Made by a program: the position numbers and the translations under genes. From NCBI RefSeq assembly GCF_015169395.1, contig NZ_CP063458.1, positions 3,968,001-4,032,000 on the forward strand: 64,000 bases of DNA, written 5' to 3'. The stretch is from Humisphaera borealis. Lineage in GTDB: Bacteria; Planctomycetota; Phycisphaerae; Tepidisphaerales; Tepidisphaeraceae. Of the stretch, positions 1 to 64,000 are shown one piece after another. A model generated the notes under the pieces. That model was not told the DNA's origin. It made no database searches and was given only the letters and a program-made list of their open reading frames with translations. The stretch's first letter is position 1, and every line of letters starts with the position of its first letter.

Positions 1-14
1 TGGCGGAGTTCCCG

Positions 15-377
15 ATGCGCGTTTTGATCGTCGAAGACGATCCCGAGATCAACCAGTTGCTGGCGGCGTACGCCCAGATCGCCGGCTTTCAGCCCGACTG
101 CGCGCTGACCGGCGAAGCCGCCCTGACGCTGGTCGCCACCGGAACCTACAGTCTGGTGATCCTGGACGTGATGCTCCCCGACATCGACGGCATGGAGATC
201 GCCCGGCGGCTGCGGACCAACCCGGCGACAATGCACCTTCCCATCGTCGTCCTCACCGCCCTCACCGTCGATTCCACCCGCCGAACGGCTTTGGAGTTGG
301 GCGTACAGGCATTTTTGAACAAGCCGTTCGACCCGGACGAGCTGATTCGGGTGATGCGGAAGTGGGCGAAGGGGTAG
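15..377 (+). CDS. Single-domain response regulator (receiver domain)
   Basis: A 120-residue protein that is one CheY-like receiver domain with no output domain. The acidic pocket is VEDD (residues 6-9), the likely phospho-acceptor is Asp51 (VILDVMLP), followed by Thr81 (VVLTALT) and Lys103 (FLNKPF), all at the spacing expected for the family. It probably passes a phosphate from a histidine kinase to a partner or competes for it. It lies at the very left edge, so a cognate kinase or a larger operon may be just outside the window. No Shine-Dalgarno is convincing in the 14 bases available, so the start is the first ATG of the domain. The next gene is convergent. The family call is secure; the pathway is unknown. 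Confidence 0.9.
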   Translation: MRVLIVEDDPEINQLLAAYAQIAGFQPDCALTGEAALTLVATGTYSLVILDVMLPDIDGMEIARRLRTNPATMHLPIVVLTALTVDSTRRTALELGVQAFLNKPFDPDELIRVMRKWAKG

Positions 378-395
378 GGAGGCCATCGCGACGGT

Positions 396-1166
396 CTAAG
401 CGTTGGCTTCAACGATCATCTTTCGAATGACATCGTCGTACGCGTCGCGCATCGGCAGGTCCAGTTCCCGATGAAGGCGACGGCGGGTCGTTTCGACTGC
501 TGTGCCGGTACGCGGATCAACGCCTACCTTAACGACGTCTTGCCACCAGACGCCCGAACCACGCTTTTGCCACACGGGAAGGTCGTTGAAATTGATCTTG
601 CCCTGTTGAAACAACAGTTCGTTCTTCTCGGCGACCGTCAATCCGGAGAGCATCTCCGTCGCACGCGTATCCGTTTGCCCCTGTCGCCGAAGGAACCAAT
701 AACAGTGAGCATTGAGCGCGTTACGGTGCGCGTCTTCATTTCGCCAGCGGAAGTAGTCCACAACCAGGTTCTCTGTGGGCAGTTCGCAAACCCTGGAGTC
801 GAAGCATCCGATGTCGCCCAACAGTAGCGAGAACCTGGCACTGGCTTCGCCAGCGAGGACGGAGTTGAGCTTGCGTGTCTTGCGATTGAACGAGCCGTCC
901 TCGCGGTGCAACAGAAGAGAAATTTCGTCGCTCTGCGTATAGCCGTAGATCACACGGGGGCCGCAGGACATAAGGTGTTCGACGGTGGCGAGCATCATGT
1001 CGCGGAAACGCACATCGAAGGGGGCTTCGAACTTGTGTACATCCTTCGTCAACCGGGTGAAGCTCCGGCCATCCAGACGGACCACGATATAGATGCCCGG
1101 CACGACAAAGTAGTCGTGAGAGGTTTCGAAGACGCGCATCTTTGCGTCGAGTTCGTCAAACTTCAT
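396..1166 (-). CDS. Thg1-like tRNA 3'-5' polymerase / guanylyltransferase
   Basis: 256 residues, normal length for the Thg1 superfamily, which adds nucleotides to RNA 5' ends in the reverse (3'-5') direction. The first metal-binding Asp is in RLDGRSFTRLTK (Asp32) and the second in YTQSDEISLL (Asp80), the two most diagnostic motifs. The eukaryotic HINNLYN motif is not present; the equivalent stretch reads HRNALNAH, as expected for bacterial Thg1-like proteins (TLPs). TLPs are known to repair 5'-truncated tRNAs. It is the last gene of a minus-strand run (aminopeptidase, kinase, thg1) downstream of rtcR, with a 32-base gap from the kinase. That context suggests a role in repair of damaged tRNA, which is inference. 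Family assignment is strong; tRNA-His modification is not implied. Confidence 0.88.
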   Translation of the reverse strand: MKFDELDAKMRVFETSHDYFVVPGIYIVVRLDGRSFTRLTKDVHKFEAPFDVRFRDMMLATVEHLMSCGPRVIYGYTQSDEISLLLHREDGSFNRKTRKLNSVLAGEASARFSLLLGDIGCFDSRVCELPTENLVVDYFRWRNEDAHRNALNAHCYWFLRRQGQTDTRATEMLSGLTVAEKNELLFQQGKINFNDLPVWQKRGSGVWWQDVVKVGVDPRTGTAVETTRRRLHRELDLPMRDAYDDVIRKMIVEANA

Positions 1167-1198
1167 GACTACTCCAATGGCAGACGTCGGGCAGGAGC

Positions 1199-1672
1199 CT
1201 ACGTCAATTCGGACAACTGCTCGATTCCCGCTGCAGTCCAGGTCACACGCCAGACACGATCGAATCCTTCGGCTTTCGAAGGGATCATGAGCTTCGCGGC
1301 CGTCCCACGGATCGCGATCTCCGGCACGCGTGCGTCATCGGGCCGGGTCGCATTGCGGGCAATACATTCCTCGATTCCGGTATCGAACCAGTAGCACTCC
1401 AAGGACTCAAATCCTGCGGCTCTCGCCAATGCGACATACCTCATCCGCTGAGAGGGTGAGGGGTTGGTATTGTCGACCACGAAGGCCTGCTGTGCCGCAA
1501 GGCACCCGTGCAACAGGATATCCTCACGGTTTCGTGTTCGGAGCATGTCCAGATTCAACCGGATATGCGTATTCGCGAATTGACGCGCATAAAAGGTAGA
1601 CTTTCCCGATCCTTGAAGCCCACAGAAGATGATCGCAGTAGCCACGTTGATGTCTCTCGGACTATACGCCAT
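1199..1672 (-). CDS. Small P-loop kinase, polynucleotide 5'-kinase-like
   Basis: 157 residues beginning with a beta strand and Walker A loop (GLQGSGKST), then an R-x-N-x-D segment (HIRLNLDMLRTRN), VVDNTNPS and a late Arg-rich lid region. This is the layout of the T4 Pnk/Clp1-type zeta-toxin-like kinase domain that phosphorylates RNA 5'-OH ends. No phosphatase domain is fused. The annotated ATG has no clear ribosome site; a GTG nine codons in (first base 1645) is preceded by gagaga and may be the true start. It sits 26 bases after the aminopeptidase gene and 32 before the Thg1-like gene, so the three are probably cotranscribed. A nucleic-acid 5'-kinase fits this RNA-repair neighbourhood, but other small-molecule kinases of the same fold cannot be excluded. 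Confidence 0.72.
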   Translation of the reverse strand: MAYSPRDINVATAIIFCGLQGSGKSTFYARQFANTHIRLNLDMLRTRNREDILLHGCLAAQQAFVVDNTNPSPSQRMRYVALARAAGFESLECYWFDTGIEECIARNATRPDDARVPEIAIRGTAAKLMIPSKAEGFDRVWRVTWTAAGIEQLSELT

Positions 1673-1698
1673 CGTTCATCCGCCATCCGCCATCAAGT

Positions 1699-2817
1699 TC
1701 ACTTCAAGTTCTCGGGATTCAGCCCCAGCAACTCCTTCATCACGAACTTCCCGTCCTTGCGGATCAGCTTCCCGTCGAACCAGATCTCGCCGCCGCCGAC
1801 GGCCGGGTCCTGGCGCATCACCATGTCCCAGTGAATCTTGCTCTTGTTGCCGTTGCTCGCCTCGTCGTAACACGCGCCGGGCGTGAAGTGGATGCTGCCG
1901 GCGATCTTCTCGTCGAACAGGATGTCCTTCATCGGCTTGGTCACGTACGGGTTGAACCCGATCGCGAACTCGCCGACGTACCGGCTGCCAGCGTCGGTAT
2001 CGAGCACCTCATTGAGCTTCTCGGTCGCGCTGCTGGTCGCCTCGACCACCTTGCCGTCCTTGAACGTCAGGCGGATGTCGTTGTGGGTGGTGCCGCGGTA
2101 GATCGTCGGCGCGTTGAACTGGATGACGCCATTGACGCTGTTCTTCACCGGCGCGCTGAAGACTTCGCCGTCGGGAATGTTCACCCGGCCGTCGCACGGA
2201 ATGCCGGCGATGCCCTTCATGCTGAAGGTCAGATCGGTATCGCCGGGGCCCTTCAGGCGGACCTTGTCGGTCTTGGTCATGAGCTTCGCCAGCGGCTGCA
2301 TCGCCTTGGCCATCTTGCGGTAGTCCATCGTGCAGACGTCGAAGAAGAAGTCTTCGAACGCTTCGGTGCTCATCTCGGCCATCTGGGCCATGCTGGGGCT
2401 GGGCCAGCGGAGGACGCACCAGCGGGTCTTCTTGATGCGGATCTGGTGGTGGACCTTCGTCCAGACGGTGGATTCGTACTTCTTCTGCTGGTCGCCGGGG
2501 ACATCGGACAGCTCGGAGATGTTGGCGTTGCCGCGGGCGCCGATGTAGCACTGCACCGACTGCATCTGTTTCTTTTCGACCTCGGAAATCAGATCCCATT
2601 GCCCGCCGTCGCCGGCCATCATCAGGGCGCGGTTGATTTCGTTGCTCTTGAGCGTCACCAGCGGCTTGCCGCCGGCCTTGGCGACCGCGGCGATGACCGC
2701 CTTGGTGAAGGCGTGCGGCACATCGATCGCCTCCAGAAGCAGGGCTTCGCCCTTCTTCACAGCGCAGGAGTAGTTCACGAGCAGGTCGGCCAGCTTGATG
2801 ATTCGGGGGTCGGTCAT
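1699..2817 (-). CDS. M29-family metallo-aminopeptidase
   Basis: 372 residues resembling the thermophilic aminopeptidase family M29 (AmpS / aminopeptidase T), cytosolic enzymes with a two-metal site that remove N-terminal residues. Family landmarks are visible: NIPDGEVFSAPV, with a ligand Glu in GEV; GEFAIGFNP, with the second Glu; IHFTPG; and KIHWDMV near the C terminus, supplying His and Asp ligands. There is no signal peptide. It is slightly shorter than typical members (about 400 residues). It is the first gene of a probable three-gene minus-strand transcript with the kinase and Thg1-like gene. A palindromic element separates it from rtcR, so cotranscription with rtcR is uncertain. Its link to RNA repair is not obvious and may be chance. 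Confidence 0.88.
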   Translation of the reverse strand: MTDPRIIKLADLLVNYSCAVKKGEALLLEAIDVPHAFTKAVIAAVAKAGGKPLVTLKSNEINRALMMAGDGGQWDLISEVEKKQMQSVQCYIGARGNANISELSDVPGDQQKKYESTVWTKVHHQIRIKKTRWCVLRWPSPSMAQMAEMSTEAFEDFFFDVCTMDYRKMAKAMQPLAKLMTKTDKVRLKGPGDTDLTFSMKGIAGIPCDGRVNIPDGEVFSAPVKNSVNGVIQFNAPTIYRGTTHNDIRLTFKDGKVVEATSSATEKLNEVLDTDAGSRYVGEFAIGFNPYVTKPMKDILFDEKIAGSIHFTPGACYDEASNGNKSKIHWDMVMRQDPAVGGGEIWFDGKLIRKDGKFVMKELLGLNPENLK

Positions 2818-2884
2818 GTCCGGGAGGATAACGTGGCTTTGCTGGCGTGGGGAGAGCGTGAACGTTGAAGTCGGACGATGCGAC

Positions 2885-3037
2885 GTTCGAGTTCACCACG
2901 GAGCACGGAGACACGGAGGGTCACTCGACGTTCGACACCATACTCTTCTCTCTTGCCTTTTTGAGACTGAGGTACGCCGACGACATCGAGCGTCGCATTG
3001 CCCTCCGTGTCTCCGTGCCTCCGTGGTGAACTCGAAC
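2885..3037. repeat. Palindromic intergenic element (REPIN-like), family A
   Basis: Two arms of about 36 bases (2885-2920 and 3001-3037) are inverted copies differing by one inserted base, enclosing about 80 bases of spacer. The arm carries the phrase CACGGAG/CTCCGTG repeated. It lies between the start of the aminopeptidase gene and the end of rtcR. Its form, paired inverted REP-like arms with a short spacer, matches REPINs, but it could also act as a bidirectional transcription barrier. Confidence 0.7.
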
Positions 3038-3048
3038 GCCGGAATGCA

Positions 3049-4668
3049 TCAACCTTCGCAAGCCTTCTCCCAATCCAGCCCGAACCGCGCCAGGTACTTC
3101 CTCAGCCGGTCGGCGTCGTTGGGCTTGGCCTTCTGCGCCCGCGACGCGGCGAAGAGTGTTCGCCCGGCGTCCGACAGTGTTCGCGATTGGCGGCACACGC
3201 GGATCACCTCGGCGAGCTGCACGCGATCAAAGCGATCGATCTTTTCCATTGCATCGTTGGTCAGCACGCTGCCAAGACATTCATCGTCGCTCGCCCGGCC
3301 AGCGTCGCGCAGAGAAGTCGATGCCCACTGCCGGCGGAGCCGATCCACTTCTTCGGCGACGGTCTCGACCGTGATCCGCCCGCCGGCCGCCAGTGTGGCC
3401 ATCCGTGTGACGGCGGCGTTGAGGTCGCGGAAGTTGCCGATCCAGGTCGCATCGCCGCCGATCGCGAACGCCAGGAACCGCTCGCGCGCCTCTCGGTTGA
3501 ACGCAACTTTCACGCCCTCGCGCTGGGCGAAGCGTTCCAGTTCGTAGGTGAGGTTGGGTTCGATGTCTTCCCGCCGTTCGCGCAGCGGTGGGAGCGCGAA
3601 CGTCCAGAGGTTGATGCGGGCCAGCAGGTCTTCGCGAAACCGCCCGCCGGCAACGGCCGCCGGCAGGTCACAGTTGGTGCCGGCGATCAGCTGGAAATCG
3701 CTGCGGGCTTCCTTGTCTGAACCGACCGGCAGGAAGCGTTTCTCTTCGATCGCCCGCAGAAGCATCGCCTGCTCGTCAGTGCCGAGTTCGCCGATCTCGT
3801 CGAGGAAGAGCAATCCGCCGTCGGCCGCGCGAAGCAGGCCCGGTCGGTCGCTCGCCGCTCCGGTGAACGATCCCTTCACATGGCCGAACAGCGCCGACAT
3901 CGCCCCGTCGCCGCGGAGCGTGGCGCAGTTCACCTCCACAAACGGACCGGCGATCTGCCGTCGCGACTTCTTCAGTTCGTAGATCTGCCGTGCCAGGTGC
4001 GACTTGCCCGCGCCCGTCGGCCCGTTCAGCAGAATGGGTGCCTTGCTCGCGACGGCGACGCGTTCGATCCGTTCGATCAGCCGGTTGAAGGTGTCGCTGC
4101 GCGTCTCGATGCCACTCTTGAGCAGCGAAGTGCTCTCTCGCGTTTCGCGATCGAAGCGCGACGCCAAACGGTCGTACTTCGACAGGTCGAGATCGACCAC
4201 GCCATACGACCCCGGCCCGCTGCCCCACTTGGTCGGCGGTGCGGTCTGGATCAGCTTCCCCGGGAAGTACCGCGATTCGGTCAGCAGGAAAAGGCAGATC
4301 TGCGCCACGTGCGTGCCGGTGGTGATGTGAACGAGGTAGTCCTCCTCGTCGGGGTTGAACGCGTAAGACCGGCAGAAGTCGTGCAGCCCGCCGAAGACGT
4401 CCTGAAAGTCCCACGCGTCAGCGAAGTGCAGTTGGTGTTCCCGAACCTCGGTCTGCGGCGACACCGAGCGAATGTCGTCGCTGACGATGGTCTTGAGCGC
4501 GGTGAACTTCGGCTCAAAGAGCAGCTCGAACCGATCGATCGCCAGGTCTTCATGCTGAAAGAGCGACACGGTCGGTCGCCAGCGTTCCCACCGCGTGGTG
4601 CCCTTGCCCGAATCGAGCATCGGGCCGAGAAGGCCGATCGCGACCTGACGCTTGTTGGGTTTCGGCAT
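3049..4668 (-). CDS. rtcR: RtcR, sigma-54-dependent activator of RNA repair genes
   Basis: 539 residues, the normal RtcR length. Residues 1-180 form the RtcR-type CARF sensor domain (ITTGTHVAQICLFLL, then a PPTKWGSGPGSYG linker). In enterobacteria this domain responds to RNA fragments with 2',3'-cyclic phosphate ends. Residues 185-420 are an AAA+ domain with Walker A GPTGAGKS (216-223), the sigma-54 contact loop GSFTGA (266-271, first variable position Ser instead of Ala), Walker B LLFLDEIGE and arginine fingers in FREDLLARI and LRERREDI. The C-terminal residues 470-539 hold a Fis-like helix-turn-helix. It is divergent from rsr, with a perfect -24/-12 promoter in between, the classical arrangement for an activator and its target operon. 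Start is the first Met, MPKPNKRQVAIGLLG. Confidence 0.96.
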   Translation of the reverse strand: MPKPNKRQVAIGLLGPMLDSGKGTTRWERWRPTVSLFQHEDLAIDRFELLFEPKFTALKTIVSDDIRSVSPQTEVREHQLHFADAWDFQDVFGGLHDFCRSYAFNPDEEDYLVHITTGTHVAQICLFLLTESRYFPGKLIQTAPPTKWGSGPGSYGVVDLDLSKYDRLASRFDRETRESTSLLKSGIETRSDTFNRLIERIERVAVASKAPILLNGPTGAGKSHLARQIYELKKSRRQIAGPFVEVNCATLRGDGAMSALFGHVKGSFTGAASDRPGLLRAADGGLLFLDEIGELGTDEQAMLLRAIEEKRFLPVGSDKEARSDFQLIAGTNCDLPAAVAGGRFREDLLARINLWTFALPPLRERREDIEPNLTYELERFAQREGVKVAFNREARERFLAFAIGGDATWIGNFRDLNAAVTRMATLAAGGRITVETVAEEVDRLRRQWASTSLRDAGRASDDECLGSVLTNDAMEKIDRFDRVQLAEVIRVCRQSRTLSDAGRTLFAASRAQKAKPNDADRLRKYLARFGLDWEKACEG

Positions 4669-4696
4669 GTGTCACCGCACCATTTCGGGGTGCCAT

Positions 4697-4768
4697 GGGC
4701 AAGCGTACCCGCTTGCCCGTGGCGATCGCCGTCAGACGTTCGACACGGGTAACGGCGTACCGTTACCC
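4697..4768. repeat. Pair of perfect short palindromes between rtcR and rsr
   Basis: Two perfect inverted repeats, each 9 + 4 + 9 bases, at 4697-4718 (arm GGGCAAGCG, loop TACC) and 4747-4768 (arm GGGTAACGG, loop CGTA). Their starts are exactly 50 bases apart, close to five helical turns. They lie 190-240 bases upstream of the rsr -24 element. They could be REP hairpins, which are common in this window, or enhancer sites for RtcR; the sequence alone does not decide. Confidence 0.6.
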
Positions 4769-4812
4769 CTGCGACTCGATCCAGAAGGATGCGAGCGGTT
4801 GGATAATATACG

Positions 4813-4824
4813 ATCCTGCAGGAT
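4813..4824. promoter_or_regulatory. Candidate RtcR upstream activator palindrome
   Basis: ATCCTGCAGGAT is a perfect 12-base palindrome about 115 bases upstream of the sigma-54 core, the distance normally used by enhancer-binding activators. It sits next to an A/T-rich stretch (ataatata). The RtcR operator consensus is not known to me, so this is a positional inference. Confidence 0.35.
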
Positions 4825-4936
4825 ACTAAATGGCGCAATCGTCCAGAAGTCGGGCCGGCGACCGAAGTTGCTTACTGATGCGCAAAGTCAATTCATTGAT
4901 AGTGTTGCGAGAATCTGTGCCGCTGTTACCAATGTG

Positions 4937-4951
4937 TGGCACGCCTAATGC
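4937..4951 (+). promoter_or_regulatory. Sigma-54 (-24/-12) promoter of rsr-Y RNA-rtcBA
   Basis: TGGCACG-N4-ATGC with the invariant GG (4938-4939) and GC (4950-4951) separated by exactly 10 bases. Predicted transcription starts near 4962, about 30 bases before the rsr start codon. Divergent rtcR makes this the expected RtcR target. It also shows that an in-frame ATG at 4936 cannot be the rsr start, since it lies upstream of the promoter core. Confidence 0.85.
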
Positions 4952-4992
4952 TCTGGGCCTCCCGTACGAACGATTTCGAACGGAGGTTTCAG

Positions 4993-6600
4993 ATGGCAAG
5001 CAAGACGCTCTTCAAGTCCAACGCGGGTTCGCTCATTCCGGCGGTCGACACGGTCAACGAGGCCGGCGGCATCGCCTACCGCTTCCCGGCGAAGCACATG
5101 CTCGCCCAGTACGCGGCGACCGGATGCCTGAACTCGACCTTCTACGCGACCGCCGAGCAGCAGCTCGCGACCGTGTTGGAGCTCTGCAAGAACCTCGAGC
5201 CCGAGTTCATTGCCCGCACCGCGATTTACGCGCGGCAGCGAGGCTACATGAAGGATCTGCCGGCATTGCTGTGCGCCGTTTTGGCGGCCAAGCCCAACGC
5301 CGGTGGATTGCTCGCGGAGGTCTTCGATCGCGTGATCGACGACGCCCGCATGCTCCGCAACTTCGTCCAGATCGTGCGGTCGGGCGTCACTGGTCGTAAG
5401 AGCCTCGGCTCGATGCCCAAGCGCCTGATCCTCAACTGGATCGAGAAGCGGTCGGACGATCAGCTGTTCCGCGCTTCGGTCGGCAATGACCCGTCGCTGG
5501 CGGATGTGATCAAGATGGTCCATCCCAGCCCGCGGTCCAAGGGCCGCGCCGCGCTGTTCGGCTACCTGATCGGCCGTGAGGCGACGATGACCGAAGCCGG
5601 CGCGTCCTGGACCGCCAACGACCTGCCGCAGCTCGTGAAGCAGTACGAGGCGTTCAAGACCGGCGCGTCGAAGGATGTCCCCGATGTGCCGTTCCAGATG
5701 CTCACCAGCCTGCCGCTTACCAGCGGCGACTGGAAGCAGATCGCCCGCAATGCCCCGTGGCAGATGACGCGGATGAACCTGAACACCTTCGCCCGGCATG
5801 GCGTGTTCGACGATGCCCAGGTGACGCAGTTGATCGCTGATCGGCTGCGCAACCCGGAACTGATCGGCAAGGCCAAGGTCTTTCCGTACCAGTTGATGGT
5901 CGCGTACACGCAGGTCGATTCGAAGGTGCCGACGGTCGTCCGCGAGGCGATCCAGGATGCGATGGAGATCGCGATCGCGAACGTCCCCAAGGCGCCCAAC
6001 GGCGTCTGGGTGTTCCCGGATGTCAGCGGCTCCATGCATTCCCCGGTCACCGGTCACCGCACCGGTGCGACGACCGCCGTGCGGTGCATCGATGTCGCGG
6101 CTTTGGTCGCGGCGGCGATGCTGCGGCAGAACCCCGGCTCGGCCGAGGTGCTGCCGTTCGAGTCGAACGTGGTCACAAGCTGCCGGCTCAACCCGCGCGA
6201 CACTGTGCTGACCAACGCCCAGAAGCTGGCCAGCCTGCCGTGCGGCGGCACTAACTGCTCGGCGCCGCTGTCAGAGCTCAACCGCCGCAAGGCCGAGGGC
6301 GACTTGCTCATCTACGTCTCGGACAACGAGTCGTGGCTGGACTCGCCGAACTACGGCTCCTGGGGCGGCGACCGGACGAAGACGATGGTCGAGTGGGCCG
6401 CCTACAAGAAGCGGAACCCCAACGCGAAGCTGGTCTGCATCGATATCCAGCCGTACGGATCGACGCAGGCGACCGAGCGTGAGGACATCCTCAACATCGG
6501 CGGCTTCTCGGACCGCGTCTTCGATATCATCGCCGAGTTCGCCAACGGCACGCTGCACCCCGACCACTGGGTGGGCGTGATCGAGGCGATTGCACTGTGA
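4993..6600 (+). CDS. rsr: Rsr, bacterial Ro60 (TROVE + vWA domain) protein
   Basis: 535 residues from the ATG at 4993, which has a strong ribosome site (cggagg, 4981-4986) and lies just downstream of the sigma-54 promoter. Residues 1-330 are the TROVE HEAT-repeat ring (recognisable in QYAATGCLNSTFYA and FIARTAIYARQRGYMKDLPAL). The C-terminal third is a von Willebrand A domain with a complete MIDAS DVSGS beginning at residue 343. Ro proteins bind Y RNAs on the outer ring surface and the 3' ends of misfolded RNAs in the cavity. Directly downstream lies the Y RNA array, followed by rtcB and rtcA, so the protein and its RNA partners are made from one locus. The call is secure. Confidence 0.96.
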   Translation: MASKTLFKSNAGSLIPAVDTVNEAGGIAYRFPAKHMLAQYAATGCLNSTFYATAEQQLATVLELCKNLEPEFIARTAIYARQRGYMKDLPALLCAVLAAKPNAGGLLAEVFDRVIDDARMLRNFVQIVRSGVTGRKSLGSMPKRLILNWIEKRSDDQLFRASVGNDPSLADVIKMVHPSPRSKGRAALFGYLIGREATMTEAGASWTANDLPQLVKQYEAFKTGASKDVPDVPFQMLTSLPLTSGDWKQIARNAPWQMTRMNLNTFARHGVFDDAQVTQLIADRLRNPELIGKAKVFPYQLMVAYTQVDSKVPTVVREAIQDAMEIAIANVPKAPNGVWVFPDVSGSMHSPVTGHRTGATTAVRCIDVAALVAAAMLRQNPGSAEVLPFESNVVTSCRLNPRDTVLTNAQKLASLPCGGTNCSAPLSELNRRKAEGDLLIYVSDNESWLDSPNYGSWGGDRTKTMVEWAAYKKRNPNAKLVCIDIQPYGSTQATEREDILNIGGFSDRVFDIIAEFANGTLHPDHWVGVIEAIAL

Positions 6601-6613
6601 AGTGAATGGCTGC

Positions 6614-6643
6614 CCCCTCTCCTGGAGGCTTCCGGGAGAGGGG
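6614..6643 (+). repeat. Strong hairpin after rsr
   Basis: Arms CCCCTCTCC and GGAGAGGGG with a further three-pair inner stem, starting 13 bases after the rsr stop codon. There is no run of T after it, so it is not a standard intrinsic terminator. It may separate the rsr mRNA from the Y RNAs, protecting the mRNA 3' end or marking a processing boundary. Confidence 0.6.
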
Positions 6644-6680
6644 CGGGCCAGTGGAACTCAGACGGAAGACCGGTCTTCCT

Positions 6681-6758
6681 CGCGACCGCCGCCGAATGCT
6701 CGATGGGATTACATTTCCCTGTAGCGTCTCATCAGAACTCTTGTCGGCGTCGGTCGCG
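6681..6758 (+). ncRNA. Y RNA 1 (no tRNA-like module)
   Basis: The 5' strand (6681-6695) and 3' strand (6744-6758) pair over 15 positions with one mismatch. Inside the stem are the motifs repeated in all six units: CGAATGC followed by GG..TACAT on the 5' side, and CTTGTCGG on the 3' side. These resemble the Ro-binding helix of Y RNAs in style (a CGAA-type 5' strand opposite CUUG). At 78 bases it lacks the T-arm, D-arm and acceptor parts seen in the others; its interior only has a weak GGG/CCC stem. This may be the plain Ro-binding form, comparable to non-tRNA-like Y RNAs in other bacteria. Confidence 0.68.
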
Positions 6759-6769
6759 CGGAAGTCCAT

Positions 6770-6869
6770 GCAGGCGAATGCTGGTCGGGAGTACATGGCA
6801 GCCGTGTGGGTTCGAACCCCACCTCGTCGCTTGCGACGGGAGGCAACTCTCGCCGAATTGGTCGCCTGC
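6770..6869 (+). ncRNA. Y RNA 2 with permuted tRNA-like module
   Basis: Closing stem GCAGGCGA (6770-6777) with TCGCCTGC (6862-6869), eight perfect pairs, followed by TTTT. The Ro-type motifs are CGAATGC..GGGAGTACAT on the 5' side and TTGGTCGC on the 3' side. Between them comes a T-arm (GTGGG-TTCGAAC-CCCAC), then a short acceptor-like hairpin (CGTCGC/GCGACG) and a degenerate D-arm-like hairpin with a GCAA loop. The order T-arm, acceptor, D-arm is permuted relative to a tRNA. It is the most divergent tRNA-like module of the array. Confidence 0.75.
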
Positions 6870-6912
6870 TTTTGAAACAACGTGCTGGCCTGGTAAGCCC
6901 GCGCGCTGAGGC

Positions 6913-7069
6913 CTCGATTTTGCGAATGCTGACGGAACTACATGCTTTAGAGGCCCGAGATGCGGGTTCGATTCCCGTCGGCTCCATTGCCCGCAAGGGC
7001 GTACATTTGGGGTCGTCGTCTAACGGCAGGACGCGGTAACAAGTTTCGTTAAATGTTGGTCGCAGCGAG
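6913..7069 (+). ncRNA. Y RNA 3 with permuted tRNA-like module
   Basis: The closing stem is CTCG..TGCGA with TCGCA.CGAG, interrupted by an internal loop. The Ro-type motifs are CGAATGCTGACGGAACTACAT and TTGGTCGC. The T-arm is GCGGG-TTCGATT-CCCGT. A seven-pair acceptor stem follows (GGCTCCA with TGGGGTC, G-U pairs included), closed by a loop that itself contains GCCC-GCAA-GGGC. Then come a convincing D-arm (GTCGTCTAACGGCAGGAC) and a small stem-loop before the 3' strand. The 5' acceptor and D-arm look much like those of a real tRNA-Glu/Gln. It is the longest unit (157 bases). Confidence 0.8.
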
Positions 7070-7076
7070 TCCGAAC

Positions 7077-7208
7077 GCCGATCGGCGAATGCCTTGAGGA
7101 ACTACACCCTACCCGGTGGAGGTCGCGGGTTCGAATCCCGTCGCCCGCAAGGGCGTAGCTCAGCGGCTAGAGCACCTGTTTCTCAATCCTTTGGTCGCTA
7201 TCGTCGGC
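7077..7208 (+). ncRNA. Y RNA 4 with permuted tRNA-like module
   Basis: Closing stem GCCGA (7077-7081) with TCGGC (7204-7208), then an internal loop and GCGA with TCGC. The Ro-type motifs are CGAATGCCTTGAGGAACTACA and CTTTGGTCGC. The T-arm is GCGGG-TTCGAAT-CCCGT. The acceptor is five perfect pairs capped by a GNRA tetraloop (CGCCC-GCAA-GGGCG). A textbook D-arm follows (TAGCTCAGCGGCTAGAGC). It begins only seven bases after Y RNA 3. Confidence 0.82.
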
Positions 7209-7243
7209 GATGCTTGAAGATGGTCTAAAACAGAAATGGTGGG

Positions 7244-7377
7244 ATTGGCCTTTGCGAATGCCGGAGGAACTACATTTAAACTTGAGGTCGCGGGTTCGAG
7301 TCCCGCCACCGTAAAGGTGTAGCTCAGTTGGTTAGAGCGCAAGTCTCGTTTCTCCAACCCTTGTCGTGATGGCCGAT
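7244..7377 (+). ncRNA. Y RNA 5 with permuted tRNA-like module
   Basis: Closing stem of about 14 positions around GGCC..GCGA with TCGT..GGCC, with one mismatch and several G-U pairs. The Ro-type motifs are CGAATGCCGGAGGAACTACAT and CCTTGTCG. The T-arm is GCGGG-TTCGAGT-CCCGC. The acceptor is CACC with GGTG, capped by GTAAA. The D-arm is TAGCTCAGTTGGTTAGAGC, indistinguishable from that of a normal tRNA, with the conserved GG of the D-loop. Length 134 bases. Confidence 0.82.
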
Positions 7378-7384
7378 TTCAGTG

Positions 7385-7513
7385 GTACGCGGTGCGAATG
7401 CTGTTCGGACTACATGTTGCGGGTTCGAGTCCCGTCGGCTCCATTTTCTCGGTTCGGGGCCGTAGCTCAATGGTAGAGCACTCGTCTGGACAACGCCTTG
7501 TCGCACCTTGTAC
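7385..7513 (+). ncRNA. Y RNA 6 with permuted tRNA-like module
   Basis: Closing stem 7385-7397 with 7501-7513, 12 of 13 positions paired and a perfect core (GGTGCGA with TCGCACC). The Ro-type motifs are CGAATGCTGTTCGGACTACAT and CCTTGTCGC. The T-arm is GCGGG-TTCGAGT-CCCGT. The acceptor is GGCTCC with GGGGCC, closed by a 13-base loop without GNRA. The D-arm is GTAGCTCAATGGTAGAGC. Just after it, at about 7515-7585, are fragments resembling another 5' strand (GCGGAATGCC and GGAACTAC) without a partner, split by a palindrome; this is probably a broken seventh unit. Confidence 0.82.
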
Positions 7514-7528
7514 GAGCGGAATGCCTGT

Positions 7529-7634
7529 GTAGGGCGGGCACTACCCGCTGAAGAAACGCGGAACTACGGTTGCGATCCCTCATCTGTGTAACGTGGTAAG
7601 GAACAATCAGTCCGGCGGGCAATGCCCGTCCTAC
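7529..7634. repeat. Inverted palindrome pair (REPIN-like) before rtcB
   Basis: Two 20-base arms (7529-7548 and 7615-7634), each itself palindromic around GGGC..GCCC, are inverted copies matching at about 17 of 20 positions. The element ends 10 bases before the rtcB start, so it occupies the place of a ribosome site and may explain why no good Shine-Dalgarno is seen there. It seems to have broken a seventh Y RNA unit. Confidence 0.6.
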
Positions 7635-7644
7635 GAGAACGAAC

Positions 7645-9153
7645 ATGTATATCGACCCCACCACCCCCAAGCCCCCGATCACCGCCACCGGCGACGCCGT
7701 GGGATTTTTGCCAGCGCGCAACTCGTACGGCAAGCCGATCACCGTCATCGGGACCGAAGCTATCCGCAACGGGTTCGATGCGATCTGCCTTCAGCAGGCG
7801 CTCAACAGCCGCGGTGCGCCCGGCGTGACCGACCTGGTGCTGAACCCCGATGCGCACGCCGGCTACGGCGCGCCGGTCGGGTCGGTGCTGGTCTCGCCGA
7901 CGCACATCTATCCCGGCCCGGTGGGCGTCGACATGAAGTGCTCGATGAGCCTTCTGCAATTCGATCTGCCGGTCGAGGAAATCGCCGATAAGAAGGTCCG
8001 CCGGAAGCTGATCGAAGAAATCTGCCAGCGCCTGCCGACCGGCGCGGGGCGGGGACAGTCGTCGCTCAAGCACGGCCGCAAGATCTCTGTCGACCTGGGA
8101 AAGCAGGCGGTGATCGAAGGCGCTTCGGCATCGGTCTGCGCACAGCTCGGGATTCCGCCGCGCTGGGCGGATCGGTGCGAGGATTCGTTCCACGTTGCCC
8201 ATGACGGGTCGGCGGGAACGCTCGGCGAGCGGCTTGAGTGGCTCCTTCACGCCGGCGTGGTGAAGAACTTCGACATCAAGGTCAACCAGCTCGGCAGCTA
8301 CGGCGGCGGGAACCACTTCGGCGAGTGCGAAGCGGTGGAAGTGGCCGACAACGACCGGGCCCGCGCCGTGGCCGATGTCTTCGGCCTTCGCCACGGCAAG
8401 ACTGCGTTCCTGTCGCACTGCGGATCGCGCGGGCTCGGCAACGTGCTGGCGAGCGGGCAGTTCAAGGCGCTGCAGGCGATGTTCGCCCGCTGGGACATCC
8501 CGCTGCCCGGCGGCGACAAGGAGCTGGTCTACGCTCCGCTCGGAACCCCCGAGGCCGACGCGTACCTGGACGACCTGGCGCTGGGTGCGAACTTCGCGAC
8601 GGTCAACCACATGCTGATCAACGCGATGGTGCTGGAGGCGTTTGAGTCGGTGTTCCCCGGCATTAAGGGAGACCTGGTGTACTTCATCAGCCACAACATC
8701 GCCCGGCAGGAGATCGTGGACAACCGGCCGGCGTGGGTGCACCGCAAGGGCGCGACGCGCGCGTTCCCCGGCGGGCACCACGCGCTCAAGGGAACGCCGT
8801 TCGAAGCGACCGGACATCCGATCCTGCTGCCGGGAAATCCGCGCGACGGCTCGGCGGTGATGGTCGCCGACGCGGGCGCAGCGCTGAGCTGTTACAGCGT
8901 GAACCACGGCGCCGGCCGGGCGATGGGCCGCAAGGAGGCGATCCGCCGGCTGGACCAGGGAACGATCGACTCGGAGATGCACGAGCACGATATCCTGAGC
9001 AATTGCCGTCAGTACCCCAAGGACGAGGCGCCGGCGGCGTACAAGGATTTCAACGAAGTCCTGAAGAGCGTCGCGCTGGCGGGACTGGCGAGTGAAGTCG
9101 CGCGGCTGAAGGCGCGCTTCGTCATCAAGGACGGCGACAAGGCGGATGATTGA
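7645..9153 (+). CDS. rtcB: RtcB, RNA-splicing ligase
   Basis: 502 residues, close to family length. RtcB joins RNA 2',3'-cyclic-phosphate or 3'-phosphate ends to 5'-OH ends using GTP and Mn2+. Metal and guanylylation residues are visible: Asp96 and Cys99 (GVDMKCSM), His224 (GGGNHF), His258 (SHCGSRGLG), His350 (ISHNIARQE), and the guanylate-accepting His421 in NHGAGRAMGR. The WVHRKGATRAF block is also typical. The GVDMKC segment differs from the more common GYDINCG, so it belongs to a less typical RtcB subfamily. It lies downstream of rsr and the Y RNAs and upstream of rtcA, with a palindromic element in the gap. No strong ribosome site precedes the ATG. Confidence 0.96.
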   Translation: MYIDPTTPKPPITATGDAVGFLPARNSYGKPITVIGTEAIRNGFDAICLQQALNSRGAPGVTDLVLNPDAHAGYGAPVGSVLVSPTHIYPGPVGVDMKCSMSLLQFDLPVEEIADKKVRRKLIEEICQRLPTGAGRGQSSLKHGRKISVDLGKQAVIEGASASVCAQLGIPPRWADRCEDSFHVAHDGSAGTLGERLEWLLHAGVVKNFDIKVNQLGSYGGGNHFGECEAVEVADNDRARAVADVFGLRHGKTAFLSHCGSRGLGNVLASGQFKALQAMFARWDIPLPGGDKELVYAPLGTPEADAYLDDLALGANFATVNHMLINAMVLEAFESVFPGIKGDLVYFISHNIARQEIVDNRPAWVHRKGATRAFPGGHHALKGTPFEATGHPILLPGNPRDGSAVMVADAGAALSCYSVNHGAGRAMGRKEAIRRLDQGTIDSEMHEHDILSNCRQYPKDEAPAAYKDFNEVLKSVALAGLASEVARLKARFVIKDGDKADD

Positions 9154-9159
9154 GCAGGT

Positions 9160-9334
9160 GTCCGTGACACGGGTTTCCAACCCGTGCGAGTTACGTGCGG
9201 TCGCAGGTTATCGTTCATCCTCAGTGCGGCTCTCATCGATCGCTTCTGGCATCGTTGGCGAATGGATCACTGAGGATTGGCGTCTGACCGCGGCGTGGCG
9301 CAGCTCGCACGGGTTGGAAACCCGTGTCACGGAC
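9160..9334. repeat. REPIN-like element, family B, between rtcB and rtcA
   Basis: Perfect 31-base inverted arms (9160-9190 and 9304-9334) enclose 113 bases. Each arm holds its own small palindrome (CACGGGTT/AACCCGTG around a TCC turn). A related but not identical element follows rtcA, so this family has at least two copies here. It leaves a 220-base gap inside what should be the rtcBA operon. Confidence 0.85.
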
Positions 9335-9376
9335 GCTCGGCTCGGGCTGACGAATTTTCTCTGTACGGGGACGATC

Positions 9377-10399
9377 ATGATCACCATCGACGGCTCACAA
9401 GGCGAGGGCGGCGGGCAGGTGCTTCGCACGTCGCTGGGCCTTTCCATGCTCACCGGGACGCCGTTCCGCATCACGCGGATTCGCGCCAACCGTGACAAGC
9501 CGGGGCTTATGCGGCAGCACCTGACGTGCGTGCTGGCGGCGGCGCAGGTCTGCTCGGCGGAGGTCGTCGGCGCGGCGGTCGGTTCGTCGGAACTTACGTT
9601 CAAGCCGGGCACGGTGCGGCCGGGGGATTACACGTTCTCGGTCGGGACCGCCGGCAGTACGACGCTCGTATTACAGGCGGTCCTGCCGGCGCTGCTGAGG
9701 GCGGCTTCGCCGAGCACGATTACGCTGGAAGGCGGCACGCACAACATCTTTGCGCCGCCGGTCGATTTTCTGGAAAAGTCGTTCCTCGCGGTCGTGAACC
9801 GGATGGGGCCGAGCGTTGCAGTCACGCTGGACCGGTACGGCTTCTACCCCGCCGGCGGCGGGCGGTGGACGGCGGCAATCACGCCGTCGGCAAAGCTCGA
9901 TGCGATTGAGATCACGAAACGCCTGGAGATCACCCACCGCCGCGCGGTCGCGCTGGTCGCCGGTTTGCCGGGCGAGATCGGCATGCGCGAACTGGAGACG
10001 TTGCGCAGAGGATTCTCGTGGGAGCCGGACTGCTTCCAGATCCGCCAGCTCCCCGGTGACTGTGGGCCGGGCAACGTCGTGATGATAGAGATCGGCGACG
10101 GTCAGGTGACGGAGGTGTTCACCGCGTTCGGCGAGCGAGGCGTTCGCGCCGAGGCTGTCGCCGAGCGGTGCATCAAGCAGGCCCGCGCGTATCTCGCCGC
10201 CGGTGCGCCCGTCGGCGAGCACCTGGCCGATCAACTCCTGATTCCGTTGGCGATGGCGGGCGGCGGGTCGTTCGTCACCGGCCGGCCGACGGAACACACG
10301 CGCACCAACATCGACATCGTGCAGAAGTTTCTGCCGGTAACGATCACGATGCGCGAATTGGAAGGGGATCAGTGGGGAGTCGAGATTGCCGGGATATAG
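9377..10399 (+). CDS. rtcA: RtcA, RNA 3'-terminal phosphate cyclase
   Basis: 340 residues from ATG 9377, matching the normal family size (about 340). RtcA converts RNA 3'-phosphate ends to 2',3'-cyclic phosphate through adenylylation. The opening IDGSQGEGGGQVLR signature is complete. The nucleotidyl-accepting His is His307 in TEHTRTNID, and the HNIFAPPVDF region is also typical. The reading frame extends upstream to 9146 without a stop, but that part crosses the palindromic element, so the later ATG is preferred. It is the last gene of the predicted RtcR-controlled transcript, and is followed by a second copy of the family B palindrome. Confidence 0.95.
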   Translation: MITIDGSQGEGGGQVLRTSLGLSMLTGTPFRITRIRANRDKPGLMRQHLTCVLAAAQVCSAEVVGAAVGSSELTFKPGTVRPGDYTFSVGTAGSTTLVLQAVLPALLRAASPSTITLEGGTHNIFAPPVDFLEKSFLAVVNRMGPSVAVTLDRYGFYPAGGGRWTAAITPSAKLDAIEITKRLEITHRRAVALVAGLPGEIGMRELETLRRGFSWEPDCFQIRQLPGDCGPGNVVMIEIGDGQVTEVFTAFGERGVRAEAVAERCIKQARAYLAAGAPVGEHLADQLLIPLAMAGGGSFVTGRPTEHTRTNIDIVQKFLPVTITMRELEGDQWGVEIAGI

Positions 10400-10405
10400 A
10401 CGGCC

Positions 10406-10577
10406 CATCAGTGACACGGGCTTCCAGCCCGTGCTGGCGACGTTGTGGTTCGAACGTTCCGCATATCAGCCCACTTAGCGTTTTCTGCGATCGGATCTGA
10501 TTGCTGACGTGTGAACGATCTTCGACGCCAACATCGCCCGCGCGGGCTGGCAGCGCTGGAAGCCCGTGTCACTGATG
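10406..10577. repeat. REPIN-like element, family B, after rtcA
   Basis: Inverted arms at 10406-10428 and 10555-10577 (23 bases, perfect), with a palindromic turn related to the element before rtcA. It lies in the convergent gap between rtcA and the kinase gene and may serve both as a 3'-end structure. Confidence 0.8.
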
Positions 10578-10592
10578 AGCCTTTGATCGTGC

Positions 10593-11432
10593 CTATTTCT
10601 GGCCGATCTGCGTGCCGAATGGCTTCAGCCGCTGGAGGACTTCGTCGATCGTCTGCGGCCGATACGCCGGGGCGACCTGCACGCATTCCATGATCAGCTC
10701 CGACAACTCCAGCGGCACGGCGGGGTTGAGTTCGCGCGGCTCGGGGTACTCCTGGTTTTTCAGGATGTCGCGCTGATCCTTGGCGACCGTCAGGATCGTG
10801 GGCACCCTGCGGAGCGTCAGTGCCCAGTACATCGTCGCGCCGAAATTGTAGACGTCGGTGAAGTAGTTGAGCTGTTTGCAGCGTGCCTGCTCGGGCGCGA
10901 TGAAGTCCGGCGTGCCCTGCACTCGCTCCTTGGTCGTCCCCGCGAGGCAGGCCTGGCCGAAATCGATCAGCTTCACATTCCCGCGGGCGTCGCGGACGAT
11001 GTTGCTCGGCTTGGTATCGCAGTGAAGGTACTGATAGTGATGCACCGCTCCCAGGGCCGCACCGACCTTAAGGAAGACATCTACAATCGCGGGAACGCCT
11101 TCGGGCATGTCGCGATCGAGGGCGACGCCGTCCACCAGTTCCATGATCAGCGCGGCCTCGGTCACGGTTCCGGTGAAAAGCTTCTTCTTCAACTTCAGGT
11201 CGATACACTTGCGCAGGCCGGGGTGACGAAAGGTGCGGGAGACCTTGTATTCGGTTTCGAGCTGTTCGATGTACCGCTGGTGCTTTTCTTCGGTGGGGAC
11301 GACGTGTTTGAGGGCGTAAAGCTGCTTCGTCTTGGGGTCCATGACGGCGTAGATCGCACTGAACGCGCCTTCGCCGATGCGCTGCACGATTTCGTAGCCG
11401 AAAAGCGACTTTGGGGCCGGAGCGTTCGACAC
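10593..11432 (-). CDS. Hanks-type Ser/Thr protein kinase, soluble
   Basis: 279 residues that form a kinase domain and little else, with no membrane segment or extracellular domain. The Gly loop is GEGAFS (20-25), the ATP-anchoring Lys is Lys42 (ALKH), the catalytic loop is HCDTKPSN (137-144), then DFG (157-159) and APE (179-181). The catalytic loop has Cys in place of the usual Arg of HRD, so this is a non-RD kinase of a kind seen in some bacteria; the catalytic Asp139 is present and activity is likely. It is divergent from the Anbu peptidase gene, with about 126 bases between the starts. Substrate unknown. Confidence 0.93.
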   Translation of the reverse strand: MSNAPAPKSLFGYEIVQRIGEGAFSAIYAVMDPKTKQLYALKHVVPTEEKHQRYIEQLETEYKVSRTFRHPGLRKCIDLKLKKKLFTGTVTEAALIMELVDGVALDRDMPEGVPAIVDVFLKVGAALGAVHHYQYLHCDTKPSNIVRDARGNVKLIDFGQACLAGTTKERVQGTPDFIAPEQARCKQLNYFTDVYNFGATMYWALTLRRVPTILTVAKDQRDILKNQEYPEPRELNPAVPLELSELIMECVQVAPAYRPQTIDEVLQRLKPFGTQIGQK

Positions 11433-11558
11433 TGGACGGATTCTAGGCTATGTCTGGAACTGTTGAAACCGGGTGCGGTGGTGAAGCGTCGAATACCGAG
11501 TGTTCGCGACGGTTCTCACGCCCCCGGGTGCAGCTATCTCGAAAGGATGTAGCTCCCG

Positions 11559-12431
11559 ATGACCTATTGCCTCGGCATCGTCACCAAGTCCGGGTTGGTG
11601 ATGGCCTCCGACTCTCGTACGAACGCCGGCTACGACCAGGTGAACGTCTGTCGCAAGATGTACACTTTTGTCACGCCCGGTGAGCACGTGTTCGTGCTGC
11701 TGGCCAGCGGCAACCTCTCGCTGACGCAGTCGGTGGTGACACTGCTGCGCCGCGACTTTGAGGCGGGCTATGGCATCGCCAAGGCGCCCAGCCTTTACGA
11801 CGCGGCACGTCTGGTCGGTGAGCAGGTTCGGCGGGTGGACGCGGTTGACCGTCCGGCGCTGGAAAGGGATGACTTCAAGTTTAACGTCAACATCCTGCTC
11901 GGCGGGCAGGTTGCGGGGCAGAAGCCCGGTTTGTTCCTGATCTACCCGCAGGGCAACTTTGTGCAGGCGACGGAGGAAAGCCCCTACCTGCAGATCGGCG
12001 AGACCAAGTACGGCAGACCGATCCTGGATCGCGGCATTAACTTCGAACGGACCAGCCTCGAAGAAGCCGCGAAGTACGCCTTGCTGTCGATGGATTCGAC
12101 GATGAAGTCGAATGTCACGGTCGGGCCGCCGATCGACCTGCTGGTTTACCTCACCGATGAACTGAACCTGACGCGCATGCGTCGATTCCCGGCCGACGAC
12201 CCCGACCTGGCGAAGATTCGCGTGCGGTGGGAACAGGCTCTGCGACAGGCGGTGATGAAGCTGCCGCAGGTTCGCTTCAAGCAGAAGTCGGGGACGGCCC
12301 CGCAGACGACGGGAGAGTCGATCGAGCTGGTGGAGACGCCATCGTCGCAAACCAGCGATCTTCAGTCGCAGCAGCAGCCGGGCAGTGCTGGGCAGGTCGG
12401 CGGCGGCGGCGCCGCTACTCGCGACGGGTAA
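11559..12431 (+). CDS. Anbu-type proteasome-like peptidase
   Basis: 290 residues. The start MTYCLGIVTKSGLVMASDSRTNAG matches Anbu (bacterial proteasome-related, HslV-like Ntn hydrolase), where Thr2 becomes the nucleophile after Met removal. Anbu subunits form open-ring or helical cytosolic assemblies. The NTN fold covers about residues 1-245; the last 45 residues are a Gln/Ser/Gly-rich tail not usual in the family. Elsewhere Anbu is normally accompanied by a transglutaminase-like protein, an alpha-E protein and a circularly permuted ATP-grasp protein; none of these is seen here. Its 3' end overlaps the convergent lipoprotein gene by 17 bases. Confidence 0.88.
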   Translation: MTYCLGIVTKSGLVMASDSRTNAGYDQVNVCRKMYTFVTPGEHVFVLLASGNLSLTQSVVTLLRRDFEAGYGIAKAPSLYDAARLVGEQVRRVDAVDRPALERDDFKFNVNILLGGQVAGQKPGLFLIYPQGNFVQATEESPYLQIGETKYGRPILDRGINFERTSLEEAAKYALLSMDSTMKSNVTVGPPIDLLVYLTDELNLTRMRRFPADDPDLAKIRVRWEQALRQAVMKLPQVRFKQKSGTAPQTTGESIELVETPSSQTSDLQSQQQPGSAGQVGGGGAATRDG

Positions 12432-13359
12432 AGGTGACGGTTACGGGCTTGAGCGCCGATCGTGCCAGGTCGGCCTGGAACGTACCGGTCACCGAATCCG
12501 CCCAGGCCCCTTCGGTCAGTAGAAACAGCAGCGGCGAGCGAGAGCCGTCGGGGAAGACCTCTTCCCCGCGCACTTCCCAGAACGCCAGCGGCAGGTCCAC
12601 GATGATTCCGTCGTTCAAGGACGTATTGGTGGCGTTGTAGTTGCGGATGGCGGTCCTGGTCTTGGCCTGGGTGCCGTCGGGAAGCGGGGTCTTGGGGATG
12701 AGAGTAAAGATCACCTTGGTTCCAGGGGGAGGGGCTTGCACGACGCGTTTGAGGTCGGGTCGGAAGCTGCGGTACTCGGGGTAGATCGAGCCGCCGATCC
12801 AGGTTTCCGGGCGAAGCTTGTCGCCCCGGTCGCCGGGTCGTTGCCCGTCGAGCTTCCACACGAAATCCTGGGACACCCCTTCGCTGGCATCCTGCCGTTT
12901 CGCTTCGGGCGGGCGCGGCGTCAGAGGCAAACGGTACTGGTTCTTGTTGTACGAAAACTCGATTCGCGCCGACGGCTGTTGGTACGTTCCGGGCTGAAGA
13001 CGGCCGACATACACCCCGTCGGGCCTGGCGTCGATCGGCTGGCTCACCTTGGTGTTGACGGAGTCGTCGAGCAGGCCGGTCTGGAGGACTTCGACCCGCA
13101 GCGAAGGGTCGTCAATCAGTTTGCCATCGGTCCGGAAGATGCGGCCGGCGGCGAACCCGGGAAATGCCGGTGTTGGCTCTTGCAACGGAATGGACGTCGC
13201 GTCGATTTTGGGCAGCGGCTTTTCCGCGGGCGCAGTCGCCGTGGCCGGAGGCGGCACGGGGTTGATCGGCGTGCGCTCCTCGCACCCGCAACCCACCCAG
13301 ACGACCATTAAAACCATGGTCATGACGGCAACGCAGATCGGCTGTTTCACACGTGGCAT
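12415..13359 (-). CDS. Predicted lipoprotein, function unknown
   Basis: 314 residues from MPRVKQPICVAVMTMVLMVV, a classic lipoprotein signal ending in a Cys-containing stretch (WVGCGCEE). It is followed by a Pro/Thr/Ala-rich linker. The rest has a beta-rich look: PSLRVEVLQTGLLD and YVGRLQPGTYQ read like a carboxypeptidase-regulatory or collagen-binding-type beta sandwich, but I do not recognise the family. The frame is open for 49 codons upstream, but those have no signal peptide and run into the neighbouring intergenic region, so the internal Met is chosen. The gene is convergent with and overlaps the Anbu gene. Confidence 0.75.
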   Translation of the reverse strand: MPRVKQPICVAVMTMVLMVVWVGCGCEERTPINPVPPPATATAPAEKPLPKIDATSIPLQEPTPAFPGFAAGRIFRTDGKLIDDPSLRVEVLQTGLLDDSVNTKVSQPIDARPDGVYVGRLQPGTYQQPSARIEFSYNKNQYRLPLTPRPPEAKRQDASEGVSQDFVWKLDGQRPGDRGDKLRPETWIGGSIYPEYRSFRPDLKRVVQAPPPGTKVIFTLIPKTPLPDGTQAKTRTAIRNYNATNTSLNDGIIVDLPLAFWEVRGEEVFPDGSRSPLLFLLTEGAWADSVTGTFQADLARSALKPVTVTFTRRE

Positions 13360-13598
13360 GCTGGCTCTGGGTCCTCGTACCGGTTGGGCGTGAAGTCCAG
13401 AGAATACCCTTACTCCCCTTCGATACAAAAACAATGCGCTAATACCCGACTGATCGGCTGGTGCTTCGCTCTGCCGAGTTGGCTTGTTCGGCGTCGCAAA
13501 TGGCAATAGCCTATCGCAGAACGCAGGACTTCGAGCCGGGCTCTCTGATCCCCGGTCGTTGCGAGGACGCCGAATTGGTTGCGAGGCTTTACCCCACT

Positions 13599-15374
13599 AT
13601 GCAAACCGTCGTCCACGTCACCCACGAGGCCGTTCAGAAGATTGGCGGCATCGGCGCGGTCCTGCAGGGATTGCTCACAAGCCGCACCTATCTCAAGGAT
13701 TGTCCTCGCAACATCCTGATCGGTCCCTTCTGGCCGAGCGACGGGCACGGCGAGCAACGACTCGGACCGAATGCGGAAGTGCTCTACAGCAGCCTCGATC
13801 ACCTCTACCGTTCGCCGCTCGCCGAGCGATTCGCGCAGATCGAGCAGCGCTATGAAGTGGGTATCGTGTACGGCCGACGCCGATTCGTCGATCCGCAGAC
13901 CGGCGTCGTTTCGACCGCAGAGGTGCTACTGGTCGATGTCGCCCGTTTTGATGCTCAGCAGATCGGCGACTTCAAGTTTCAACTGTGGCAGAAGTTTGGC
14001 ATCGAATCCGGGCGTTACGAAGGCGCCTGGGATTACGAGCAGTGGGTCCGGCTGGCGCGGCCGGCGATCGATGCCTTGCACGCGCTGGGCGCCACAACCC
14101 ACGGGCATGAGCCGTGCGTCATCCTCGCCCATGAGTACATGGGCATGCCTACGGCGCTGGCGGCTATTCTTGAGGGAGACCGCTCAAACTTCCGCACGAT
14201 CTTTCATGCCCACGAATGCGCGACCGTCCGGCGCATCGTCGAAGGGCATCCGGGCCACGACACGATGTTCTACAACGTCATGCGATCGGCGATGGCGACG
14301 GGTCAGTTCGTCGACGACGTGTTCGGCGACCAGTCCGACTTCTACAAGCACGTCCTCGTGAAAGCCGCCCGCTTCTGCGACGGCATCTTCGCCGTCGGCG
14401 ACTACACCCTGAAGGAGATACGCTTCCTCGGCAACGACTTCGTCCATACCGATGTCCAGATTGCCTACAACGGCGTGCCTCACTGGAGGATCTCGCTCGA
14501 AGAGAAGATGGCCAGCCGACAGAAGCTGCGCAACTACTGCCGGGCGCTGCTGAAGTTCGAACCCGACTATGTCTTTACGCACGTCACTCGGCTGGTTCCC
14601 AGCAAGGGGCTGTGGCGCGACCTGAAGGTGTTGGAATACGTCGAGGAGATTCTTCGCGACCGTAACGAGACAGCCGTCCTGTTCACCCTGAGCACCGAAA
14701 TCCCGGCCCGCCGGGGCGACGACGTCCGCAAGATGGAAGCGGCGTACCACTGGCCGGTGGCCCACCGCGAAGGTATCCCCGACCTGTCCCATGGCGAGGC
14801 GGACTATTACTCGGGCGTTCAGGAGTTCAACGCCTGTTCCCGCAATGTGAAGGTCGTCTTCGTCAACCAGTTCGGCTGGGACCGTTCGTGCTGTGGTGAT
14901 CGCATGGCGGCCGACATGCAGTTCATGGACATCCGCAAGGGCTCCGACGCCGAGTTCGGCCAAAGCATCTACGAGCCGTTCGGCATCGCGCAAGTGGAGC
15001 CGATCAGCTTCGGTGGAATCTGCGTGTTCACGAACGTCTGCGGCTGCGCCGGTTTCGTCGAAGCTGCCGCCGGAGGCGAAACGCCAAACGCGATCGTCGC
15101 CGACTATACGAACCTCGCTGATCGCATGATTCGTCCGGAGAAGCTGCTGGGCCTGGGGAAGGACGAACGGGGCGTCATCGAAGACCGCGAGGCGCTGCGA
15201 GTCGCCAAAGAACTGGTCAACCGCCTGCCGCGAACGCAAAAAGACTTCGAGGCCACCATTCACCGCGGCTACGAGCTGGCGAGCCGGATGAGCTGGGACG
15301 TGGTGGCGAGAGATTACATTCTGCCGGGGATCCATCGCGCGGCAAAGGCGAGCCGGTTGAAGGAGATGGCTTAA
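13599..15374 (+). CDS. Glycogen/starch-synthase-like glycosyltransferase
   Basis: 591 residues with a GT-B fold layout. The N-terminal phrase [12 protein letters not shown] matches the K-x-G-G-(L/I) ADP/UDP-sugar-binding loop of glycogen synthases. HEYMGMP and [11 protein letters not shown] precede the linker, RLVPSKG opens the C-terminal domain, and [14 protein letters not shown] holds the E-x7-E catalytic motif. It probably extends an alpha-glucan from a nucleotide sugar. It is longer than bacterial GlgA (about 480) and has insertions in the first domain. Met47 of the longer open frame is chosen because the recognisable fold begins there, although no strong ribosome site is evident. It is followed 43 bases later by glpK, with a small hairpin (15381-15400) in the gap. 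Confidence 0.85.
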
Positions 15375-15417
15375 CCCCTTCTCCCCCAAGTACGGGGGAG
15401 CGGGAGTAGGAGAGTTC

Positions 15418-16929
15418 ATGCCTCGCCTGATCGCCGCTATCGATCAAGGAACAACCAGCAGCCGGTGCATTCTATTTGATGCATCCGGGTCGCCGGTCAG
15501 CGTTTCGCAACTGGAACATCGGCAGATCTATCCGCGGCCGGGCTGGGTTGAGCACGATGCGCTGGAGATCTGGCGGCGGGTTTCGGATGTCATCCATGGC
15601 GCGATGTCCCGCGCGAACGCAACCGCCGCCGACATCGCCGGGGTGGGCATCACCAACCAGCGGGAGACGACCGTCGTGTGGGACCGCCGAACGGGCTTGC
15701 CCCTGACGCATGCGATCGTCTGGCAGGACACGCGTACGCGCGACCTGTGCAACGAGCTTTCGGCTGATGGCGGGCAGAATCGGTTCCGCCAGCAAACGGG
15801 TTTGCCGATGGCGACCTACTTCTCCGGGCCGAAACTGCGGTGGATGCTCGAGAACGTCGACGGTCTTCGCGACGCCGCCGAGCAGGGCGACGCACTCTTC
15901 GGCACGATCGATTCCTGGCTGATCTGGCATCTTACCGGCGGCCCCGATGGCGGTGCGCACGTCACGGACGTCACCAACGCCGGCCGGACGATGCTGATGG
16001 ACCTGGCGTCGCTCGATTGGGACGACGAACTGCTGAAGGTCATGCGTGTACCGCGCCAGATGCTGCCGCGGATCGTCCCCTCGCTCGATCGAGCGTCGTG
16101 GGGCATGACCCGCCGCGACGGCCCGTTCGGCGGCGAGATTCCCGTCTGCGGGTGCCTCGGCGATCAGCACGCGGCGATGCTCGGACAGACCTGCTTCACG
16201 CCCGGCGAATCCAAGAACACCTACGGAACTGGCTGTTTCATGCTGTTGCACACCGGCGAAAAGCCGGTCGTCTCGACGCGCGGTCTGCTGACGACGCTGG
16301 CGTACAAGCTGGGCGATGAGCCGGCATGCTACGCGCTGGAAGGTTCGGTCGCGGTCGCCGGGTCGCTCGTCCAGTGGGTTCGCGACAACCTCGGCATGAT
16401 CGCCGATTCCACTGAGATCGAGTCCCTCGCCCGCAGCGTCCCTGACAACGGCGACGTCTACTTCGTACCGGCATTCGCGGGACTGTTCGCCCCGCACTGG
16501 CGGAGCGATGCCCGGGGAACGATCGTCGGGCTGACCGGCTTCGCGAATAAAGGGCACATTGCCCGCGCGGTGCTGGAGGCGACGGCATTTCAGACGCTCG
16601 ATGTGCTCGATGCGATGCGGCAGGATTGCGGGCTGGACCTGAAGGTCCTTCGTGTCGATGGCGGCATGGCGGCGAACGAACTGCTGATGCAGTTTCAGGC
16701 CGACCTGCTCGGCGTGCCGGTGGTGCGGCCGGTCGTCACAGAAACCACCGCCTTGGGGGCCGCCTATGCCGCCGGTTTGGCCACCGGCTTCTGGAAGAAC
16801 ACCGATGACCTGCAGCGAAACTGGCGTGCCGCCAAGCAGTGGGAACCGCAAATGAAGTCGTCCGACCGCCGACGGCTGCACGAGCGATGGAAGCAGGCGG
16901 TGGAGCGTTCGCTGGGATGGGAGAGGTGA
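15418..16929 (+). CDS. glpK: Glycerol kinase
   Basis: 503 residues, exactly family length. FGGY-kinase landmarks are complete: DQGTTSSR near the N terminus (phosphate loop), [44 protein letters not shown], and [18 protein letters not shown] near the end. It phosphorylates glycerol to sn-glycerol-3-phosphate in the cytosol. There is no glpF or glpD beside it. A weak ribosome site (aggaga) precedes the ATG. It follows the glycosyltransferase gene on the same strand, and its 3' end is followed by a composite inverted repeat. The call is secure. Confidence 0.96.
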
Positions 16930-16936
16930 AGAAGCA

Positions 16937-17016
16937 AGGCACGAAGGCAGGAGGCACGCAGGCACGAAGGACCGCCCTGCTCCTGGTGCCTGCGTGCCTC
17001 TTTTGCCTTCGTGCCT
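16937..17016. repeat. Composite inverted repeat after glpK, family C
   Basis: Arms built from GGCACGAAGGCA and AGGCACGCAGGCAC on the left are mirrored by GTGCCTGCGTGCCT and TGCCTTCGTGCC on the right. It fills the convergent gap between glpK and the next gene, leaving six bases on either side. It is either a REPIN-like element or a bidirectional terminator-like structure. Confidence 0.7.
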
Positions 17017-17022
17017 CGCGTC

Positions 17023-17430
17023 TCACTTCTTATGCACGTAGATCGCCGTCGCCATCGCGTTTCGTGTCTTCGACTTGTCGATCGGGATGATGTAGGGCTC
17101 TTCGTCGTACGTGCCGACGGCACGCAGGCGGTATTCGGGCACTTGCAGCAGCAGGCCGTTGCCGCCCATCGCGGCCGCCTTTTCCTTCAACTCGTCGATC
17201 ACCTTCTGCATCTGCCCGACCTCCTCCCATTCGAAGGAGCCTTCGGTCTTGATGATCCCCAGCACTTCATACTTCGATGGCGGGTCCTGGAAGAGCGCGA
17301 CCGCGGCCGGGCTCGTCGCCGGGCGCGGACCGGTCGTAGGGACCACTGTCGACCCGCAGCCGCACAGCAGCATCATGGTCGAGACGAGCATCACAACGAA
17401 CGACGACTGGCGGAGGAGCGATAGATTCAT
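17023..17430 (-). CDS. Small predicted lipoprotein
   Basis: 135 residues. The N terminus has a charged start, a hydrophobic stretch (FVVMLVSTMMLL) and a lipobox-like CGCGS, so it is probably lipid-anchored outside the inner membrane. The mature part begins with a Pro/Thr linker and contains YEVLGIIKTEGSFEWEE, an amphipathic helix (MQKVIDELKEKAAAMGGNGLLL), and a beta-rich end. The layout resembles small lipoproteins of the DUF4156/YbjQ-like type (conserved 'ALGANAI'-like turn, here AAMGGNGLL), but I cannot be sure of the family. It lies between two palindromic elements and so is probably its own transcript. Confidence 0.78.
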   Translation of the reverse strand: MNLSLLRQSSFVVMLVSTMMLLCGCGSTVVPTTGPRPATSPAAVALFQDPPSKYEVLGIIKTEGSFEWEEVGQMQKVIDELKEKAAAMGGNGLLLQVPEYRLRAVGTYDEEPYIIPIDKSKTRNAMATAIYVHKK

Positions 17431-17491
17431 GGCAGAACCATCATACCCCAGAACCGCGGGTCTGACTTGCCGGTTGTTGGTTGAGATGTCT

Positions 17492-17577
17492 GTTTAACGG
17501 TCGCACCGCAGGTGCACTCTTGCGTCTTTCGCAGAAGGCAAGGAGAGAAGAGTGCGCCTTCGGTGCGACCGCTAAAC
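17492..17577. repeat. Inverted repeat, family D
   Basis: Arms of about 16 perfect bases around GGTCGCACC/GGTGCGACC, extended by a further near-match to 23 bases inward (CACTCTT/AAGAGTG), with a 26-base spacer. It lies between the small lipoprotein start and the end of the RTX/propeller gene. No T-run, so probably not a simple terminator. Confidence 0.7.
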
Positions 17578-17586
17578 GGGGAAGGC

Positions 17587-20388
17587 TTACTCTGAGGTCT
17601 TGAGGGTCTTGATGATGACATCCGGGTGCAGCAGCTCGACCGCCTGGATGTGCTCGTCGCCGACGGCGAACAGCACGTCGTTGATGCGGAGCGATCGCCG
17701 GACCTCGCTGCCCGGGTCGACGTTGCCGAGCGACTTGAACTGCTTGCCCGCCACATCGACTTCGAACACCGCCAACGACTGCGTGTACTCGCCGTCGCCG
17801 TAGCTGCCGACGGGGACCGCAAGGATGTTCTGCTCGGCGAAGTACGAGAACGCGTGGGGGTCGTACTCTGCTTCGCTGTACCCGTCGGCGATCGTCGTCT
17901 TGGCGATGCGCGTCGGGTGGGCGAAGTCCGACACATCGAACAGCGACAACAGCAGGCCGTTGTCGTCCACGCCGTCGGAATCGATGTCGCGACCGATGCC
18001 GAGCAACAGGCCCTCGCCGATCGGTTGAAGGTAGCTCGAATAGCCGGGGATCTTGAGTTCGCCGGCGATCTTCGGACTACGGGCGTCGCTGAGGTCGACC
18101 GTGAAGAGCGGATCGACCTGAAGGAAAGTGACGATGTAAGCCCGGGGCCCGTCAAACCGGGCGGCCTGCAACTGTTCACCCTTGGCGATGTTCTTGATGC
18201 TGCCGATCGTTTCGAGCTGATCGCCGACCTGCTCGAGCACGAACAGATGGTTCGTCGGTCCGTCGCCGGACCAGTTGTTGGTGGCGATGCGGAAGGTGTC
18301 GGCGTACTCGTCCATGCCGAACTGGTCGAGGACCGAGCCGTCGACGGAGCCGGTCGCCTGGAGGGTGACGGCATCGGCCTCGAGGCCGAACTTGAACAGG
18401 CGGGTTTCTTCGCCGTCGTCGGACCAGGTCGTGCCGGCCAGGTAGAGCGCATCCGCCGAGGCGTAGACGGTGCCGCCGTAACCGGCGACGGTGCTGGTGG
18501 CGGTCGGTCCGCCGTTGGTGTCGCCGACATCCAGCAGGGTGACCGTCGTCAGGTTCTGACCTATCTCGTTGTCGCCGAGGTCCCGGACGTAGGCGTTGGG
18601 GGCGCTGACGAGCGGGCCGTCGGTGGTCTTTCCGTCGGCGGTGCTGGTGTAGCCGGGGAGCAGGTCGGCCAGCGTCATCGCTTCCAGGCGGGCCCGGTAG
18701 GCGGCTTCGGATTCGTAGATGGTGTCGGAATACCCACCGCCGCCCCAGAAGGGCGGCGCGATCTTGGAGATCGAGGAAACGCCGCCGGGCGATCCGGCGG
18801 TCGGATCGTCGACGACGACATTGGTCGGCGGGTCCTGGGGGTCGGGATCGACGGGAGCCGGATCGGGATTGGGGATCTTCTCCGGTTCAGGGATCCAGGC
18901 GTCATTTCGCATGACGACATAGAGCTGATCGCCGATCAGGCGCGATTCGCCGTAGGAACCGTCGAGCTTGGTCGTCTCGACGACGCTCGGCGACGCCGGG
19001 TTCGATACGTCAAACACGGTGACCGTGACGAAGGGATCCTGCGCCGGCGTTATCGGCATGAGCGAACTGATCGCGATGCCGCCGGTCGCGGGCTGTGCCC
19101 AGTAGTAGAGCGAGCCGGTGAGCATGGTCAGCCTGTCGCCGGACAGGTAGATGCCGATCGCCGAGCCGTCAATGTCGTCGCGGTGTACGACACTCATCGA
19201 GGCGGCAGGGTCGGCATCGGTGATGACCAGTTGGCCATTCTGCAGTGTGTAGATGTAATGCCCGTCGGTCTCGACCAGATCGGCTTCGTCCACGCCGGCG
19301 ACCTGGGTGTTGGTGGACGACGCATCGGGAACGTTGCCGTTGGTGGTGGGTGAAGCTTGCGGCGGCGGCGGAGAGGCAGGCGGTGCCGGGGTGGGACTGA
19401 CGCCACCATTCGTAACGTCATTCAGGACGCCAGCTTTGATTGCGACTTCACCACCACGGCCCCAGTAGTAAATCCAGGGATTGGTCGCCTTGCCGAACGC
19501 CCAGGACCATTGCTTTACGGCGGCATCGACGAGCCACTGTTTCAGTTCGGCGTCGGTGGTCTGGCGGAGTGTTGATTCGTGGGTGTCGTCGACGCTGAGG
19601 CGGTCGCGTCCGGCTTTCACGCCCGGCGTTGGTCCTCCGACGGGGCCGACATGATCGACGCCGTTCTCGGCGTAGACGCGGTCGGTGCCCTTTCCGCCGT
19701 CGAGGTTATCGACGCCCTTGCCGCCAAAGAGCTTGTCGGCACCTTTGTCACCCTGGAGGTTGTCGTCGTCGTGGCCGCCGCTGAGACGGTCCTTGCCGAT
19801 ATCGCCGTGAAGGTCGTCGTCGCCCCAGCCGCCGGCGACGACGTCGTTGCCGGCCCCGGCAAAGAGGTCGTCGTTGCCGTCGCCGCCGCTGAGGTTGTCG
19901 TTGCCGTCGTCGCCGTAGATGACGTCGTCACCGCCGCCGCCGTCGATGCGGTCGTTACCCGCCCCGCCGTAGAATGTCTCGCCAAGGCTGGAGCCAAAGA
20001 GCCGGTCGTCGCCGTCGCCGCCGCGGACCTGAATGGCCGCCGCCGACGCGCGAAGCGTCGCCGACGAGTTGGCGGCTTCCAGGCGGAGGGTGACGCGGTC
20101 GTCGCCCGCGCCGGCGTCGAGATCGATCGAGGCGACGTCGGCGGCGGTGACCGTGCCCGCGACCGCGCCATTGATGACCGCGCGCAGGCTCGTCGCATCG
20201 CCGGGGACCGCTTCAACGACGATCACGTCGCCGGTCGCGTCGCCGCGAATCTGCCAGACGCCGGCTTCAAGGGCGGCAGAAAAGAGCTGTCGGCGTTCGA
20301 GCGTTTCGACCGCGCCGATGCAGGCACGGACCAGATTGCTTTGAGAGATCGACGACTTCTTCACCGCCTCGCGTGCACGGTTCGACAT
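17587..20388 (-). CDS. Secreted RTX-repeat + beta-propeller (PF09826-type) protein
   Basis: 933 residues from the Met that follows a ribosome site (ggtggagc) at 20388. Around residue 30 is ETLERRQLFSA, the L-E-x-R-x-L-x-S motif found at the start of many large exported planctomycete proteins. Residues about 120-250 hold tandem RTX nonapeptides (GGAGNDRID, GGDGNDDLF and similar), which bind calcium in secreted proteins. After a Pro-rich linker comes a domain beginning NTQVAGVDEADLVETDG, the hallmark of the 'beta propeller' family PF09826, with repeated blades to the end. Function is unknown; the protein is probably surface-bound or secreted. The open frame continues 39 codons upstream but without motif or ribosome site. 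Confidence 0.88.
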   Translation of the reverse strand: MSNRAREAVKKSSISQSNLVRACIGAVETLERRQLFSAALEAGVWQIRGDATGDVIVVEAVPGDATSLRAVINGAVAGTVTAADVASIDLDAGAGDDRVTLRLEAANSSATLRASAAAIQVRGGDGDDRLFGSSLGETFYGGAGNDRIDGGGGDDVIYGDDGNDNLSGGDGNDDLFAGAGNDVVAGGWGDDDLHGDIGKDRLSGGHDDDNLQGDKGADKLFGGKGVDNLDGGKGTDRVYAENGVDHVGPVGGPTPGVKAGRDRLSVDDTHESTLRQTTDAELKQWLVDAAVKQWSWAFGKATNPWIYYWGRGGEVAIKAGVLNDVTNGGVSPTPAPPASPPPPQASPTTNGNVPDASSTNTQVAGVDEADLVETDGHYIYTLQNGQLVITDADPAASMSVVHRDDIDGSAIGIYLSGDRLTMLTGSLYYWAQPATGGIAISSLMPITPAQDPFVTVTVFDVSNPASPSVVETTKLDGSYGESRLIGDQLYVVMRNDAWIPEPEKIPNPDPAPVDPDPQDPPTNVVVDDPTAGSPGGVSSISKIAPPFWGGGGYSDTIYESEAAYRARLEAMTLADLLPGYTSTADGKTTDGPLVSAPNAYVRDLGDNEIGQNLTTVTLLDVGDTNGGPTATSTVAGYGGTVYASADALYLAGTTWSDDGEETRLFKFGLEADAVTLQATGSVDGSVLDQFGMDEYADTFRIATNNWSGDGPTNHLFVLEQVGDQLETIGSIKNIAKGEQLQAARFDGPRAYIVTFLQVDPLFTVDLSDARSPKIAGELKIPGYSSYLQPIGEGLLLGIGRDIDSDGVDDNGLLLSLFDVSDFAHPTRIAKTTIADGYSEAEYDPHAFSYFAEQNILAVPVGSYGDGEYTQSLAVFEVDVAGKQFKSLGNVDPGSEVRRSLRINDVLFAVGDEHIQAVELLHPDVIIKTLKTSE

Positions 20389-21230
20389 ATGCGCTCCACC
20401 TGATGTAGGGATTGGAAGGAAATGAAATGCGACCCTGTGACGGGGCCCGGCTTCCGATCCTTGTAGACCCTGACCTAATGACTGAACTTCCCAAAAATCC
20501 GCCAAAACAGAAAAGCCCGGCTGCTCGGACGGACCGGTAGTCTATCACACCGGACGTCAGTCGCTCGAATACATTTCAACGGTCGGGGAAACAGCACTGG
20601 TAAGGACTTACCTTAGAAATCGAGCGGTGATACTGGGGCAACGGATGCCAAGGGTGCGAGGGAGCATATGGCCCTCACCAATGCATCAGGACGGCGCCCG
20701 TGGGGAGCGCCGTCCTGAAAGGTCTGACATTCGGGTTTGTGAGAGTGGTTCTCACCAACCGCGAACGCGACGACGGGATTTGGACAGTTTCGCCGATGCT
20801 CCGGAAAGCTTGGCGAAGAGTTGTCCGAAAGATCCACTGGGTGGTACGGCCGATCGACGTTTTCCGGTTCGTCGAACGCCACGTGTGGTGCGTTGCGCCA
20901 TAACTGAGCGCTCCTTTCAGGGCCGAACTCTACCCAACTCGCCGGGTGAAGTCTGGAAGAAAATTCCGTTTGTAACATCCTATAAAATAAGGACGTCCGA
21001 TAAATTGAGCGTGCAATAAGTGGGTAGCCCGGGAGCCGCAAGCCAGACGGCCGAAGGTGACGGCCGAGACTTGAGTCGCGACAGCTCAGCGCTGTTTAAA
21101 TCAGCACGCTCGACGCGCTGGCTCCCCATAGCGAATCTCGACGATTTCAGGACAATGCCCAACCCGGCCGATGCTGGCCGGCCGCCGACGGCTGGCGTTC
21201 AGAGTTGGTGGGCGACGAGGTACAACGACC
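20389..21230. other. Long gap upstream of thrS
   Basis: About 840 bases without a convincing gene. It contains a perfect 10-pair hairpin at 20688-20716 (AGGACGGCGC/GCGCCGTCCT) and an A/T-rich stretch at about 20960-21005 (tataaaataagg) that could hold a promoter, about 230 bases before thrS. Small open frames on both strands here (for example 20613-21041 minus) have no recognisable protein features. The length is more than thrS needs, so an untranslated leader or a small RNA is possible. Confidence 0.4.
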
Positions 21231-23240
<2,010 letters not shown>

Positions 23241-23381
23241 TCGATCGAGGTTCCGAACTCGCATGACGGCGCGAGCCGTTTGCCGAACGATGTCGCCGAA
23301 ATCGCAACCGTCGACGGGCTTCGAAACCCGCGCGGCAGTCGCTCAGACGAACAAGTGTCGCCGGCGAACTTAAGGACGAGC

Positions 23382-24788
23382 ATGTACGCGATCGCGCAGC
23401 AATCATTTTCGGGAAACGTGATCCAGTATTACCTGCAACGGCTCTCCACACCGAGCGGGGTCATGCTTGTCGTTGCGATGGTCATGCTTGCGACGGCAGT
23501 TCTTGCGGTCGATCGATTCAAGTGGGTTGCCCTGACGATCTCGATCTTTCTGTCGACTTTCGCCTACAACCGGTCAGGTGGCACGGTCGACCTGGTCGAC
23601 GTGGTAGCACTACCCGCTCCGTTTTCGGTCATCGCTTCATTGACCCAGCCGCTCGGCGTTGCCTGTCTTTTGATCATCGCGATTGCGTCGATGAAGCCGA
23701 TGCCATGGCAGCGGTTGCACGCTGTTCATCCGGTGGCGATAGGGACGTTCGCTATCCAAGCCCTGATCGCATTGCGACAACTTGCAGGCGGACTTCCCGA
23801 GCGGGGAATAGTCGGAGTCGCGATCTATGGCAGCGTGCTCTTGATTCTTGGCGCCGGACTGTCTCGATGGCTGTATGACGAAGTTCAGATACGCAGCATG
23901 GCGCGGGCCGTCTCGTGGTTTTCATTGATCTTCTGCGTTTCGACGGTGCTAGTGCTCGTAATCGATCGCGATGCGGCGTTTGTTTCAAACCGACTGACCG
24001 GCGTGGCGGACAATCCCCAGCGCACGGGCATCATCTTAGCGCTGGCGTTCCCCTTCTGCCTTCTCCTCGCCGCTGACCGCGGCAACTCATTCAATTCGCG
24101 CCTTTTTCACGCCATCGTCGGTGGCGCCGCTGCGACATTCCTCGTCTTTACGGGTTCGCGCACCGCGGTGCTTACGCTCGTCGTCGGCACTTCCGTGTTT
24201 TTCCGCAGGCGATTCGGTGCGCTTGCCGCCACGGGAGCCGTTCTCTTCGTCATTTTTCTCGCCGTTCTCTCCGTAGCCGAAAAGGATCTGGCCACCGCCC
24301 GCGACAACGTTTTTCGCACCAACAACACCCGCTCGGACGGTTGGATGGCGGCGATGCAGTACTTCTACGACTCCCCGCTGATCGGGACATCCATGGACGG
24401 CAACGCCGTGGAGAGCTCGTACGTCTGCGTGGCTGCTCAAAGCGGACTGGTCGGGTTGTCGGCACTGGCGATCACCATGTTCCTGCTTTTTCGGTCGGCT
24501 TTCCGATTGTCGCGCCACCGCAATCCGGGGCCATACGGGCCTGCGGTCGATCTTGCTGTCGCCAGCATGGTCCAGTTCACCGTGGTATGGGCGTTTGAGG
24601 CCTATCTCATCGCGCTCGTGACGAATACCGTCTTCATGCTGTACTGCACCCTTGCGATCGCCGCCCTAGTGACTGAACGGATGAACACCGCGTCGGATCC
24701 CGCTCTGCCGCTGGAAGATCGATCTGGCGAGTCCTCTTACGGTCATGCCGCCGATCTCACCGGGATCGGACTACGGAGCCAATTGTGA
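23382..24788 (+). CDS. O-antigen ligase/polymerase-like membrane protein
   Basis: 468 residues, mostly hydrophobic, with about ten to eleven membrane segments. The layout, with many helices, a central region rich in Arg/Thr (FTGSRTAVLTLVVG) and a periplasmic loop ending in a small-residue helix (SPLIGTSMDGNAVESSYVCVAAQSG), is that of the Wzy_C/O-antigen ligase family, which polymerises or attaches surface polysaccharide. GSRTA and the G-hydroxyl loop before the late helices are typical. The ATG at 23382 has a good ribosome site (aaggacg). Its stop overlaps the start of the next gene (GTGA), so the two are translationally coupled. Confidence 0.8.
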   Translation: MYAIAQQSFSGNVIQYYLQRLSTPSGVMLVVAMVMLATAVLAVDRFKWVALTISIFLSTFAYNRSGGTVDLVDVVALPAPFSVIASLTQPLGVACLLIIAIASMKPMPWQRLHAVHPVAIGTFAIQALIALRQLAGGLPERGIVGVAIYGSVLLILGAGLSRWLYDEVQIRSMARAVSWFSLIFCVSTVLVLVIDRDAAFVSNRLTGVADNPQRTGIILALAFPFCLLLAADRGNSFNSRLFHAIVGGAAATFLVFTGSRTAVLTLVVGTSVFFRRRFGALAATGAVLFVIFLAVLSVAEKDLATARDNVFRTNNTRSDGWMAAMQYFYDSPLIGTSMDGNAVESSYVCVAAQSGLVGLSALAITMFLLFRSAFRLSRHRNPGPYGPAVDLAVASMVQFTVVWAFEAYLIALVTNTVFMLYCTLAIAALVTERMNTASDPALPLEDRSGESSYGHAADLTGIGLRSQL

Positions 24789-26179
24789 AGCGATACAGCT
24801 CGGTCTGGATCTTGGTGATATTCGCGCCGCTGGTCAGTGTCTTCCACGGCCACGTTCCGCTTCGGGCCGCGGCTGCAGACCTTCCTGCGGATGCCGAGGG
24901 CTTCCTCCCCCTGTTCAATGGCAAAGACCTTTCCAACTGGGTGCCGATGAACGTCCATCCCGGCACGTTCACGGTCAAGGACGGCATCATCGTGTCGACC
25001 GGCAAGCCGACCGGCGTCATGCGGACCGACCGCATGTACGAAAACTTCATCATCGAACTCGAGTGGAAACACCACGAAAAAGGCGGCAACGCCGGGCTGT
25101 TCATCTGGGGCGATGGCATCAATGCCCCAGGCACGCCCTTCGCCCGTGGCGTTGAAGTGCAGATCCTCGACCACGGGTACGTCGAACTGCACCCGTCTGC
25201 CAAGGGCAAGGCCACCGGGCATGGCGACGTGTTTCCGATCCACGGCGCGACCATGATCCCCGACCGGCCGCATCCCTTCGGCGGCTCTCGCTGCCTGCCG
25301 AGCGAAGAGCGCGTCAAACCGCTGGGCGAATGGAACCATTACCGCGTCGTCTGCAACGACGGCGTGATCAAACTGTCCGTCAACGGCAAGGAAGTCTCCG
25401 GCGGCAAGGAATGCAATCCGCGCAAAGGCTACATCTGCCTCGAATCCGAGGGGGCACTTTGCCACTTCCGCAACATCCGCATCAAGGAACTTCCCAGCAC
25501 CGGTGCCAAGCCCGAGCAGACCGCCCGGGTCGATCCCGGCTACTCCCTGCTTTACAACGGGATCGACCTGGCGGGCTGGGTCGCCGACGACGGCCACAAA
25601 GGACATTGGACGCCAAAGGACTGGACGCTCGACTACGACGGCAAGAGCGACGCCAAGGACAAGAATCTCTGGAGCGAAAAAGAGTACGGCGATTTCGAAC
25701 TGATGGTGGACTGGCGGCTTACCGGAAAGCCGAAGAAGACCGACCGACAGGTCATCCTTCCCACTGGCGAGGTCGCCAAAAACGCCGACGGCACCGACAA
25801 GATGGTCAGCGTCGATGACGCCGGCGACAGCGGCGTCTATCTGCGCGGCACCAGCAAAGCCCAGGTGAACATGTGGTGCTGGCCGATCGGGAGCGGCGAA
25901 GTCTACGGCTATCGCACCGACCCGAGTCAGCCGCCGGAAGTTCGCGCCGGCGTCACGCCCAAAGTCGTCGCCGACAAGAAGCCCGGTGCATGGAACCGTT
26001 TCATCATCACGATGAAAGGCGACCGCCTGACGGTCCTGCTCAACGGCCAAACCGTCCTCGAGAACGCCCAACTGCCCGGCGTACCCGCCAGGGGAAAGAT
26101 CGCGCTTCAACACCACGGGGATACGGTGCAATTTGCGAACATCTGGATCAAAGAGCTTCGGGACTCGAATCCAAAATAG
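24785..26179 (+). CDS. Secreted protein with two DUF1080 domains
   Basis: 464 residues starting at a GTG that overlaps the previous stop. A signal peptide covers about residues 1-31 (ILVIFAPLVSVFHG...AAA). Two copies of the DUF1080 / 3-keto-disaccharide hydrolase-type jelly roll follow: residues 38-230 (GFLPLFNGKDLSNW to FRNIRIKELP) and 252-460 (YSLLYNGIDLAGW to FANIWIKEL). Both copies hold the N-G-x-D-L-x-x-W opening and the closing strand IKEL. These proteins are expanded in planctomycetes and act on sugars outside the cytoplasm, though not all are enzymes. Coupling to a polysaccharide polymerase gene suggests a role in surface glycan processing, which is inference. Confidence 0.9.
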   Translation: MKRYSSVWILVIFAPLVSVFHGHVPLRAAAADLPADAEGFLPLFNGKDLSNWVPMNVHPGTFTVKDGIIVSTGKPTGVMRTDRMYENFIIELEWKHHEKGGNAGLFIWGDGINAPGTPFARGVEVQILDHGYVELHPSAKGKATGHGDVFPIHGATMIPDRPHPFGGSRCLPSEERVKPLGEWNHYRVVCNDGVIKLSVNGKEVSGGKECNPRKGYICLESEGALCHFRNIRIKELPSTGAKPEQTARVDPGYSLLYNGIDLAGWVADDGHKGHWTPKDWTLDYDGKSDAKDKNLWSEKEYGDFELMVDWRLTGKPKKTDRQVILPTGEVAKNADGTDKMVSVDDAGDSGVYLRGTSKAQVNMWCWPIGSGEVYGYRTDPSQPPEVRAGVTPKVVADKKPGAWNRFIITMKGDRLTVLLNGQTVLENAQLPGVPARGKIALQHHGDTVQFANIWIKELRDSNPK

Positions 26180-26465
26180 CGGAATCGGGTCCCGCCCGTT
26201 GTTCGGCATGGCGCGTCGGCGTACCCGCCCGCAGGCTCGTAAGCATTCATTTCACCAATGCCCGCACCTGCCTTTACATGCGGTTTATTCATTGGTCTGC
26301 TGCCGCCGCCCTCGATACGGTGAGCATTCCAACGACGTCCGTTAACAGGTGTGCGAGTTTCTCCATTGCTGACGTGGCGATAATCCGTAGGGGTTCCCCA
26401 AGATTGACGTGCGGCAGATTCAGTCACCCGAACCGATGGCCGATGCCACGGGCGGGATCGGCCCT
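26180..26465. other. Intergenic stretch
   Basis: No gene, strong hairpin or promoter stands out between the DUF1080 gene and the PilZ-like gene. An in-frame ATG at 26409 could extend the next protein by 19 residues. Confidence 0.4.
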
Positions 26466-26888
26466 ATGCAACTGAGTCTGAAGCTATACGAACAGCTCAA
26501 CAGTCTTCTGTGCGCAGAAGCTGTCACCGGCCGGCAGCAACGCAGCGAGCCGCGGGTCGGCGTGCGGATGCGCCAGCAGATCGTTCCGAACATCGTCGGC
26601 GACGCCGGCACACGGCCGATCGACGTCTGGATTCGCGACATCTCCCTCACTGGCCTTGGGTTCTCGGCGAATCAACCGCTGGGGCAAGGCACTCAGTTTC
26701 TGATTCGCCTGACCAGTTCATCCGGCTCGAAGGTCGCGATTCGATATTCGATCGCACACTGCGTGTGTGTCGCCCCCGGCGTTTATGTGGCGGGCGCGAA
26801 GGTCGATCGTGTGTTCTGCACGGAATGTGCATGCCTGCAAGGCATGATGGATCGCATCGCGAGCCTCGTGGTCACCCCCGCCGCCTGA
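26466..26888 (+). CDS. PilZ-like domain protein
   Basis: About 140 residues from MQLSLKLYEQLNSLL. The region QQRSEPRVGVRM, then VWIRDISLTGLGFSANQPL, resembles the PilZ signature (R-x-x-x-R then D-x-S-x-x-G), which binds cyclic di-GMP. The first arginine motif is imperfect (RSEPR), so binding is not certain. The C-terminal half is Cys-rich (HCVCV and CTECACLQG), which is odd for a PilZ protein. An earlier in-frame ATG (26409 or 26436) is possible; I prefer the later Met because a regular helix begins there. Neighbours give no clue to its target. Confidence 0.65.
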   Translation: MQLSLKLYEQLNSLLCAEAVTGRQQRSEPRVGVRMRQQIVPNIVGDAGTRPIDVWIRDISLTGLGFSANQPLGQGTQFLIRLTSSSGSKVAIRYSIAHCVCVAPGVYVAGAKVDRVFCTECACLQGMMDRIASLVVTPAA

Positions 26889-26967
26889 GGCGTCACTTCT
26901 CTTTTCCAGTCGCGAAACTCGTGCACCGGACATCGCCCGCTCGTCGCTTTGCTGCGCCTGACTTGGC

Positions 26968-28863
26968 TCATCCCGGCGGGCGTACGCCGAGCTTGCCTTC
27001 GACACGCTTGATGGCTGTTTCCAGCAGCGCCGGCCATTCCTCGCGCGGGTACTCGACCTTCATCCGCTTGTACTTCTCGAGCGCCTTGGCCGGGTCTGTG
27101 TCTTCCAGGTCCATCGCCTCACTGAAAACCTTCTGAGCGGGCGTAACCCCGAGACCAGCCGGCGGCGTGGTGCCCGGTGTTGCGGTTGGCCGTTCGCCAG
27201 TAATACCGGGATTGGAAAGACCAGGATTTGGAACACCCGGGTTTGTAACGCCGGGACGGACGATATCGTCCGTGGGCCGGGTGGCCGCGGGCTTGGGCTG
27301 ATTGCTGGTCTTGCGGGGTTGATCGCCGAGCTTGTCGGCTTCCGTCTGTTTCGAGAGGTTGTCGATCTGCTTTTTGACCCAGGCCTTGGTGGTGTCGAAG
27401 AGCTCGGGATTGACCGCGACCGCAACGCCAAAACCCGCCGCGGCGAGCATCAGCAACAACAGGAAGATCTTGAGACCACGGAAGCGGCTTCGTGCCGGCG
27501 CGGGGTAGCCGGGAACGCCCCCAGGAACGCCCATCGCGCCTGCCGTCGGGTTGCGCGACGCAGCGGGGTTCGCGGCCGGTTGGCGGACGGTGCGCTGAAC
27601 GGGCGCTTCGTCATCTTCCCCGACAAATCCGAGATTGAATGCCGCGGCAAGATCCTTGGCGCTAAGGAAGCCGCCGTCTCCTTCGTTGCGGCGGCCGGGA
27701 GCGTCGTCGTCGGCGTAAGGGTTGAAGGCCTGCCCGGCGTTGGGCGCGGCGGTCGCCGGGCCGCGCGGGGCTGGCCTCGGTCGCTCCGGCTTGGGCTGCA
27801 CGCGGTCGCGGGGTGTTTCGGGGATCTTGGCCCAGCTCGCGTCGCCGCTAATGCCGCTGTACGGCTCCGGTGCCACTTCGGTGGTCGGCTTCTGCGCCGG
27901 AACGCCGCGATTGCGGGCCGGAGCCGGGGTCGGCGCGGCTGCCGCGGGTTGCGGCACGACGGGAATCGGCGTCGCCGGCCCGGGGGTGTACGGGGGAGCG
28001 ACATTCGTACCTGCCGCTAGTCCCGACGCCGCCGCCGCCCCCCTGCCCGGGGTCTGTCCACTGCCCAATGCGGGGATGACGAAATCCCCCTCGTTCACCG
28101 GCGGTGCGACAACCGCGGGCGCGGATGCCGCGAGTGAACCGGGCATCAACTGTCCGACGATCGTCGCCGGTCCCGAAGCGGCCAGCACGTTGCCGTCGAT
28201 CGTCGCTGGCGGTGTTCCGTAATTGGGCAACTGGGCGTCGCGGCTGGCTTCGAGCAGCGCATCGGGGTTGGGCGGCGGCTCCTGCATCCGGTTGCAGGTC
28301 GGGCAGAGCGACGCATTGGTCTCGATGTTCGATCCACAGCTGTAGCAGATCGCAAACTCGCGACTGAGCCCCTTCACCTGCGCGGCGAACCGCCAGAGTT
28401 GGTGCGTCGTCGGGCCGCGGACGATCGATCGCGGTTTGACCCGGCCTTTGCGGATGAACGACAGCAGTGTCTCCCAGGTCATGCCCGGGGCCGCGGGGTT
28501 GCGCGTCTGAAGAACGTACCACGGGCCGATGCGCGTCTTGGTGGCCTTGCGGGTGGCGGCGGAGTTTTCCATCGTGCAGCGCGGGCACATGCCCTGCTCG
28601 CTGTCGTTCACCGAACCGCAGAAAGGGCAGACGTATTTTCCGCGCAGTCCGTCGCGGATCGCTTCGGCGCCGCCGGGCGGGGTAAGGGCGTTGGAGAAGG
28701 ATGAACCGGAATCCGGGCTTTGCGACACGGCAACCCTTGGTGCGGACAAGATGAAATCCCGACGGTCGAGATCGTCGCGCTCGATCGCATCGGCCATCAG
28801 CCGGGCGACACGCGATACTCCCTTTGTCGGAGGACCAACCAATCGATCGTTCCTGTCAGGCAT
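26968..28863 (-). CDS. Zinc-ribbon + GYF-like + membrane-anchored protein, unknown
   Basis: 631 residues from MPDRNDRLVGPP. Features in order: a first zinc ribbon (Cys79/82/93/96), a GYF_2-like domain at 112-165 (IGPWYVLQTR to LWRFAAQVKG), a second zinc ribbon (Cys173/176/187/190), about 250 residues of Pro/Ala/Gly-rich disordered sequence, one membrane helix at about 463-485 (KIFLLLLMLAAAGFGVAVAV), then a second low-complexity stretch with GVTNPGVPNPGLSNPG and a final alpha-helical segment (FSEAMDLEDTDPAKALEKYKR) like half a tetratricopeptide. The N-terminal half should be cytosolic. No catalytic motif is seen. The upstream in-frame extension lacks features and was left out. Confidence 0.75.
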   Translation of the reverse strand: MPDRNDRLVGPPTKGVSRVARLMADAIERDDLDRRDFILSAPRVAVSQSPDSGSSFSNALTPPGGAEAIRDGLRGKYVCPFCGSVNDSEQGMCPRCTMENSAATRKATKTRIGPWYVLQTRNPAAPGMTWETLLSFIRKGRVKPRSIVRGPTTHQLWRFAAQVKGLSREFAICYSCGSNIETNASLCPTCNRMQEPPPNPDALLEASRDAQLPNYGTPPATIDGNVLAASGPATIVGQLMPGSLAASAPAVVAPPVNEGDFVIPALGSGQTPGRGAAAASGLAAGTNVAPPYTPGPATPIPVVPQPAAAAPTPAPARNRGVPAQKPTTEVAPEPYSGISGDASWAKIPETPRDRVQPKPERPRPAPRGPATAAPNAGQAFNPYADDDAPGRRNEGDGGFLSAKDLAAAFNLGFVGEDDEAPVQRTVRQPAANPAASRNPTAGAMGVPGGVPGYPAPARSRFRGLKIFLLLLMLAAAGFGVAVAVNPELFDTTKAWVKKQIDNLSKQTEADKLGDQPRKTSNQPKPAATRPTDDIVRPGVTNPGVPNPGLSNPGITGERPTATPGTTPPAGLGVTPAQKVFSEAMDLEDTDPAKALEKYKRMKVEYPREEWPALLETAIKRVEGKLGVRPPG

Positions 28864-29007
28864 TATCAACCCCGACACGGGGTAATGCCAGCGGTTGGCG
28901 GATTGCCCTGAACGGGGCCGCGACGGCAGACTGGATACGCTACCGCCCTGCCGCTCGATCACCCCACTACACCACGACTACATGATACCACCACCCCGTC
29001 GCCCGCC

Positions 29008-30051
29008 CTACCGCGGGTCGAATGGCTCGCGCGAGTTGGTGATGTACGTCGGCCTTTGGCCGGTCAGTGCGGGTTTGCTCGCCGGCTGGGTCACCGGGCC
29101 GGCGGCGATCCCCCCCGCCGGATGTGCCGGCTGCGTTGTTGGTGAATGGGTGTCCGGCTTTATCGGACCTTCGACCAGCGTGGGCTGGGTGGCACTTGCT
29201 GCGACGGTCGGCTGAGTTGCTATCGGCGACGACCCGAGGTCGTTCTGCTTGATAGTGCGCAGTGCGTACCTGGCGATCTCCGCCACCGACTGTGCGTCTG
29301 CCAGTTGGGACAATCGATCCTGCAACCTGGCAGACTCGATCTGCAATCGCACCAGTTCGTTCCGTGCCCTGTCACGTTCGTCTGTCAGGTGGTTGATCTC
29401 GGTCTTCTGGTCTGTCACCTGCGCGCGAAGGTACGACGAAGTCCCCTCAGACGTTGTCAGACGGTAGGTGCCCCAGCCGACCGCCATGATCGCCCCCGCT
29501 GCCATCACCCCGACCGCTGCCCAAGCGCCCAGCGCCACCCGTCGCAGCGAATGCACCTGCATCTCTGACGTACGGGCCAGGGTCTGATAAGCGGCGACCG
29601 CGAGCGACGCCTTGTCGTCGGCGCTGTCTGCCAGCGTGAGCATGGTTCGCAGATCCAAAGGCTTCTCGTTGGACTCGCTGTCGAACATCGCCCGACGAAC
29701 CGATTCGTAGGCCGGCTTGTCCGCCGCTGCGTTGGCAGACGGGTTGGACGATGCCGCGTCATTGCGGTCATTGGCTGCCGCACCCATGGTGAAGTTGACC
29801 GTCGATTCCGGCGCTGGCGGCGTGTCCGTCGTGCCGCTGGCAGACGGCGCTGCTGAAGCTGCACGTTGAGGGGCCGCCGATTTCGTGCTGTCTGCCGGTC
29901 TGACCGGATCTGGCAAGGAGACGAGCACTTCTCGTCTGCCTTCGAACAGTCGCGATTCCAGCTTGCCGCCGGTGATATGACGGTTCACGGTGCGGACAGA
30001 CAGGCCGAGTGTCACAGCGGCCTGTTCGATCGTCTGCCAGGTGTCGGGCAT
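29008..30051 (-). CDS. HTH and membrane-anchored coiled-coil protein, unknown
   Basis: 347 residues from a Met with a strong ribosome site (aaggaagggg). Residues 7-27 (TIEQAAVTLGLSVRTVNRHI) form an excisionase/MerR-type helix-turn-helix, a Pro/Ala-rich linker follows to about 110, one membrane helix lies at 173-196, a coiled coil at about 205-255 (TDQKTEINHLTDERDRARNE), and a Pro/Thr tail to the end. A DNA-binding head, a membrane segment and an outer coiled coil make a possible one-component transmembrane regulator, or a chromosome-to-membrane tether. It neighbours the zinc-ribbon/GYF gene on the same strand, 144 bases upstream of that gene's start. I do not recognise the family beyond these parts. 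Confidence 0.72.
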   Translation of the reverse strand: MPDTWQTIEQAAVTLGLSVRTVNRHITGGKLESRLFEGRREVLVSLPDPVRPADSTKSAAPQRAASAAPSASGTTDTPPAPESTVNFTMGAAANDRNDAASSNPSANAAADKPAYESVRRAMFDSESNEKPLDLRTMLTLADSADDKASLAVAAYQTLARTSEMQVHSLRRVALGAWAAVGVMAAGAIMAVGWGTYRLTTSEGTSSYLRAQVTDQKTEINHLTDERDRARNELVRLQIESARLQDRLSQLADAQSVAEIARYALRTIKQNDLGSSPIATQPTVAASATQPTLVEGPIKPDTHSPTTQPAHPAGGIAAGPVTQPASKPALTGQRPTYITNSREPFDPR

Positions 30052-30860
30052 GGGTTGGCCCCTTCCTTGAGGCTGTGGGTCGGGAAGGTGTGAATGTCTG
30101 TCGAGGGCAGACATGGGCATCGTCGACGGCCATCCGTAGCCGATCGTGACTCTGCTTGTGTCCAAGAATACGTCTGAGCCGCGAAACACGCAAGATGCCG
30201 TCAGACACCTCAATGGCTTTGATTTGGGAAATTCAGTGTTTGGCGGACATAGAGGTGGGCGGCTGTCTCAGCGGTAGGGTGGCGCGAACACAGCTAGTCG
30301 GACAGGTGATCCTCGGCCATCCGACTTATGTGGTTGCAGGAGTGTATGGATGACCTGAGAGTTTGCGAACGCGGCTGGGGATAACCAGTGGATGATGAGG
30401 TCAGGTGCGGGCGTGGTGCAACGCTACGTCTATGCAGGCGAAGACCGGTGGTTTGGTTGCCAAGCGTTCGCAAGCTATTGAATAATAGAAGTTTAGGACA
30501 ATTGGGCGTCGCCCGACGGCTCGCGAAGTCAGAACCGGACAGGGGAGTCACGTTCAACCGTTGTGTCTCGTCGCCGTTGTGGATGAACTGCTGGGAGTGT
30601 CCCAGGAAGTGCGTGCGGCTGAAGCTCCTGGCGGGGATGATCTTCGTACCGTCAGGAGTGAACGCCAAGACGCCAAGGCACCAAGAGTTGTCTGCCTTGG
30701 TGGTGCTGTCCTTGGTACCTCAGCGTCTTGGCGTTCACTCCTCCTGTCTGGCCGGCAATTCCTATCCGATGAGAGTCAGGATGGGGTTGGTGGGCAGCGG
30801 GGGGCTAGAGGGCTTTAAACTACCTGAACTCTGTGGCAGACAGAAGGCAGTCAGATGCAA
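30052..30860. other. Long gap between the HTH gene and the parS sites
   Basis: About 800 bases with no convincing gene. It is less GC-rich than its surroundings, and contains an imperfect inverted repeat (30654-30742) built on GTGAACGCCAAGACGCC. A weak tRNA-like phrase near 30270 (gtctcagcggtagggtggc) does not fold into a full tRNA. Being next to parS and parB, it could be part of a chromosome partition region, but no DnaA-box cluster is evident. Confidence 0.4.
30654..30742. repeat. Inverted repeat, family E
   Basis: Arms of 32 bases (30654-30685 and 30711-30742) around AGGAGTGAACGCCAAGACGC, imperfect in the inner part, with a 25-base loop. It sits in a gene-free stretch and belongs to the same kind of paired palindrome seen elsewhere in the window, with an unrelated sequence. 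Confidence 0.65.
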
Positions 30861-30876
30861 TGTTCCACGTGGAACA
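30861..30876. promoter_or_regulatory. parS site 1
   Basis: TGTTCCACGTGGAACA, a perfect 16-base palindrome matching the general bacterial parS consensus (TGTTNCACGTGNAACA). It lies about 90 bases beyond the 3' end of parB. Confidence 0.92.
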
Positions 30877-30900
30877 TGCCAACTTCACCCCCTGCCAGGT

Positions 30901-30916
30901 TGTTCCACGTGGAACA
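30901..30916. promoter_or_regulatory. parS site 2
   Basis: A second identical perfect copy of the 16-base parS palindrome, 40 bases start-to-start from the first. The double site adjacent to parB is good evidence that the parB call and the site call are both right. Confidence 0.92.
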
Positions 30917-30967
30917 TTTGCCAAGAATCGCCCCCTCCCGCCCATTTCCTACGTCCCCTTCCAGCCC

Positions 30968-31933
30968 TCACTCCGTCTCGGACAACTTCACGCCCAGCCG
31001 AGTCATGATTTCATCAAACTGGTCCAGGTTCACGTAGTTGATTACCAGGCTTCCCTTGGTGTTTGTCTTCGACCGCAGCGACACCCGCATCCCCAGATGG
31101 CTGGAGATCGCCTTCTCCAGATCGCGGAGATGTGCTGTCGTCGCAGGCTTGGTCGGCTTTGTCGCGGCGGGGGAGCCCAGGGACTGCACGATCGTCTCCA
31201 GATTCCGCACCGATAGCCCCTGCTCGACCACTAGTTTTCCCAGCCGCTCCTGCTCCAGGACATCGCTTACCCCCGCCAGGACCTTGGCATGACCCAGTGT
31301 CAGCTTGGCGGACCGAATCAGTTCTCGCACAGGCACGGCCAGCTCCAGGAGCCGCAGATGATTGGAAACCGCCGATCGATCCTCACCTAAACGCCCCGCC
31401 AACTCGCTATGGCTGAGCCCGAGCTGTTGTAACAGCAGCTTGTAGGCCTCCGCCCGTTCGATGGGGTTTAGGTTCTCACGCTGGATGTTCTCCACCAGCG
31501 CGAATTGGGCCTGTGTCAGCCCGTCAACTTCCTTGACGATGGCAGGCACCGTGCTCAGACCGGCGATCTTCGCCGCCCGCAGCCGCCGTTCGCCGGCGAT
31601 CAGCTCATAGCCCCCCGCCGACTGTCTCACCACGATCGGCTGAATGACGCCGTTGGTCTTCAGGCTGGCGGCGAGTTCCTTAAGAGCGGTTTCGTCAAAG
31701 TCTCGGCGGGGCTGATGCGGGTTCGGCCGAACGTCTGCCACCGGCAACTCGATCACCCGCTGGGTCAATGGGATCGTCTCGACCACCAGTGCTGCAGGGG
31801 CCGGCTTGGCAGACGGTCCGACGAGCGCCGACGGCGCTTCGGATGGCAGGGGGGGGATCTCTTCGTCGGGGATATCGACCGATATCAGACTGCTCAGCCC
31901 CCGACCCAATCTTGGCTTGTTGATCTTTGACAT
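30968..31933 (-). CDS. parB: ParB, chromosome-partition CTPase
   Basis: 321 residues from MSKINKPRLGRGLSSLI, where the RLGRGLS-L-I start is typical. The N-terminal CTP-binding domain contains NPHQPRRDFDE, GERRLRAAKIAG and ENIQRENLNPIERAEAY. The helix-turn-helix that reads parS is LSHSELAGRLGEDRSAVSNHLRLL. The C-terminal dimer domain ends the protein. A TTG 11 codons upstream (31966) is an alternative start. ParB loads on parS and slides along DNA to build the partition complex. Two perfect parS copies lie just past its 3' end. parA, usually immediately upstream of parB, is not present: that side holds palindromes and an insertion sequence. Confidence 0.95.
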   Translation of the reverse strand: MSKINKPRLGRGLSSLISVDIPDEEIPPLPSEAPSALVGPSAKPAPAALVVETIPLTQRVIELPVADVRPNPHQPRRDFDETALKELAASLKTNGVIQPIVVRQSAGGYELIAGERRLRAAKIAGLSTVPAIVKEVDGLTQAQFALVENIQRENLNPIERAEAYKLLLQQLGLSHSELAGRLGEDRSAVSNHLRLLELAVPVRELIRSAKLTLGHAKVLAGVSDVLEQERLGKLVVEQGLSVRNLETIVQSLGSPAATKPTKPATTAHLRDLEKAISSHLGMRVSLRSKTNTKGSLVINYVNLDQFDEIMTRLGVKLSETE

Positions 31934-32069
31934 CGTCTCTCCCAGGCTACTCGCCTGGCCTGCCAAGCGGCGGGGCGGAGCGAGACGATGTATTCTATCG
32001 ATTGGCGGTCATCCGGCAATTTACAGGACGTGGGATGACTGACGGCGTTACCATGCAGTGTTTCAGTGG

Positions 32070-32190
32070 GGCAGGCATTCTTGCCTGCCGCGAGCCCGCG
32101 TAGCCGGCATTCGTGCCGGCCCGAGCGGGATCGCAGTGGGACGCCGACCCACACTGATTCGCATGACCTCGACCGGGCAAGAATGCCCGG
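32070..32190. repeat. Row of REP-type hairpins with 4-base loops, family F
   Basis: Three hairpins of the same form: GGCAGGCA-TTCT-TGCCTGCC (32070-32089), GCCGGCA-TTCG-TGCCGGC (32103-32120) and CCGGGCA-AGAA-TGCCCGG (32173-32190). All share the core GGCA-N4-TGCC. A fourth copy of the form is split by the insertion sequence that follows. Confidence 0.75.
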
Positions 32191-32217
32191 CACTCGATCA
32201 TGCGAGACAGGCATGAA

Positions 32218-33197
32218 TCAACTTTATGCGCCATTCGCGCAACCTATTGCGCAAAATAGAGATGGCCTCCAAAATCAGGTTCCCTTCTCACAAGGAGCCG
32301 ATGAATGGAGGCCAAGCTCTATGCTGCACTGTACCAACTGGTGTTCTCAACTCCACACCCTCGTCACAAACGTGAACAGTTCTGTGATCGCTGGGTCGTG
32401 ATGATTTATCTCTGGGCCGCGATCTGGAATCGACCGGTCTGTTGGGCATGCAAAGAGGAGAATTGGACGGTGACGCTGGACCGCCCGTTGATCTCGCAGT
32501 CACGCATGAGCCGCCGTCTGCGAACCGTCGGCATGAGCCAACTGTTCGAGCGGCTCCTGGCCATCGTGTCGGAGAAGTTCGGCACCCCGCTGGTCAAACA
32601 GATTGATTCCAAGCCACTGGTCGTCGGCGCTTACAGCAAGGACCCTGACGCCAGGCGGGGACGCCTGGCCGATGGGCAGTTCTGCAAAGGCTACCGCCTG
32701 CATGCAGTGTCGCACGGCCGGATTTTCAAGCAGTTTCTGATCGACTCGCTCAACACCAACGATGCGGTCGTCGGACCGAAATTGCTGCCGAAGCTCGAAG
32801 GCGGCGGATACGTGTTGGGCGACAACGCCTACGACACCAACGATTGCCACGAGGCGTCGGCGTCGGCGGGTCATCAGTTGGTCGCGCCCCCGAGGGAGGT
32901 CAACAAGGGCAAGCGGGACAAAAAGTACAACGGGCCCGAGCGACTCCGCGGGCTGGACATCATCGACAGTCCGCTGGAGAACTGCGGGGAGCCGTCGGCC
33001 TTCGGCCAGAGGTTGTATGGTGGGCGACAAGAGATCGAGTCAGGCTTTGCCGGGCTGACGTACTGTGGCTTAGGCGCGTTGCCGCCGTGGGTCCGTACAC
33101 CCCGGCGCGTCGCGCTCTGGGCGGCGGCAAAACTCTTGATCTACCTGACGACTCAGGCCCTAAACAAAAGACTTATGATGTAGACGCATAAAGTTGA
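32218..33197. mobile_element. Complete insertion sequence with DDE transposase (IS4/IS5-like)
   Basis: About 980 bases. The 13-base terminal inverted repeat TCAACTTTATGCG at 32218-32230 is mirrored at 33185-33197. A 4-base direct repeat TGAA flanks both ends (32214-32217 and 33198-33201), the expected target duplication. The single gene inside is intact, with a ribosome site (aaggag) before its ATG. The element looks young, with perfect ends and no decay. It was inserted in the loop of a REP-type hairpin. Confidence 0.88.
32305..33183 (+). CDS. DDE transposase of the insertion sequence
   Basis: 292 residues, an RNase-H-fold DDE transposase like those of the IS4/IS5 superfamily. Likely catalytic residues: first Asp in VKQIDSKPLVV, second Asp in GDNAYDTND, and Glu in GGRQEIESGFAGL. 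The remaining N-terminal part is a helical DNA-binding region. The gene is complete within the element (stop codon two bases from the right terminal repeat) and preceded by aaggag at normal spacing. It should be active, judging by intact motifs and perfect element ends. The exact IS family cannot be fixed without comparison. Confidence 0.9.
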   Translation: MEAKLYAALYQLVFSTPHPRHKREQFCDRWVVMIYLWAAIWNRPVCWACKEENWTVTLDRPLISQSRMSRRLRTVGMSQLFERLLAIVSEKFGTPLVKQIDSKPLVVGAYSKDPDARRGRLADGQFCKGYRLHAVSHGRIFKQFLIDSLNTNDAVVGPKLLPKLEGGGYVLGDNAYDTNDCHEASASAGHQLVAPPREVNKGKRDKKYNGPERLRGLDIIDSPLENCGEPSAFGQRLYGGRQEIESGFAGLTYCGLGALPPWVRTPRRVALWAAAKLLIYLTTQALNKRLMM

Positions 33198-33277
33198 TGA
33201 ATGCCTGCCCCACCATGTAAGCAGGACCCAACGCTAACCCGAAGCGATCGAAGGGACGCAAACAAATTGCGAACAGG

Positions 33278-33307
33278 CCGTAGGGTCCGCCAAGGCGGAC
33301 CCTACGG
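33278..33307. terminator. Perfect 14-pair hairpin after pyc
   Basis: CCGTAGGGTCCGCC and its exact complement separated by two bases, eight bases beyond the pyc stop codon on the minus strand. It lacks a T-run in either direction, so it may be a 3'-end protecting structure or a REP element rather than a true intrinsic terminator. Confidence 0.55.
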
Positions 33308-33315
33308 TTCCAGCA

Positions 33316-36300
33316 CTACGCTTCCAGCACCACCAGCAGGTCGCCGGCCGTCACGGCCGACCCGGGCTTGACGGCAACTTCCTTGATCTTGCCTTCGCGT
33401 GGGGCGTAGACGGCGGTCTCCATCTTCATCGCCTCGATGCTCAGCAGCCGTTCGTTCCCCTTTACCAGGTCGCCGGGCTTGACGGCGATGTTCGTCACCT
33501 TCCCCGGCATCGGGGCGGCGATCTGCTTGGCGTCGTCGGGGTTGGCCTTGGGGTGCTTGTGCAGCGTCGCCTCGAGCGACCGATCCGGTACGTTCACTTC
33601 GCGCGGCTGACCGTTGAGCTCGAAGAACACCGTTCGCGTGCCGTCTTCGCGTGGCTCGCCGACGGTCAGGTACCGGATGATCAGCGTCTTGCCCGCCTCG
33701 ATATCCAGCGTGATTTCCTCGCCAGGCTGAAGCCCGTAGAAGAACGCCGGCGTCGGGATGACGCTGACGTTGTCGTACAGCTTCACCGTCTTGTCGAAGT
33801 CGAGGTACACCTTGGGGTACATCAGGTAAGACTGCACATCGACGTCGCGCGGTTCCCGGCCGATCTTCTTCTGCAGTTCCTTCTTCGTCGCGGCCAGGTC
33901 CACCTTCTCCAGCTTGGAGCCCGGTCGGCCCTTGATCGGCTTTTCGCTCGCCGAGTCCAGGATGATCTTCTGGAGCACCTTCGGCCAACCCCCTTCGGGG
34001 AAGCCGAGCATGCCCTGCATCATTTCGACGACGCTCTTGGGGAAGTTGTGCTGACGGCCGGGGGTGAGGATGTCGGTCGCGGTGAGGTTGTTGGTGACCA
34101 TGAAGATCGCCATGTCGCCGACGACCTTGCTGCTGGGGGTGACCTTGACGATGTCGCCGAAGAGCTGATTGACCTGGGCGTAGGCGTCGGCGATTTCGCG
34201 CCAGCGTGCTTCCAGGCCCATGCTCTTGGCCTGCTGCCGAAGGTTGGTGTACTGCCCGCCGGGCATCTCGTGGTGGTAGACCTCTGCGGTGCCGGCGAGC
34301 ATGCCTTCTTCGAACGGGTAGTACGCCTGCCGCGTCGCTTCCCAGTAGTCGCTCAGGCGGTTAGCCGCATCCAGATCGACCTGCGTGTCGCGCGCGGTGT
34401 TGTTCATCGCCGCGACGATCGAGTTCAGGTTCGGCTGGCTGGTCATGCCGCTCATGCTGGCCAACGCGACGTCAACGACATCCACGCCGGCGTCGCTCGC
34501 CATCAGGTAGCTCGCCGCCTGCACGCCGCTGGTATCGTGCGTGTGGAAGTGGATCGGCACGCCCACTTCGTCCCGCAAAGCCTTCACCAACGTCTTGGCA
34601 GCAAAAGGTTTAGCGAGGCCGGCCATGTCCTTGATCGCCAGGATGTTCGTCCCCATCGCGACCAGCTTCTTGGCCATCGAGATGTAGTACAGCAGGCTGT
34701 ACTTGGTCCGGCGGGGGTCCAGGATGTCACCCGTGTAGCAGATCGATGCTTCGCAGAGGCTGTTGGTGTGCTCGCGGACCGTCTCGATCGCGACCTGCAT
34801 GTTGTCGACCCAGTTGAGCGAGTCGAAGATGCGGAAGACGTCTATCCCGGCTTCCGCCGCGGTCTTGGTGAAACTCTTGACGACGTTGTCGGGGTAATTG
34901 GTGTAACCCACGGCGTTACTGGCGCGGAGCAACATCTGGAAGAGAATGTTCGGCACCCGCTTGCGCAGTTCGTACAGCCGATCCCATGGGTCTTCCTGAA
35001 GGAACCGCATGGTGGTGTCGAAGGTCGCGCCGCCCCACATCTCCAGGCTGAAGAGGTTGGGCATCAGGTGGGCCGTTGACTCGGCGACCTTCAACAGGTC
35101 GTACGTGCGGACGCGCGTCGCCAGCAGCGACTGGTGCGCATCGCGCATCGTCGTGTCGGTCAGCATCAGCCGCTTCTGCTTGCGAACCCACTCGGCGAAC
35201 TTGACCGGGCCGAGCTCGGTCAGCTTGTCCTTGGTGCCCAAAGGCGGACGCTGGCCGTGCGGGTAGGGGGGGACGACCGGCATCGGCAGCCGGCGTTTGA
35301 CATCGACTTTGCCTTTCACTTCCGGCCGGCCGTTCACGATCACATCGCCGAGGTAGGTCAGCAGCTTGGTCGCCCGGTCCCGCTTTGCTTTGAACTGGAA
35401 CAGGCTCGGGTTCTGATCGATGAAGGTGGTCGTCGCCTCGCCGTTGCGGAAGGCGGGGTGGTTGATCAGGTTTTCCAGGAACGGGATGTTGGTCTTCACG
35501 CCGCGAATGCGGAACTCGCGAAGCGCCCGGTCCATGCGGTCGATGGATTCGAGGAATGTCGTACCGCTGGTGATGACCTTGACCAGCAGCGAGTCGAAGT
35601 AGGGCGTGATGACCGACCCGCCAAACCCGTTGCCACCGTCGAGCCGAACCGCAAATCCGCCCGGCGACCGGTAGGTGCTGATGCGGCCGTAATCCGGGAT
35701 AAAGCTGTTTTCCGGGTCTTCCGTCGTGATGCGGCACTGGACGGCGTAGCCGCGCGTCTCGATCTTCTCCTGCGGCGGAATGCTCAGCGGCGCTTCGTGC
35801 AGCTTATGCCCCTGGGCGACGCGAATCTGGCTCTTGACCAGATCGATGCCCGTCACCACTTCCGTCACCGTGTGCTCGACCTGGATACGCGGGTTGACTT
35901 CGATAAAGAAAAACTCGTTGCGCTCGACGTCCACCAGGAATTCGACGGTGCCGGCGTTGATGTAGCCTGCCGTCGCGCAGAGCCGCTTGGCGGCTTCGCA
36001 GATGTCCACCCGCAACTGCTGGGGCAGGTCGATGCTCGGCGCGATTTCGACCACCTTCTGGTGCCGCCGCTGCACGGAACAGTCGCGCTCCCACAGGTGA
36101 ACGATGTTGCCGTGGGTATCGCCGAGGATCTGCACTTCGATGTGCTTGGCCTTCCTGACGTAGCGTTCGATGAATACTTCACCCCGGCCGAAGGCTGCGC
36201 CGGCTTCGCGGCTGGCTTCTTCGAGCTTGCCGAGGATCTCGCTTTCGTTCAGGACGACGCGCATCCCGCGGCCGCCGCCGCCGAAGCTGGCCTTCAGGAT

Positions 36301-36771
36301 GACCGGATACCCCACCTCGGCCGCGGCGGCTTTCACCTTGGCCGGGTCCGACAGTGCGCCGTCGGTGCCGGGCACGGTGGGCACCTTCGCCTTCCTGGCG
36401 ACGCGCTTGGCGGCGGTCTTGTCGCCGAAGGTCTCCAGCAGCTCGGCCGTCGGCCCGACGAACACAATGCCGGCTTCCTTGCACTGGCGCGAGAGCTCAG
36501 CATTCTCCGACAGAAATCCGTACCCGGGATGGATCGCATCGACCTGGTGTTCCTTCGCAACAGCGATGATTGCCGGGATGTCCAGGTACCCCTTCACCGG
36601 CATGCCACCCTCCGGCGGGCCGATCAGGTAGGCCTCGTCGGCCTTGAACCGGTGAAGCGAGAAACGGTCTTCGTGGGTAAAGACGGCGACCGTCGAAAGT
36701 CCGAGTTCGGTCGCCGCCCGGAACACACGAATCGCGATTTCAGATCGGTTGGCGACGAGTAACTTGCGCAT
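33316..36771 (-). CDS. pyc: Pyruvate carboxylase
   Basis: 1151 residues in one chain, the usual length. The biotin carboxylase part (about 1-450) starts LLVANRSEIAIRVFRAATELG and has the Gly-rich ATP loop (KASFGGGGRGMRVV) and EVNPRIQVEHTVTE. The carboxyltransferase part begins DTTMRDAHQSLLATR (a metal-site Asp and His) and continues with EMWGGATFD and HFHTHDTSG. The C-terminal biotinyl domain has AMKMETAV with the biotinylated Lys1116. It makes oxaloacetate from pyruvate and bicarbonate, an anaplerotic reaction. It is transcribed alone, and its promoter region is followed upstream by a large palindrome. The call is secure. Confidence 0.98.
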   Translation of the reverse strand: MRKLLVANRSEIAIRVFRAATELGLSTVAVFTHEDRFSLHRFKADEAYLIGPPEGGMPVKGYLDIPAIIAVAKEHQVDAIHPGYGFLSENAELSRQCKEAGIVFVGPTAELLETFGDKTAAKRVARKAKVPTVPGTDGALSDPAKVKAAAAEVGYPVILKASFGGGGRGMRVVLNESEILGKLEEASREAGAAFGRGEVFIERYVRKAKHIEVQILGDTHGNIVHLWERDCSVQRRHQKVVEIAPSIDLPQQLRVDICEAAKRLCATAGYINAGTVEFLVDVERNEFFFIEVNPRIQVEHTVTEVVTGIDLVKSQIRVAQGHKLHEAPLSIPPQEKIETRGYAVQCRITTEDPENSFIPDYGRISTYRSPGGFAVRLDGGNGFGGSVITPYFDSLLVKVITSGTTFLESIDRMDRALREFRIRGVKTNIPFLENLINHPAFRNGEATTTFIDQNPSLFQFKAKRDRATKLLTYLGDVIVNGRPEVKGKVDVKRRLPMPVVPPYPHGQRPPLGTKDKLTELGPVKFAEWVRKQKRLMLTDTTMRDAHQSLLATRVRTYDLLKVAESTAHLMPNLFSLEMWGGATFDTTMRFLQEDPWDRLYELRKRVPNILFQMLLRASNAVGYTNYPDNVVKSFTKTAAEAGIDVFRIFDSLNWVDNMQVAIETVREHTNSLCEASICYTGDILDPRRTKYSLLYYISMAKKLVAMGTNILAIKDMAGLAKPFAAKTLVKALRDEVGVPIHFHTHDTSGVQAASYLMASDAGVDVVDVALASMSGMTSQPNLNSIVAAMNNTARDTQVDLDAANRLSDYWEATRQAYYPFEEGMLAGTAEVYHHEMPGGQYTNLRQQAKSMGLEARWREIADAYAQVNQLFGDIVKVTPSSKVVGDMAIFMVTNNLTATDILTPGRQHNFPKSVVEMMQGMLGFPEGGWPKVLQKIILDSASEKPIKGRPGSKLEKVDLAATKKELQKKIGREPRDVDVQSYLMYPKVYLDFDKTVKLYDNVSVIPTPAFFYGLQPGEEITLDIEAGKTLIIRYLTVGEPREDGTRTVFFELNGQPREVNVPDRSLEATLHKHPKANPDDAKQIAAPMPGKVTNIAVKPGDLVKGNERLLSIEAMKMETAVYAPREGKIKEVAVKPGSAVTAGDLLVVLEA

Positions 36772-36884
36772 GGATGAGGGTCCGTTCGGGCGGTGAAGGA
36801 AGCAAAAACGCGGCGGTATTGTGGTGTGAACACGCCATTTTGCAAGGGTTTAACAGGGATGACGGTTGACGATATGAACCACGA

Positions 36885-36984
36885 AAGAGCCGCGCACGAA
36901 GCGGTACTCCGCGTAGTAAGCGGGGGTCGTTTTGGCGGCCGGTCCCCGCTTACTACGCGGAGTACCGCTTCGTGCGCGGCTCTT
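36885..36984. repeat. Perfect 41-base inverted repeat (REP pair) beside the RAYT gene
   Basis: Left arm 36885-36925 and right arm 36944-36984 are exact inverted copies with an 18-base loop. The motif GCGGTACTCCGCG recurs inside each. The right arm begins 12 bases from the 3' end of the RAYT gene. A single-arm copy lies on the other side of that gene. Confidence 0.92.
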
Positions 36985-36995
36985 CTTCGTCCAAA

Positions 36996-37505
36996 TCACT
37001 GTTCACGACCGTCATAAAACGCCAGCATCTCGCCTTGCTGATTCAACGTATAATCGACCTTGTCCGCCACCGACGCCTCATCGAACAGATGCAATGTGCT
37101 CCCGTGACGAGTCCAGCGTTTGCGATCAGCATCGTCGAAGCCTGCCTTTGTCAGTGCCCGCGAAGCCCGGGACTTCAGGTCGCTCATTACGCGACCCGGA
37201 TCTCGGTCGACCGACATCACCACGTGCACGTGGTTCGTGCGCACATGGGCCGCCAGCAAACGCCAGCCCTTTTTCCGGCACAGCGATACGATCGCATCGC
37301 GGACAACCTCGCGCTCTTCGGCCGAGCGCAGGACATATGGCGGTTGGGTCATGTCCTGTCTCGATCGTGATTCGCGCAGCGCGTCGGGCTCGACGAATTC
37401 TGTTCCATACTGGTTGTGTTCGCGATCGACGGAGCCCTTGCTCTTGGAGGTGCCGTGCAACCACGTGCCGTAGGTGTGGAAGGTGATGAAGTAAGCAAGC
37501 GCCAC
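36996..37505 (-). CDS. REP-associated tyrosine transposase (RAYT, Y1_Tnp)
   Basis: 169 residues of the IS200/IS605-related Y1 HUH family. The HUH motif is His92-Val-His94 (TNHVHVVMS) and the likely nucleophile is Tyr152 (VDYTLNQQG). The start YFITFHTYGTWLHG is typical of RAYTs. RAYTs cut single-stranded REP hairpins and are thought to mobilise them. It is flanked by palindromes of one family on both sides, supporting its role as the enzyme for that family. No second copy of the gene is in the window, consistent with the single-copy, domesticated nature of RAYTs. Confidence 0.93.
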   Translation of the reverse strand: MALAYFITFHTYGTWLHGTSKSKGSVDREHNQYGTEFVEPDALRESRSRQDMTQPPYVLRSAEEREVVRDAIVSLCRKKGWRLLAAHVRTNHVHVVMSVDRDPGRVMSDLKSRASRALTKAGFDDADRKRWTRHGSTLHLFDEASVADKVDYTLNQQGEMLAFYDGREQ

Positions 37506-37535
37506 GGGTGGGAAGAGTATATCTTGCGAACTGGC

Positions 37536-37575
37536 CCCCGCTTACTGCGCGGAGTACCGCTTCGTGCGCGGCTCC
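37536..37575. repeat. Second REP copy on the 5' side of the RAYT gene
   Basis: A 40-base copy of the right arm of the large inverted repeat, differing at about one position, plus a few bases at its end repeated again (cttcgtgcgc). It lies 30 bases beyond the RAYT start codon, so the gene is bracketed by its own palindromes. Confidence 0.85.
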
Positions 37576-37693
37576 TTCGTGCGCACCTCAGTCCACCAAC
37601 TTATCGCTTGCTTGCGTGTCCCGGTTGAGGCAGAGTGAACTTCCGGCGACCCCCGTGCGACTGTAAGCACTGCATCGACGAGGTAATGACACC

Positions 37694-39025
37694 ATGGAAC
37701 GGCATTTTTTCATTGCGGTCCTGTTGGCGTTGGCGACATCGGCCGCCGCGCAGAGCTTCCAGGGAGACGGGCTGACGGTCGAGCTTTCGGCGGCCGGCGA
37801 CACCATCACCGGGCATGTCACCAGGGACGGCGCGCGATTCCCCCTGACGGCCAAGCCGGCGGCGGGCGGTCGGATGGACGGCACGTTCACCGCCAACGGA
37901 AGCTCGTTTGAGTTCACCGCGACGCGCGACGGGGACGGCTTGGTGTTCCGCACCGGCACCAAAACGTATCGCCTGAAAGCTGTCGCCGCGCCCGCCGCCA
38001 TCCCCGACACGCTGACGTTCGGCCGGGTCGAAATCCGCGACGTGCACATGGACAATCGCGTTTCGCACACGATGTATGTGCCCCAGGGCTGGTCCTTCAA
38101 AGGCGGCGTGCACTGGTCCGAGGGAACGATCGTCTACCCGCAGAAGACGATCGAAGTCGTCTCGCCGGACGGCTACGCGGTACGGTTCACGCCGGCGTTG
38201 TACCTGGGGTACTCCGAGATGGACCCCAACTTCGCGATGCAGCTGAAGCAGAACGGACTGTGGGATCCGCGGCAGCACCAGGAGCGCAGCGGCATTCCTC
38301 CGCCGACCGACATCGGGCAGTTCATGGTCGGCTTTATGCAGCGGAACAACCCGGCGATCAGCGATGTTCGGCTGGTGGACCAGCGGCGCGACCGCGACGG
38401 CGAAGAGGCCATGAAAAAGGCGATGGGCGACGCCGCCCCGTCCGGCCAGTTGCACGTCGTGAATGTCGAGTACAAGCGCAACGGCGTGGCGATCAGGGAG
38501 GAAATCAACCTTCAATACTATGCCTCACCGCCGGTGCGCGGCCCTTCAACCCTCTGGCAATACATGATCACTACCGACGCGATCGTGTCGGGCCCGGCCG
38601 AGGGATTCGCGGCCAAAAAGCCGCTGCTCTATGGCATCGCCAAGTCGCTTCAGACGGTGCCGAACTGGGATCTCTGCAAGAACAACGTGCTGGTGGCGAT
38701 CCAGAACGCGAGGCATCAGGCAAACATGCAGCAGATTCAGCAGTGGGGCGAAGCCATCCGCAAGGCCGGCCAGGAGTACAGCAAGATGTCTGACGCACAG
38801 ATGAAGAGCTGGAAGGAACAACAGAAGGTCGACGACAGGCTCCAACGCGACCGGATCAATCGAATCTACGACCTTTACACCGTGACCGATACAGAGGGCA
38901 ATCGCATCGTCGTGCCGCTGGGTTACCCGCACCTGTACAAGACCAACGACGGGAAGTTCATCGCATCGAAGCAACAGTTGTCGCACACTCAGGCCCAGGG
39001 CCTGACGCCTGTGGAGGCAAACTAG
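37694..39025 (+). CDS. Secreted protein of unknown function
   Basis: 443 residues. A signal peptide covers about 1-20 (FFIAVLLALATSAAAQS). Residues 20-100 are a small beta-domain (SFQGDGLTVELSAAGDTITGHVTRDG) of a kind seen in many exported proteins. The central part (VSHTMYVPQGWSFKGGVHW to QYYASPP) has the look of a steroid-like or 'DUF-type' beta sandwich, and the C-terminal 120 residues are strongly helical and charged (QQIQQWGEAIRKAGQEYSKMSDAQMKSWKEQQKVDD). No enzyme motif is seen and no family is recognised. It stands alone between the RAYT locus and a convergent sigma factor gene. Confidence 0.78.
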   Translation: MERHFFIAVLLALATSAAAQSFQGDGLTVELSAAGDTITGHVTRDGARFPLTAKPAAGGRMDGTFTANGSSFEFTATRDGDGLVFRTGTKTYRLKAVAAPAAIPDTLTFGRVEIRDVHMDNRVSHTMYVPQGWSFKGGVHWSEGTIVYPQKTIEVVSPDGYAVRFTPALYLGYSEMDPNFAMQLKQNGLWDPRQHQERSGIPPPTDIGQFMVGFMQRNNPAISDVRLVDQRRDRDGEEAMKKAMGDAAPSGQLHVVNVEYKRNGVAIREEINLQYYASPPVRGPSTLWQYMITTDAIVSGPAEGFAAKKPLLYGIAKSLQTVPNWDLCKNNVLVAIQNARHQANMQQIQQWGEAIRKAGQEYSKMSDAQMKSWKEQQKVDDRLQRDRINRIYDLYTVTDTEGNRIVVPLGYPHLYKTNDGKFIASKQQLSHTQAQGLTPVEAN

Positions 39026-39089
39026 CGATTCAGACCCGTTTCAGACGTGAGTACACGCCCGTGACAGAAGTACGAGCCTGGGCACGTGA

Positions 39090-39848
39090 TCACCCCTGCG
39101 GCTTGGCCTTGGCCAGCGCATCGTGAAGGTCGTGAATCTCCTGATCGACCTCGCCGTCCCCGGCGTATTCGGCGATCGCTTCGCGGAGGCTCCGATTGAA
39201 CTGGCGCTTTGCCGTCGTCAGCAGGTTGGACACCTGCTCGGCACTCTTGCCGCCGATGGTGCGGGCGATCACTTCGTAGTCGGCCGGCGGGGTTCCGTCA
39301 CGCGAAGGGGCCAGCAGCCGGGCTTCGAACACCGTCCATAAATCGGTTCGTCCGTCGGCATCGCAGGTTTGGTGCATCAGTGTGGCAGCGCGGTCCATGA
39401 CCTGCCGTGCCCAGGCGGCTTCAAACGCCGCCGAGGGTTCTTCGGCCCGCGGGTCGGCCGGGTCGCCGGTCACGTCGGCGTCGATCGCGAGGGTGGCTTC
39501 ACCGCCACCGCGCTTCTTTGCGCGTGCCGCCCGTGCCCGGTCCACCAGGAAGTTTCGCAGCGATGCCAGAAGGAAGGTGCGGAACTTGCCGCGTTCGGGC
39601 TGTGCCCGCGCGACCAGGGTGTTCTCGATCAGCTTGCTGGCCAGGAATTCCTGAAGCAACTCGTCGGCGGTGTCGTGACTGAGCCGCCGGGCAAGGATCA
39701 GGTGGGCCCGCAGCGCCGGCAGGTAGCGGATGACCAGTTCGTTGAGCGCGTCGCGCGACTGCTTGTCTTCCGCGCCGGCCGCCCGCCCGACCAGCGACCA
39801 GCTGGTCTTCGGAAATGCCGCGGGCTCGTCGCGCTCTCTGGTGGCCAT
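39090..39848 (-). CDS. ECF-type RNA polymerase sigma factor
   Basis: 252 residues from MATRERDE. Region 2 is visible in ALNELVIRYLPALRAHLILARRLSHDTADELLQEFLASKL and the RGKFRTFLLASLRNFLVD segment, and region 4 (the -35 binding HTH) in YEVIARTIGGKSAEQVSNLLTTAKRQFNRSL. The long acidic loop between them (AIDADVTGDPADPRAEEP) and overall length mark it as a planctomycete-type extended ECF sigma. An open frame extends upstream to 41267 but that part overlaps the oxidoreductase gene out of frame and is spurious. It lies 56 bases downstream of the molybdopterin oxidoreductase gene on the same strand; no anti-sigma gene is adjacent. Confidence 0.88.
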   Translation of the reverse strand: MATRERDEPAAFPKTSWSLVGRAAGAEDKQSRDALNELVIRYLPALRAHLILARRLSHDTADELLQEFLASKLIENTLVARAQPERGKFRTFLLASLRNFLVDRARAARAKKRGGGEATLAIDADVTGDPADPRAEEPSAAFEAAWARQVMDRAATLMHQTCDADGRTDLWTVFEARLLAPSRDGTPPADYEVIARTIGGKSAEQVSNLLTTAKRQFNRSLREAIAEYAGDGEVDQEIHDLHDALAKAKPQG

Positions 39849-39904
39849 GGGGCGTGCTCCGGAAGTCGAGAAAAAGGACAGAGTCGCGCACGATTCGCGG
39901 CGTC

Positions 39905-41194
39905 TTAAAGCACCTCGAACCGAACAGCGTCCACGCCGTTCTTCCCCGATTTGAGAATCGGCCGCGGCTCCGGCTGGGCGAAGTCGTTGAGATCCACCGC
40001 GCGGGCGCGGAACTCGTACTTGCCCGGCTTGAGGTCCTTCAGTGCCGCCGACCAGGAGATCATGCTGTAGCGCAGCGGCCACTGGAGCGGGCGGCCGGTG
40101 GCGGGATCGAAGCCGAGCAGGTCTTTCGGAGCCACGCCCGCCGGCAGAACCTGCCGCCAGTCGGCGGGGGGCGATTCGAGGTCTGCCGGCGTCCATTGCG
40201 CGGCGCGGTACGTGACGTCGTCTTGGGTGACCGCCGGTGCGCCGGGCTCGACGCGGTGCAGCCAGTACTCCACGCGTTTGAGCCCCGATAGCCCTGACAT
40301 CACCAGGCCTGTCATGATGATCGGCTGGCCGGCGGCGAACGTGTCGGGGCACTTGTCGGTGTAGGCGGCGGTCTTCAGGTGCGAATCGGGGTCGTTGTTC
40401 TGGTTGGCGTAGGTGTCGTTGGCTTTGAAGTCGTTGGTCAGCGAGATCCGCTGGAGCCACTTGATCGATTTGAACCCGTGCGCCCAGGGGATGACCATCC
40501 GCACCGGCCCGCCTCGCTCGAGCGAGACCGGCTCGCCATTCAGCCGGTACGCGATGAACGCCGGCAGTTCGCCGGGTGGGGTTTCCATCGCCTCGGTGTA
40601 GCTCAGGGACGACTGGAACAGTTGCTTGGGGTCGTTGTTGTGGAAGCCGTGGAAGTAGAGGCGACGGACATTGCGCATCGGACCGCACAGCCGCAATACG
40701 TCGCGCAGCGGCACGCCTTCCCACAGGCCCTGACCGAGAGGCGAAGGGATGTTCAGGCACTGCATCGCTTTTAGGTAGCGCACGCCGTGCCTTTTGCCCA
40801 TCTCCAGCAGAGCAGGAAGATCGAGCGCGGTGCCGTCGGCGATCGCGAGCGGTTTCGTGATGCTCGCCGGCTCTTTGACGAGATCGCTGACGAACGGGTC
40901 GGCGACGATTTCCAGTCGCCAGGCTTCGGGCGTCAAGCGTGCTTTGACGAGCGCTTCGCCGACGAGCTTGTGCGGCTTGGGGTTGCCGCGGGAGACGTCG
41001 TAGAAATCGTCGGCGGGGGTGAGCAGCGGATGTGCCGGCGGCGGGGTGGCGGTGGCGGCGGGGGGTGATGCCGGACTTGCCGCGGCCGACTGTCCTGCAG
41101 CCAGCCGAGGCGCCATCGCCGCCAGGCCCGTAGCGGCGGTTGCTCGCAAGAGCTGGCGGCGGGAAGACGAGCCTGTCGGGGTTGGTAAATCCAT
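39905..41194 (-). CDS. Tat-exported molybdopterin oxidoreductase (sulfite-oxidase-like)
   Basis: 429 residues. The start SSSRRQLLRATAATGLAAMAPRLAAG is a twin-arginine signal (RRQLLR), so the protein is folded with its cofactor before export. After a Pro-rich linker comes an oxidoreductase molybdopterin-binding domain: YLKAMQCLNIPSPLGQGLWEGVPL, with Cys146 as the likely molybdenum ligand, then PVRMVIPWAHGFKSIKWLQRISL, and a C-terminal immunoglobulin-like dimer domain ending in KYEFRARAVDLN. The overall plan is that of sulfite oxidase and related enzymes; the true substrate is not set by the sequence. A sigma factor gene follows on the same strand and may be cotranscribed. Confidence 0.87.
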   Translation of the reverse strand: MDLPTPTGSSSRRQLLRATAATGLAAMAPRLAAGQSAAASPASPPAATATPPPAHPLLTPADDFYDVSRGNPKPHKLVGEALVKARLTPEAWRLEIVADPFVSDLVKEPASITKPLAIADGTALDLPALLEMGKRHGVRYLKAMQCLNIPSPLGQGLWEGVPLRDVLRLCGPMRNVRRLYFHGFHNNDPKQLFQSSLSYTEAMETPPGELPAFIAYRLNGEPVSLERGGPVRMVIPWAHGFKSIKWLQRISLTNDFKANDTYANQNNDPDSHLKTAAYTDKCPDTFAAGQPIIMTGLVMSGLSGLKRVEYWLHRVEPGAPAVTQDDVTYRAAQWTPADLESPPADWRQVLPAGVAPKDLLGFDPATGRPLQWPLRYSMISWSAALKDLKPGKYEFRARAVDLNDFAQPEPRPILKSGKNGVDAVRFEVL

Positions 41195-41369
41195 GGCGAC
41201 GTCGGGTTCGCGGCAGCGGTATCGGGGACGCGCCGGGTATGATCACCGCCGTGCATCGGCGTGGCAATTCAAATCGCCACGACCGGTCAGGCTTTGCCTT
41301 CGACCGGCCGCAGAGCTTCGCGCATCGGGTCAGGTCGTGGCCACGCCTGGATTACAGTGGAGGGCTCTT

Positions 41370-43010
41370 ATGTCCGTTCGAACCATCGGTCGGCTGTTCG
41401 TCTTCTCCAGTGCCGTGGCGCTTGCCGCGGGTGTGATGTGGGTCGCAGCGCCCGAATCGGCGGGCGTGGCGATCGGCGCGCCGCCCGTCGCTACGCCGGC
41501 ACCGGAATCAGTTGCCGACATTTCGGCGCGCCTCGCTCGGCTTTTCTGCGTTGAACGTGCGACCCCTTTGTCCGGCAAAGAGCTCGGGTCGCTAAAGGTC
41601 GGCGTTCGACCAAACCCGGCGGCGTCTGCCGCGACCCCTCGGCCCGACGTGCGCTGGCTCGTCCCTGACATCGCGATTCGCGTCCGCGGCGAGCATGTCG
41701 TCAGGGACGCCGCGACACGGCAGTGGATGGTGGGCACGTACGACGCCGGCGAGCGAGCCGTCATCGGTTCGGCGACCTACAAAGATATCGACGAGCTCTA
41801 CGCCGCGCTCGACTACCACGCCCTCCCCAAGCCGCCCGAGGGCTTCACACTGTGTGAGGTCGCCCGCCTGCCCGATTTCCCGACGCGCCTCGCGAGCGAC
41901 GGCAAAGGCGGGCCGCTGTTCGTGCTGTGTCAGAGCGGCGATGTCTATCGCGTGGACCGCGGCCGCGACCCGTCGCTGCCACGCCGCGTGCTGGAGGCCC
42001 GGAGCTATCTCAAGGCCGGATACTGGTTCACCCTGGGATTGATGCTCGATCCTGACGGACGGCTGTATGTCGTTGCCAACGAGCGCGACGATACGGTCAC
42101 GCCGGTCATGAACCGCGTGACGATCTTCCGCACCGCCCCGCGATCCGCCGATGCCGTCACGCTCAAACAGGAACCCTGGCTGAAGGTCGAGTTTCCGTAC
42201 GAGATCAAGACGTTCAATCACGGCGTGAGCCATATCGCCGCCGGGCCGGACGGGTGTTTTTACGTCAACAGTGGGTCCCGTACCGATGCAGGGGAGGAAG
42301 GCGAAGACCCCCGGTTCGCTCAGATCGGGGAGATCGATCTGACCGCGTGTGTTTGGCGGATCGACCCGCGGAACGATCCGCCGAGAGTCGAAGTGTTCGC
42401 CAGAGGGCTGCGCAATACCTATGGCTTTTGCTGGGATGCCCGCGGCCGGATGATCGCGACCGACAACGGCCCCAATCGCGACGCGCCCGAAGAGCTGAAC
42501 TTCATCGAGCAGGGCAGACATTACGGCTTTCCGTACGCGTTTTCCGACCTCGCCGAGCGGCCGTACACCCACACCCCAAAGGCCCCGAAGCCGGCGGGCG
42601 AGTTCGTGAAGCCGATTCCCAACCTCGGCCCCGACGGCGGCTACGCCGACGGCAGGGCGATCTCGACTTTCACGCCACACTCGTGCCCATCGGGCATCGT
42701 GTGCCTGGGGGCCGACTTTCCCGAGGCGTACCGGGGCGCGTTTCTGGTGGCGCGGTTCGGCAACATGATCCCAGGCTCGACGGCGAGCGGGTTCGATCTA
42801 TTGCGTCTCGATCTACAGGACAACGACGGGAAACCACAAGGTGTCAAGGTGCACCGCATGTTATCGCCTCTGGGCCGTCCGATAGATGTCCACCACTGGG
42901 GGGAGGGCACGATCGCAATCTGCGAATACGCGCGCGAAGTCACGTTCCCGTCGTCGGTGCCTATGCTGCCGGGACGCATCCTGGAGCTTAGGGCTGAAGG
43001 GCGTCGTTAG
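41370..43010 (+). CDS. Sorbosone/glucose dehydrogenase-like beta-propeller protein
   Basis: 546 residues from an ATG preceded by ggagg. A membrane or signal helix covers about 10-30 (LFVFSSAVALAAGVMWV). From about residue 160 on are the six-blade features of the PQQ-dependent soluble glucose dehydrogenase / L-sorbosone dehydrogenase family: LPDFPTRLASDGKG, LGLMLDPDGRLYVV, HIAAGPDGCFYVNSG, ARGLRNTYGFCWDARGRMIATDNGPNRDAPEELNFI, and HSCPSGIVCLGADFPEAYRGAFLVARFG. It probably oxidises a sugar or related molecule in the periplasm with PQQ; whether the PQQ site is intact was not checked. It is divergent from the oxidoreductase gene. The long upstream open frame is not translated. Confidence 0.86.
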   Translation: MSVRTIGRLFVFSSAVALAAGVMWVAAPESAGVAIGAPPVATPAPESVADISARLARLFCVERATPLSGKELGSLKVGVRPNPAASAATPRPDVRWLVPDIAIRVRGEHVVRDAATRQWMVGTYDAGERAVIGSATYKDIDELYAALDYHALPKPPEGFTLCEVARLPDFPTRLASDGKGGPLFVLCQSGDVYRVDRGRDPSLPRRVLEARSYLKAGYWFTLGLMLDPDGRLYVVANERDDTVTPVMNRVTIFRTAPRSADAVTLKQEPWLKVEFPYEIKTFNHGVSHIAAGPDGCFYVNSGSRTDAGEEGEDPRFAQIGEIDLTACVWRIDPRNDPPRVEVFARGLRNTYGFCWDARGRMIATDNGPNRDAPEELNFIEQGRHYGFPYAFSDLAERPYTHTPKAPKPAGEFVKPIPNLGPDGGYADGRAISTFTPHSCPSGIVCLGADFPEAYRGAFLVARFGNMIPGSTASGFDLLRLDLQDNDGKPQGVKVHRMLSPLGRPIDVHHWGEGTIAICEYAREVTFPSSVPMLPGRILELRAEGRR

Positions 43011-43109
43011 TTGATCTCTATCAGTGACTTATGATCCCCGCGACGTGCTCGGGCCACGGCTTGTACAGGAGAGATCAAAGACTGGGTTACGGCGGGAACC
43101 GTCCAGCAA

Positions 43110-43122
43110 GATATTGAGTATC
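43110..43122 (+). promoter_or_regulatory. Palindromic operator-like site upstream of giant gene 1
   Basis: GATATTGAGTATC, an inverted repeat of GATA/TATC. A matching palindrome (GATATCGAATATC) lies at the same distance, 31 bases, upstream of the -35 element of the paralogous gene. The conservation and equal spacing suggest binding by a common regulator. Confidence 0.55.
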
Positions 43123-43152
43123 AAAAGTTTGCCACGACGAAATGAAATCTTG

Positions 43153-43180
43153 TTGACGCTGGTGGGCTGTGATGTACCCT
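43153..43180 (+). promoter_or_regulatory. Probable sigma-70-type promoter of giant gene 1
   Basis: -35 TTGACG (43153-43158), a 16-base spacer and -10 TACCCT (43175-43180). The paralogous gene has TTGACG, 16 bases, TACCTT. The match is modest for each alone but is conserved in both copies. An A/T-poor downstream region carries a conserved TTGTACATGTCG. Confidence 0.6.
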
Positions 43181-43231
43181 ACTCGCTGCACCTTTTCGGG
43201 TTGTACATGTCGTTGAAGATCGCGGAGTTTA

Positions 43232-43255
43232 CGTCGCCTTGCATGCAGGGTGACG
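43232..43255 (+). promoter_or_regulatory. Leader hairpin just before the ribosome site, giant gene 1
   Basis: A ten-pair stem (C-GTCGCCTTG with CAGGGTGAC-G) with loop CATG. It ends one base before the gcgaggagaga ribosome site of the ATG at 43272. The same hairpin recurs in the paralogous gene, with three base changes that all preserve pairing through G-U/G-C exchange. Confidence 0.65.
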
Positions 43256-43271
43256 CGAGGAGAGAGAATTA

Positions 43272-46200
43272 ATGCGCCTTTCGACTTCTGCGGCTTCGCG
43301 CCGCAAGCGTCGCCACGTCCTGTCCGTGGCCTCTGTGGCCGCGGCTCAAGTTGCTGCTCCTTTCGCGATGATGGGTCTGCTTTCGCAGCAGGCGGAAGCG
43401 ACACCATACTATTGGGACGTCAACGGAACTACGGCGGGTTTCTCGACCGTTGTCGGAGCATGGAATACTGGCGCGTTCTGGGGCCCGAATGCTTCAGGCA
43501 CTGGCGGTACCTACATCGTCAATCCGACAGCCGCCGATGATCTGAACTTCGTGACGGCTACCACCAATACCGGCACCATCACGGTGACCGGTGCCAAGTC
43601 GGCCAGCAGCCTCACTTTCGTTGCGGGCGTGGGTGCCGTGACGATCTCAGGCGGTACCAGCATCACCGTTGGCGGTACGGGTGCATTATCGGGCATTTTT
43701 AAGGCTTCGACCTCAGCCCAGATAATCTCCACTCCAGTGATTTTGAATGCGGCCAGTACCAGTCTCAACTTCACGAACTCTGCCGCCGGCCTCCTCACCA
43801 TCGGTGCCGTCACCGGCGCGGGCGCAGGCGCTCAGACCGTCACCGTTAGTTCCACCGCCGCCGGCGGCATCACGCTGAATGGTATCATCGGCAACAGCAC
43901 CGGTGGCGGAACGGTCGCCCTAACCATCAATAACACCAGTACGGGCGCCACGGTACTCTCGGGGGCCAACACCTACACCGGCGGCACCACGCTCACTGCC
44001 GGCACGCTGAACCTCAACAATGCGGCCGCACTGGGCGGTACCGCGAGTCTTTTCACCATCAACGGCGGGACGATTGACAACAGCACTACTGCTGCCATCA
44101 CCCTGGCTAACAACAACGCTCAGGTTTGGGGCGGCAGCTTTACGTTCACCGGAACGTCAGGTCTGAACATGGGTGCGGGTGCCGTCAACATGACTGGCTC
44201 TCGAACCGTTACCGTCAATGCCAATACCCTGACGGTCGGTGGCGTAATCTCCGGGGCAGCATCCGTCCTGACCAAAGCCGGTGCCGGCACGCTGGCCCTC
44301 TCGGGTGCCAACACTTACGGCGGTGGCACCGTCGTCTCCGCTGGTGCGCTCAGCTTCCTCAATACCACCGCCAAGTCGGCAACAGGAACACACGACTTTG
44401 CCGCCGGAACCACGCTCGGTCTTGGCGTTTCGGGCGCGTCAGCTTTCACCTCCGCCGACATCGACAATGCGTTTGCCGGAAGCATGACGGGAAGTCTCTC
44501 GGGGATCACCGTCGCCGCGACTACCAATATCGGCCTTGACACGACCAATGGGAGCTTCACTTACGCCTCGTCCGTGCCGATCACCACGAGGGGATTGACG
44601 AAACTGGGTGCCAACACTCTGACCATCACCGGTGCCAACGCTTATGACGGCCCGACGTTGGTCATGAACGGAACGCTGTCTGTTGCTTCGCTAAACAGCG
44701 TCGTGGGTGGTACTGCATCCAGTAACCTGGGTGCCCCGACTACGGCTGCCAACGGTACCATTTCCCTGGGCTCCACCAACACGGCCGGCACGCTGAGCTA
44801 CACAGGCACCGGCGAGACGACCGACCGCGTCATTAACCTTGCCGGCACCACCGGCGGCGGTGTGCTTGACCAGTCGGGTACAGGCTTGCTGAAGTTCACC
44901 GGCAACATGACCCTCGCCGCTGGCACCAAAGCGGTTACCTTCAGCGGTTCGACTACGGGCACCGGCGAGTATGCAGGCACCATTCCCGGAACGATCTCTA
45001 CGGGCACAAACCCGTTGACCATCGTCAAGTCCGGCACCGGTACCTGGTCCCTCACGGGCACGGGAAACACTGCTACCACGCTGTCCATCAGTGGCGGCAC
45101 TATCAACACTGGGCCCGGCGGTCTGACGCTGGGCAATGTTGGCGCCTCCACCATCAACACCACGGGTGCCACTGCTGGCAGCACCGTATTCGTCAATGGC
45201 CTGATCACTTTGAACGGTGTAGCAACGGCCGCCAACAACGGGGCCGATATCGGAGCAATCGCAGGTGTCACCCTGGACCTGAGTGGCGCTGTCATCGCGG
45301 GCACTGTGGCGAATGCGAATCTCGATTTTAACCCAACCGGCACAGTGATCCTGGGCAACGCGAACACCTATCAAGGGCAGACGAGTATCAATGGTGGTGG
45401 GATCGTTGTTAACGTGACGTCGCTCGGCACTGCGAACGGAGCGCTCCCTTCCTCGCTGGGTCAGCCTGCTGCAGGCAACTCGATCACGGGCAACCTGTAC
45501 AGCACAATTCTGATGATGAACGGTACCTTGAAGTATGTCGGTACTGGAGAGACCACCGATCGCGCACTCGACCTTCGCGGCACGACAACGGCCGCGATCC
45601 TTGATCAGTCGGGTACGGGGTTGTTGAAGTTTACTGGCACGAATACCGCAGGTGGTGTCGGTACCAAGGTCTGGACGCTGCAGGGTTCGACGACCGGCAT
45701 CGGCGAGATCGCCGGTGCGATCGTCGACAACTTAACGGGAACCAATACCACCGGAGTTACCAAAGCCGGCACCGGGACGTGGACATTGTCTGGTGTGAAC
45801 ACCTACACCGGCCCGACTACCGTCAACGCAGGGACACTTTCGCTCGCCGGGACAAGCGGCTCGATCGCTTCAAGTGTCACGATCAATGGCGGAACGTTCT
45901 TGCTTGACAACCTCGTCGGTGCCAACAACGGCAATCGGCTGGCCGATGCCGGGACAATCACGCTCGCTGCGGGCGGAACGCTGGACTTCTCCAACGATGC
46001 TGCTGCCGCGACGAATTACTCGGAAACCACGGGTGTCCTGAATATTAACACGGGTGGCGGCACCATCATCGCCGACCAGGCCGCGGTCGGGCAGACCTCG
46101 AGTCTAACGTTCGCTTCGCTGGCAAACACGAGTGGCGCAACGTTGAACTTCACGGGCACCGGGCTTGGCGTTGACGCGCGGAATCGCGTTCTGTTTACCG

Positions 46201-49200
46201 CCCAGGCACCCGGCAACCTCCCCGTTTGGGCTCGTTACAACACGACTGAGTTCGCGGCCTACGACGCGACGAACGGCATCGTTGCGGCGACCTACACCGA
46301 CATTAATACGATGAGCTCAGTGGTTCCCAATACCGCCGGGGCCACGGTGCGCATCAACAACGTCGCCGGGGTTGCAAACAACACGCTCGGCGCAACCACG
46401 ACCACGATCAACGCACTGATTCAGAATGCCGCCGGCCCCTCCACCCTGGATATGGGTGCGACCGGCATCCTGCGAACGACGGGCATTGTCATTGAGCCGG
46501 GCAAACAGTCCCTGACCATCGGCGCAACGGCCGGCGACGGAACGCTCACCGCGGCAACGGCCGGCGGCCTGCTTACGTTGTCCAACAATTCCAGCAACAC
46601 GCTGGCCATCAACTCGGCGATCGCCGACAACACTTCAGCGTCGAACGTGGTGCTGAACAATGCCGGCGTTATGAAACTGGCCGGGGCGAACACGTATACC
46701 GGCAATACGATTGTCAACGGCGGCACGCTGAACATCACCGGGTCGCTGACCGGCCTCGTCGCCTCGAGCGCCTTGCGGTACGGCGACACCCCCGGCAACA
46801 CCGTCGTTAACATCAGCGGCAACGTCAACAACTACTTCGTCTTCACCGGATCCAACGCTGTTGGCAGTACGACAGTCATGAACCAGACGGCCGGCAGTGT
46901 CACGATCGTGCCGACGACCGGGGCTGACGTACAGTGGGTGGCCAAGTCCGGCTACGGCGGGCTCAACATCACGGGCGGTAGTTTTAACACCGGCCGCTTC
47001 GACGTGGTCGCGCCCGGCGGCACGGCTGGCGTGGGTGTCGTTTATGTGGGCGGCGGCGGCACGCTCAACAACAACGTCGGCGACTGGCTGATCCTTCCCC
47101 GGACCAACGGCATCGGTCAGCTCACCGTTGGGCCCGGCGGTAATCTCGTACGCTCTGCGGCTGTAACGGCTCAGCTGGCGATCACGATGGACGGCACCGG
47201 CTCATACGGTGCCCTGAACGTTGCGGGCGGCAATGTAGACACCGGCGTCAGGGCAATCCAATTTGGGTTCAGCAATCCTGGTGCCGGCAACCAGGGCTTC
47301 CTTAATCTGGCGGGCGGCACATTGAGTGTCGGCTTGGCGATCAATGAAACCGGCACCACTGGATCCACCGCCGAATACTTTAACTTCGCCGGCGGCACGC
47401 TGAAGATGAACGCGGCGCTGGCCTCCTTCATTCCGGCAACGAGCATCGCAGGGCACACCAGCACCTCGACGATCTACGGGCCCATCACGAACAACAACAA
47501 TGCCAACGCCGCCTTTAACACCCAGATTGGCTCGACATCAAACTTCACCGGCGGACTAACGGTCGACACCAACGGGTTTGCCACGACCTTCACGAACGCG
47601 TTTAGAGCCGCGTCGGGTTTTGCCGTGACGCAGGCCAATATCGGCGACGTCTCGGCGTTGCCCGGCAACTCCGGCTATATCGGTGCGCCCGCCGTCGTCT
47701 TCAGCGCGCCTGCCGCTGGCGGCGTGCCGGCCTCCGGGTATGCAGTCATTGATGCCGCCACCGGCAAAGTCAACGGCATCGTAATTACCAATCCCGGCAC
47801 CTACGCCCTCAACGAAACGCCGACGATCACGCTCAGCGGCGGTGGCGGTTCCATCGCAGCCTTCACCACCTCGGCGCTATCCACCGCCAACACCGCGGCC
47901 GGCATCACCAAAACGGGCCTGGGCACATTGACGCTGTCGAACGCAACAAGCACCTACACGGGCGGCGTGACCATCAACCAGGGCACGCTGGCGCTGGGCA
48001 TCGCAAACGCCATCCCGGCCGCCAACAACGTGGTCGTCAACGGCGGCACTTTCGACGCGGCCACGTTTGCAAATGCTGTCAACGGCGTCAGCCTGCAGAG
48101 CGGCACCATTCAGGGCAGCACGGGCGTGATCACTTCCGCCACCGATTACGACCTGCGGAGCGGGACCGTGGGCTTTACCGGAGCCGGTGGTCTCGGCGGG
48201 TCGGTCAACGCTACCAAATCGACTTCGGGAACGGTGACGCTCACCAACAACGGCCTCGGTTCGTTTGCGAACACCGTCAACATAAACAACGGCACGCTCT
48301 CGTTCACCACCAGTGCCCAGCTCGGAAACGCCTCGGCGACCAATGGCGTCACCTTGGGCGGGGGCACGTTGCAATACACCGGCGCAGGAGCCGTCTCGTT
48401 GGGTGCGCTCCGCCAAGTGGCACTCACGGCCGGCACGACGGGCACAGTTGAGGTTCAGAACAACAACGGCAATCTTCAGATCTCAGCGAACGGCATTGTC
48501 GCCACCGGTGCCTCGGCAGCGACAAACTTCGTCAAGACCGGGCCGGGAGCGCTCACAGTGACAGGCGTACAGGCCGTGAATCTTCAGTCTGGCGGCGTCA
48601 CAGTAACTGGCGGCGCCCTGACTGCAGGTCTCCATGCCACCAACACGGGCACCGTCACCGTCGGCAGTTTGGGTTCTCTGCAATTGGTGGATACCAGCCC
48701 GGTGACGATCACGCTTGCCGGGACCGGCACGGGTGCAATCACCTTGAATGGCGGCGGTCGTCTCGGGTTTGAACTCGCGGGCTCCGGCAGCAATGACAGC
48801 ATCAACATGACGGGGTCGAATCCGGCGACTACGAGCGGCGTAATCACCCTCGATTTCTACGCGTTGGCCGGATTCGGAATCGGACTCGGAAACTACAACC
48901 TGATCACCGCGCCGAGCGGACTTGGCGGTGCCAGCTATGTCCTCGGCAATGCGCCGTCCGGTTTCAACTACCTGATTAGCTCCACCGCGACGACCGTCAG
49001 CCTTACAACCTCGGTTCTTAGCAACATCTACTGGACCAACAGCCAGACGACAGGATCGTGGTCCACGATTAGCGGCGGGCCGCTCTCGAACTTCTCGACC
49101 GATCTTGCAGGAAGTGTCAATTCCACGCAGGTTCCGCAGGCCGCAGACACGGTGATCTTCAGTTCCAGCGCCGCGAGCGTCGGAGCGAGTCCCATCAATA

Positions 49201-52124
49201 CCACGCTGGACGCCGCCTTCACGATCGACAGCCTGCGCTTCACGTCCCAACCCGCCGGTGCGACGGTCTCGATCGCCCCTGGCACGGGTGGGACGCTCAA
49301 TCTCTCCCCCGTCAGTTCGGCTAACGGCATCACGGTGGAAAACAACGGCGGCGCGGTGACAATCTCCGCACCGCTCACCGTCGGGACCGCACAGACCTGG
49401 TCCGTCGACGGCACTGGGACGTCTTCGCTCCTCGTCTCTGGCAACACGAACTTTACTACAAAGGTCACCAAAACCGGCGCAGGCACACTGACCCTGAGCG
49501 GTGCATCAAACACCGGCTCCGGCGGCTTCACCCTGACGGGGGGCAAGCTGAACGCGAACAGCGCAGGCGCACTCGGCACGGGCACTTTCACGATCAATGC
49601 CGGTACGACGATTGACAATACCGGTGCTGGTACCGTGACCCTGACCGGCGGAGCAAACGTCTGGAACGGCGACTTCACCTACACTGGCGCAACTCAAAGC
49701 CTGAATCTCGGCACCGGCAATGTGACGATGGGTGCCAATGTGCTGCTCACCGTCGCCGGCAACACGTTTACCGTCGGCGGGGCGATCGGCGACGGCGGCA
49801 ACAACCGCTCGCTGACCAAAGCCGGCGCGGGTGCCCTGACGCTGTCGACTGCCAACACGATCGGCGGCGGCGTCACGCTGAACGCTGGCACGCTGAATAT
49901 CGGAAACGCGGCCGCTCTGGGGTCGAACACCTTCACGGTCGCTGGCGGAACCATCGACAACACCTCGGGCTCGGCGATGACCGTTGCGAACGCCCTTGCA
50001 ATCAACGGCAGTTTTGCGTTTACCGGCACCCAGAACCTCACCTTTAGCACTCCAACGGTCACGCAGACGGTAACTCCAGATATCAATGTGACAGGCGCAC
50101 TTGCCATCAACGGCAATCTGACCTCGGCGTTCGGCATCACCAAGTCCGGCGGCGGCGTGCTGTCGCTGGGTGGAACCAATACCTACGCGGGTGCGACGAC
50201 GATCAGCGCCGGCAGCCTTGCGGTGACCGGCTCTCTCGTCACGGCCGGCGGCCTCGTATTCGGAAGCGCCAACGGCGCGACGGTGGTCGGCAACCTGGAT
50301 CTGTCCAATGGCAGTGCCTCATTTGCATCAGGGCTCGTTCGCACCAACTCAGCAACGGCAAATACCGTGACCGTGGGTTCGGGAAAGACCTTCACCCTTA
50401 CCGGCGGCCTGACGATGGGTTACGACGCCGGTGCCGGCACCGGCGCGACGTTCTCCAACCTGACGGTGAGTGGCGCGGGGTCGATGTCGATCACTGGCAC
50501 CACGGTGAACGTCGGCACCAACCAGGCCGCCACTAACGCCGCCTACTGGAACGACAGCACGCTCGACGTCACCGCCCTGACGGGTGGGTTCAGTGCGAAC
50601 GTCACCAACTTCAACATCGGCGTCGGCGGCACTACCCAGGGCCCCGGCACGGTCCTGCTGTCCAACACGTCCAACACCCTCATCGCCACGACGCTGACCG
50701 CGGGCAACACCGGCGGCAACAACGGCCGCGGGACAGGCTCCCTGATCTTCGGTACCGGCACGAATACGATTCAGGCCGATACCATCAACATCGGCGTGGG
50801 CAAGAACTCCGGACCTGGCGTGATGAAGTTCGCGTCGCAACTCGCCGGCAGCCCCGGGACGGTAACCATCAACAACAAGGCAGGCTCCGGCGCCGCCATT
50901 AACGTTGCCGACAACAACGGAACCGCCACCGGCGGCGGCGCGGCTGGAACGCTCGACCTTCGCGGTCACGTCTCCACCGTCAACGCCAGCACCCTTCTGT
51001 TGGGCAGGCTGAACATGGCGTCGAACTCCGGCGGCGTCACCGCCAACGTGTTCTTTGATGCCGGAACGTTCACCGTCGGCACCCTCAACATGAGCGCCAA
51101 GACCGCCGCCGGCACCGGCACGGCCAACTCCACGCTCACCGTCGGCGGCGGCAACTTCATCGTCAACACGGCCTTCACGCTCGGCTCACAGGCCACCGCT
51201 GGCGCGGCCACCGCGTTGCTCAACATCACCGGCGGCACCTTTAACTCGAACGTCAATATCCTGGACGGCGGCGGCACCACCACTTCCACGATCACTTTGG
51301 ATGGTGGTACGCTTGACATGAACAACAAGAACATCGGATCGGCAACGCTGATCGATGTTCTGAACTTCCGGTCCGGCACCCTCCGCAACGTCGCCCAGAT
51401 CAACAACGGGACTACGCCGCTCACCAAGACCACCGCCGGCACGCTCACCCTGGCCGGAACCAACACCTACACTGGCGCAACGGCCGTGAACGGCGGAACG
51501 CTGCTGGTGGGCGGGAGCCACGCTGGTGGTGCCTCCTACACCGTTGCTACCGGCGGAACGCTCGGCGGCGGTGGTGTCATCACCCTCGCGGCGTCGGCCG
51601 CGTCGCAGGTCCTCGTCCAGTCCGGCGGCACACTGGCCCCGGGTGCCGGCACCGGCATCATCTCCATCCTTAACACCACCCCGGGCACCGGAGCAGCATC
51701 CACCCTCTCGCTGGCGACAGGGTCCACCTACGCGGTGGAGCTCAACGGAACGACTGCTGGCACCGGCTACGATCAGGCCGATGTGACGGGCACCGTCAAT
51801 ATCGCCGACGGCAGCCTGCTGACCGTCGCACTGGGCTTTGCGCCGCAGCTGACCGACGAGTTTGTGATCATCAAGAACGACAGCACCGACGCCGTCGGCG
51901 GCACGAACTTCTTCGCGTCCGTCAACGGCCAGGCACTGAGCTTCATCGGCACAAACCTCTACGCCACATCCGTGGCCGATGCCAACGGCGCGCTCTACAC
52001 CGTGAACTACGCGGGTGGCGACGGCAACGACGTGGTGCTGACCGGCATCCCCGAGCCGACGAGCGTCGCGTTGATGGCGATGGCCGGCCTCGGCCTGCTG
52101 GGCCGCCGTCGTCGTCGGGCCTGA
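43272..52124 (+). CDS. Giant autotransporter-type beta-strand-repeat protein with PEP-CTERM
   Basis: 2950 residues. An unusually long Arg-rich N terminus (SRRKRRHVLSVASVAAAQ) and hydrophobic stretch ending QQAEA form the export signal. The body is about twelve copies of the autotransporter-associated beta-strand repeat (PATR, PF12951-like): K-x-G-x-G-T-L-T-L-S-G-A-N-T-Y-x-G then TTVNAGTLN. Thr, Gly, Ala and Asn dominate; the predicted fold is a long parallel beta helix. It ends IPEPTSVALMAMAGLGLLGRRRRRA, a standard PEP-CTERM sorting tag (PEP, membrane helix, Arg-rich tail) handled by an exosortase. It has no autotransporter barrel. A rho-independent terminator follows. The role is probably an adhesive or sheath-like surface filament; that is inference. 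Confidence 0.94.
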   Translation: MRLSTSAASRRKRRHVLSVASVAAAQVAAPFAMMGLLSQQAEATPYYWDVNGTTAGFSTVVGAWNTGAFWGPNASGTGGTYIVNPTAADDLNFVTATTNTGTITVTGAKSASSLTFVAGVGAVTISGGTSITVGGTGALSGIFKASTSAQIISTPVILNAASTSLNFTNSAAGLLTIGAVTGAGAGAQTVTVSSTAAGGITLNGIIGNSTGGGTVALTINNTSTGATVLSGANTYTGGTTLTAGTLNLNNAAALGGTASLFTINGGTIDNSTTAAITLANNNAQVWGGSFTFTGTSGLNMGAGAVNMTGSRTVTVNANTLTVGGVISGAASVLTKAGAGTLALSGANTYGGGTVVSAGALSFLNTTAKSATGTHDFAAGTTLGLGVSGASAFTSADIDNAFAGSMTGSLSGITVAATTNIGLDTTNGSFTYASSVPITTRGLTKLGANTLTITGANAYDGPTLVMNGTLSVASLNSVVGGTASSNLGAPTTAANGTISLGSTNTAGTLSYTGTGETTDRVINLAGTTGGGVLDQSGTGLLKFTGNMTLAAGTKAVTFSGSTTGTGEYAGTIPGTISTGTNPLTIVKSGTGTWSLTGTGNTATTLSISGGTINTGPGGLTLGNVGASTINTTGATAGSTVFVNGLITLNGVATAANNGADIGAIAGVTLDLSGAVIAGTVANANLDFNPTGTVILGNANTYQGQTSINGGGIVVNVTSLGTANGALPSSLGQPAAGNSITGNLYSTILMMNGTLKYVGTGETTDRALDLRGTTTAAILDQSGTGLLKFTGTNTAGGVGTKVWTLQGSTTGIGEIAGAIVDNLTGTNTTGVTKAGTGTWTLSGVNTYTGPTTVNAGTLSLAGTSGSIASSVTINGGTFLLDNLVGANNGNRLADAGTITLAAGGTLDFSNDAAAATNYSETTGVLNINTGGGTIIADQAAVGQTSSLTFASLANTSGATLNFTGTGLGVDARNRVLFTAQAPGNLPVWARYNTTEFAAYDATNGIVAATYTDINTMSSVVPNTAGATVRINNVAGVANNTLGATTTTINALIQNAAGPSTLDMGATGILRTTGIVIEPGKQSLTIGATAGDGTLTAATAGGLLTLSNNSSNTLAINSAIADNTSASNVVLNNAGVMKLAGANTYTGNTIVNGGTLNITGSLTGLVASSALRYGDTPGNTVVNISGNVNNYFVFTGSNAVGSTTVMNQTAGSVTIVPTTGADVQWVAKSGYGGLNITGGSFNTGRFDVVAPGGTAGVGVVYVGGGGTLNNNVGDWLILPRTNGIGQLTVGPGGNLVRSAAVTAQLAITMDGTGSYGALNVAGGNVDTGVRAIQFGFSNPGAGNQGFLNLAGGTLSVGLAINETGTTGSTAEYFNFAGGTLKMNAALASFIPATSIAGHTSTSTIYGPITNNNNANAAFNTQIGSTSNFTGGLTVDTNGFATTFTNAFRAASGFAVTQANIGDVSALPGNSGYIGAPAVVFSAPAAGGVPASGYAVIDAATGKVNGIVITNPGTYALNETPTITLSGGGGSIAAFTTSALSTANTAAGITKTGLGTLTLSNATSTYTGGVTINQGTLALGIANAIPAANNVVVNGGTFDAATFANAVNGVSLQSGTIQGSTGVITSATDYDLRSGTVGFTGAGGLGGSVNATKSTSGTVTLTNNGLGSFANTVNINNGTLSFTTSAQLGNASATNGVTLGGGTLQYTGAGAVSLGALRQVALTAGTTGTVEVQNNNGNLQISANGIVATGASAATNFVKTGPGALTVTGVQAVNLQSGGVTVTGGALTAGLHATNTGTVTVGSLGSLQLVDTSPVTITLAGTGTGAITLNGGGRLGFELAGSGSNDSINMTGSNPATTSGVITLDFYALAGFGIGLGNYNLITAPSGLGGASYVLGNAPSGFNYLISSTATTVSLTTSVLSNIYWTNSQTTGSWSTISGGPLSNFSTDLAGSVNSTQVPQAADTVIFSSSAASVGASPINTTLDAAFTIDSLRFTSQPAGATVSIAPGTGGTLNLSPVSSANGITVENNGGAVTISAPLTVGTAQTWSVDGTGTSSLLVSGNTNFTTKVTKTGAGTLTLSGASNTGSGGFTLTGGKLNANSAGALGTGTFTINAGTTIDNTGAGTVTLTGGANVWNGDFTYTGATQSLNLGTGNVTMGANVLLTVAGNTFTVGGAIGDGGNNRSLTKAGAGALTLSTANTIGGGVTLNAGTLNIGNAAALGSNTFTVAGGTIDNTSGSAMTVANALAINGSFAFTGTQNLTFSTPTVTQTVTPDINVTGALAINGNLTSAFGITKSGGGVLSLGGTNTYAGATTISAGSLAVTGSLVTAGGLVFGSANGATVVGNLDLSNGSASFASGLVRTNSATANTVTVGSGKTFTLTGGLTMGYDAGAGTGATFSNLTVSGAGSMSITGTTVNVGTNQAATNAAYWNDSTLDVTALTGGFSANVTNFNIGVGGTTQGPGTVLLSNTSNTLIATTLTAGNTGGNNGRGTGSLIFGTGTNTIQADTINIGVGKNSGPGVMKFASQLAGSPGTVTINNKAGSGAAINVADNNGTATGGGAAGTLDLRGHVSTVNASTLLLGRLNMASNSGGVTANVFFDAGTFTVGTLNMSAKTAAGTGTANSTLTVGGGNFIVNTAFTLGSQATAGAATALLNITGGTFNSNVNILDGGGTTTSTITLDGGTLDMNNKNIGSATLIDVLNFRSGTLRNVAQINNGTTPLTKTTAGTLTLAGTNTYTGATAVNGGTLLVGGSHAGGASYTVATGGTLGGGGVITLAASAASQVLVQSGGTLAPGAGTGIISILNTTPGTGAASTLSLATGSTYAVELNGTTAGTGYDQADVTGTVNIADGSLLTVALGFAPQLTDEFVIIKNDSTDAVGGTNFFASVNGQALSFIGTNLYATSVADANGALYTVNYAGGDGNDVVLTGIPEPTSVALMAMAGLGLLGRRRRRA

Positions 52125-52179
52125 TCGACAGGCGTCGCTTGGATTCGCGACTCGTCCAACACCAGCCACAAGTCACAAG

Positions 52180-52211
52180 GCACCCGGCGAGAGTTTCGCC
52201 GGGTGCTTTTT
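52180..52211 (+). terminator. Intrinsic terminator of giant gene 1
   Basis: A ten-pair stem (GCACCCGGCG with CGCCGGGTGC), a seven-base loop, then TTTTT. It lies 55 bases after the stop codon and is the most convincing intrinsic terminator in the window. Confidence 0.92.
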
Positions 52212-52448
52212 GTTGGGTTCGTCTGCCGTCTTGGGGAAACAGGGAGCACGAAGGCGCAAGATCAGGAGGCGACGACGATGTCGATGGCCCCGAGAGTTGC
52301 CGGCCGCGGCCGGTCAGATCCTGAACATTCGCGCCTGAAGAAATCGTTAACTTATCTGTCTCAGTCGCTTATGACTCGAAGGCCTGCCGAAACCGAGGCG
52401 GGAACAGGAAGAATGAAATATCGTGTTATGTCGATAACTGTCTGGCAA

Positions 52449-52461
52449 GATATCGAATATC
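52449..52461 (+). promoter_or_regulatory. Palindromic operator-like site upstream of giant gene 2
   Basis: GATATCGAATATC, the counterpart of the site before giant gene 1, at identical distance to the -35 element. The halves are related by two-base changes that keep symmetry. Confidence 0.55.
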
Positions 52462-52491
52462 GGACTCTTGCCGGGCTGAACTAAAATGTTG

Positions 52492-52519
52492 TTGACGCGG
52501 GCGGTCTGTACAGTACCTT
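52492..52519 (+). promoter_or_regulatory. Probable sigma-70-type promoter of giant gene 2
   Basis: -35 TTGACG, a 16-base spacer and -10 TACCTT, aligned with the promoter of giant gene 1. The downstream TTGTACATGTCG block is also conserved. Confidence 0.6.
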
Positions 52520-52571
52520 AATGCTGCACCGTTTCCGGTTGTACATGTCGTTTGAGAATGCGGAGTTTTGC

Positions 52572-52593
52572 GTCGCCCTGTAATCAGGGCGAT
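52572..52593 (+). promoter_or_regulatory. Leader hairpin just before the ribosome site, giant gene 2
   Basis: A nine-pair stem, TCGCCCTG with CAGGGCGA plus a closing G-U, with loop TAAT. It aligns with the giant gene 1 hairpin; loop sequence differs but pairing is kept. It ends shortly before the gaggagaga ribosome site. Confidence 0.65.
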
Positions 52594-52611
52594 TGCGAGG
52601 AGAGAGAATTG

Positions 52612-55600
52612 ATGCGCCTTTCGACTTCTGCGGCTTCACGCCGCAAGCGTCGTCACGTCCTGTCCGTGGCCTCTGTGGCCGCGGCTCAAGCTGCTGCTCC
52701 CCTCGCGATGATGGGTCTGTTTTCGCAGCAGGCTGAAGCGGCACCCCTCTATTGGGATGTTAACGGAACCACCGCCGGATTCTCCACCGTCGTCGGTGCC
52801 TGGAATGATACGAACGCTTTCTGGAACACGGACGTCAGCGGCGGTGCCGGTACGTTAAACGCCATCACGACCGCCGCAGATGACCTCACCATCAAGCAGG
52901 CCACCACCAATACTGGCAGCATCACCTTGAGCGGCGCCAACAAGTTGGCCAGCAGCATTACCTTCGCCTCCAACGTCGGGCCGACCACCACGATCACCGC
53001 CGGCACCATCACCATCGGCGGCACGGGTGCATCTTCCGGTATCTTCCAGCAGTCAACCGGCGCAAACACCGTCGCAACCCCTCTCACCCTTCGGGCGGCG
53101 AGTACGGCTGTCAACTTCAGCAACTCCAGCACCGGCCTGCTCACCATCAGTGGTACCGTCACCGGCGCAGCCACGACCGGCACGCAGACGATCACTGTGG
53201 GCTCCAGTGGCACCGGCGGCATCACGCTCAGCGGTGTCATCGGCAACGGTACGGCTGGTGGGAATGTTGCCCTAGTGATTAACAGCGCAGGTACCGGTGT
53301 TGTTTCACTTAATGGGGCCAACACGTTCACTGGTCCCGTGACTCTGACCAACGGTCAGCTCAACTTAAATATCAATGGCACCGCCGGAACCAACGGACCG
53401 TTGGGAAACGGCAACACCTTCAACATCAACGGTGGTACGCTCGTCAATACCAGTGGCGCGGCAAGGGCGATAGCCAACATCAACCCCATTGTCGTGGGTG
53501 GTAACTTTGCATTTAACCTTGCCAACAATCTCACTCTGCCTGGCACGGTCAATCTCGGTACGTCCGTCCGTACGATCACCGGCACTGGCGCGGGCATTTT
53601 CACTTTGAGCGGTGTCGTCTCCGGCACTGGTGGTGGAATCACTTTGGGTGGTGGCACGCTGACCCTTTCAGGGGCCAACACCTATACAGGCGCCACCACG
53701 CTCAACGCCGGCACGCTCAATATCAATAGTGCCACGGCTCTAGGCGCCGCTGCCGGTGTGTTCACCATCAATGGCGGAACGATTAACAATAGCACGGCTG
53801 CTGCGATTACCATCTCCAACGCCAAGGCCCAGTCTTGGGCGGGCGACTTTGCCTTCACGGGAACTTCGGGTTTGAACCTAGGCACGGGCGCAGTCACTTT
53901 GACTGCCTCGCGAACGATTACCGCCAATGCGAACACGCTGACTGTCGGCGGGGCAATCTCCGGTGCGACGTTTGGTATTACCAAAGCCGGGCTCGGCACA
54001 CTTGCGCTTTCCGGCACTAATACCTATGGCGGCGGCACCACCGTCAACGCCGGCGCACTGACCTTCCTTAATACCAATGCCAAATCGACATCCGGAACCC
54101 ACGCGTTCGCCGCGGGAGCCACGCTCGGTCTGGGTGTTTCGGGCGCGTCGGCATTCACGTCGGCCGATATCGACAATGCCTTTGCCGGGAGCATGACCGG
54201 AAGTCTCTTGGGGATCACGATCGCCCCGACTTCCAACATCGGCATTGATACCACCAATGGGAACTTCACTTACGCCAGCATCGTGCCTGCCACCACCACC
54301 AGTGGATTGACAAAACTTGGTGTCAACACACTGACTCTCTCGGGGGCCAGTACCTACACCACGCCGACATCGATTGTGAACGGTACGCTGAGTGTCGCTT
54401 CGCTGAATAGTGTTGTGGGGGGTACGGCATCCAGCAACCTGGGTGCCCCAACCACCATTGGCAACGGCACCATCTCCCTTGGGTCAACCAACACGACCGG
54501 TATCCTGAGCTACACCGGCGGCGGAGAAACAACCGATCGAGTGATTAACCTTGCCGGCACGACCGGCGGCGGCGGCATCGACAACTCGGGTACCGGCACG
54601 CTCGCCTTCAGCAGCCCCATGACCTTCACTGGCGTAGGCACGAAGACGCTGACGGTCTCGGGCGTCTCGAATACCACGTTTGGAGCCGGCGTCGCAGGCG
54701 GTGCCGTCGGGGTCGTCGGGAATGGACTTCTGACGATTGCCAAGACGGGCACCGGAACCCTCCTCCTGGGTGCGACGGGCAGCACCGTCAACACCAATAC
54801 CGCGACCATCCTGACGATCTCGGGTGGCACGGTGGACATCGGCACCAGCGGACTGACCCTCTCGAACACAGGGGGCCAGGTCATCACTAGCACGGCCAAC
54901 GCGACTATTGACGGAACGGGCGGCGGAGTGCTGACCATCAGTTCAGGCACCGCCCTCGACGGCGGCAATATTCAGCCCTCGGCAAACACCACGCTGACGA
55001 TCAATGCTAAGGTCAATACGTCGACAGCCAACGGGGCATTCTGGACCGGTGCGGGTGGCGCATTGGAACTGAACGGTGCCGGCACTCTGGTGCTGACCAA
55101 TACCAACACCATCGCCGGTGTCACTTCTATCACTACCGCAAATGGAACGATTAGTGTTGGCAGCATCGCCAACAACCTTGGTGGTACGACCGGTTTCCTC
55201 TTTTCGGCCGCCACTGGCACGAGGTTACTCTATACGGGCACCGGAGAAACCACAGCCGTGCCAATCCAGACCAGTGCCACCGCCACCACCGCGTTTGTGG
55301 AGCAAGCCGGCTTGTCGGGTACGCTCAACTTCTCCGCAAACTGGGCCACGGGTGGCATAGCCAAGACCGTCACTCTGCAAGGCTCAACTGCCGGCCTCGG
55401 CGAGATGTCTGGAATTATCTCGGACAACACCACGGCCTTTACCACCGGCATCACCAAAGCCGGCACCGGAACCTGGACACTCTCCGGCGCCAACACCTAC
55501 ACTGGCGCCACGACCGTCAACGCGGGCAATCTGAAGCTGGCAGCGCCAGGAACTCTGGGGAATACACTCGTTACGATAAATAGTGGCGGAACGTTTTCGC

Positions 55601-58600
55601 CCGCCGCAGGCCGAACCATTGGCAATACTGCAACGGCAGCAGCAGGCGGTCGACTCACGCTGGCTCCGGGCGGCGTGTTGAATCTGGCCGACGGGACGAT
55701 CGGGAACCTCAACCTTGTGCAGAACGGCACCTTCGCTGGCAATGCCGTCAACTTCAACGGCGGGGCGATCCTGTTTGACGTCGGCGCAACGTCCGACCAG
55801 ATCGATGTGCTTCTCAATAACGTAACTGGTACGGGTCTTGCCACTTCGACGGGTTCGAACTCGATCGCCATCAATCCGCTGGCAGGGTTCGGCCCCGGCA
55901 GCTACACATTGATCAACGCTGCTGGGACGCTCAACAACTCAAACTTCTACCTGGCGTCCAATGTCGTGAATTTTGGCGGAACGCCTTATAGCTTGGCCCT
56001 CAGTCAGTCGGGTACCAACGAGGTTCTGACGGTATCCACTTTTGTAAACTCGAGCCCGGCGAGTGCTTTCTGGAATAGCACTTCCAACGCAAGTTGGAGT
56101 TCTCAGCCGGGTGGCGCCGGCACCGCAACCAACTGGGTCGCCGCTGCTTCCGCAGGTCCCGATACGTTCTCGCTTCCCGGCTCGACGACCAACGTTGTTT
56201 TTACCTCTAACGCCGCAACGAACCTCAGCACGACGCTTGATGCGGCCTACACAATCAACAGCCTGACTTTCACCGGCACTGGCACCGCCAACACCGCCGG
56301 CTCGACGATCGCCGCCGGTACGGGCGGACCCTTGACGATCAACGCCGCCGCCGTCAACGGCAACACTCTTGGAAACGGGATCACCGTTGCCGCCGGCTCG
56401 GGTACGAACACGATTAGCGCCAACATCGTTCTGGGGGCTAACCAGACCTGGACGAATAACGCAACTAACCCGCTTGTAATCACCGGTGCTGTCAGTGGTA
56501 CGGGCCTTACGCTGACCACGGCGGGGGCCGGCTTCATTCAGATCGGCAGCGGTGGAACCACCGGTTCCATCGCGACGGACGTCGCACTGGTAACGAACGG
56601 AAACTTGGCTTTCAATCGCTCGAACACCGTCACGCAGGGGACGGACTTCGCCGCGACTATCAGCGGCACCGGCATTGTGACGCAAGCTGGCTCCGGCACT
56701 CTGGTGCTCTCGGGAGCGAACACTTACACCGGCAATACCAACGTTACTGCCGGGACGCTGAACATCGTCGGCACTGGCAGCATTACCGGCCTACCCGCCA
56801 GCTCCAAGATCAACATTGCTCCCGCCGCGGGCAACGCGATCGTCAACTACACCAGCAGCGGAACCACAACGCTCTTTGCCATCACCGGAGCCACCGTCGC
56901 CGGCACTGCGTCGGCCTACAACCAGAGCGCGGGCCTGGTCGTCATAACGCCCAACGTCACGACCGGCACTCAGAGTGTCGTCGGCGGAACCGGCGCTTAC
57001 GGGTTCTACAACATCACCGGCGGCATCCTCCGCGACACCACCGGCACGACTGGCGGTTCCCGCTTCACCATGGGAAACCAGGGCACTGCTTCGGCAACGA
57101 ACGGCACTGGCATCGGCGTGCAGACCTCGGTCCTCTATGTCGGAGGCACCGGATTTGTCGACCACACCAATGCCGAGTGGTGGCTCAACTACAGCCTCGG
57201 CGAAATCACCGTGACCGACTCCGGAAAGATCGACCACACGGGAAGCAACAACCCGTTTGGCATCTATCTGAATCCTGTCGCGGGCAACGTGGGCGGTGCC
57301 TACGGCGTACTCAACGTCGCGGGCAACGGCGCTCAGGTTCTGACCGGCGCGCAGCCTTTCCGCTATGGAAATAGCACCACCGCTAACAACGGCGACGGCA
57401 ATAGCGGTTTTATCAACGTCGCCGCCGGCGTCCTGAGCACAGGCGCCATCGCCAGCACCTCCCTCCCCGCCGCGCCTACCTCTCTCAACTACGCCTACTA
57501 CAACTATGCCGGCGGCACGGTGCGTGCCAGTGCCGCGCTGGCCACAGGGTGGACCCCGGCCAGTTCGGCTTCCATCTCGTTCATCAACACGATTTACGGG
57601 CCCGTGAACAACAACGCCGGTGCGCTCACGGGGAGTGGTGCCCCGAGTTTCAATGGCGGCCTGACGATTGACACCAGTGGAAACTCCGTGACCCTCCCTG
57701 CCGCCCAGCCGCTGCTTGGAGCGACAGGCCAAGGTGTCACCCAGAACGACTTGGCGGTATCCGGCGGATCGGGATATATCGGTGCGCCGGCGGTCTATTT
57801 CAGCAAGCCCGCGTCCGCCACCGGCGTGCCCGCCGCAGGCTATGCACTGATGAGCGGCGGATCGGTGGTCGGAATTGTCATTACCAACCCCGGCGTATAC
57901 GGAGCAACTGATGCTGTGACCGTCACCTTGATAGGCGGTGGTACCAACACCCCAGCAACCGTGACAGTGCCCGGCATCACTCTGCCGACCTCCAACACTT
58001 CGGGTGGACTCACAAAAACTGGTCTCGGTACGCTCACGCTGGCAAATCCGGCCAGCACCTACACGGGTGGAGTTGCCATCAATCAGGGTACTCTGGCTCT
58101 GGGTGCCAACAGTGCGATTCCTACCGCCAACAACGTGGTCGTCAGCGGCACTGGTGCTTTGGACGTGGCCACGTTCACCAACACCGTCAACGGCGTCAGC
58201 CTGCAAAGCGGCGCGATCACCGGGTCGACCGGTGTGCTCACCTCGACCACAAACTACGACCTGCGCAGTGGTACGGTGAACTTCACCGGTACCGGCGGTC
58301 TCGCCGGTGCGGTGGGCTTGAACAAGACCACCGGCGGTACTGTCACGCTCTCCGGGGCCACCAACGTGAACTCGTTCACCGGTCCCGTCAATGTCTCCGG
58401 GGGCACCCTGGGCTTCGCAACGAGTGGTAATCTTGGTGATGCGAGTGCCACCAACACCCTCAGCGTCAGTGGTGGCTCCACGCTTCAATACACCAATTCT
58501 ACAGCAGTGAATCTTGGGGCCAATCGTGTGCTCACGATCGGCACGGGCGGTGCCACCCTCGAGGCGACTCAGTCAACGGGAGCCCTGACAGTTCAATCCA

Positions 58601-61600
58601 TCGCCGCCGCTAGCACCGGCAATCTCACCAAGACCGGGTTGGGCACCGTGATCATTCCGGGCACCTCGTCCTGGAACAGCGGAGCGAGTTCGGTGATCGT
58701 CAGCAACGGCACCTTGCGCACCGGTTTCGGCACAGGTGGCATCGCTGCTCTCACGGTTGGTGGAACGGGTTTCATGGATTTCACCAATAGCGCGACGGAA
58801 GCGCTGACCCTTGGTAACACAGCCGGAGCGCTCACCTTGAACGGTGGCGCGCGACTGAAGTTCGAACTTGGCGCTCCCGGGACCAATGACAGCATTACCC
58901 TCGGAGCCACTGGCAGCGCCGTTACCAGTGGCGGCGTGATTACCTTGGATTTTGCCAATCTCGGCGGCTTGGCGAATGGAACCTACAACCTGCTTACCGA
59001 TACGACCGGAGCCGGCCTGCTTACTGGCGGCGTCACCTACGCATTGGGAGCCGCTCCGGCTGGCTTCAACTACACCATCAATTCGTCAGCGGCGCTTGTT
59101 TCGCTGACAGTGGTTCCCTACGTACCGGCTCATTGGACGGGCAGTCAGGCGACGAGCTCCTGGGCAACCCTCAACGCTGGCCCGCTGAGTAATTTCTCCA
59201 CCGATTTGGCTGGTCTGACAAACACCGCCGCGCTACCGGGTTCTCTGGACACGGTCATCTTCAGCGCGACCAGTGCCGTCAATACCCTGGGGGCAATTAC
59301 TACGACCTTGGATGGCAGCTACACGCTCGACGGTCTGCAATTCATCAACGCCCCAACTACTCCGGCTGTGACCACCGTAGCTATCAATCAAGGTATCGGC
59401 AGCGGCACACTGACCTTGGCCCCGAGTTCCGTTTCCAGCGGCATCTTCGTCGATGCCGATGGTGGTGCCGTGACGATCAACGCTCCCGTCGTGGCGTCCA
59501 CGGCGCAGACTTGGAACATCCACGGTACTGGAGCGTCGTCCCTCACCATCGGAGGCGCAAATGCTTCGGTGGCCTTCAACGCTGCCGTCACCAAGTCGGG
59601 GGCGGGTGTGCTCACGCTTTCCAGTGCCAACACGGGCGCGGGAGCCTTCAACCTGATGGGCGGCACGCTCAACATCAACAGCGCCACGGCCATCGGGACT
59701 GGCACCTTCAGCATCGGAGCCGGAACGACGATCGACAGTACTGTCGCGGCGACCACCCTGACGACCAACAACGTCCAAAACTGGAACGGCAGTTTCACTT
59801 TCACTGGCACGCAGGATCTGAATCTGGGCACCGGCGCGGTCACGTTGGGCAATAACCTGACGGTGACGTCGGCGACGGCGGGTAAGACGCTGACCGTCGG
59901 CGGAGCCATCAGCGGCACTGGGATCGCGCTGACCAAGGCCGGCCCGGGAACGTTGATTCTGAATGGAAACAACAGCTACACCGGACTCACGACCGTCAAC
60001 GCAGGCGTTCTCACGTTGGGTGGGGCGAACACCGGAGCTGGCGGTGTGACACTTTCCGCCGGGACGCTCAACATCAACAACGCCGCCGCATTGGGTACCG
60101 GCACGTTGACAATCGCTGCCGGCACAACGATTGATAACACCAGCGGAGCGGCGATTCCAACCTCGACGAACAACAACGTTCAGAACTGGAACGGCAGCTT
60201 TACCTTTACGGGCTCCAACAATCTGAATCTGGGTACGGGCGCGGTCACGCTCGCATCGACTTCCAATCCGACCATTACGCTGACCGCCGGGACACTCACC
60301 GTTGGCGGGAATATTTCCGGAGCTTCCGGCTTGGGGATCACCGGTGGCACGGGCGTTCTGCTGCTGAGCGGAAACAACAGTTATACCGGTACCACGACAA
60401 TCGGCGGCGGCACCCTACGGCTGGGCAGTGCCACGGCATTACCGACGGCTGGTGCGGTGACGATGTCCGGCACGGGGACACTGGATCTGTTCGGGAACAG
60501 CGCCACGATCGGCGCGTTTACGAGTGTTGCGGGCAACACTGTGACCAACACCAGCACGAGCACCAGCCCTTCGACGGCAACCACTGCTGGCACTCCGTCG
60601 GGCGGGAGCGTGTATGTGGATGCTCTGGTTGTGACGCCCGTGACTGCCGCCGCAGTGCCGGCGCTGATTACCGATGGTGCCACCCGCAAGACGCAGATCA
60701 TTCTCAGTAACAACCTCTTGTCTACTCAAGTGACGGGCAACGCCGCCAATACGTTCTCCGGCGGCTTGGTGCTGGCGCACAACCCGGTCGGCACACGTCT
60801 GGCAGTCGGCACAATCACCGGAACGCCCTGGGGCACAGGCCCCATCATCATCGGCCAGACCGCGACTGATAGGGCAGGCATCTTCTTCAATACTACTGCC
60901 CAGACGATGGCCAACCCGATCGTGTTCAATACGGGATTAGGGAACGACCGCTTTGGTATCCGCACGGACGTCGCCGCGACCACTCTCTCCGGCACGATCA
61001 CCGCCAATGTCGATGCGGTTTTCTCGAGCAATAACGCGGCCAACTCACCCGTAATTAACCTAACCAATCAGGTAACCGGTGTCGGCGGACTGGTCCTCGA
61101 CCTCAGCCAAACCACCACAGCCAACACCGTGCTTACGGTCACGCTAAACAACGGAACAGCCAACCCCAGCAATTATCAGGGGGACACCGTCGTCGGCAGG
61201 ACCAACGCCACGCCCGCGCAGAACTACACGGCGACCCTGGCCCTGGGTGCCGCAAATCAAATCCCGAACGGCGTCGGTACGGGCAATGTAGTTTTGAATA
61301 ACAACACCGCGACCCGAACCGGCATACTGAATCTGGCCGGCTTCAACGAAACGATCAACGGGCTTAGCGGCAATGGTTTCCTCGACGGGGCCACGACCGG
61401 CACCCCGACGAACGTGCTCACCCTCGGCGACAACAACGCCACCGGCCAGACGTTCAGTGGTGTGATCCGCAACACGGCGGGTTCTCTGGCAGTAACCAAG
61501 ATCGGAACCGGCACGCAGACCTTCTCCGGTGCGAACACGTTCAACGGGGCGACCGTCGTCAGCGCGGGCATCCTCAATTTGACCAATAGTCTGGCTTTGC

Positions 61601-64000
61601 AAAACAGCCCGCTGGACACACTTAATAGCATCGCCGGGGACGCGACCAACGGACTCCAGACTGGCGTGCCAACTTTGACCTTCGGCGGTCTTACTGGCAA
61701 CAAGAACTTGGCTACTGTCTTTGCCACTGGCGGTAACTACAACACTGTGACGGGCGTGACGCTGAACCCAGGCACGGGTGCTATTCCCAGCTACTCCGGC
61801 AGCATCACCAACGGTGCCGCAATCACGACGCTCACCAAAACCGGCGCTGGCACGCAAACGCTGACCGGGAACAACACGTACTCCGGCGCGACCTCGATCA
61901 CGGCTGGCGTTTTGGAGATCAGCGCTGCCAACAACATTGGCGACTCCAGTGTGACCAACACGATCAACCTGGGTCCTGGCACGTTGCTGTCCAGCGCCAA
62001 TACTTACAGTCTCGGCACCAACCGCAACGTCTCCCTGACCGGTGCAGGTGTTGTCCAAGTAGCAGCCGGCGCTCTTACGATCGATGGCATTATATCTAAC
62101 ACGGGTAGCCTTACCGTCACCGGGGCCGGCACCCTTAATCTGACGGGTGCGAATACCCACTCCGGCAATACCATCGTTCTGAACGGCACGCTGGGCGGCA
62201 TCCTCAACGCCAACAGCACCCAAGCCCTGGGCAACAATACCTCCACCCTGGTTATGGGTAACACGGCGGGCCTCTCCGGTACGGTGAACGTCAATGAGAA
62301 CAACTCGGTGACCGGTTTGACGGTCAACACGCTCACCACTGTGGCTACCCCCAACACAATCACCATCGCCCCGAGTAAGACGCTGACGGTCACCGGTAAC
62401 GTCACCATCGGGACAGTTGCCACCGCCGCAGCCCAGTTAACCAATTTGGTCATTGGTGGAGGCGGGTCGCTTGTGCAAACTTCGACCGGCGGCACGTTTC
62501 AAGTCGGTGGTAGCACTGCCGGGACCGGGCTGGCCCTGAACTCCACGCTCAACCTCACTGGGTTGAGCGCCGTGACGCTGAACCTTGGCGCAACTGGTAC
62601 AGTGCGTGTCAACCAGCCTACCGGAACTAATGTCGCCGGCAATCAGTCGAGCCTACTGCTGCCGACGCCAGTCGTCGCGCTTAATACCCCAGTCACCACG
62701 ATCACCTCGAACGTCTTTAATGTTGGCGATAACGGTGGATTGGGTGGCGCAGCGGGTCAGGTCAATAGCGTCACCCTGGGCACGGGTCTTACAACTCTGA
62801 ACGTAAATACTGTCAATGTCGGCACGGGCGGCCGTGACTACGGGCAAATCACTTATGCAGCCGGCAACGGCACGTTCAAGCTTCGTGCTGCTGATGGAAC
62901 CAGCCGCGCGGCGGTAAACATCGGCACCGGTGCCGCGGCAACCGGTGTCGGTACACCAGCCGGTGTCACGAACAATGTCGATTTCACCGGTCATAGTGCT
63001 GATCTATTGGTCGGCACGCTGGCGATCGGAGCCCAAAACCGGCTCGTGAACCGGGCAGATTCCTTGACGATTGACACGGGCACGCTCGACGCAACCACCG
63101 TGGTCATCGGTACCAACACTGGCACTGCAAGCACCGCTGCAGGAACATTCACACCAACCTGGACCTCGAGCCTAAATCTTGCGGGCACCGCGAATACTGT
63201 GATTGGTAGTGGGGGTGTTGACATCGGCTTCGGGCAGACTGCTGCCGTTAGTGGAAGCCAAGTCGGAACCAAAACGATCATCGGCAACTTGAACGTCAGC
63301 GGCGGAACAGTCACGGTCGCTAACAATACTACCTTTGCTGCCGCGATCCGGATGTCGAACAGTACGATTGCATCAAGCCTGGTCGCCAATAGCAATTTCA
63401 ATATCACGGGTGGTTCAGTGACGCTGGGTGGTGATATTATAAAGGGTAGCTCTACTGGTACAGGCACTGCAACATTGACCCTCAACGGCGGGTTGCTTGA
63501 CATGGGCGGCAATCGGATCGGTGGATCGGTTGCGGCCAGCAATCTTTCCACGCTGAACTTCCTCTCTGGTACCCTCCAGAATGTCCTAGAGATCAACAAC
63601 GGTGCCGGCCTGACCAAGACGACCGCTGGCGTACTGACTCTTGCAGGGACCAACTCTTATACCGGCGGGACGGCGTTGACGGCCGGTCAGCTCAACATCA
63701 ACAGTGCCACTGCCTTGGGTGCCGCCGCCAGCACATTGGTGATCAGTAGTGGAACCACGATCGACAATACATCGGCGGCTGCTTTGACGGTGACTAACAA
63801 CAACCCGCAGTCGTGGTTGGGTGATTTCACCTTCACTGGCACGCGTGACCTGAACTTGGGCACCGGTGCCGTCGCCATGACCGGGAGCAGTACTGTCACT
63901 GTTACCGCCAATACACTTACTGTTGGCGGCAACATCACCGGTGTCGGTCTGGCCAAGGCCGGTGCAGGCAGACTCACGCTCACGGGTGCCAGCACCTACA
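52612..64000 (+). CDS. Second giant beta-strand-repeat protein, 3' end outside window
   Basis: A reading frame from ATG 52612 (ribosome site gaggagaga) that I sampled at many points and found open to the last base, so at least 3796 residues, larger than its neighbour. The first 43 codons encode almost the same export signal as giant gene 1 and are almost identical in DNA. The body again has PATR repeats (TLTLSGANTYTGATTLNAGTLNI and variants) and blocks shared with gene 1, such as GASAFTSADIDNAFAGSMTGSL and ASLNSVVGGTASSNLGAP. The C terminus, and thus any PEP-CTERM tag, lies outside the window. Large open frames on the opposite strand here are shadows of its GC-biased codons. Confidence 0.93.
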   Translation, partial: MRLSTSAASRRKRRHVLSVASVAAAQAAAPLAMMGLFSQQAEAAPLYWDVNGTTAGFSTVVGAWNDTNAFWNTDVSGGAGTLNAITTAADDLTIKQATTNTGSITLSGANKLASSITFASNVGPTTTITAGTITIGGTGASSGIFQQSTGANTVATPLTLRAASTAVNFSNSSTGLLTISGTVTGAATTGTQTITVGSSGTGGITLSGVIGNGTAGGNVALVINSAGTGVVSLNGANTFTGPVTLTNGQLNLNINGTAGTNGPLGNGNTFNINGGTLVNTSGAARAIANINPIVVGGNFAFNLANNLTLPGTVNLGTSVRTITGTGAGIFTLSGVVSGTGGGITLGGGTLTLSGANTYTGATTLNAGTLNINSATALGAAAGVFTINGGTINNSTAAAITISNAKAQSWAGDFAFTGTSGLNLGTGAVTLTASRTITANANTLTVGGAISGATFGITKAGLGTLALSGTNTYGGGTTVNAGALTFLNTNAKSTSGTHAFAAGATLGLGVSGASAFTSADIDNAFAGSMTGSLLGITIAPTSNIGIDTTNGNFTYASIVPATTTSGLTKLGVNTLTLSGASTYTTPTSIVNGTLSVASLNSVVGGTASSNLGAPTTIGNGTISLGSTNTTGILSYTGGGETTDRVINLAGTTGGGGIDNSGTGTLAFSSPMTFTGVGTKTLTVSGVSNTTFGAGVAGGAVGVVGNGLLTIAKTGTGTLLLGATGSTVNTNTATILTISGGTVDIGTSGLTLSNTGGQVITSTANATIDGTGGGVLTISSGTALDGGNIQPSANTTLTINAKVNTSTANGAFWTGAGGALELNGAGTLVLTNTNTIAGVTSITTANGTISVGSIANNLGGTTGFLFSAATGTRLLYTGTGETTAVPIQTSATATTAFVEQAGLSGTLNFSANWATGGIAKTVTLQGSTAGLGEMSGIISDNTTAFTTGITKAGTGTWTLSGANTYTGATTVNAGNLKLAAPGTLGNTLVTINSGGTFSPAAGRTIGNTATAAAGGRLTLAPGGVLNLADGTIGNLNLVQNGTFAGNAVNFNGGAILFDVGATSDQIDVLLNNVTGTGLATSTGSNSIAINPLAGFGPGSYTLINAAGTLNNSNFYLASNVVNFGGTPYSLALSQSGTNEVLTVSTFVNSSPASAFWNSTSNASWSSQPGGAGTATNWVAAASAGPDTFSLPGSTTNVVFTSNAATNLSTTLDAAYTINSLTFTGTGTANTAGSTIAAGTGGPLTINAAAVNGNTLGNGITVAAGSGTNTISANIVLGANQTWTNNATNPLVITGAVSGTGLTLTTAGAGFIQIGSGGTTGSIATDVALVTNGNLAFNRSNTVTQGTDFAATISGTGIVTQAGSGTLVLSGANTYTGNTNVTAGTLNIVGTGSITGLPASSKINIAPAAGNAIVNYTSSGTTTLFAITGATVAGTASAYNQSAGLVVITPNVTTGTQSVVGGTGAYGFYNITGGILRDTTGTTGGSRFTMGNQGTASATNGTGIGVQTSVLYVGGTGFVDHTNAEWWLNYSLGEITVTDSGKIDHTGSNNPFGIYLNPVAGNVGGAYGVLNVAGNGAQVLTGAQPFRYGNSTTANNGDGNSGFINVAAGVLSTGAIASTSLPAAPTSLNYAYYNYAGGTVRASAALATGWTPASSASISFINTIYGPVNNNAGALTGSGAPSFNGGLTIDTSGNSVTLPAAQPLLGATGQGVTQNDLAVSGGSGYIGAPAVYFSKPASATGVPAAGYALMSGGSVVGIVITNPGVYGATDAVTVTLIGGGTNTPATVTVPGITLPTSNTSGGLTKTGLGTLTLANPASTYTGGVAINQGTLALGANSAIPTANNVVVSGTGALDVATFTNTVNGVSLQSGAITGSTGVLTSTTNYDLRSGTVNFTGTGGLAGAVGLNKTTGGTVTLSGATNVNSFTGPVNVSGGTLGFATSGNLGDASATNTLSVSGGSTLQYTNSTAVNLGANRVLTIGTGGATLEATQSTGALTVQSIAAASTGNLTKTGLGTVIIPGTSSWNSGASSVIVSNGTLRTGFGTGGIAALTVGGTGFMDFTNSATEALTLGNTAGALTLNGGARLKFELGAPGTNDSITLGATGSAVTSGGVITLDFANLGGLANGTYNLLTDTTGAGLLTGGVTYALGAAPAGFNYTINSSAALVSLTVVPYVPAHWTGSQATSSWATLNAGPLSNFSTDLAGLTNTAALPGSLDTVIFSATSAVNTLGAITTTLDGSYTLDGLQFINAPTTPAVTTVAINQGIGSGTLTLAPSSVSSGIFVDADGGAVTINAPVVASTAQTWNIHGTGASSLTIGGANASVAFNAAVTKSGAGVLTLSSANTGAGAFNLMGGTLNINSATAIGTGTFSIGAGTTIDSTVAATTLTTNNVQNWNGSFTFTGTQDLNLGTGAVTLGNNLTVTSATAGKTLTVGGAISGTGIALTKAGPGTLILNGNNSYTGLTTVNAGVLTLGGANTGAGGVTLSAGTLNINNAAALGTGTLTIAAGTTIDNTSGAAIPTSTNNNVQNWNGSFTFTGSNNLNLGTGAVTLASTSNPTITLTAGTLTVGGNISGASGLGITGGTGVLLLSGNNSYTGTTTIGGGTLRLGSATALPTAGAVTMSGTGTLDLFGNSATIGAFTSVAGNTVTNTSTSTSPSTATTAGTPSGGSVYVDALVVTPVTAAAVPALITDGATRKTQIILSNNLLSTQVTGNAANTFSGGLVLAHNPVGTRLAVGTITGTPWGTGPIIIGQTATDRAGIFFNTTAQTMANPIVFNTGLGNDRFGIRTDVAATTLSGTITANVDAVFSSNNAANSPVINLTNQVTGVGGLVLDLSQTTTANTVLTVTLNNGTANPSNYQGDTVVGRTNATPAQNYTATLALGAANQIPNGVGTGNVVLNNNTATRTGILNLAGFNETINGLSGNGFLDGATTGTPTNVLTLGDNNATGQTFSGVIRNTAGSLAVTKIGTGTQTFSGANTFNGATVVSAGILNLTNSLALQNSPLDTLNSIAGDATNGLQTGVPTLTFGGLTGNKNLATVFATGGNYNTVTGVTLNPGTGAIPSYSGSITNGAAITTLTKTGAGTQTLTGNNTYSGATSITAGVLEISAANNIGDSSVTNTINLGPGTLLSSANTYSLGTNRNVSLTGAGVVQVAAGALTIDGIISNTGSLTVTGAGTLNLTGANTHSGNTIVLNGTLGGILNANSTQALGNNTSTLVMGNTAGLSGTVNVNENNSVTGLTVNTLTTVATPNTITIAPSKTLTVTGNVTIGTVATAAAQLTNLVIGGGGSLVQTSTGGTFQVGGSTAGTGLALNSTLNLTGLSAVTLNLGATGTVRVNQPTGTNVAGNQSSLLLPTPVVALNTPVTTITSNVFNVGDNGGLGGAAGQVNSVTLGTGLTTLNVNTVNVGTGGRDYGQITYAAGNGTFKLRAADGTSRAAVNIGTGAAATGVGTPAGVTNNVDFTGHSADLLVGTLAIGAQNRLVNRADSLTIDTGTLDATTVVIGTNTGTASTAAGTFTPTWTSSLNLAGTANTVIGSGGVDIGFGQTAAVSGSQVGTKTIIGNLNVSGGTVTVANNTTFAAAIRMSNSTIASSLVANSNFNITGGSVTLGGDIIKGSSTGTGTATLTLNGGLLDMGGNRIGGSVAASNLSTLNFLSGTLQNVLEINNGAGLTKTTAGVLTLAGTNSYTGGTALTAGQLNINSATALGAAASTLVISSGTTIDNTSAAALTVTNNNPQSWLGDFTFTGTRDLNLGTGAVAMTGSSTVTVTANTLTVGGNITGVGLAKAGAGRLTLTGASTY

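What the first reader, a model, noticed from the sequence alone, without database searches (positions are those of the whole stretch)
6681..7513. Array of six Y RNA genes between rsr and rtcB, five with circularly permuted tRNA-like modules
Seen directly: six units, each with a 5' strand bearing CGAATGC..GG..TACA, a 3' strand bearing (C)TTGKTCG and a pairing stem between them. Units 2-6 carry between the strands a T-arm (GGTTCGANTCC), an acceptor-like stem closed by a loop (GCAA in unit 4), and a D-arm, in that order. This equals a tRNA whose acceptor ends are joined and whose anticodon stem is replaced by the Ro-binding stem. Known: YrlA-type bacterial Y RNAs mimic tRNA, and rsr-Y RNA-rtcBA operons exist in Salmonella and others with one or two Y RNAs. 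I know of no array of six; the modules differ in acceptor length and in likeness to real tRNAs, so they may recruit different tRNA enzymes.
Basis: partly seen in the sequence, partly recalled or inferred. Interest (0 to 1): 0.88.

Follow-up and report, generated by a model that had tools for sequence, protein, structure and literature searches.

The report
Six Y RNA genes mimicking tRNAs
A planctomycete RNA-repair operon carries six small-RNA genes of the bacterial Y RNA kind, most with a scrambled-order copy of part of a tRNA, and two of them (with one counterpart in most related operons) end their tRNA-like stem exactly as the host's real tRNAs do, hinting that tRNA-processing enzymes may act on them.

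Summary
Confirmed: 6681-7513 holds six Y RNA genes between rsr (Ro60) and rtcB/rtcA, in an operon with RtcR and a sigma-54-like promoter. Each unit's own two strands pair, and swapped strands do not. One correction: unit 1 has no tRNA part and unit 2 lacks a D-arm, so four units (3-6), not five, carry the full permuted T-arm/acceptor/D-arm module. The module covaries strongly across 44 relatives. Permuted tRNA mimicry by YrlA is known. Arrays of one to six Y RNAs are usual in relatives, and one other genome also has six, so the array itself is not exceptional.

What looks new is a subclass. Units 3 and 6, and usually one unit per relative array, have a complete 7-bp acceptor stem followed by a tRNA-type 3' end. 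Where host tRNA genes encode CCA, these units often read N-CCA exactly at positions 74-76 (6/11, against 0/12 in CCA-less hosts). In CCA-less hosts, including this one, they read N-UU (10/12 against 0/11). G3·U70, the alanine identity pair, recurs. I propose that this subclass is handled, and perhaps opened, by tRNA end-processing enzymes. Structure and conservation are shown; expression, Rsr binding and processing are not.

The parts
3049..4668 (-). RtcR, sigma-54 activator with CARF-like domain, divergent from rsr
   Evidence: Pfam RtcR E=4.7e-79
4937..4952 (+). sigma-54 -24/-12-like promoter TGGCACgcctaATGCT of the rsr operon (the GTG start listed at 4936 is too early; the likely start is ATG 4993)
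   Evidence: 1 mismatch to consensus (about 2 such sites expected by chance per window); the same element lies upstream of rsr in many relatives
4993..6600 (+). rsr, bacterial Ro60 (TROVE + vWA)
   Evidence: Pfam vWA_Ro60 1.2e-14, TROVE 9.7e-9; D. radiodurans Rsr structure 2NVO E=2.5e-18
6684..6755 (+). Y RNA unit 1: Ro-type stem only, no tRNA module (YrlB-like)
   Evidence: fold; Rfam YrlB 26.2 bits, below threshold; no T-arm
6770..6869 (+). Y RNA unit 2: T-arm 6806-6822 and 7-bp acceptor-like stem 6823-6829/6834-6840 capped by CUUG; no D-arm
6919..7069 (+). Y RNA unit 3: open-acceptor class. T-arm 6962-6978, acceptor 6979-6985/7009-7015 (7 bp, G3.U70), A73 then UU, 23-nt apical loop, D-arm 7018-7032
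7082..7204 (+). Y RNA unit 4: YrlA with 5-bp acceptor stem capped by GCAA; T-arm 7125-7141, D-arm 7158-7173
   Evidence: Rfam YrlA 53.2 bits
7251..7373 (+). Y RNA unit 5: typical YrlA, 4-bp acceptor stem with GUAAA loop; T-arm 7290-7306, D-arm 7322-7338
   Evidence: Rfam YrlA 76.3 bits, above gathering score
7391..7510 (+). Y RNA unit 6: open-acceptor class. T-arm 7419-7435, acceptor 7436-7442/7456-7462 (GGGGCCG/CGGCUCC, G3.U70), A73 then UU, 13-nt apical loop, D-arm 7465-7479
   Evidence: Rfam YrlA 63.4 bits; best module match 64.5 bits
7645..9153 (+). rtcB, 3'-phosphate/5'-OH RNA ligase
   Evidence: Pfam RtcB 1.3e-96
9146..10399 (+). rtcA, RNA 3'-phosphate cyclase (likely starts downstream of this ORF's first codon)
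   Evidence: Pfam RTC 1.8e-80
396..1166 (-). Thg1-like 3'-5' polymerase / tRNA-His guanylyltransferase, on the far side of RtcR; possible neighbour of the repair locus
   Evidence: Pfam Thg1 5.7e-32; not seen in the flanks of relatives

Best explanation
The array encodes six Y RNAs co-expressed with Rsr, RtcB and RtcA from an RtcR/sigma-54 promoter when tRNAs are damaged. Each RNA is held by Rsr through its own Ro-binding stem, and the part beyond the stem is the effector module. Unit 1 has none, unit 2 has a T-arm/acceptor minihelix, units 4 and 5 have the classical YrlA permuted tRNA with a short capped acceptor, and units 3 and 6 have a permuted tRNA with a complete acceptor stem, discriminator A73 and a tRNA-like 3' trailer. 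The modules present the elbow and acceptor that tRNA-binding enzymes read, so an Rsr ring is tethered to, or decoys, such enzymes (PNPase and tRNA-modifying enzymes in known cases). For the open-acceptor class I propose that tRNA end-maturation enzymes (RNase P, tRNase Z, CCA-adding enzyme) bind, and may cut, the apical loop, giving a two-piece Y RNA with a free tRNA-type 3' end. Shown here: gene anatomy, folds, covariation, acceptor-end conservation, operon context. Inferred: co-expression on damage, Rsr binding, effector binding, processing.
For: Operon proteins and promoter. Rfam YrlA hits. Unit-specific stems. Module covariation over 44 sequences: 98.0% of cells paired, 120 double-change cells against 27.9 in shuffles, score 0.570 against 0.166. 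Acceptor anchored only on T- and D-arm: 38 of 56 units pair all 7 positions, against 5.6% with swapped strands. CCA falls at offset 74-76 in 14 of 55 seven-bp units and at only one other loop position among those tabulated. Host tRNA genes without CCA here; CCA status of relatives. Open units: N-CCA 6/11 in CCA-encoding hosts against 0/12, p=0.005; N-UU 10/12 in CCA-less hosts against 0/11, p=7e-5. Known operon logic: RtcR is activated by tRNA fragments (PMC7790460); YrlA is modified by DusA/TruB and tethers PNPase (PMC8394870).
Against: No transcript, Rsr-binding or processing data exist for this organism. CCA-less hosts are largely one clade, so the association with CCA status rests on few independent evolutionary changes and p-values overstate it. 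Five of eleven open units in CCA-encoding hosts lack CCA. My open/capped rule classed two N-CCA units with 6-7 nt loops as capped. RNase P cutting of a continuous 6-nt loop may be hard.
Confidence: 0.62

Rival explanations
1. All six are ordinary Y RNAs whose loops stay closed. The tRNA-like modules are decoys or docking sites only, and the complete acceptor of units 3 and 6 is a relic of a tRNA ancestor without separate function.
For: Classical YrlA works with a closed short stem (PMC8394870; Rfam consensus). A decoy role against an anticodon nuclease was proposed for Salmonella YrlA (PMC7790460). Acceptor identity is not uniform: G3.U70 in 9 of 27 open units, A3-U70 and U/C73 in Rhizobiaceae.
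Against: A relic would not keep N73-CCA or N73-UU in register while the rest of the loop varies from 6 to 41 nt, nor track host tRNA convention. Seven-bp pairing is preserved with double changes.
Confidence: 0.38
2. Open-acceptor modules are repeatedly recaptured from the host's own tRNA genes (gene conversion), which alone explains why their ends match the host.
For: Ends follow the host tRNA convention. tRNA genes lie inside several Y arrays in relatives and a 32-tRNA array lies directly upstream of rsr in G066.
Against: Units 3 and 6 are no closer to any host tRNA than host tRNAs are to one another (3' half 0.80 against baseline mean 0.81; 5' half 0.82-0.86 against 0.79) and the two halves match different tRNAs.
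Confidence: 0.12
3. The tRNA-like blocks are ordinary or tandem tRNA genes read in the wrong register.
For: YrlA and module models do give weak hits in true tandem tRNA arrays, here at 4.479 Mb and in relatives.
Against: ARAGORN finds no tRNA in 6601-7644. Every unit has its own Ro-type stem. In tandem tRNAs the flanking acceptor halves need not pair, here they do.
Confidence: 0.01
4. Units 3 and 6 are a permuted, two-piece tmRNA.
For: Weak matches to cyano_tmRNA (28.8 bits) and tmRNA_permuted (25.7) and a G3.U70, A73 acceptor.
Against: Both scores are below their cut-offs (70 and 47). The host has a normal ssrA at G000:C1:716728-717113, 162.8 bits. No room for a tag reading frame between the D-arm and the Ro stem. 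tmRNA lacks this D-arm.
Confidence: 0.02

Closest known systems
YrlA-type bacterial Y RNA (Rfam RF02553; crystal structure 6CU1 of Salmonella YrlA)
   Same: Ro-binding stem, circularly permuted T-arm, acceptor-like stem and D-arm, position next to rsr; unit 5 passes the Rfam threshold
   Different: Units 3 and 6 have a complete 7-bp acceptor with tRNA-type 3' end instead of a short capped stem; unit 2 lacks the D-arm; six units in one operon
YrlB-type bacterial Y RNA (Rfam RF02565)
   Same: Unit 1: Ro-type stem, no tRNA module, first in the array as yrlB is in Salmonella
   Different: Score 26.2 bits, far below the gathering score of 97
rsr-yrlBA-rtcBA RNA repair operon of Salmonella (PMC7790460, PMC9879122)
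   Same: RtcR divergent, sigma-54 promoter, rsr, Y RNAs, rtcB, rtcA in the same order
   Different: Six Y RNAs instead of two; Thg1-like, P-loop kinase and M29 genes beyond rtcR
Circularly permuted tRNA genes (red algae, some archaea) and two-piece permuted tmRNA (from general knowledge)
   Same: Order T-arm, 3' acceptor half, spacer, 5' acceptor half, D-arm; spacer would have to be cut out
   Different: Anticodon arm replaced by a Ro-binding stem; no tag; no processing shown

Membership tests
YrlA (RF02553) | Score above the Rfam gathering threshold (69 bits) | tested here: inconclusive
   Unit 5 76.3 bits passes; units 6, 4, 3 and 2 score 63.4, 53.2, 35.9 and 24.5
YrlA (RF02553) | Ro-binding stem with conserved strands CGAAUGC..UACA and CUUG/UUGG-UCG | tested here: met
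   All six units; pairing unit-specific
YrlA (RF02553) | Circularly permuted tRNA module with T-arm, acceptor-like stem and D-arm | tested here: met
   Met by units 3-6. Unit 2 has no D-arm and unit 1 no module
YrlA (RF02553) | Gene next to rsr | tested here: met
   rsr ends at 6600, array starts at 6684
YrlA (RF02553) | Binds Rsr and an effector such as PNPase | not testable with these tools
   Needs pull-down or binding assay
YrlB (RF02565), unit 1 | Score above the Rfam gathering threshold (97 bits) | tested here: not met
   26.2 bits; unit 1 works like a YrlB by anatomy but is not filed as a member
rsr-yrl-rtcBA RNA repair operon | Divergent rtcR, sigma-54 promoter, rsr, Y RNAs, rtcB, rtcA | tested here: met
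tRNA (RF00005) | Cloverleaf with anticodon arm in normal order | tested here: not met
   ARAGORN finds none in the array; the only RF00005 hit here is below cut-off (27.1 bits)
Permuted tmRNA (RF04321) | Score above 47 bits and a tag reading frame | tested here: not met
   25.7 bits; host has a normal tmRNA

The most novel reading that the evidence does not exclude
One Y RNA per array (two here) is a precursor of a two-piece RNA: RNase P and tRNase Z cut out the apical loop, CCA is encoded or added, and the freed acceptor is aminoacylated (alanine where G3.U70 is present), so that Ro60 carries a chargeable tRNA mimic made on demand during tRNA damage.
Probability: 0.18. Interest if true: 0.92.

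Novelty: new variant of a known kind. Interest (0 to 1): 0.66.

Why it matters
The function of bacterial Y RNAs inside RNA-repair operons is open. A conserved subclass with a complete, host-style tRNA 3' end gives a sharp test: map the ends of these RNAs. If they are cut and carry CCA, Ro60 RNPs would contain a permuted, possibly chargeable tRNA mimic, tying Ro60 to tRNA end maturation; if they are not cut, the ends are fixed bait for tRNA enzymes. The sorting of units into stem-only, minihelix, capped and open types also suggests that one Ro60 serves several effectors at once.

Tried and rejected
YrlA hits at 4.4789-4.4792 Mb of the host genome looked like a second array, but they are tandem tRNA genes, the false-positive type of these models. 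A motif hit at 13768 lies inside a predicted ORF, lacks an adequate upper stem and was dropped. ARAGORN on rotated modules with a borrowed anticodon arm calls all four as tRNA, but also many controls with a shuffled acceptor, so it does not discriminate. Direct descent of units 3 and 6 from a present host tRNA: no excess identity. Pfam and NCBIfam do not recognise the Ro60-like protein of the second lineage. Key papers on YrlA (Chen 2014, Wang 2018, Sim and Wolin 2018; Burroughs and Aravind 2016) are not in the library, so I cannot exclude that open-acceptor forms were mentioned there.

Full report
WHAT IS THERE. Between rsr (ATG 4993 to 6600) and rtcB (7645-9153) lies an intergenic stretch of about 1 kb with six consecutive Y RNA units on the + strand. 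A motif-plus-stem search finds six units in the window and none on the opposite strand; dinucleotide shuffles give 0.4 per window. Each unit's 5' strand pairs with its own 3' strand far better than with any other (diagonal 31.6-45.6, off-diagonal 15.5-26.8). Rfam YrlA covers units 2-6 with falling scores; only unit 5 passes the curated cut-off.

OPERON. Pfam names RtcR (-), Rsr, RtcB and RtcA, the gene order of the Salmonella rsr-yrlBA-rtcBA repair operon (PMC7790460, PMC9879122). A -24/-12-type element TGGCACgcctaATGCT sits at 4937-4952, 41-56 nt before the likely rsr start; about two such matches are expected by chance per window, but the same element lies upstream of rsr in many relatives. 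No sigma-70-like promoter was found in 6550-7700, so one polycistronic transcript cut into units is likely (inference).

ANATOMY OF THE UNITS. Unit 1 is a bare stem (YrlB-like). Units 4 and 5 have the full permuted module with a 5-bp (GCAA) or 4-bp (GUAAA) acceptor stem. Units 3 and 6 have the full module with all seven acceptor pairs, then A73 and UU, and an apical loop of 23 or 13 nt.

RELATIVES. rsr is present in 17 of 298 genomes of the class and 40 of 392 of the phylum sample. 140 units were found in 48 loci, one to six per locus: six also in L040, five in L014, L080, L083 and Rhizobium plasmids L158, L166, L167. Multi-unit arrays are therefore normal. The window genome shares its family with a MAG labelled Phycisphaerales (L013 is the same contig as L027/L046).

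COVARIATION. On 44 modules aligned by MAFFT, the structure T-arm, acceptor, D-arm gives 98.0% paired cells, 13 of 16 pairs with changes on both sides, and 120 double-change cells against 27.9 in shuffles; none of 500 shuffles reaches it and slid controls collapse to 39-49% paired. To avoid circularity, acceptor halves were also located only from the T-arm end and the D-arm start: 38 of 56 units pair at all seven positions, against 5.6% when 3' halves are swapped between units.

THE OPEN-ACCEPTOR SUBCLASS. Seven-bp acceptors fall into two kinds: capped by tetraloop-like ends, or open with loops of 6-41 nt. Open units occur once in nearly every array that has one, and twice in the window and in L085. 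In 55 seven-bp units CCA occurs 14 times at exactly positions 74-76 and once elsewhere in the tabulated loop positions. The host's 58 parsed tRNA genes do not encode CCA and are often followed by UU. Pattern counts separate CCA-encoding from CCA-less hosts clearly. Open units read N-CCA in 6 of 11 CCA-encoding hosts and 0 of 12 CCA-less ones (p=0.005), and N-UU in 10 of 12 CCA-less hosts and 0 of 11 others (p=7e-5); four more Rhizobiaceae units all read N-CCA. Because the CCA-less hosts are mostly one clade, these p-values overstate independence.

IDENTITY ELEMENTS. G.U pairs in open acceptors concentrate at pair 3:70 (10 of 19), with G3.U70 in 9 of 27 open units, including both in the window; among 57 host tRNAs G3.U70 occurs only in the two called tRNA-Ala. 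This is the alanine identity element of tRNA-Ala and tmRNA (established knowledge). It is not universal: Rhizobiaceae have A3-U70 and Rhodobacteraceae C1-G72. Units 3 and 6 are not copies of any present host tRNA.

MECHANISM. Shown in the literature: RtcR senses tRNA fragments (PMC7790460), YrlA is modified by tRNA enzymes and tethers PNPase (PMC8394870), YrlA superposes on tRNA by circular permutation (PMC11472068). Inferred: Rsr holds each RNA by its own stem, modules address different tRNA-reading enzymes, and open units are bound and perhaps cut by end-processing enzymes. The closed-loop decoy remains the main rival.

BEYOND THE WINDOW. A model of the module also hits arrays in same-family genomes without canonical rsr. 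There the units carry a different stem (CCCAACGGC..GAGCAUACA / GACUUG) and lie between a tRNA array and a 500-aa protein with a C-terminal vWA motif. That protein matches Rsr weakly (blastp 2.9e-4; TROVE structures at E=0.11). This looks like a second Ro60/Y RNA lineage. In G066 a 32-tRNA array sits upstream of rsr and its six Y RNAs, and single tRNA genes lie inside or beside other Y arrays. Both fit a role in tRNA damage.

Noticed in passing
L198 7676-9754, L199 6950-9889, L200 (minus strand), L201 (minus strand): Possible second Ro60/Y RNA lineage: permuted tRNA-like units with a different Ro-type stem (CCCAACGGC..GAGCAUACA / GACUUG) next to a vWA protein that only weakly resembles Rsr and that Pfam and NCBIfam do not recognise; a ThiF-like protein is encoded nearby in L198, L199 and L201.
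   Followed up: partly
L208 234-8501 (G066): A 32-tRNA gene array directly upstream of rsr and its six Y RNAs; arrays of 18-29 tRNAs also adjoin the second-lineage loci L198, L199 and L200.
   Followed up: partly
L036 3343-3513, L038 3187-3259, L039 6776-7072, L041 3485-3557, L202 9569-9983: Ordinary tRNA genes (Leu, Arg, Pro) inside or beside Y RNA arrays of relatives.
   Followed up: no
G000:C1:4478732-4480582 (L142, L207): A second, compact array of about 13-20 tRNA genes in the host genome, unlinked to rsr, duplicating many isoacceptors.
   Followed up: no
window 396-2817: Thg1-like polymerase, P-loop kinase (AAA_33) and M29 peptidase genes on the minus strand beyond rtcR; no homologues in the flanks of relatives searched.
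   Followed up: partly
L070 1246, L073 999 (minus strand), L074 984: In planctomycetes with a more divergent Rsr, permuted tRNA-like modules lie outside the usual place downstream of rsr, about 0.3-0.5 kb from the rsr match and apparently upstream of it in L070 and L074.
   Followed up: no
window 7531-7638: Inverted repeat GTAGGGCGGGCA..TGCCCGTCCTAC between the last Y RNA and rtcB, possibly a small mobile repeat.
   Followed up: no
L161 (OR851267.1), L162 (OR845705.1): Short unverified 'phage' records that hold rsr with three Y RNAs; likely bacterial DNA in phage assemblies.
   Followed up: no
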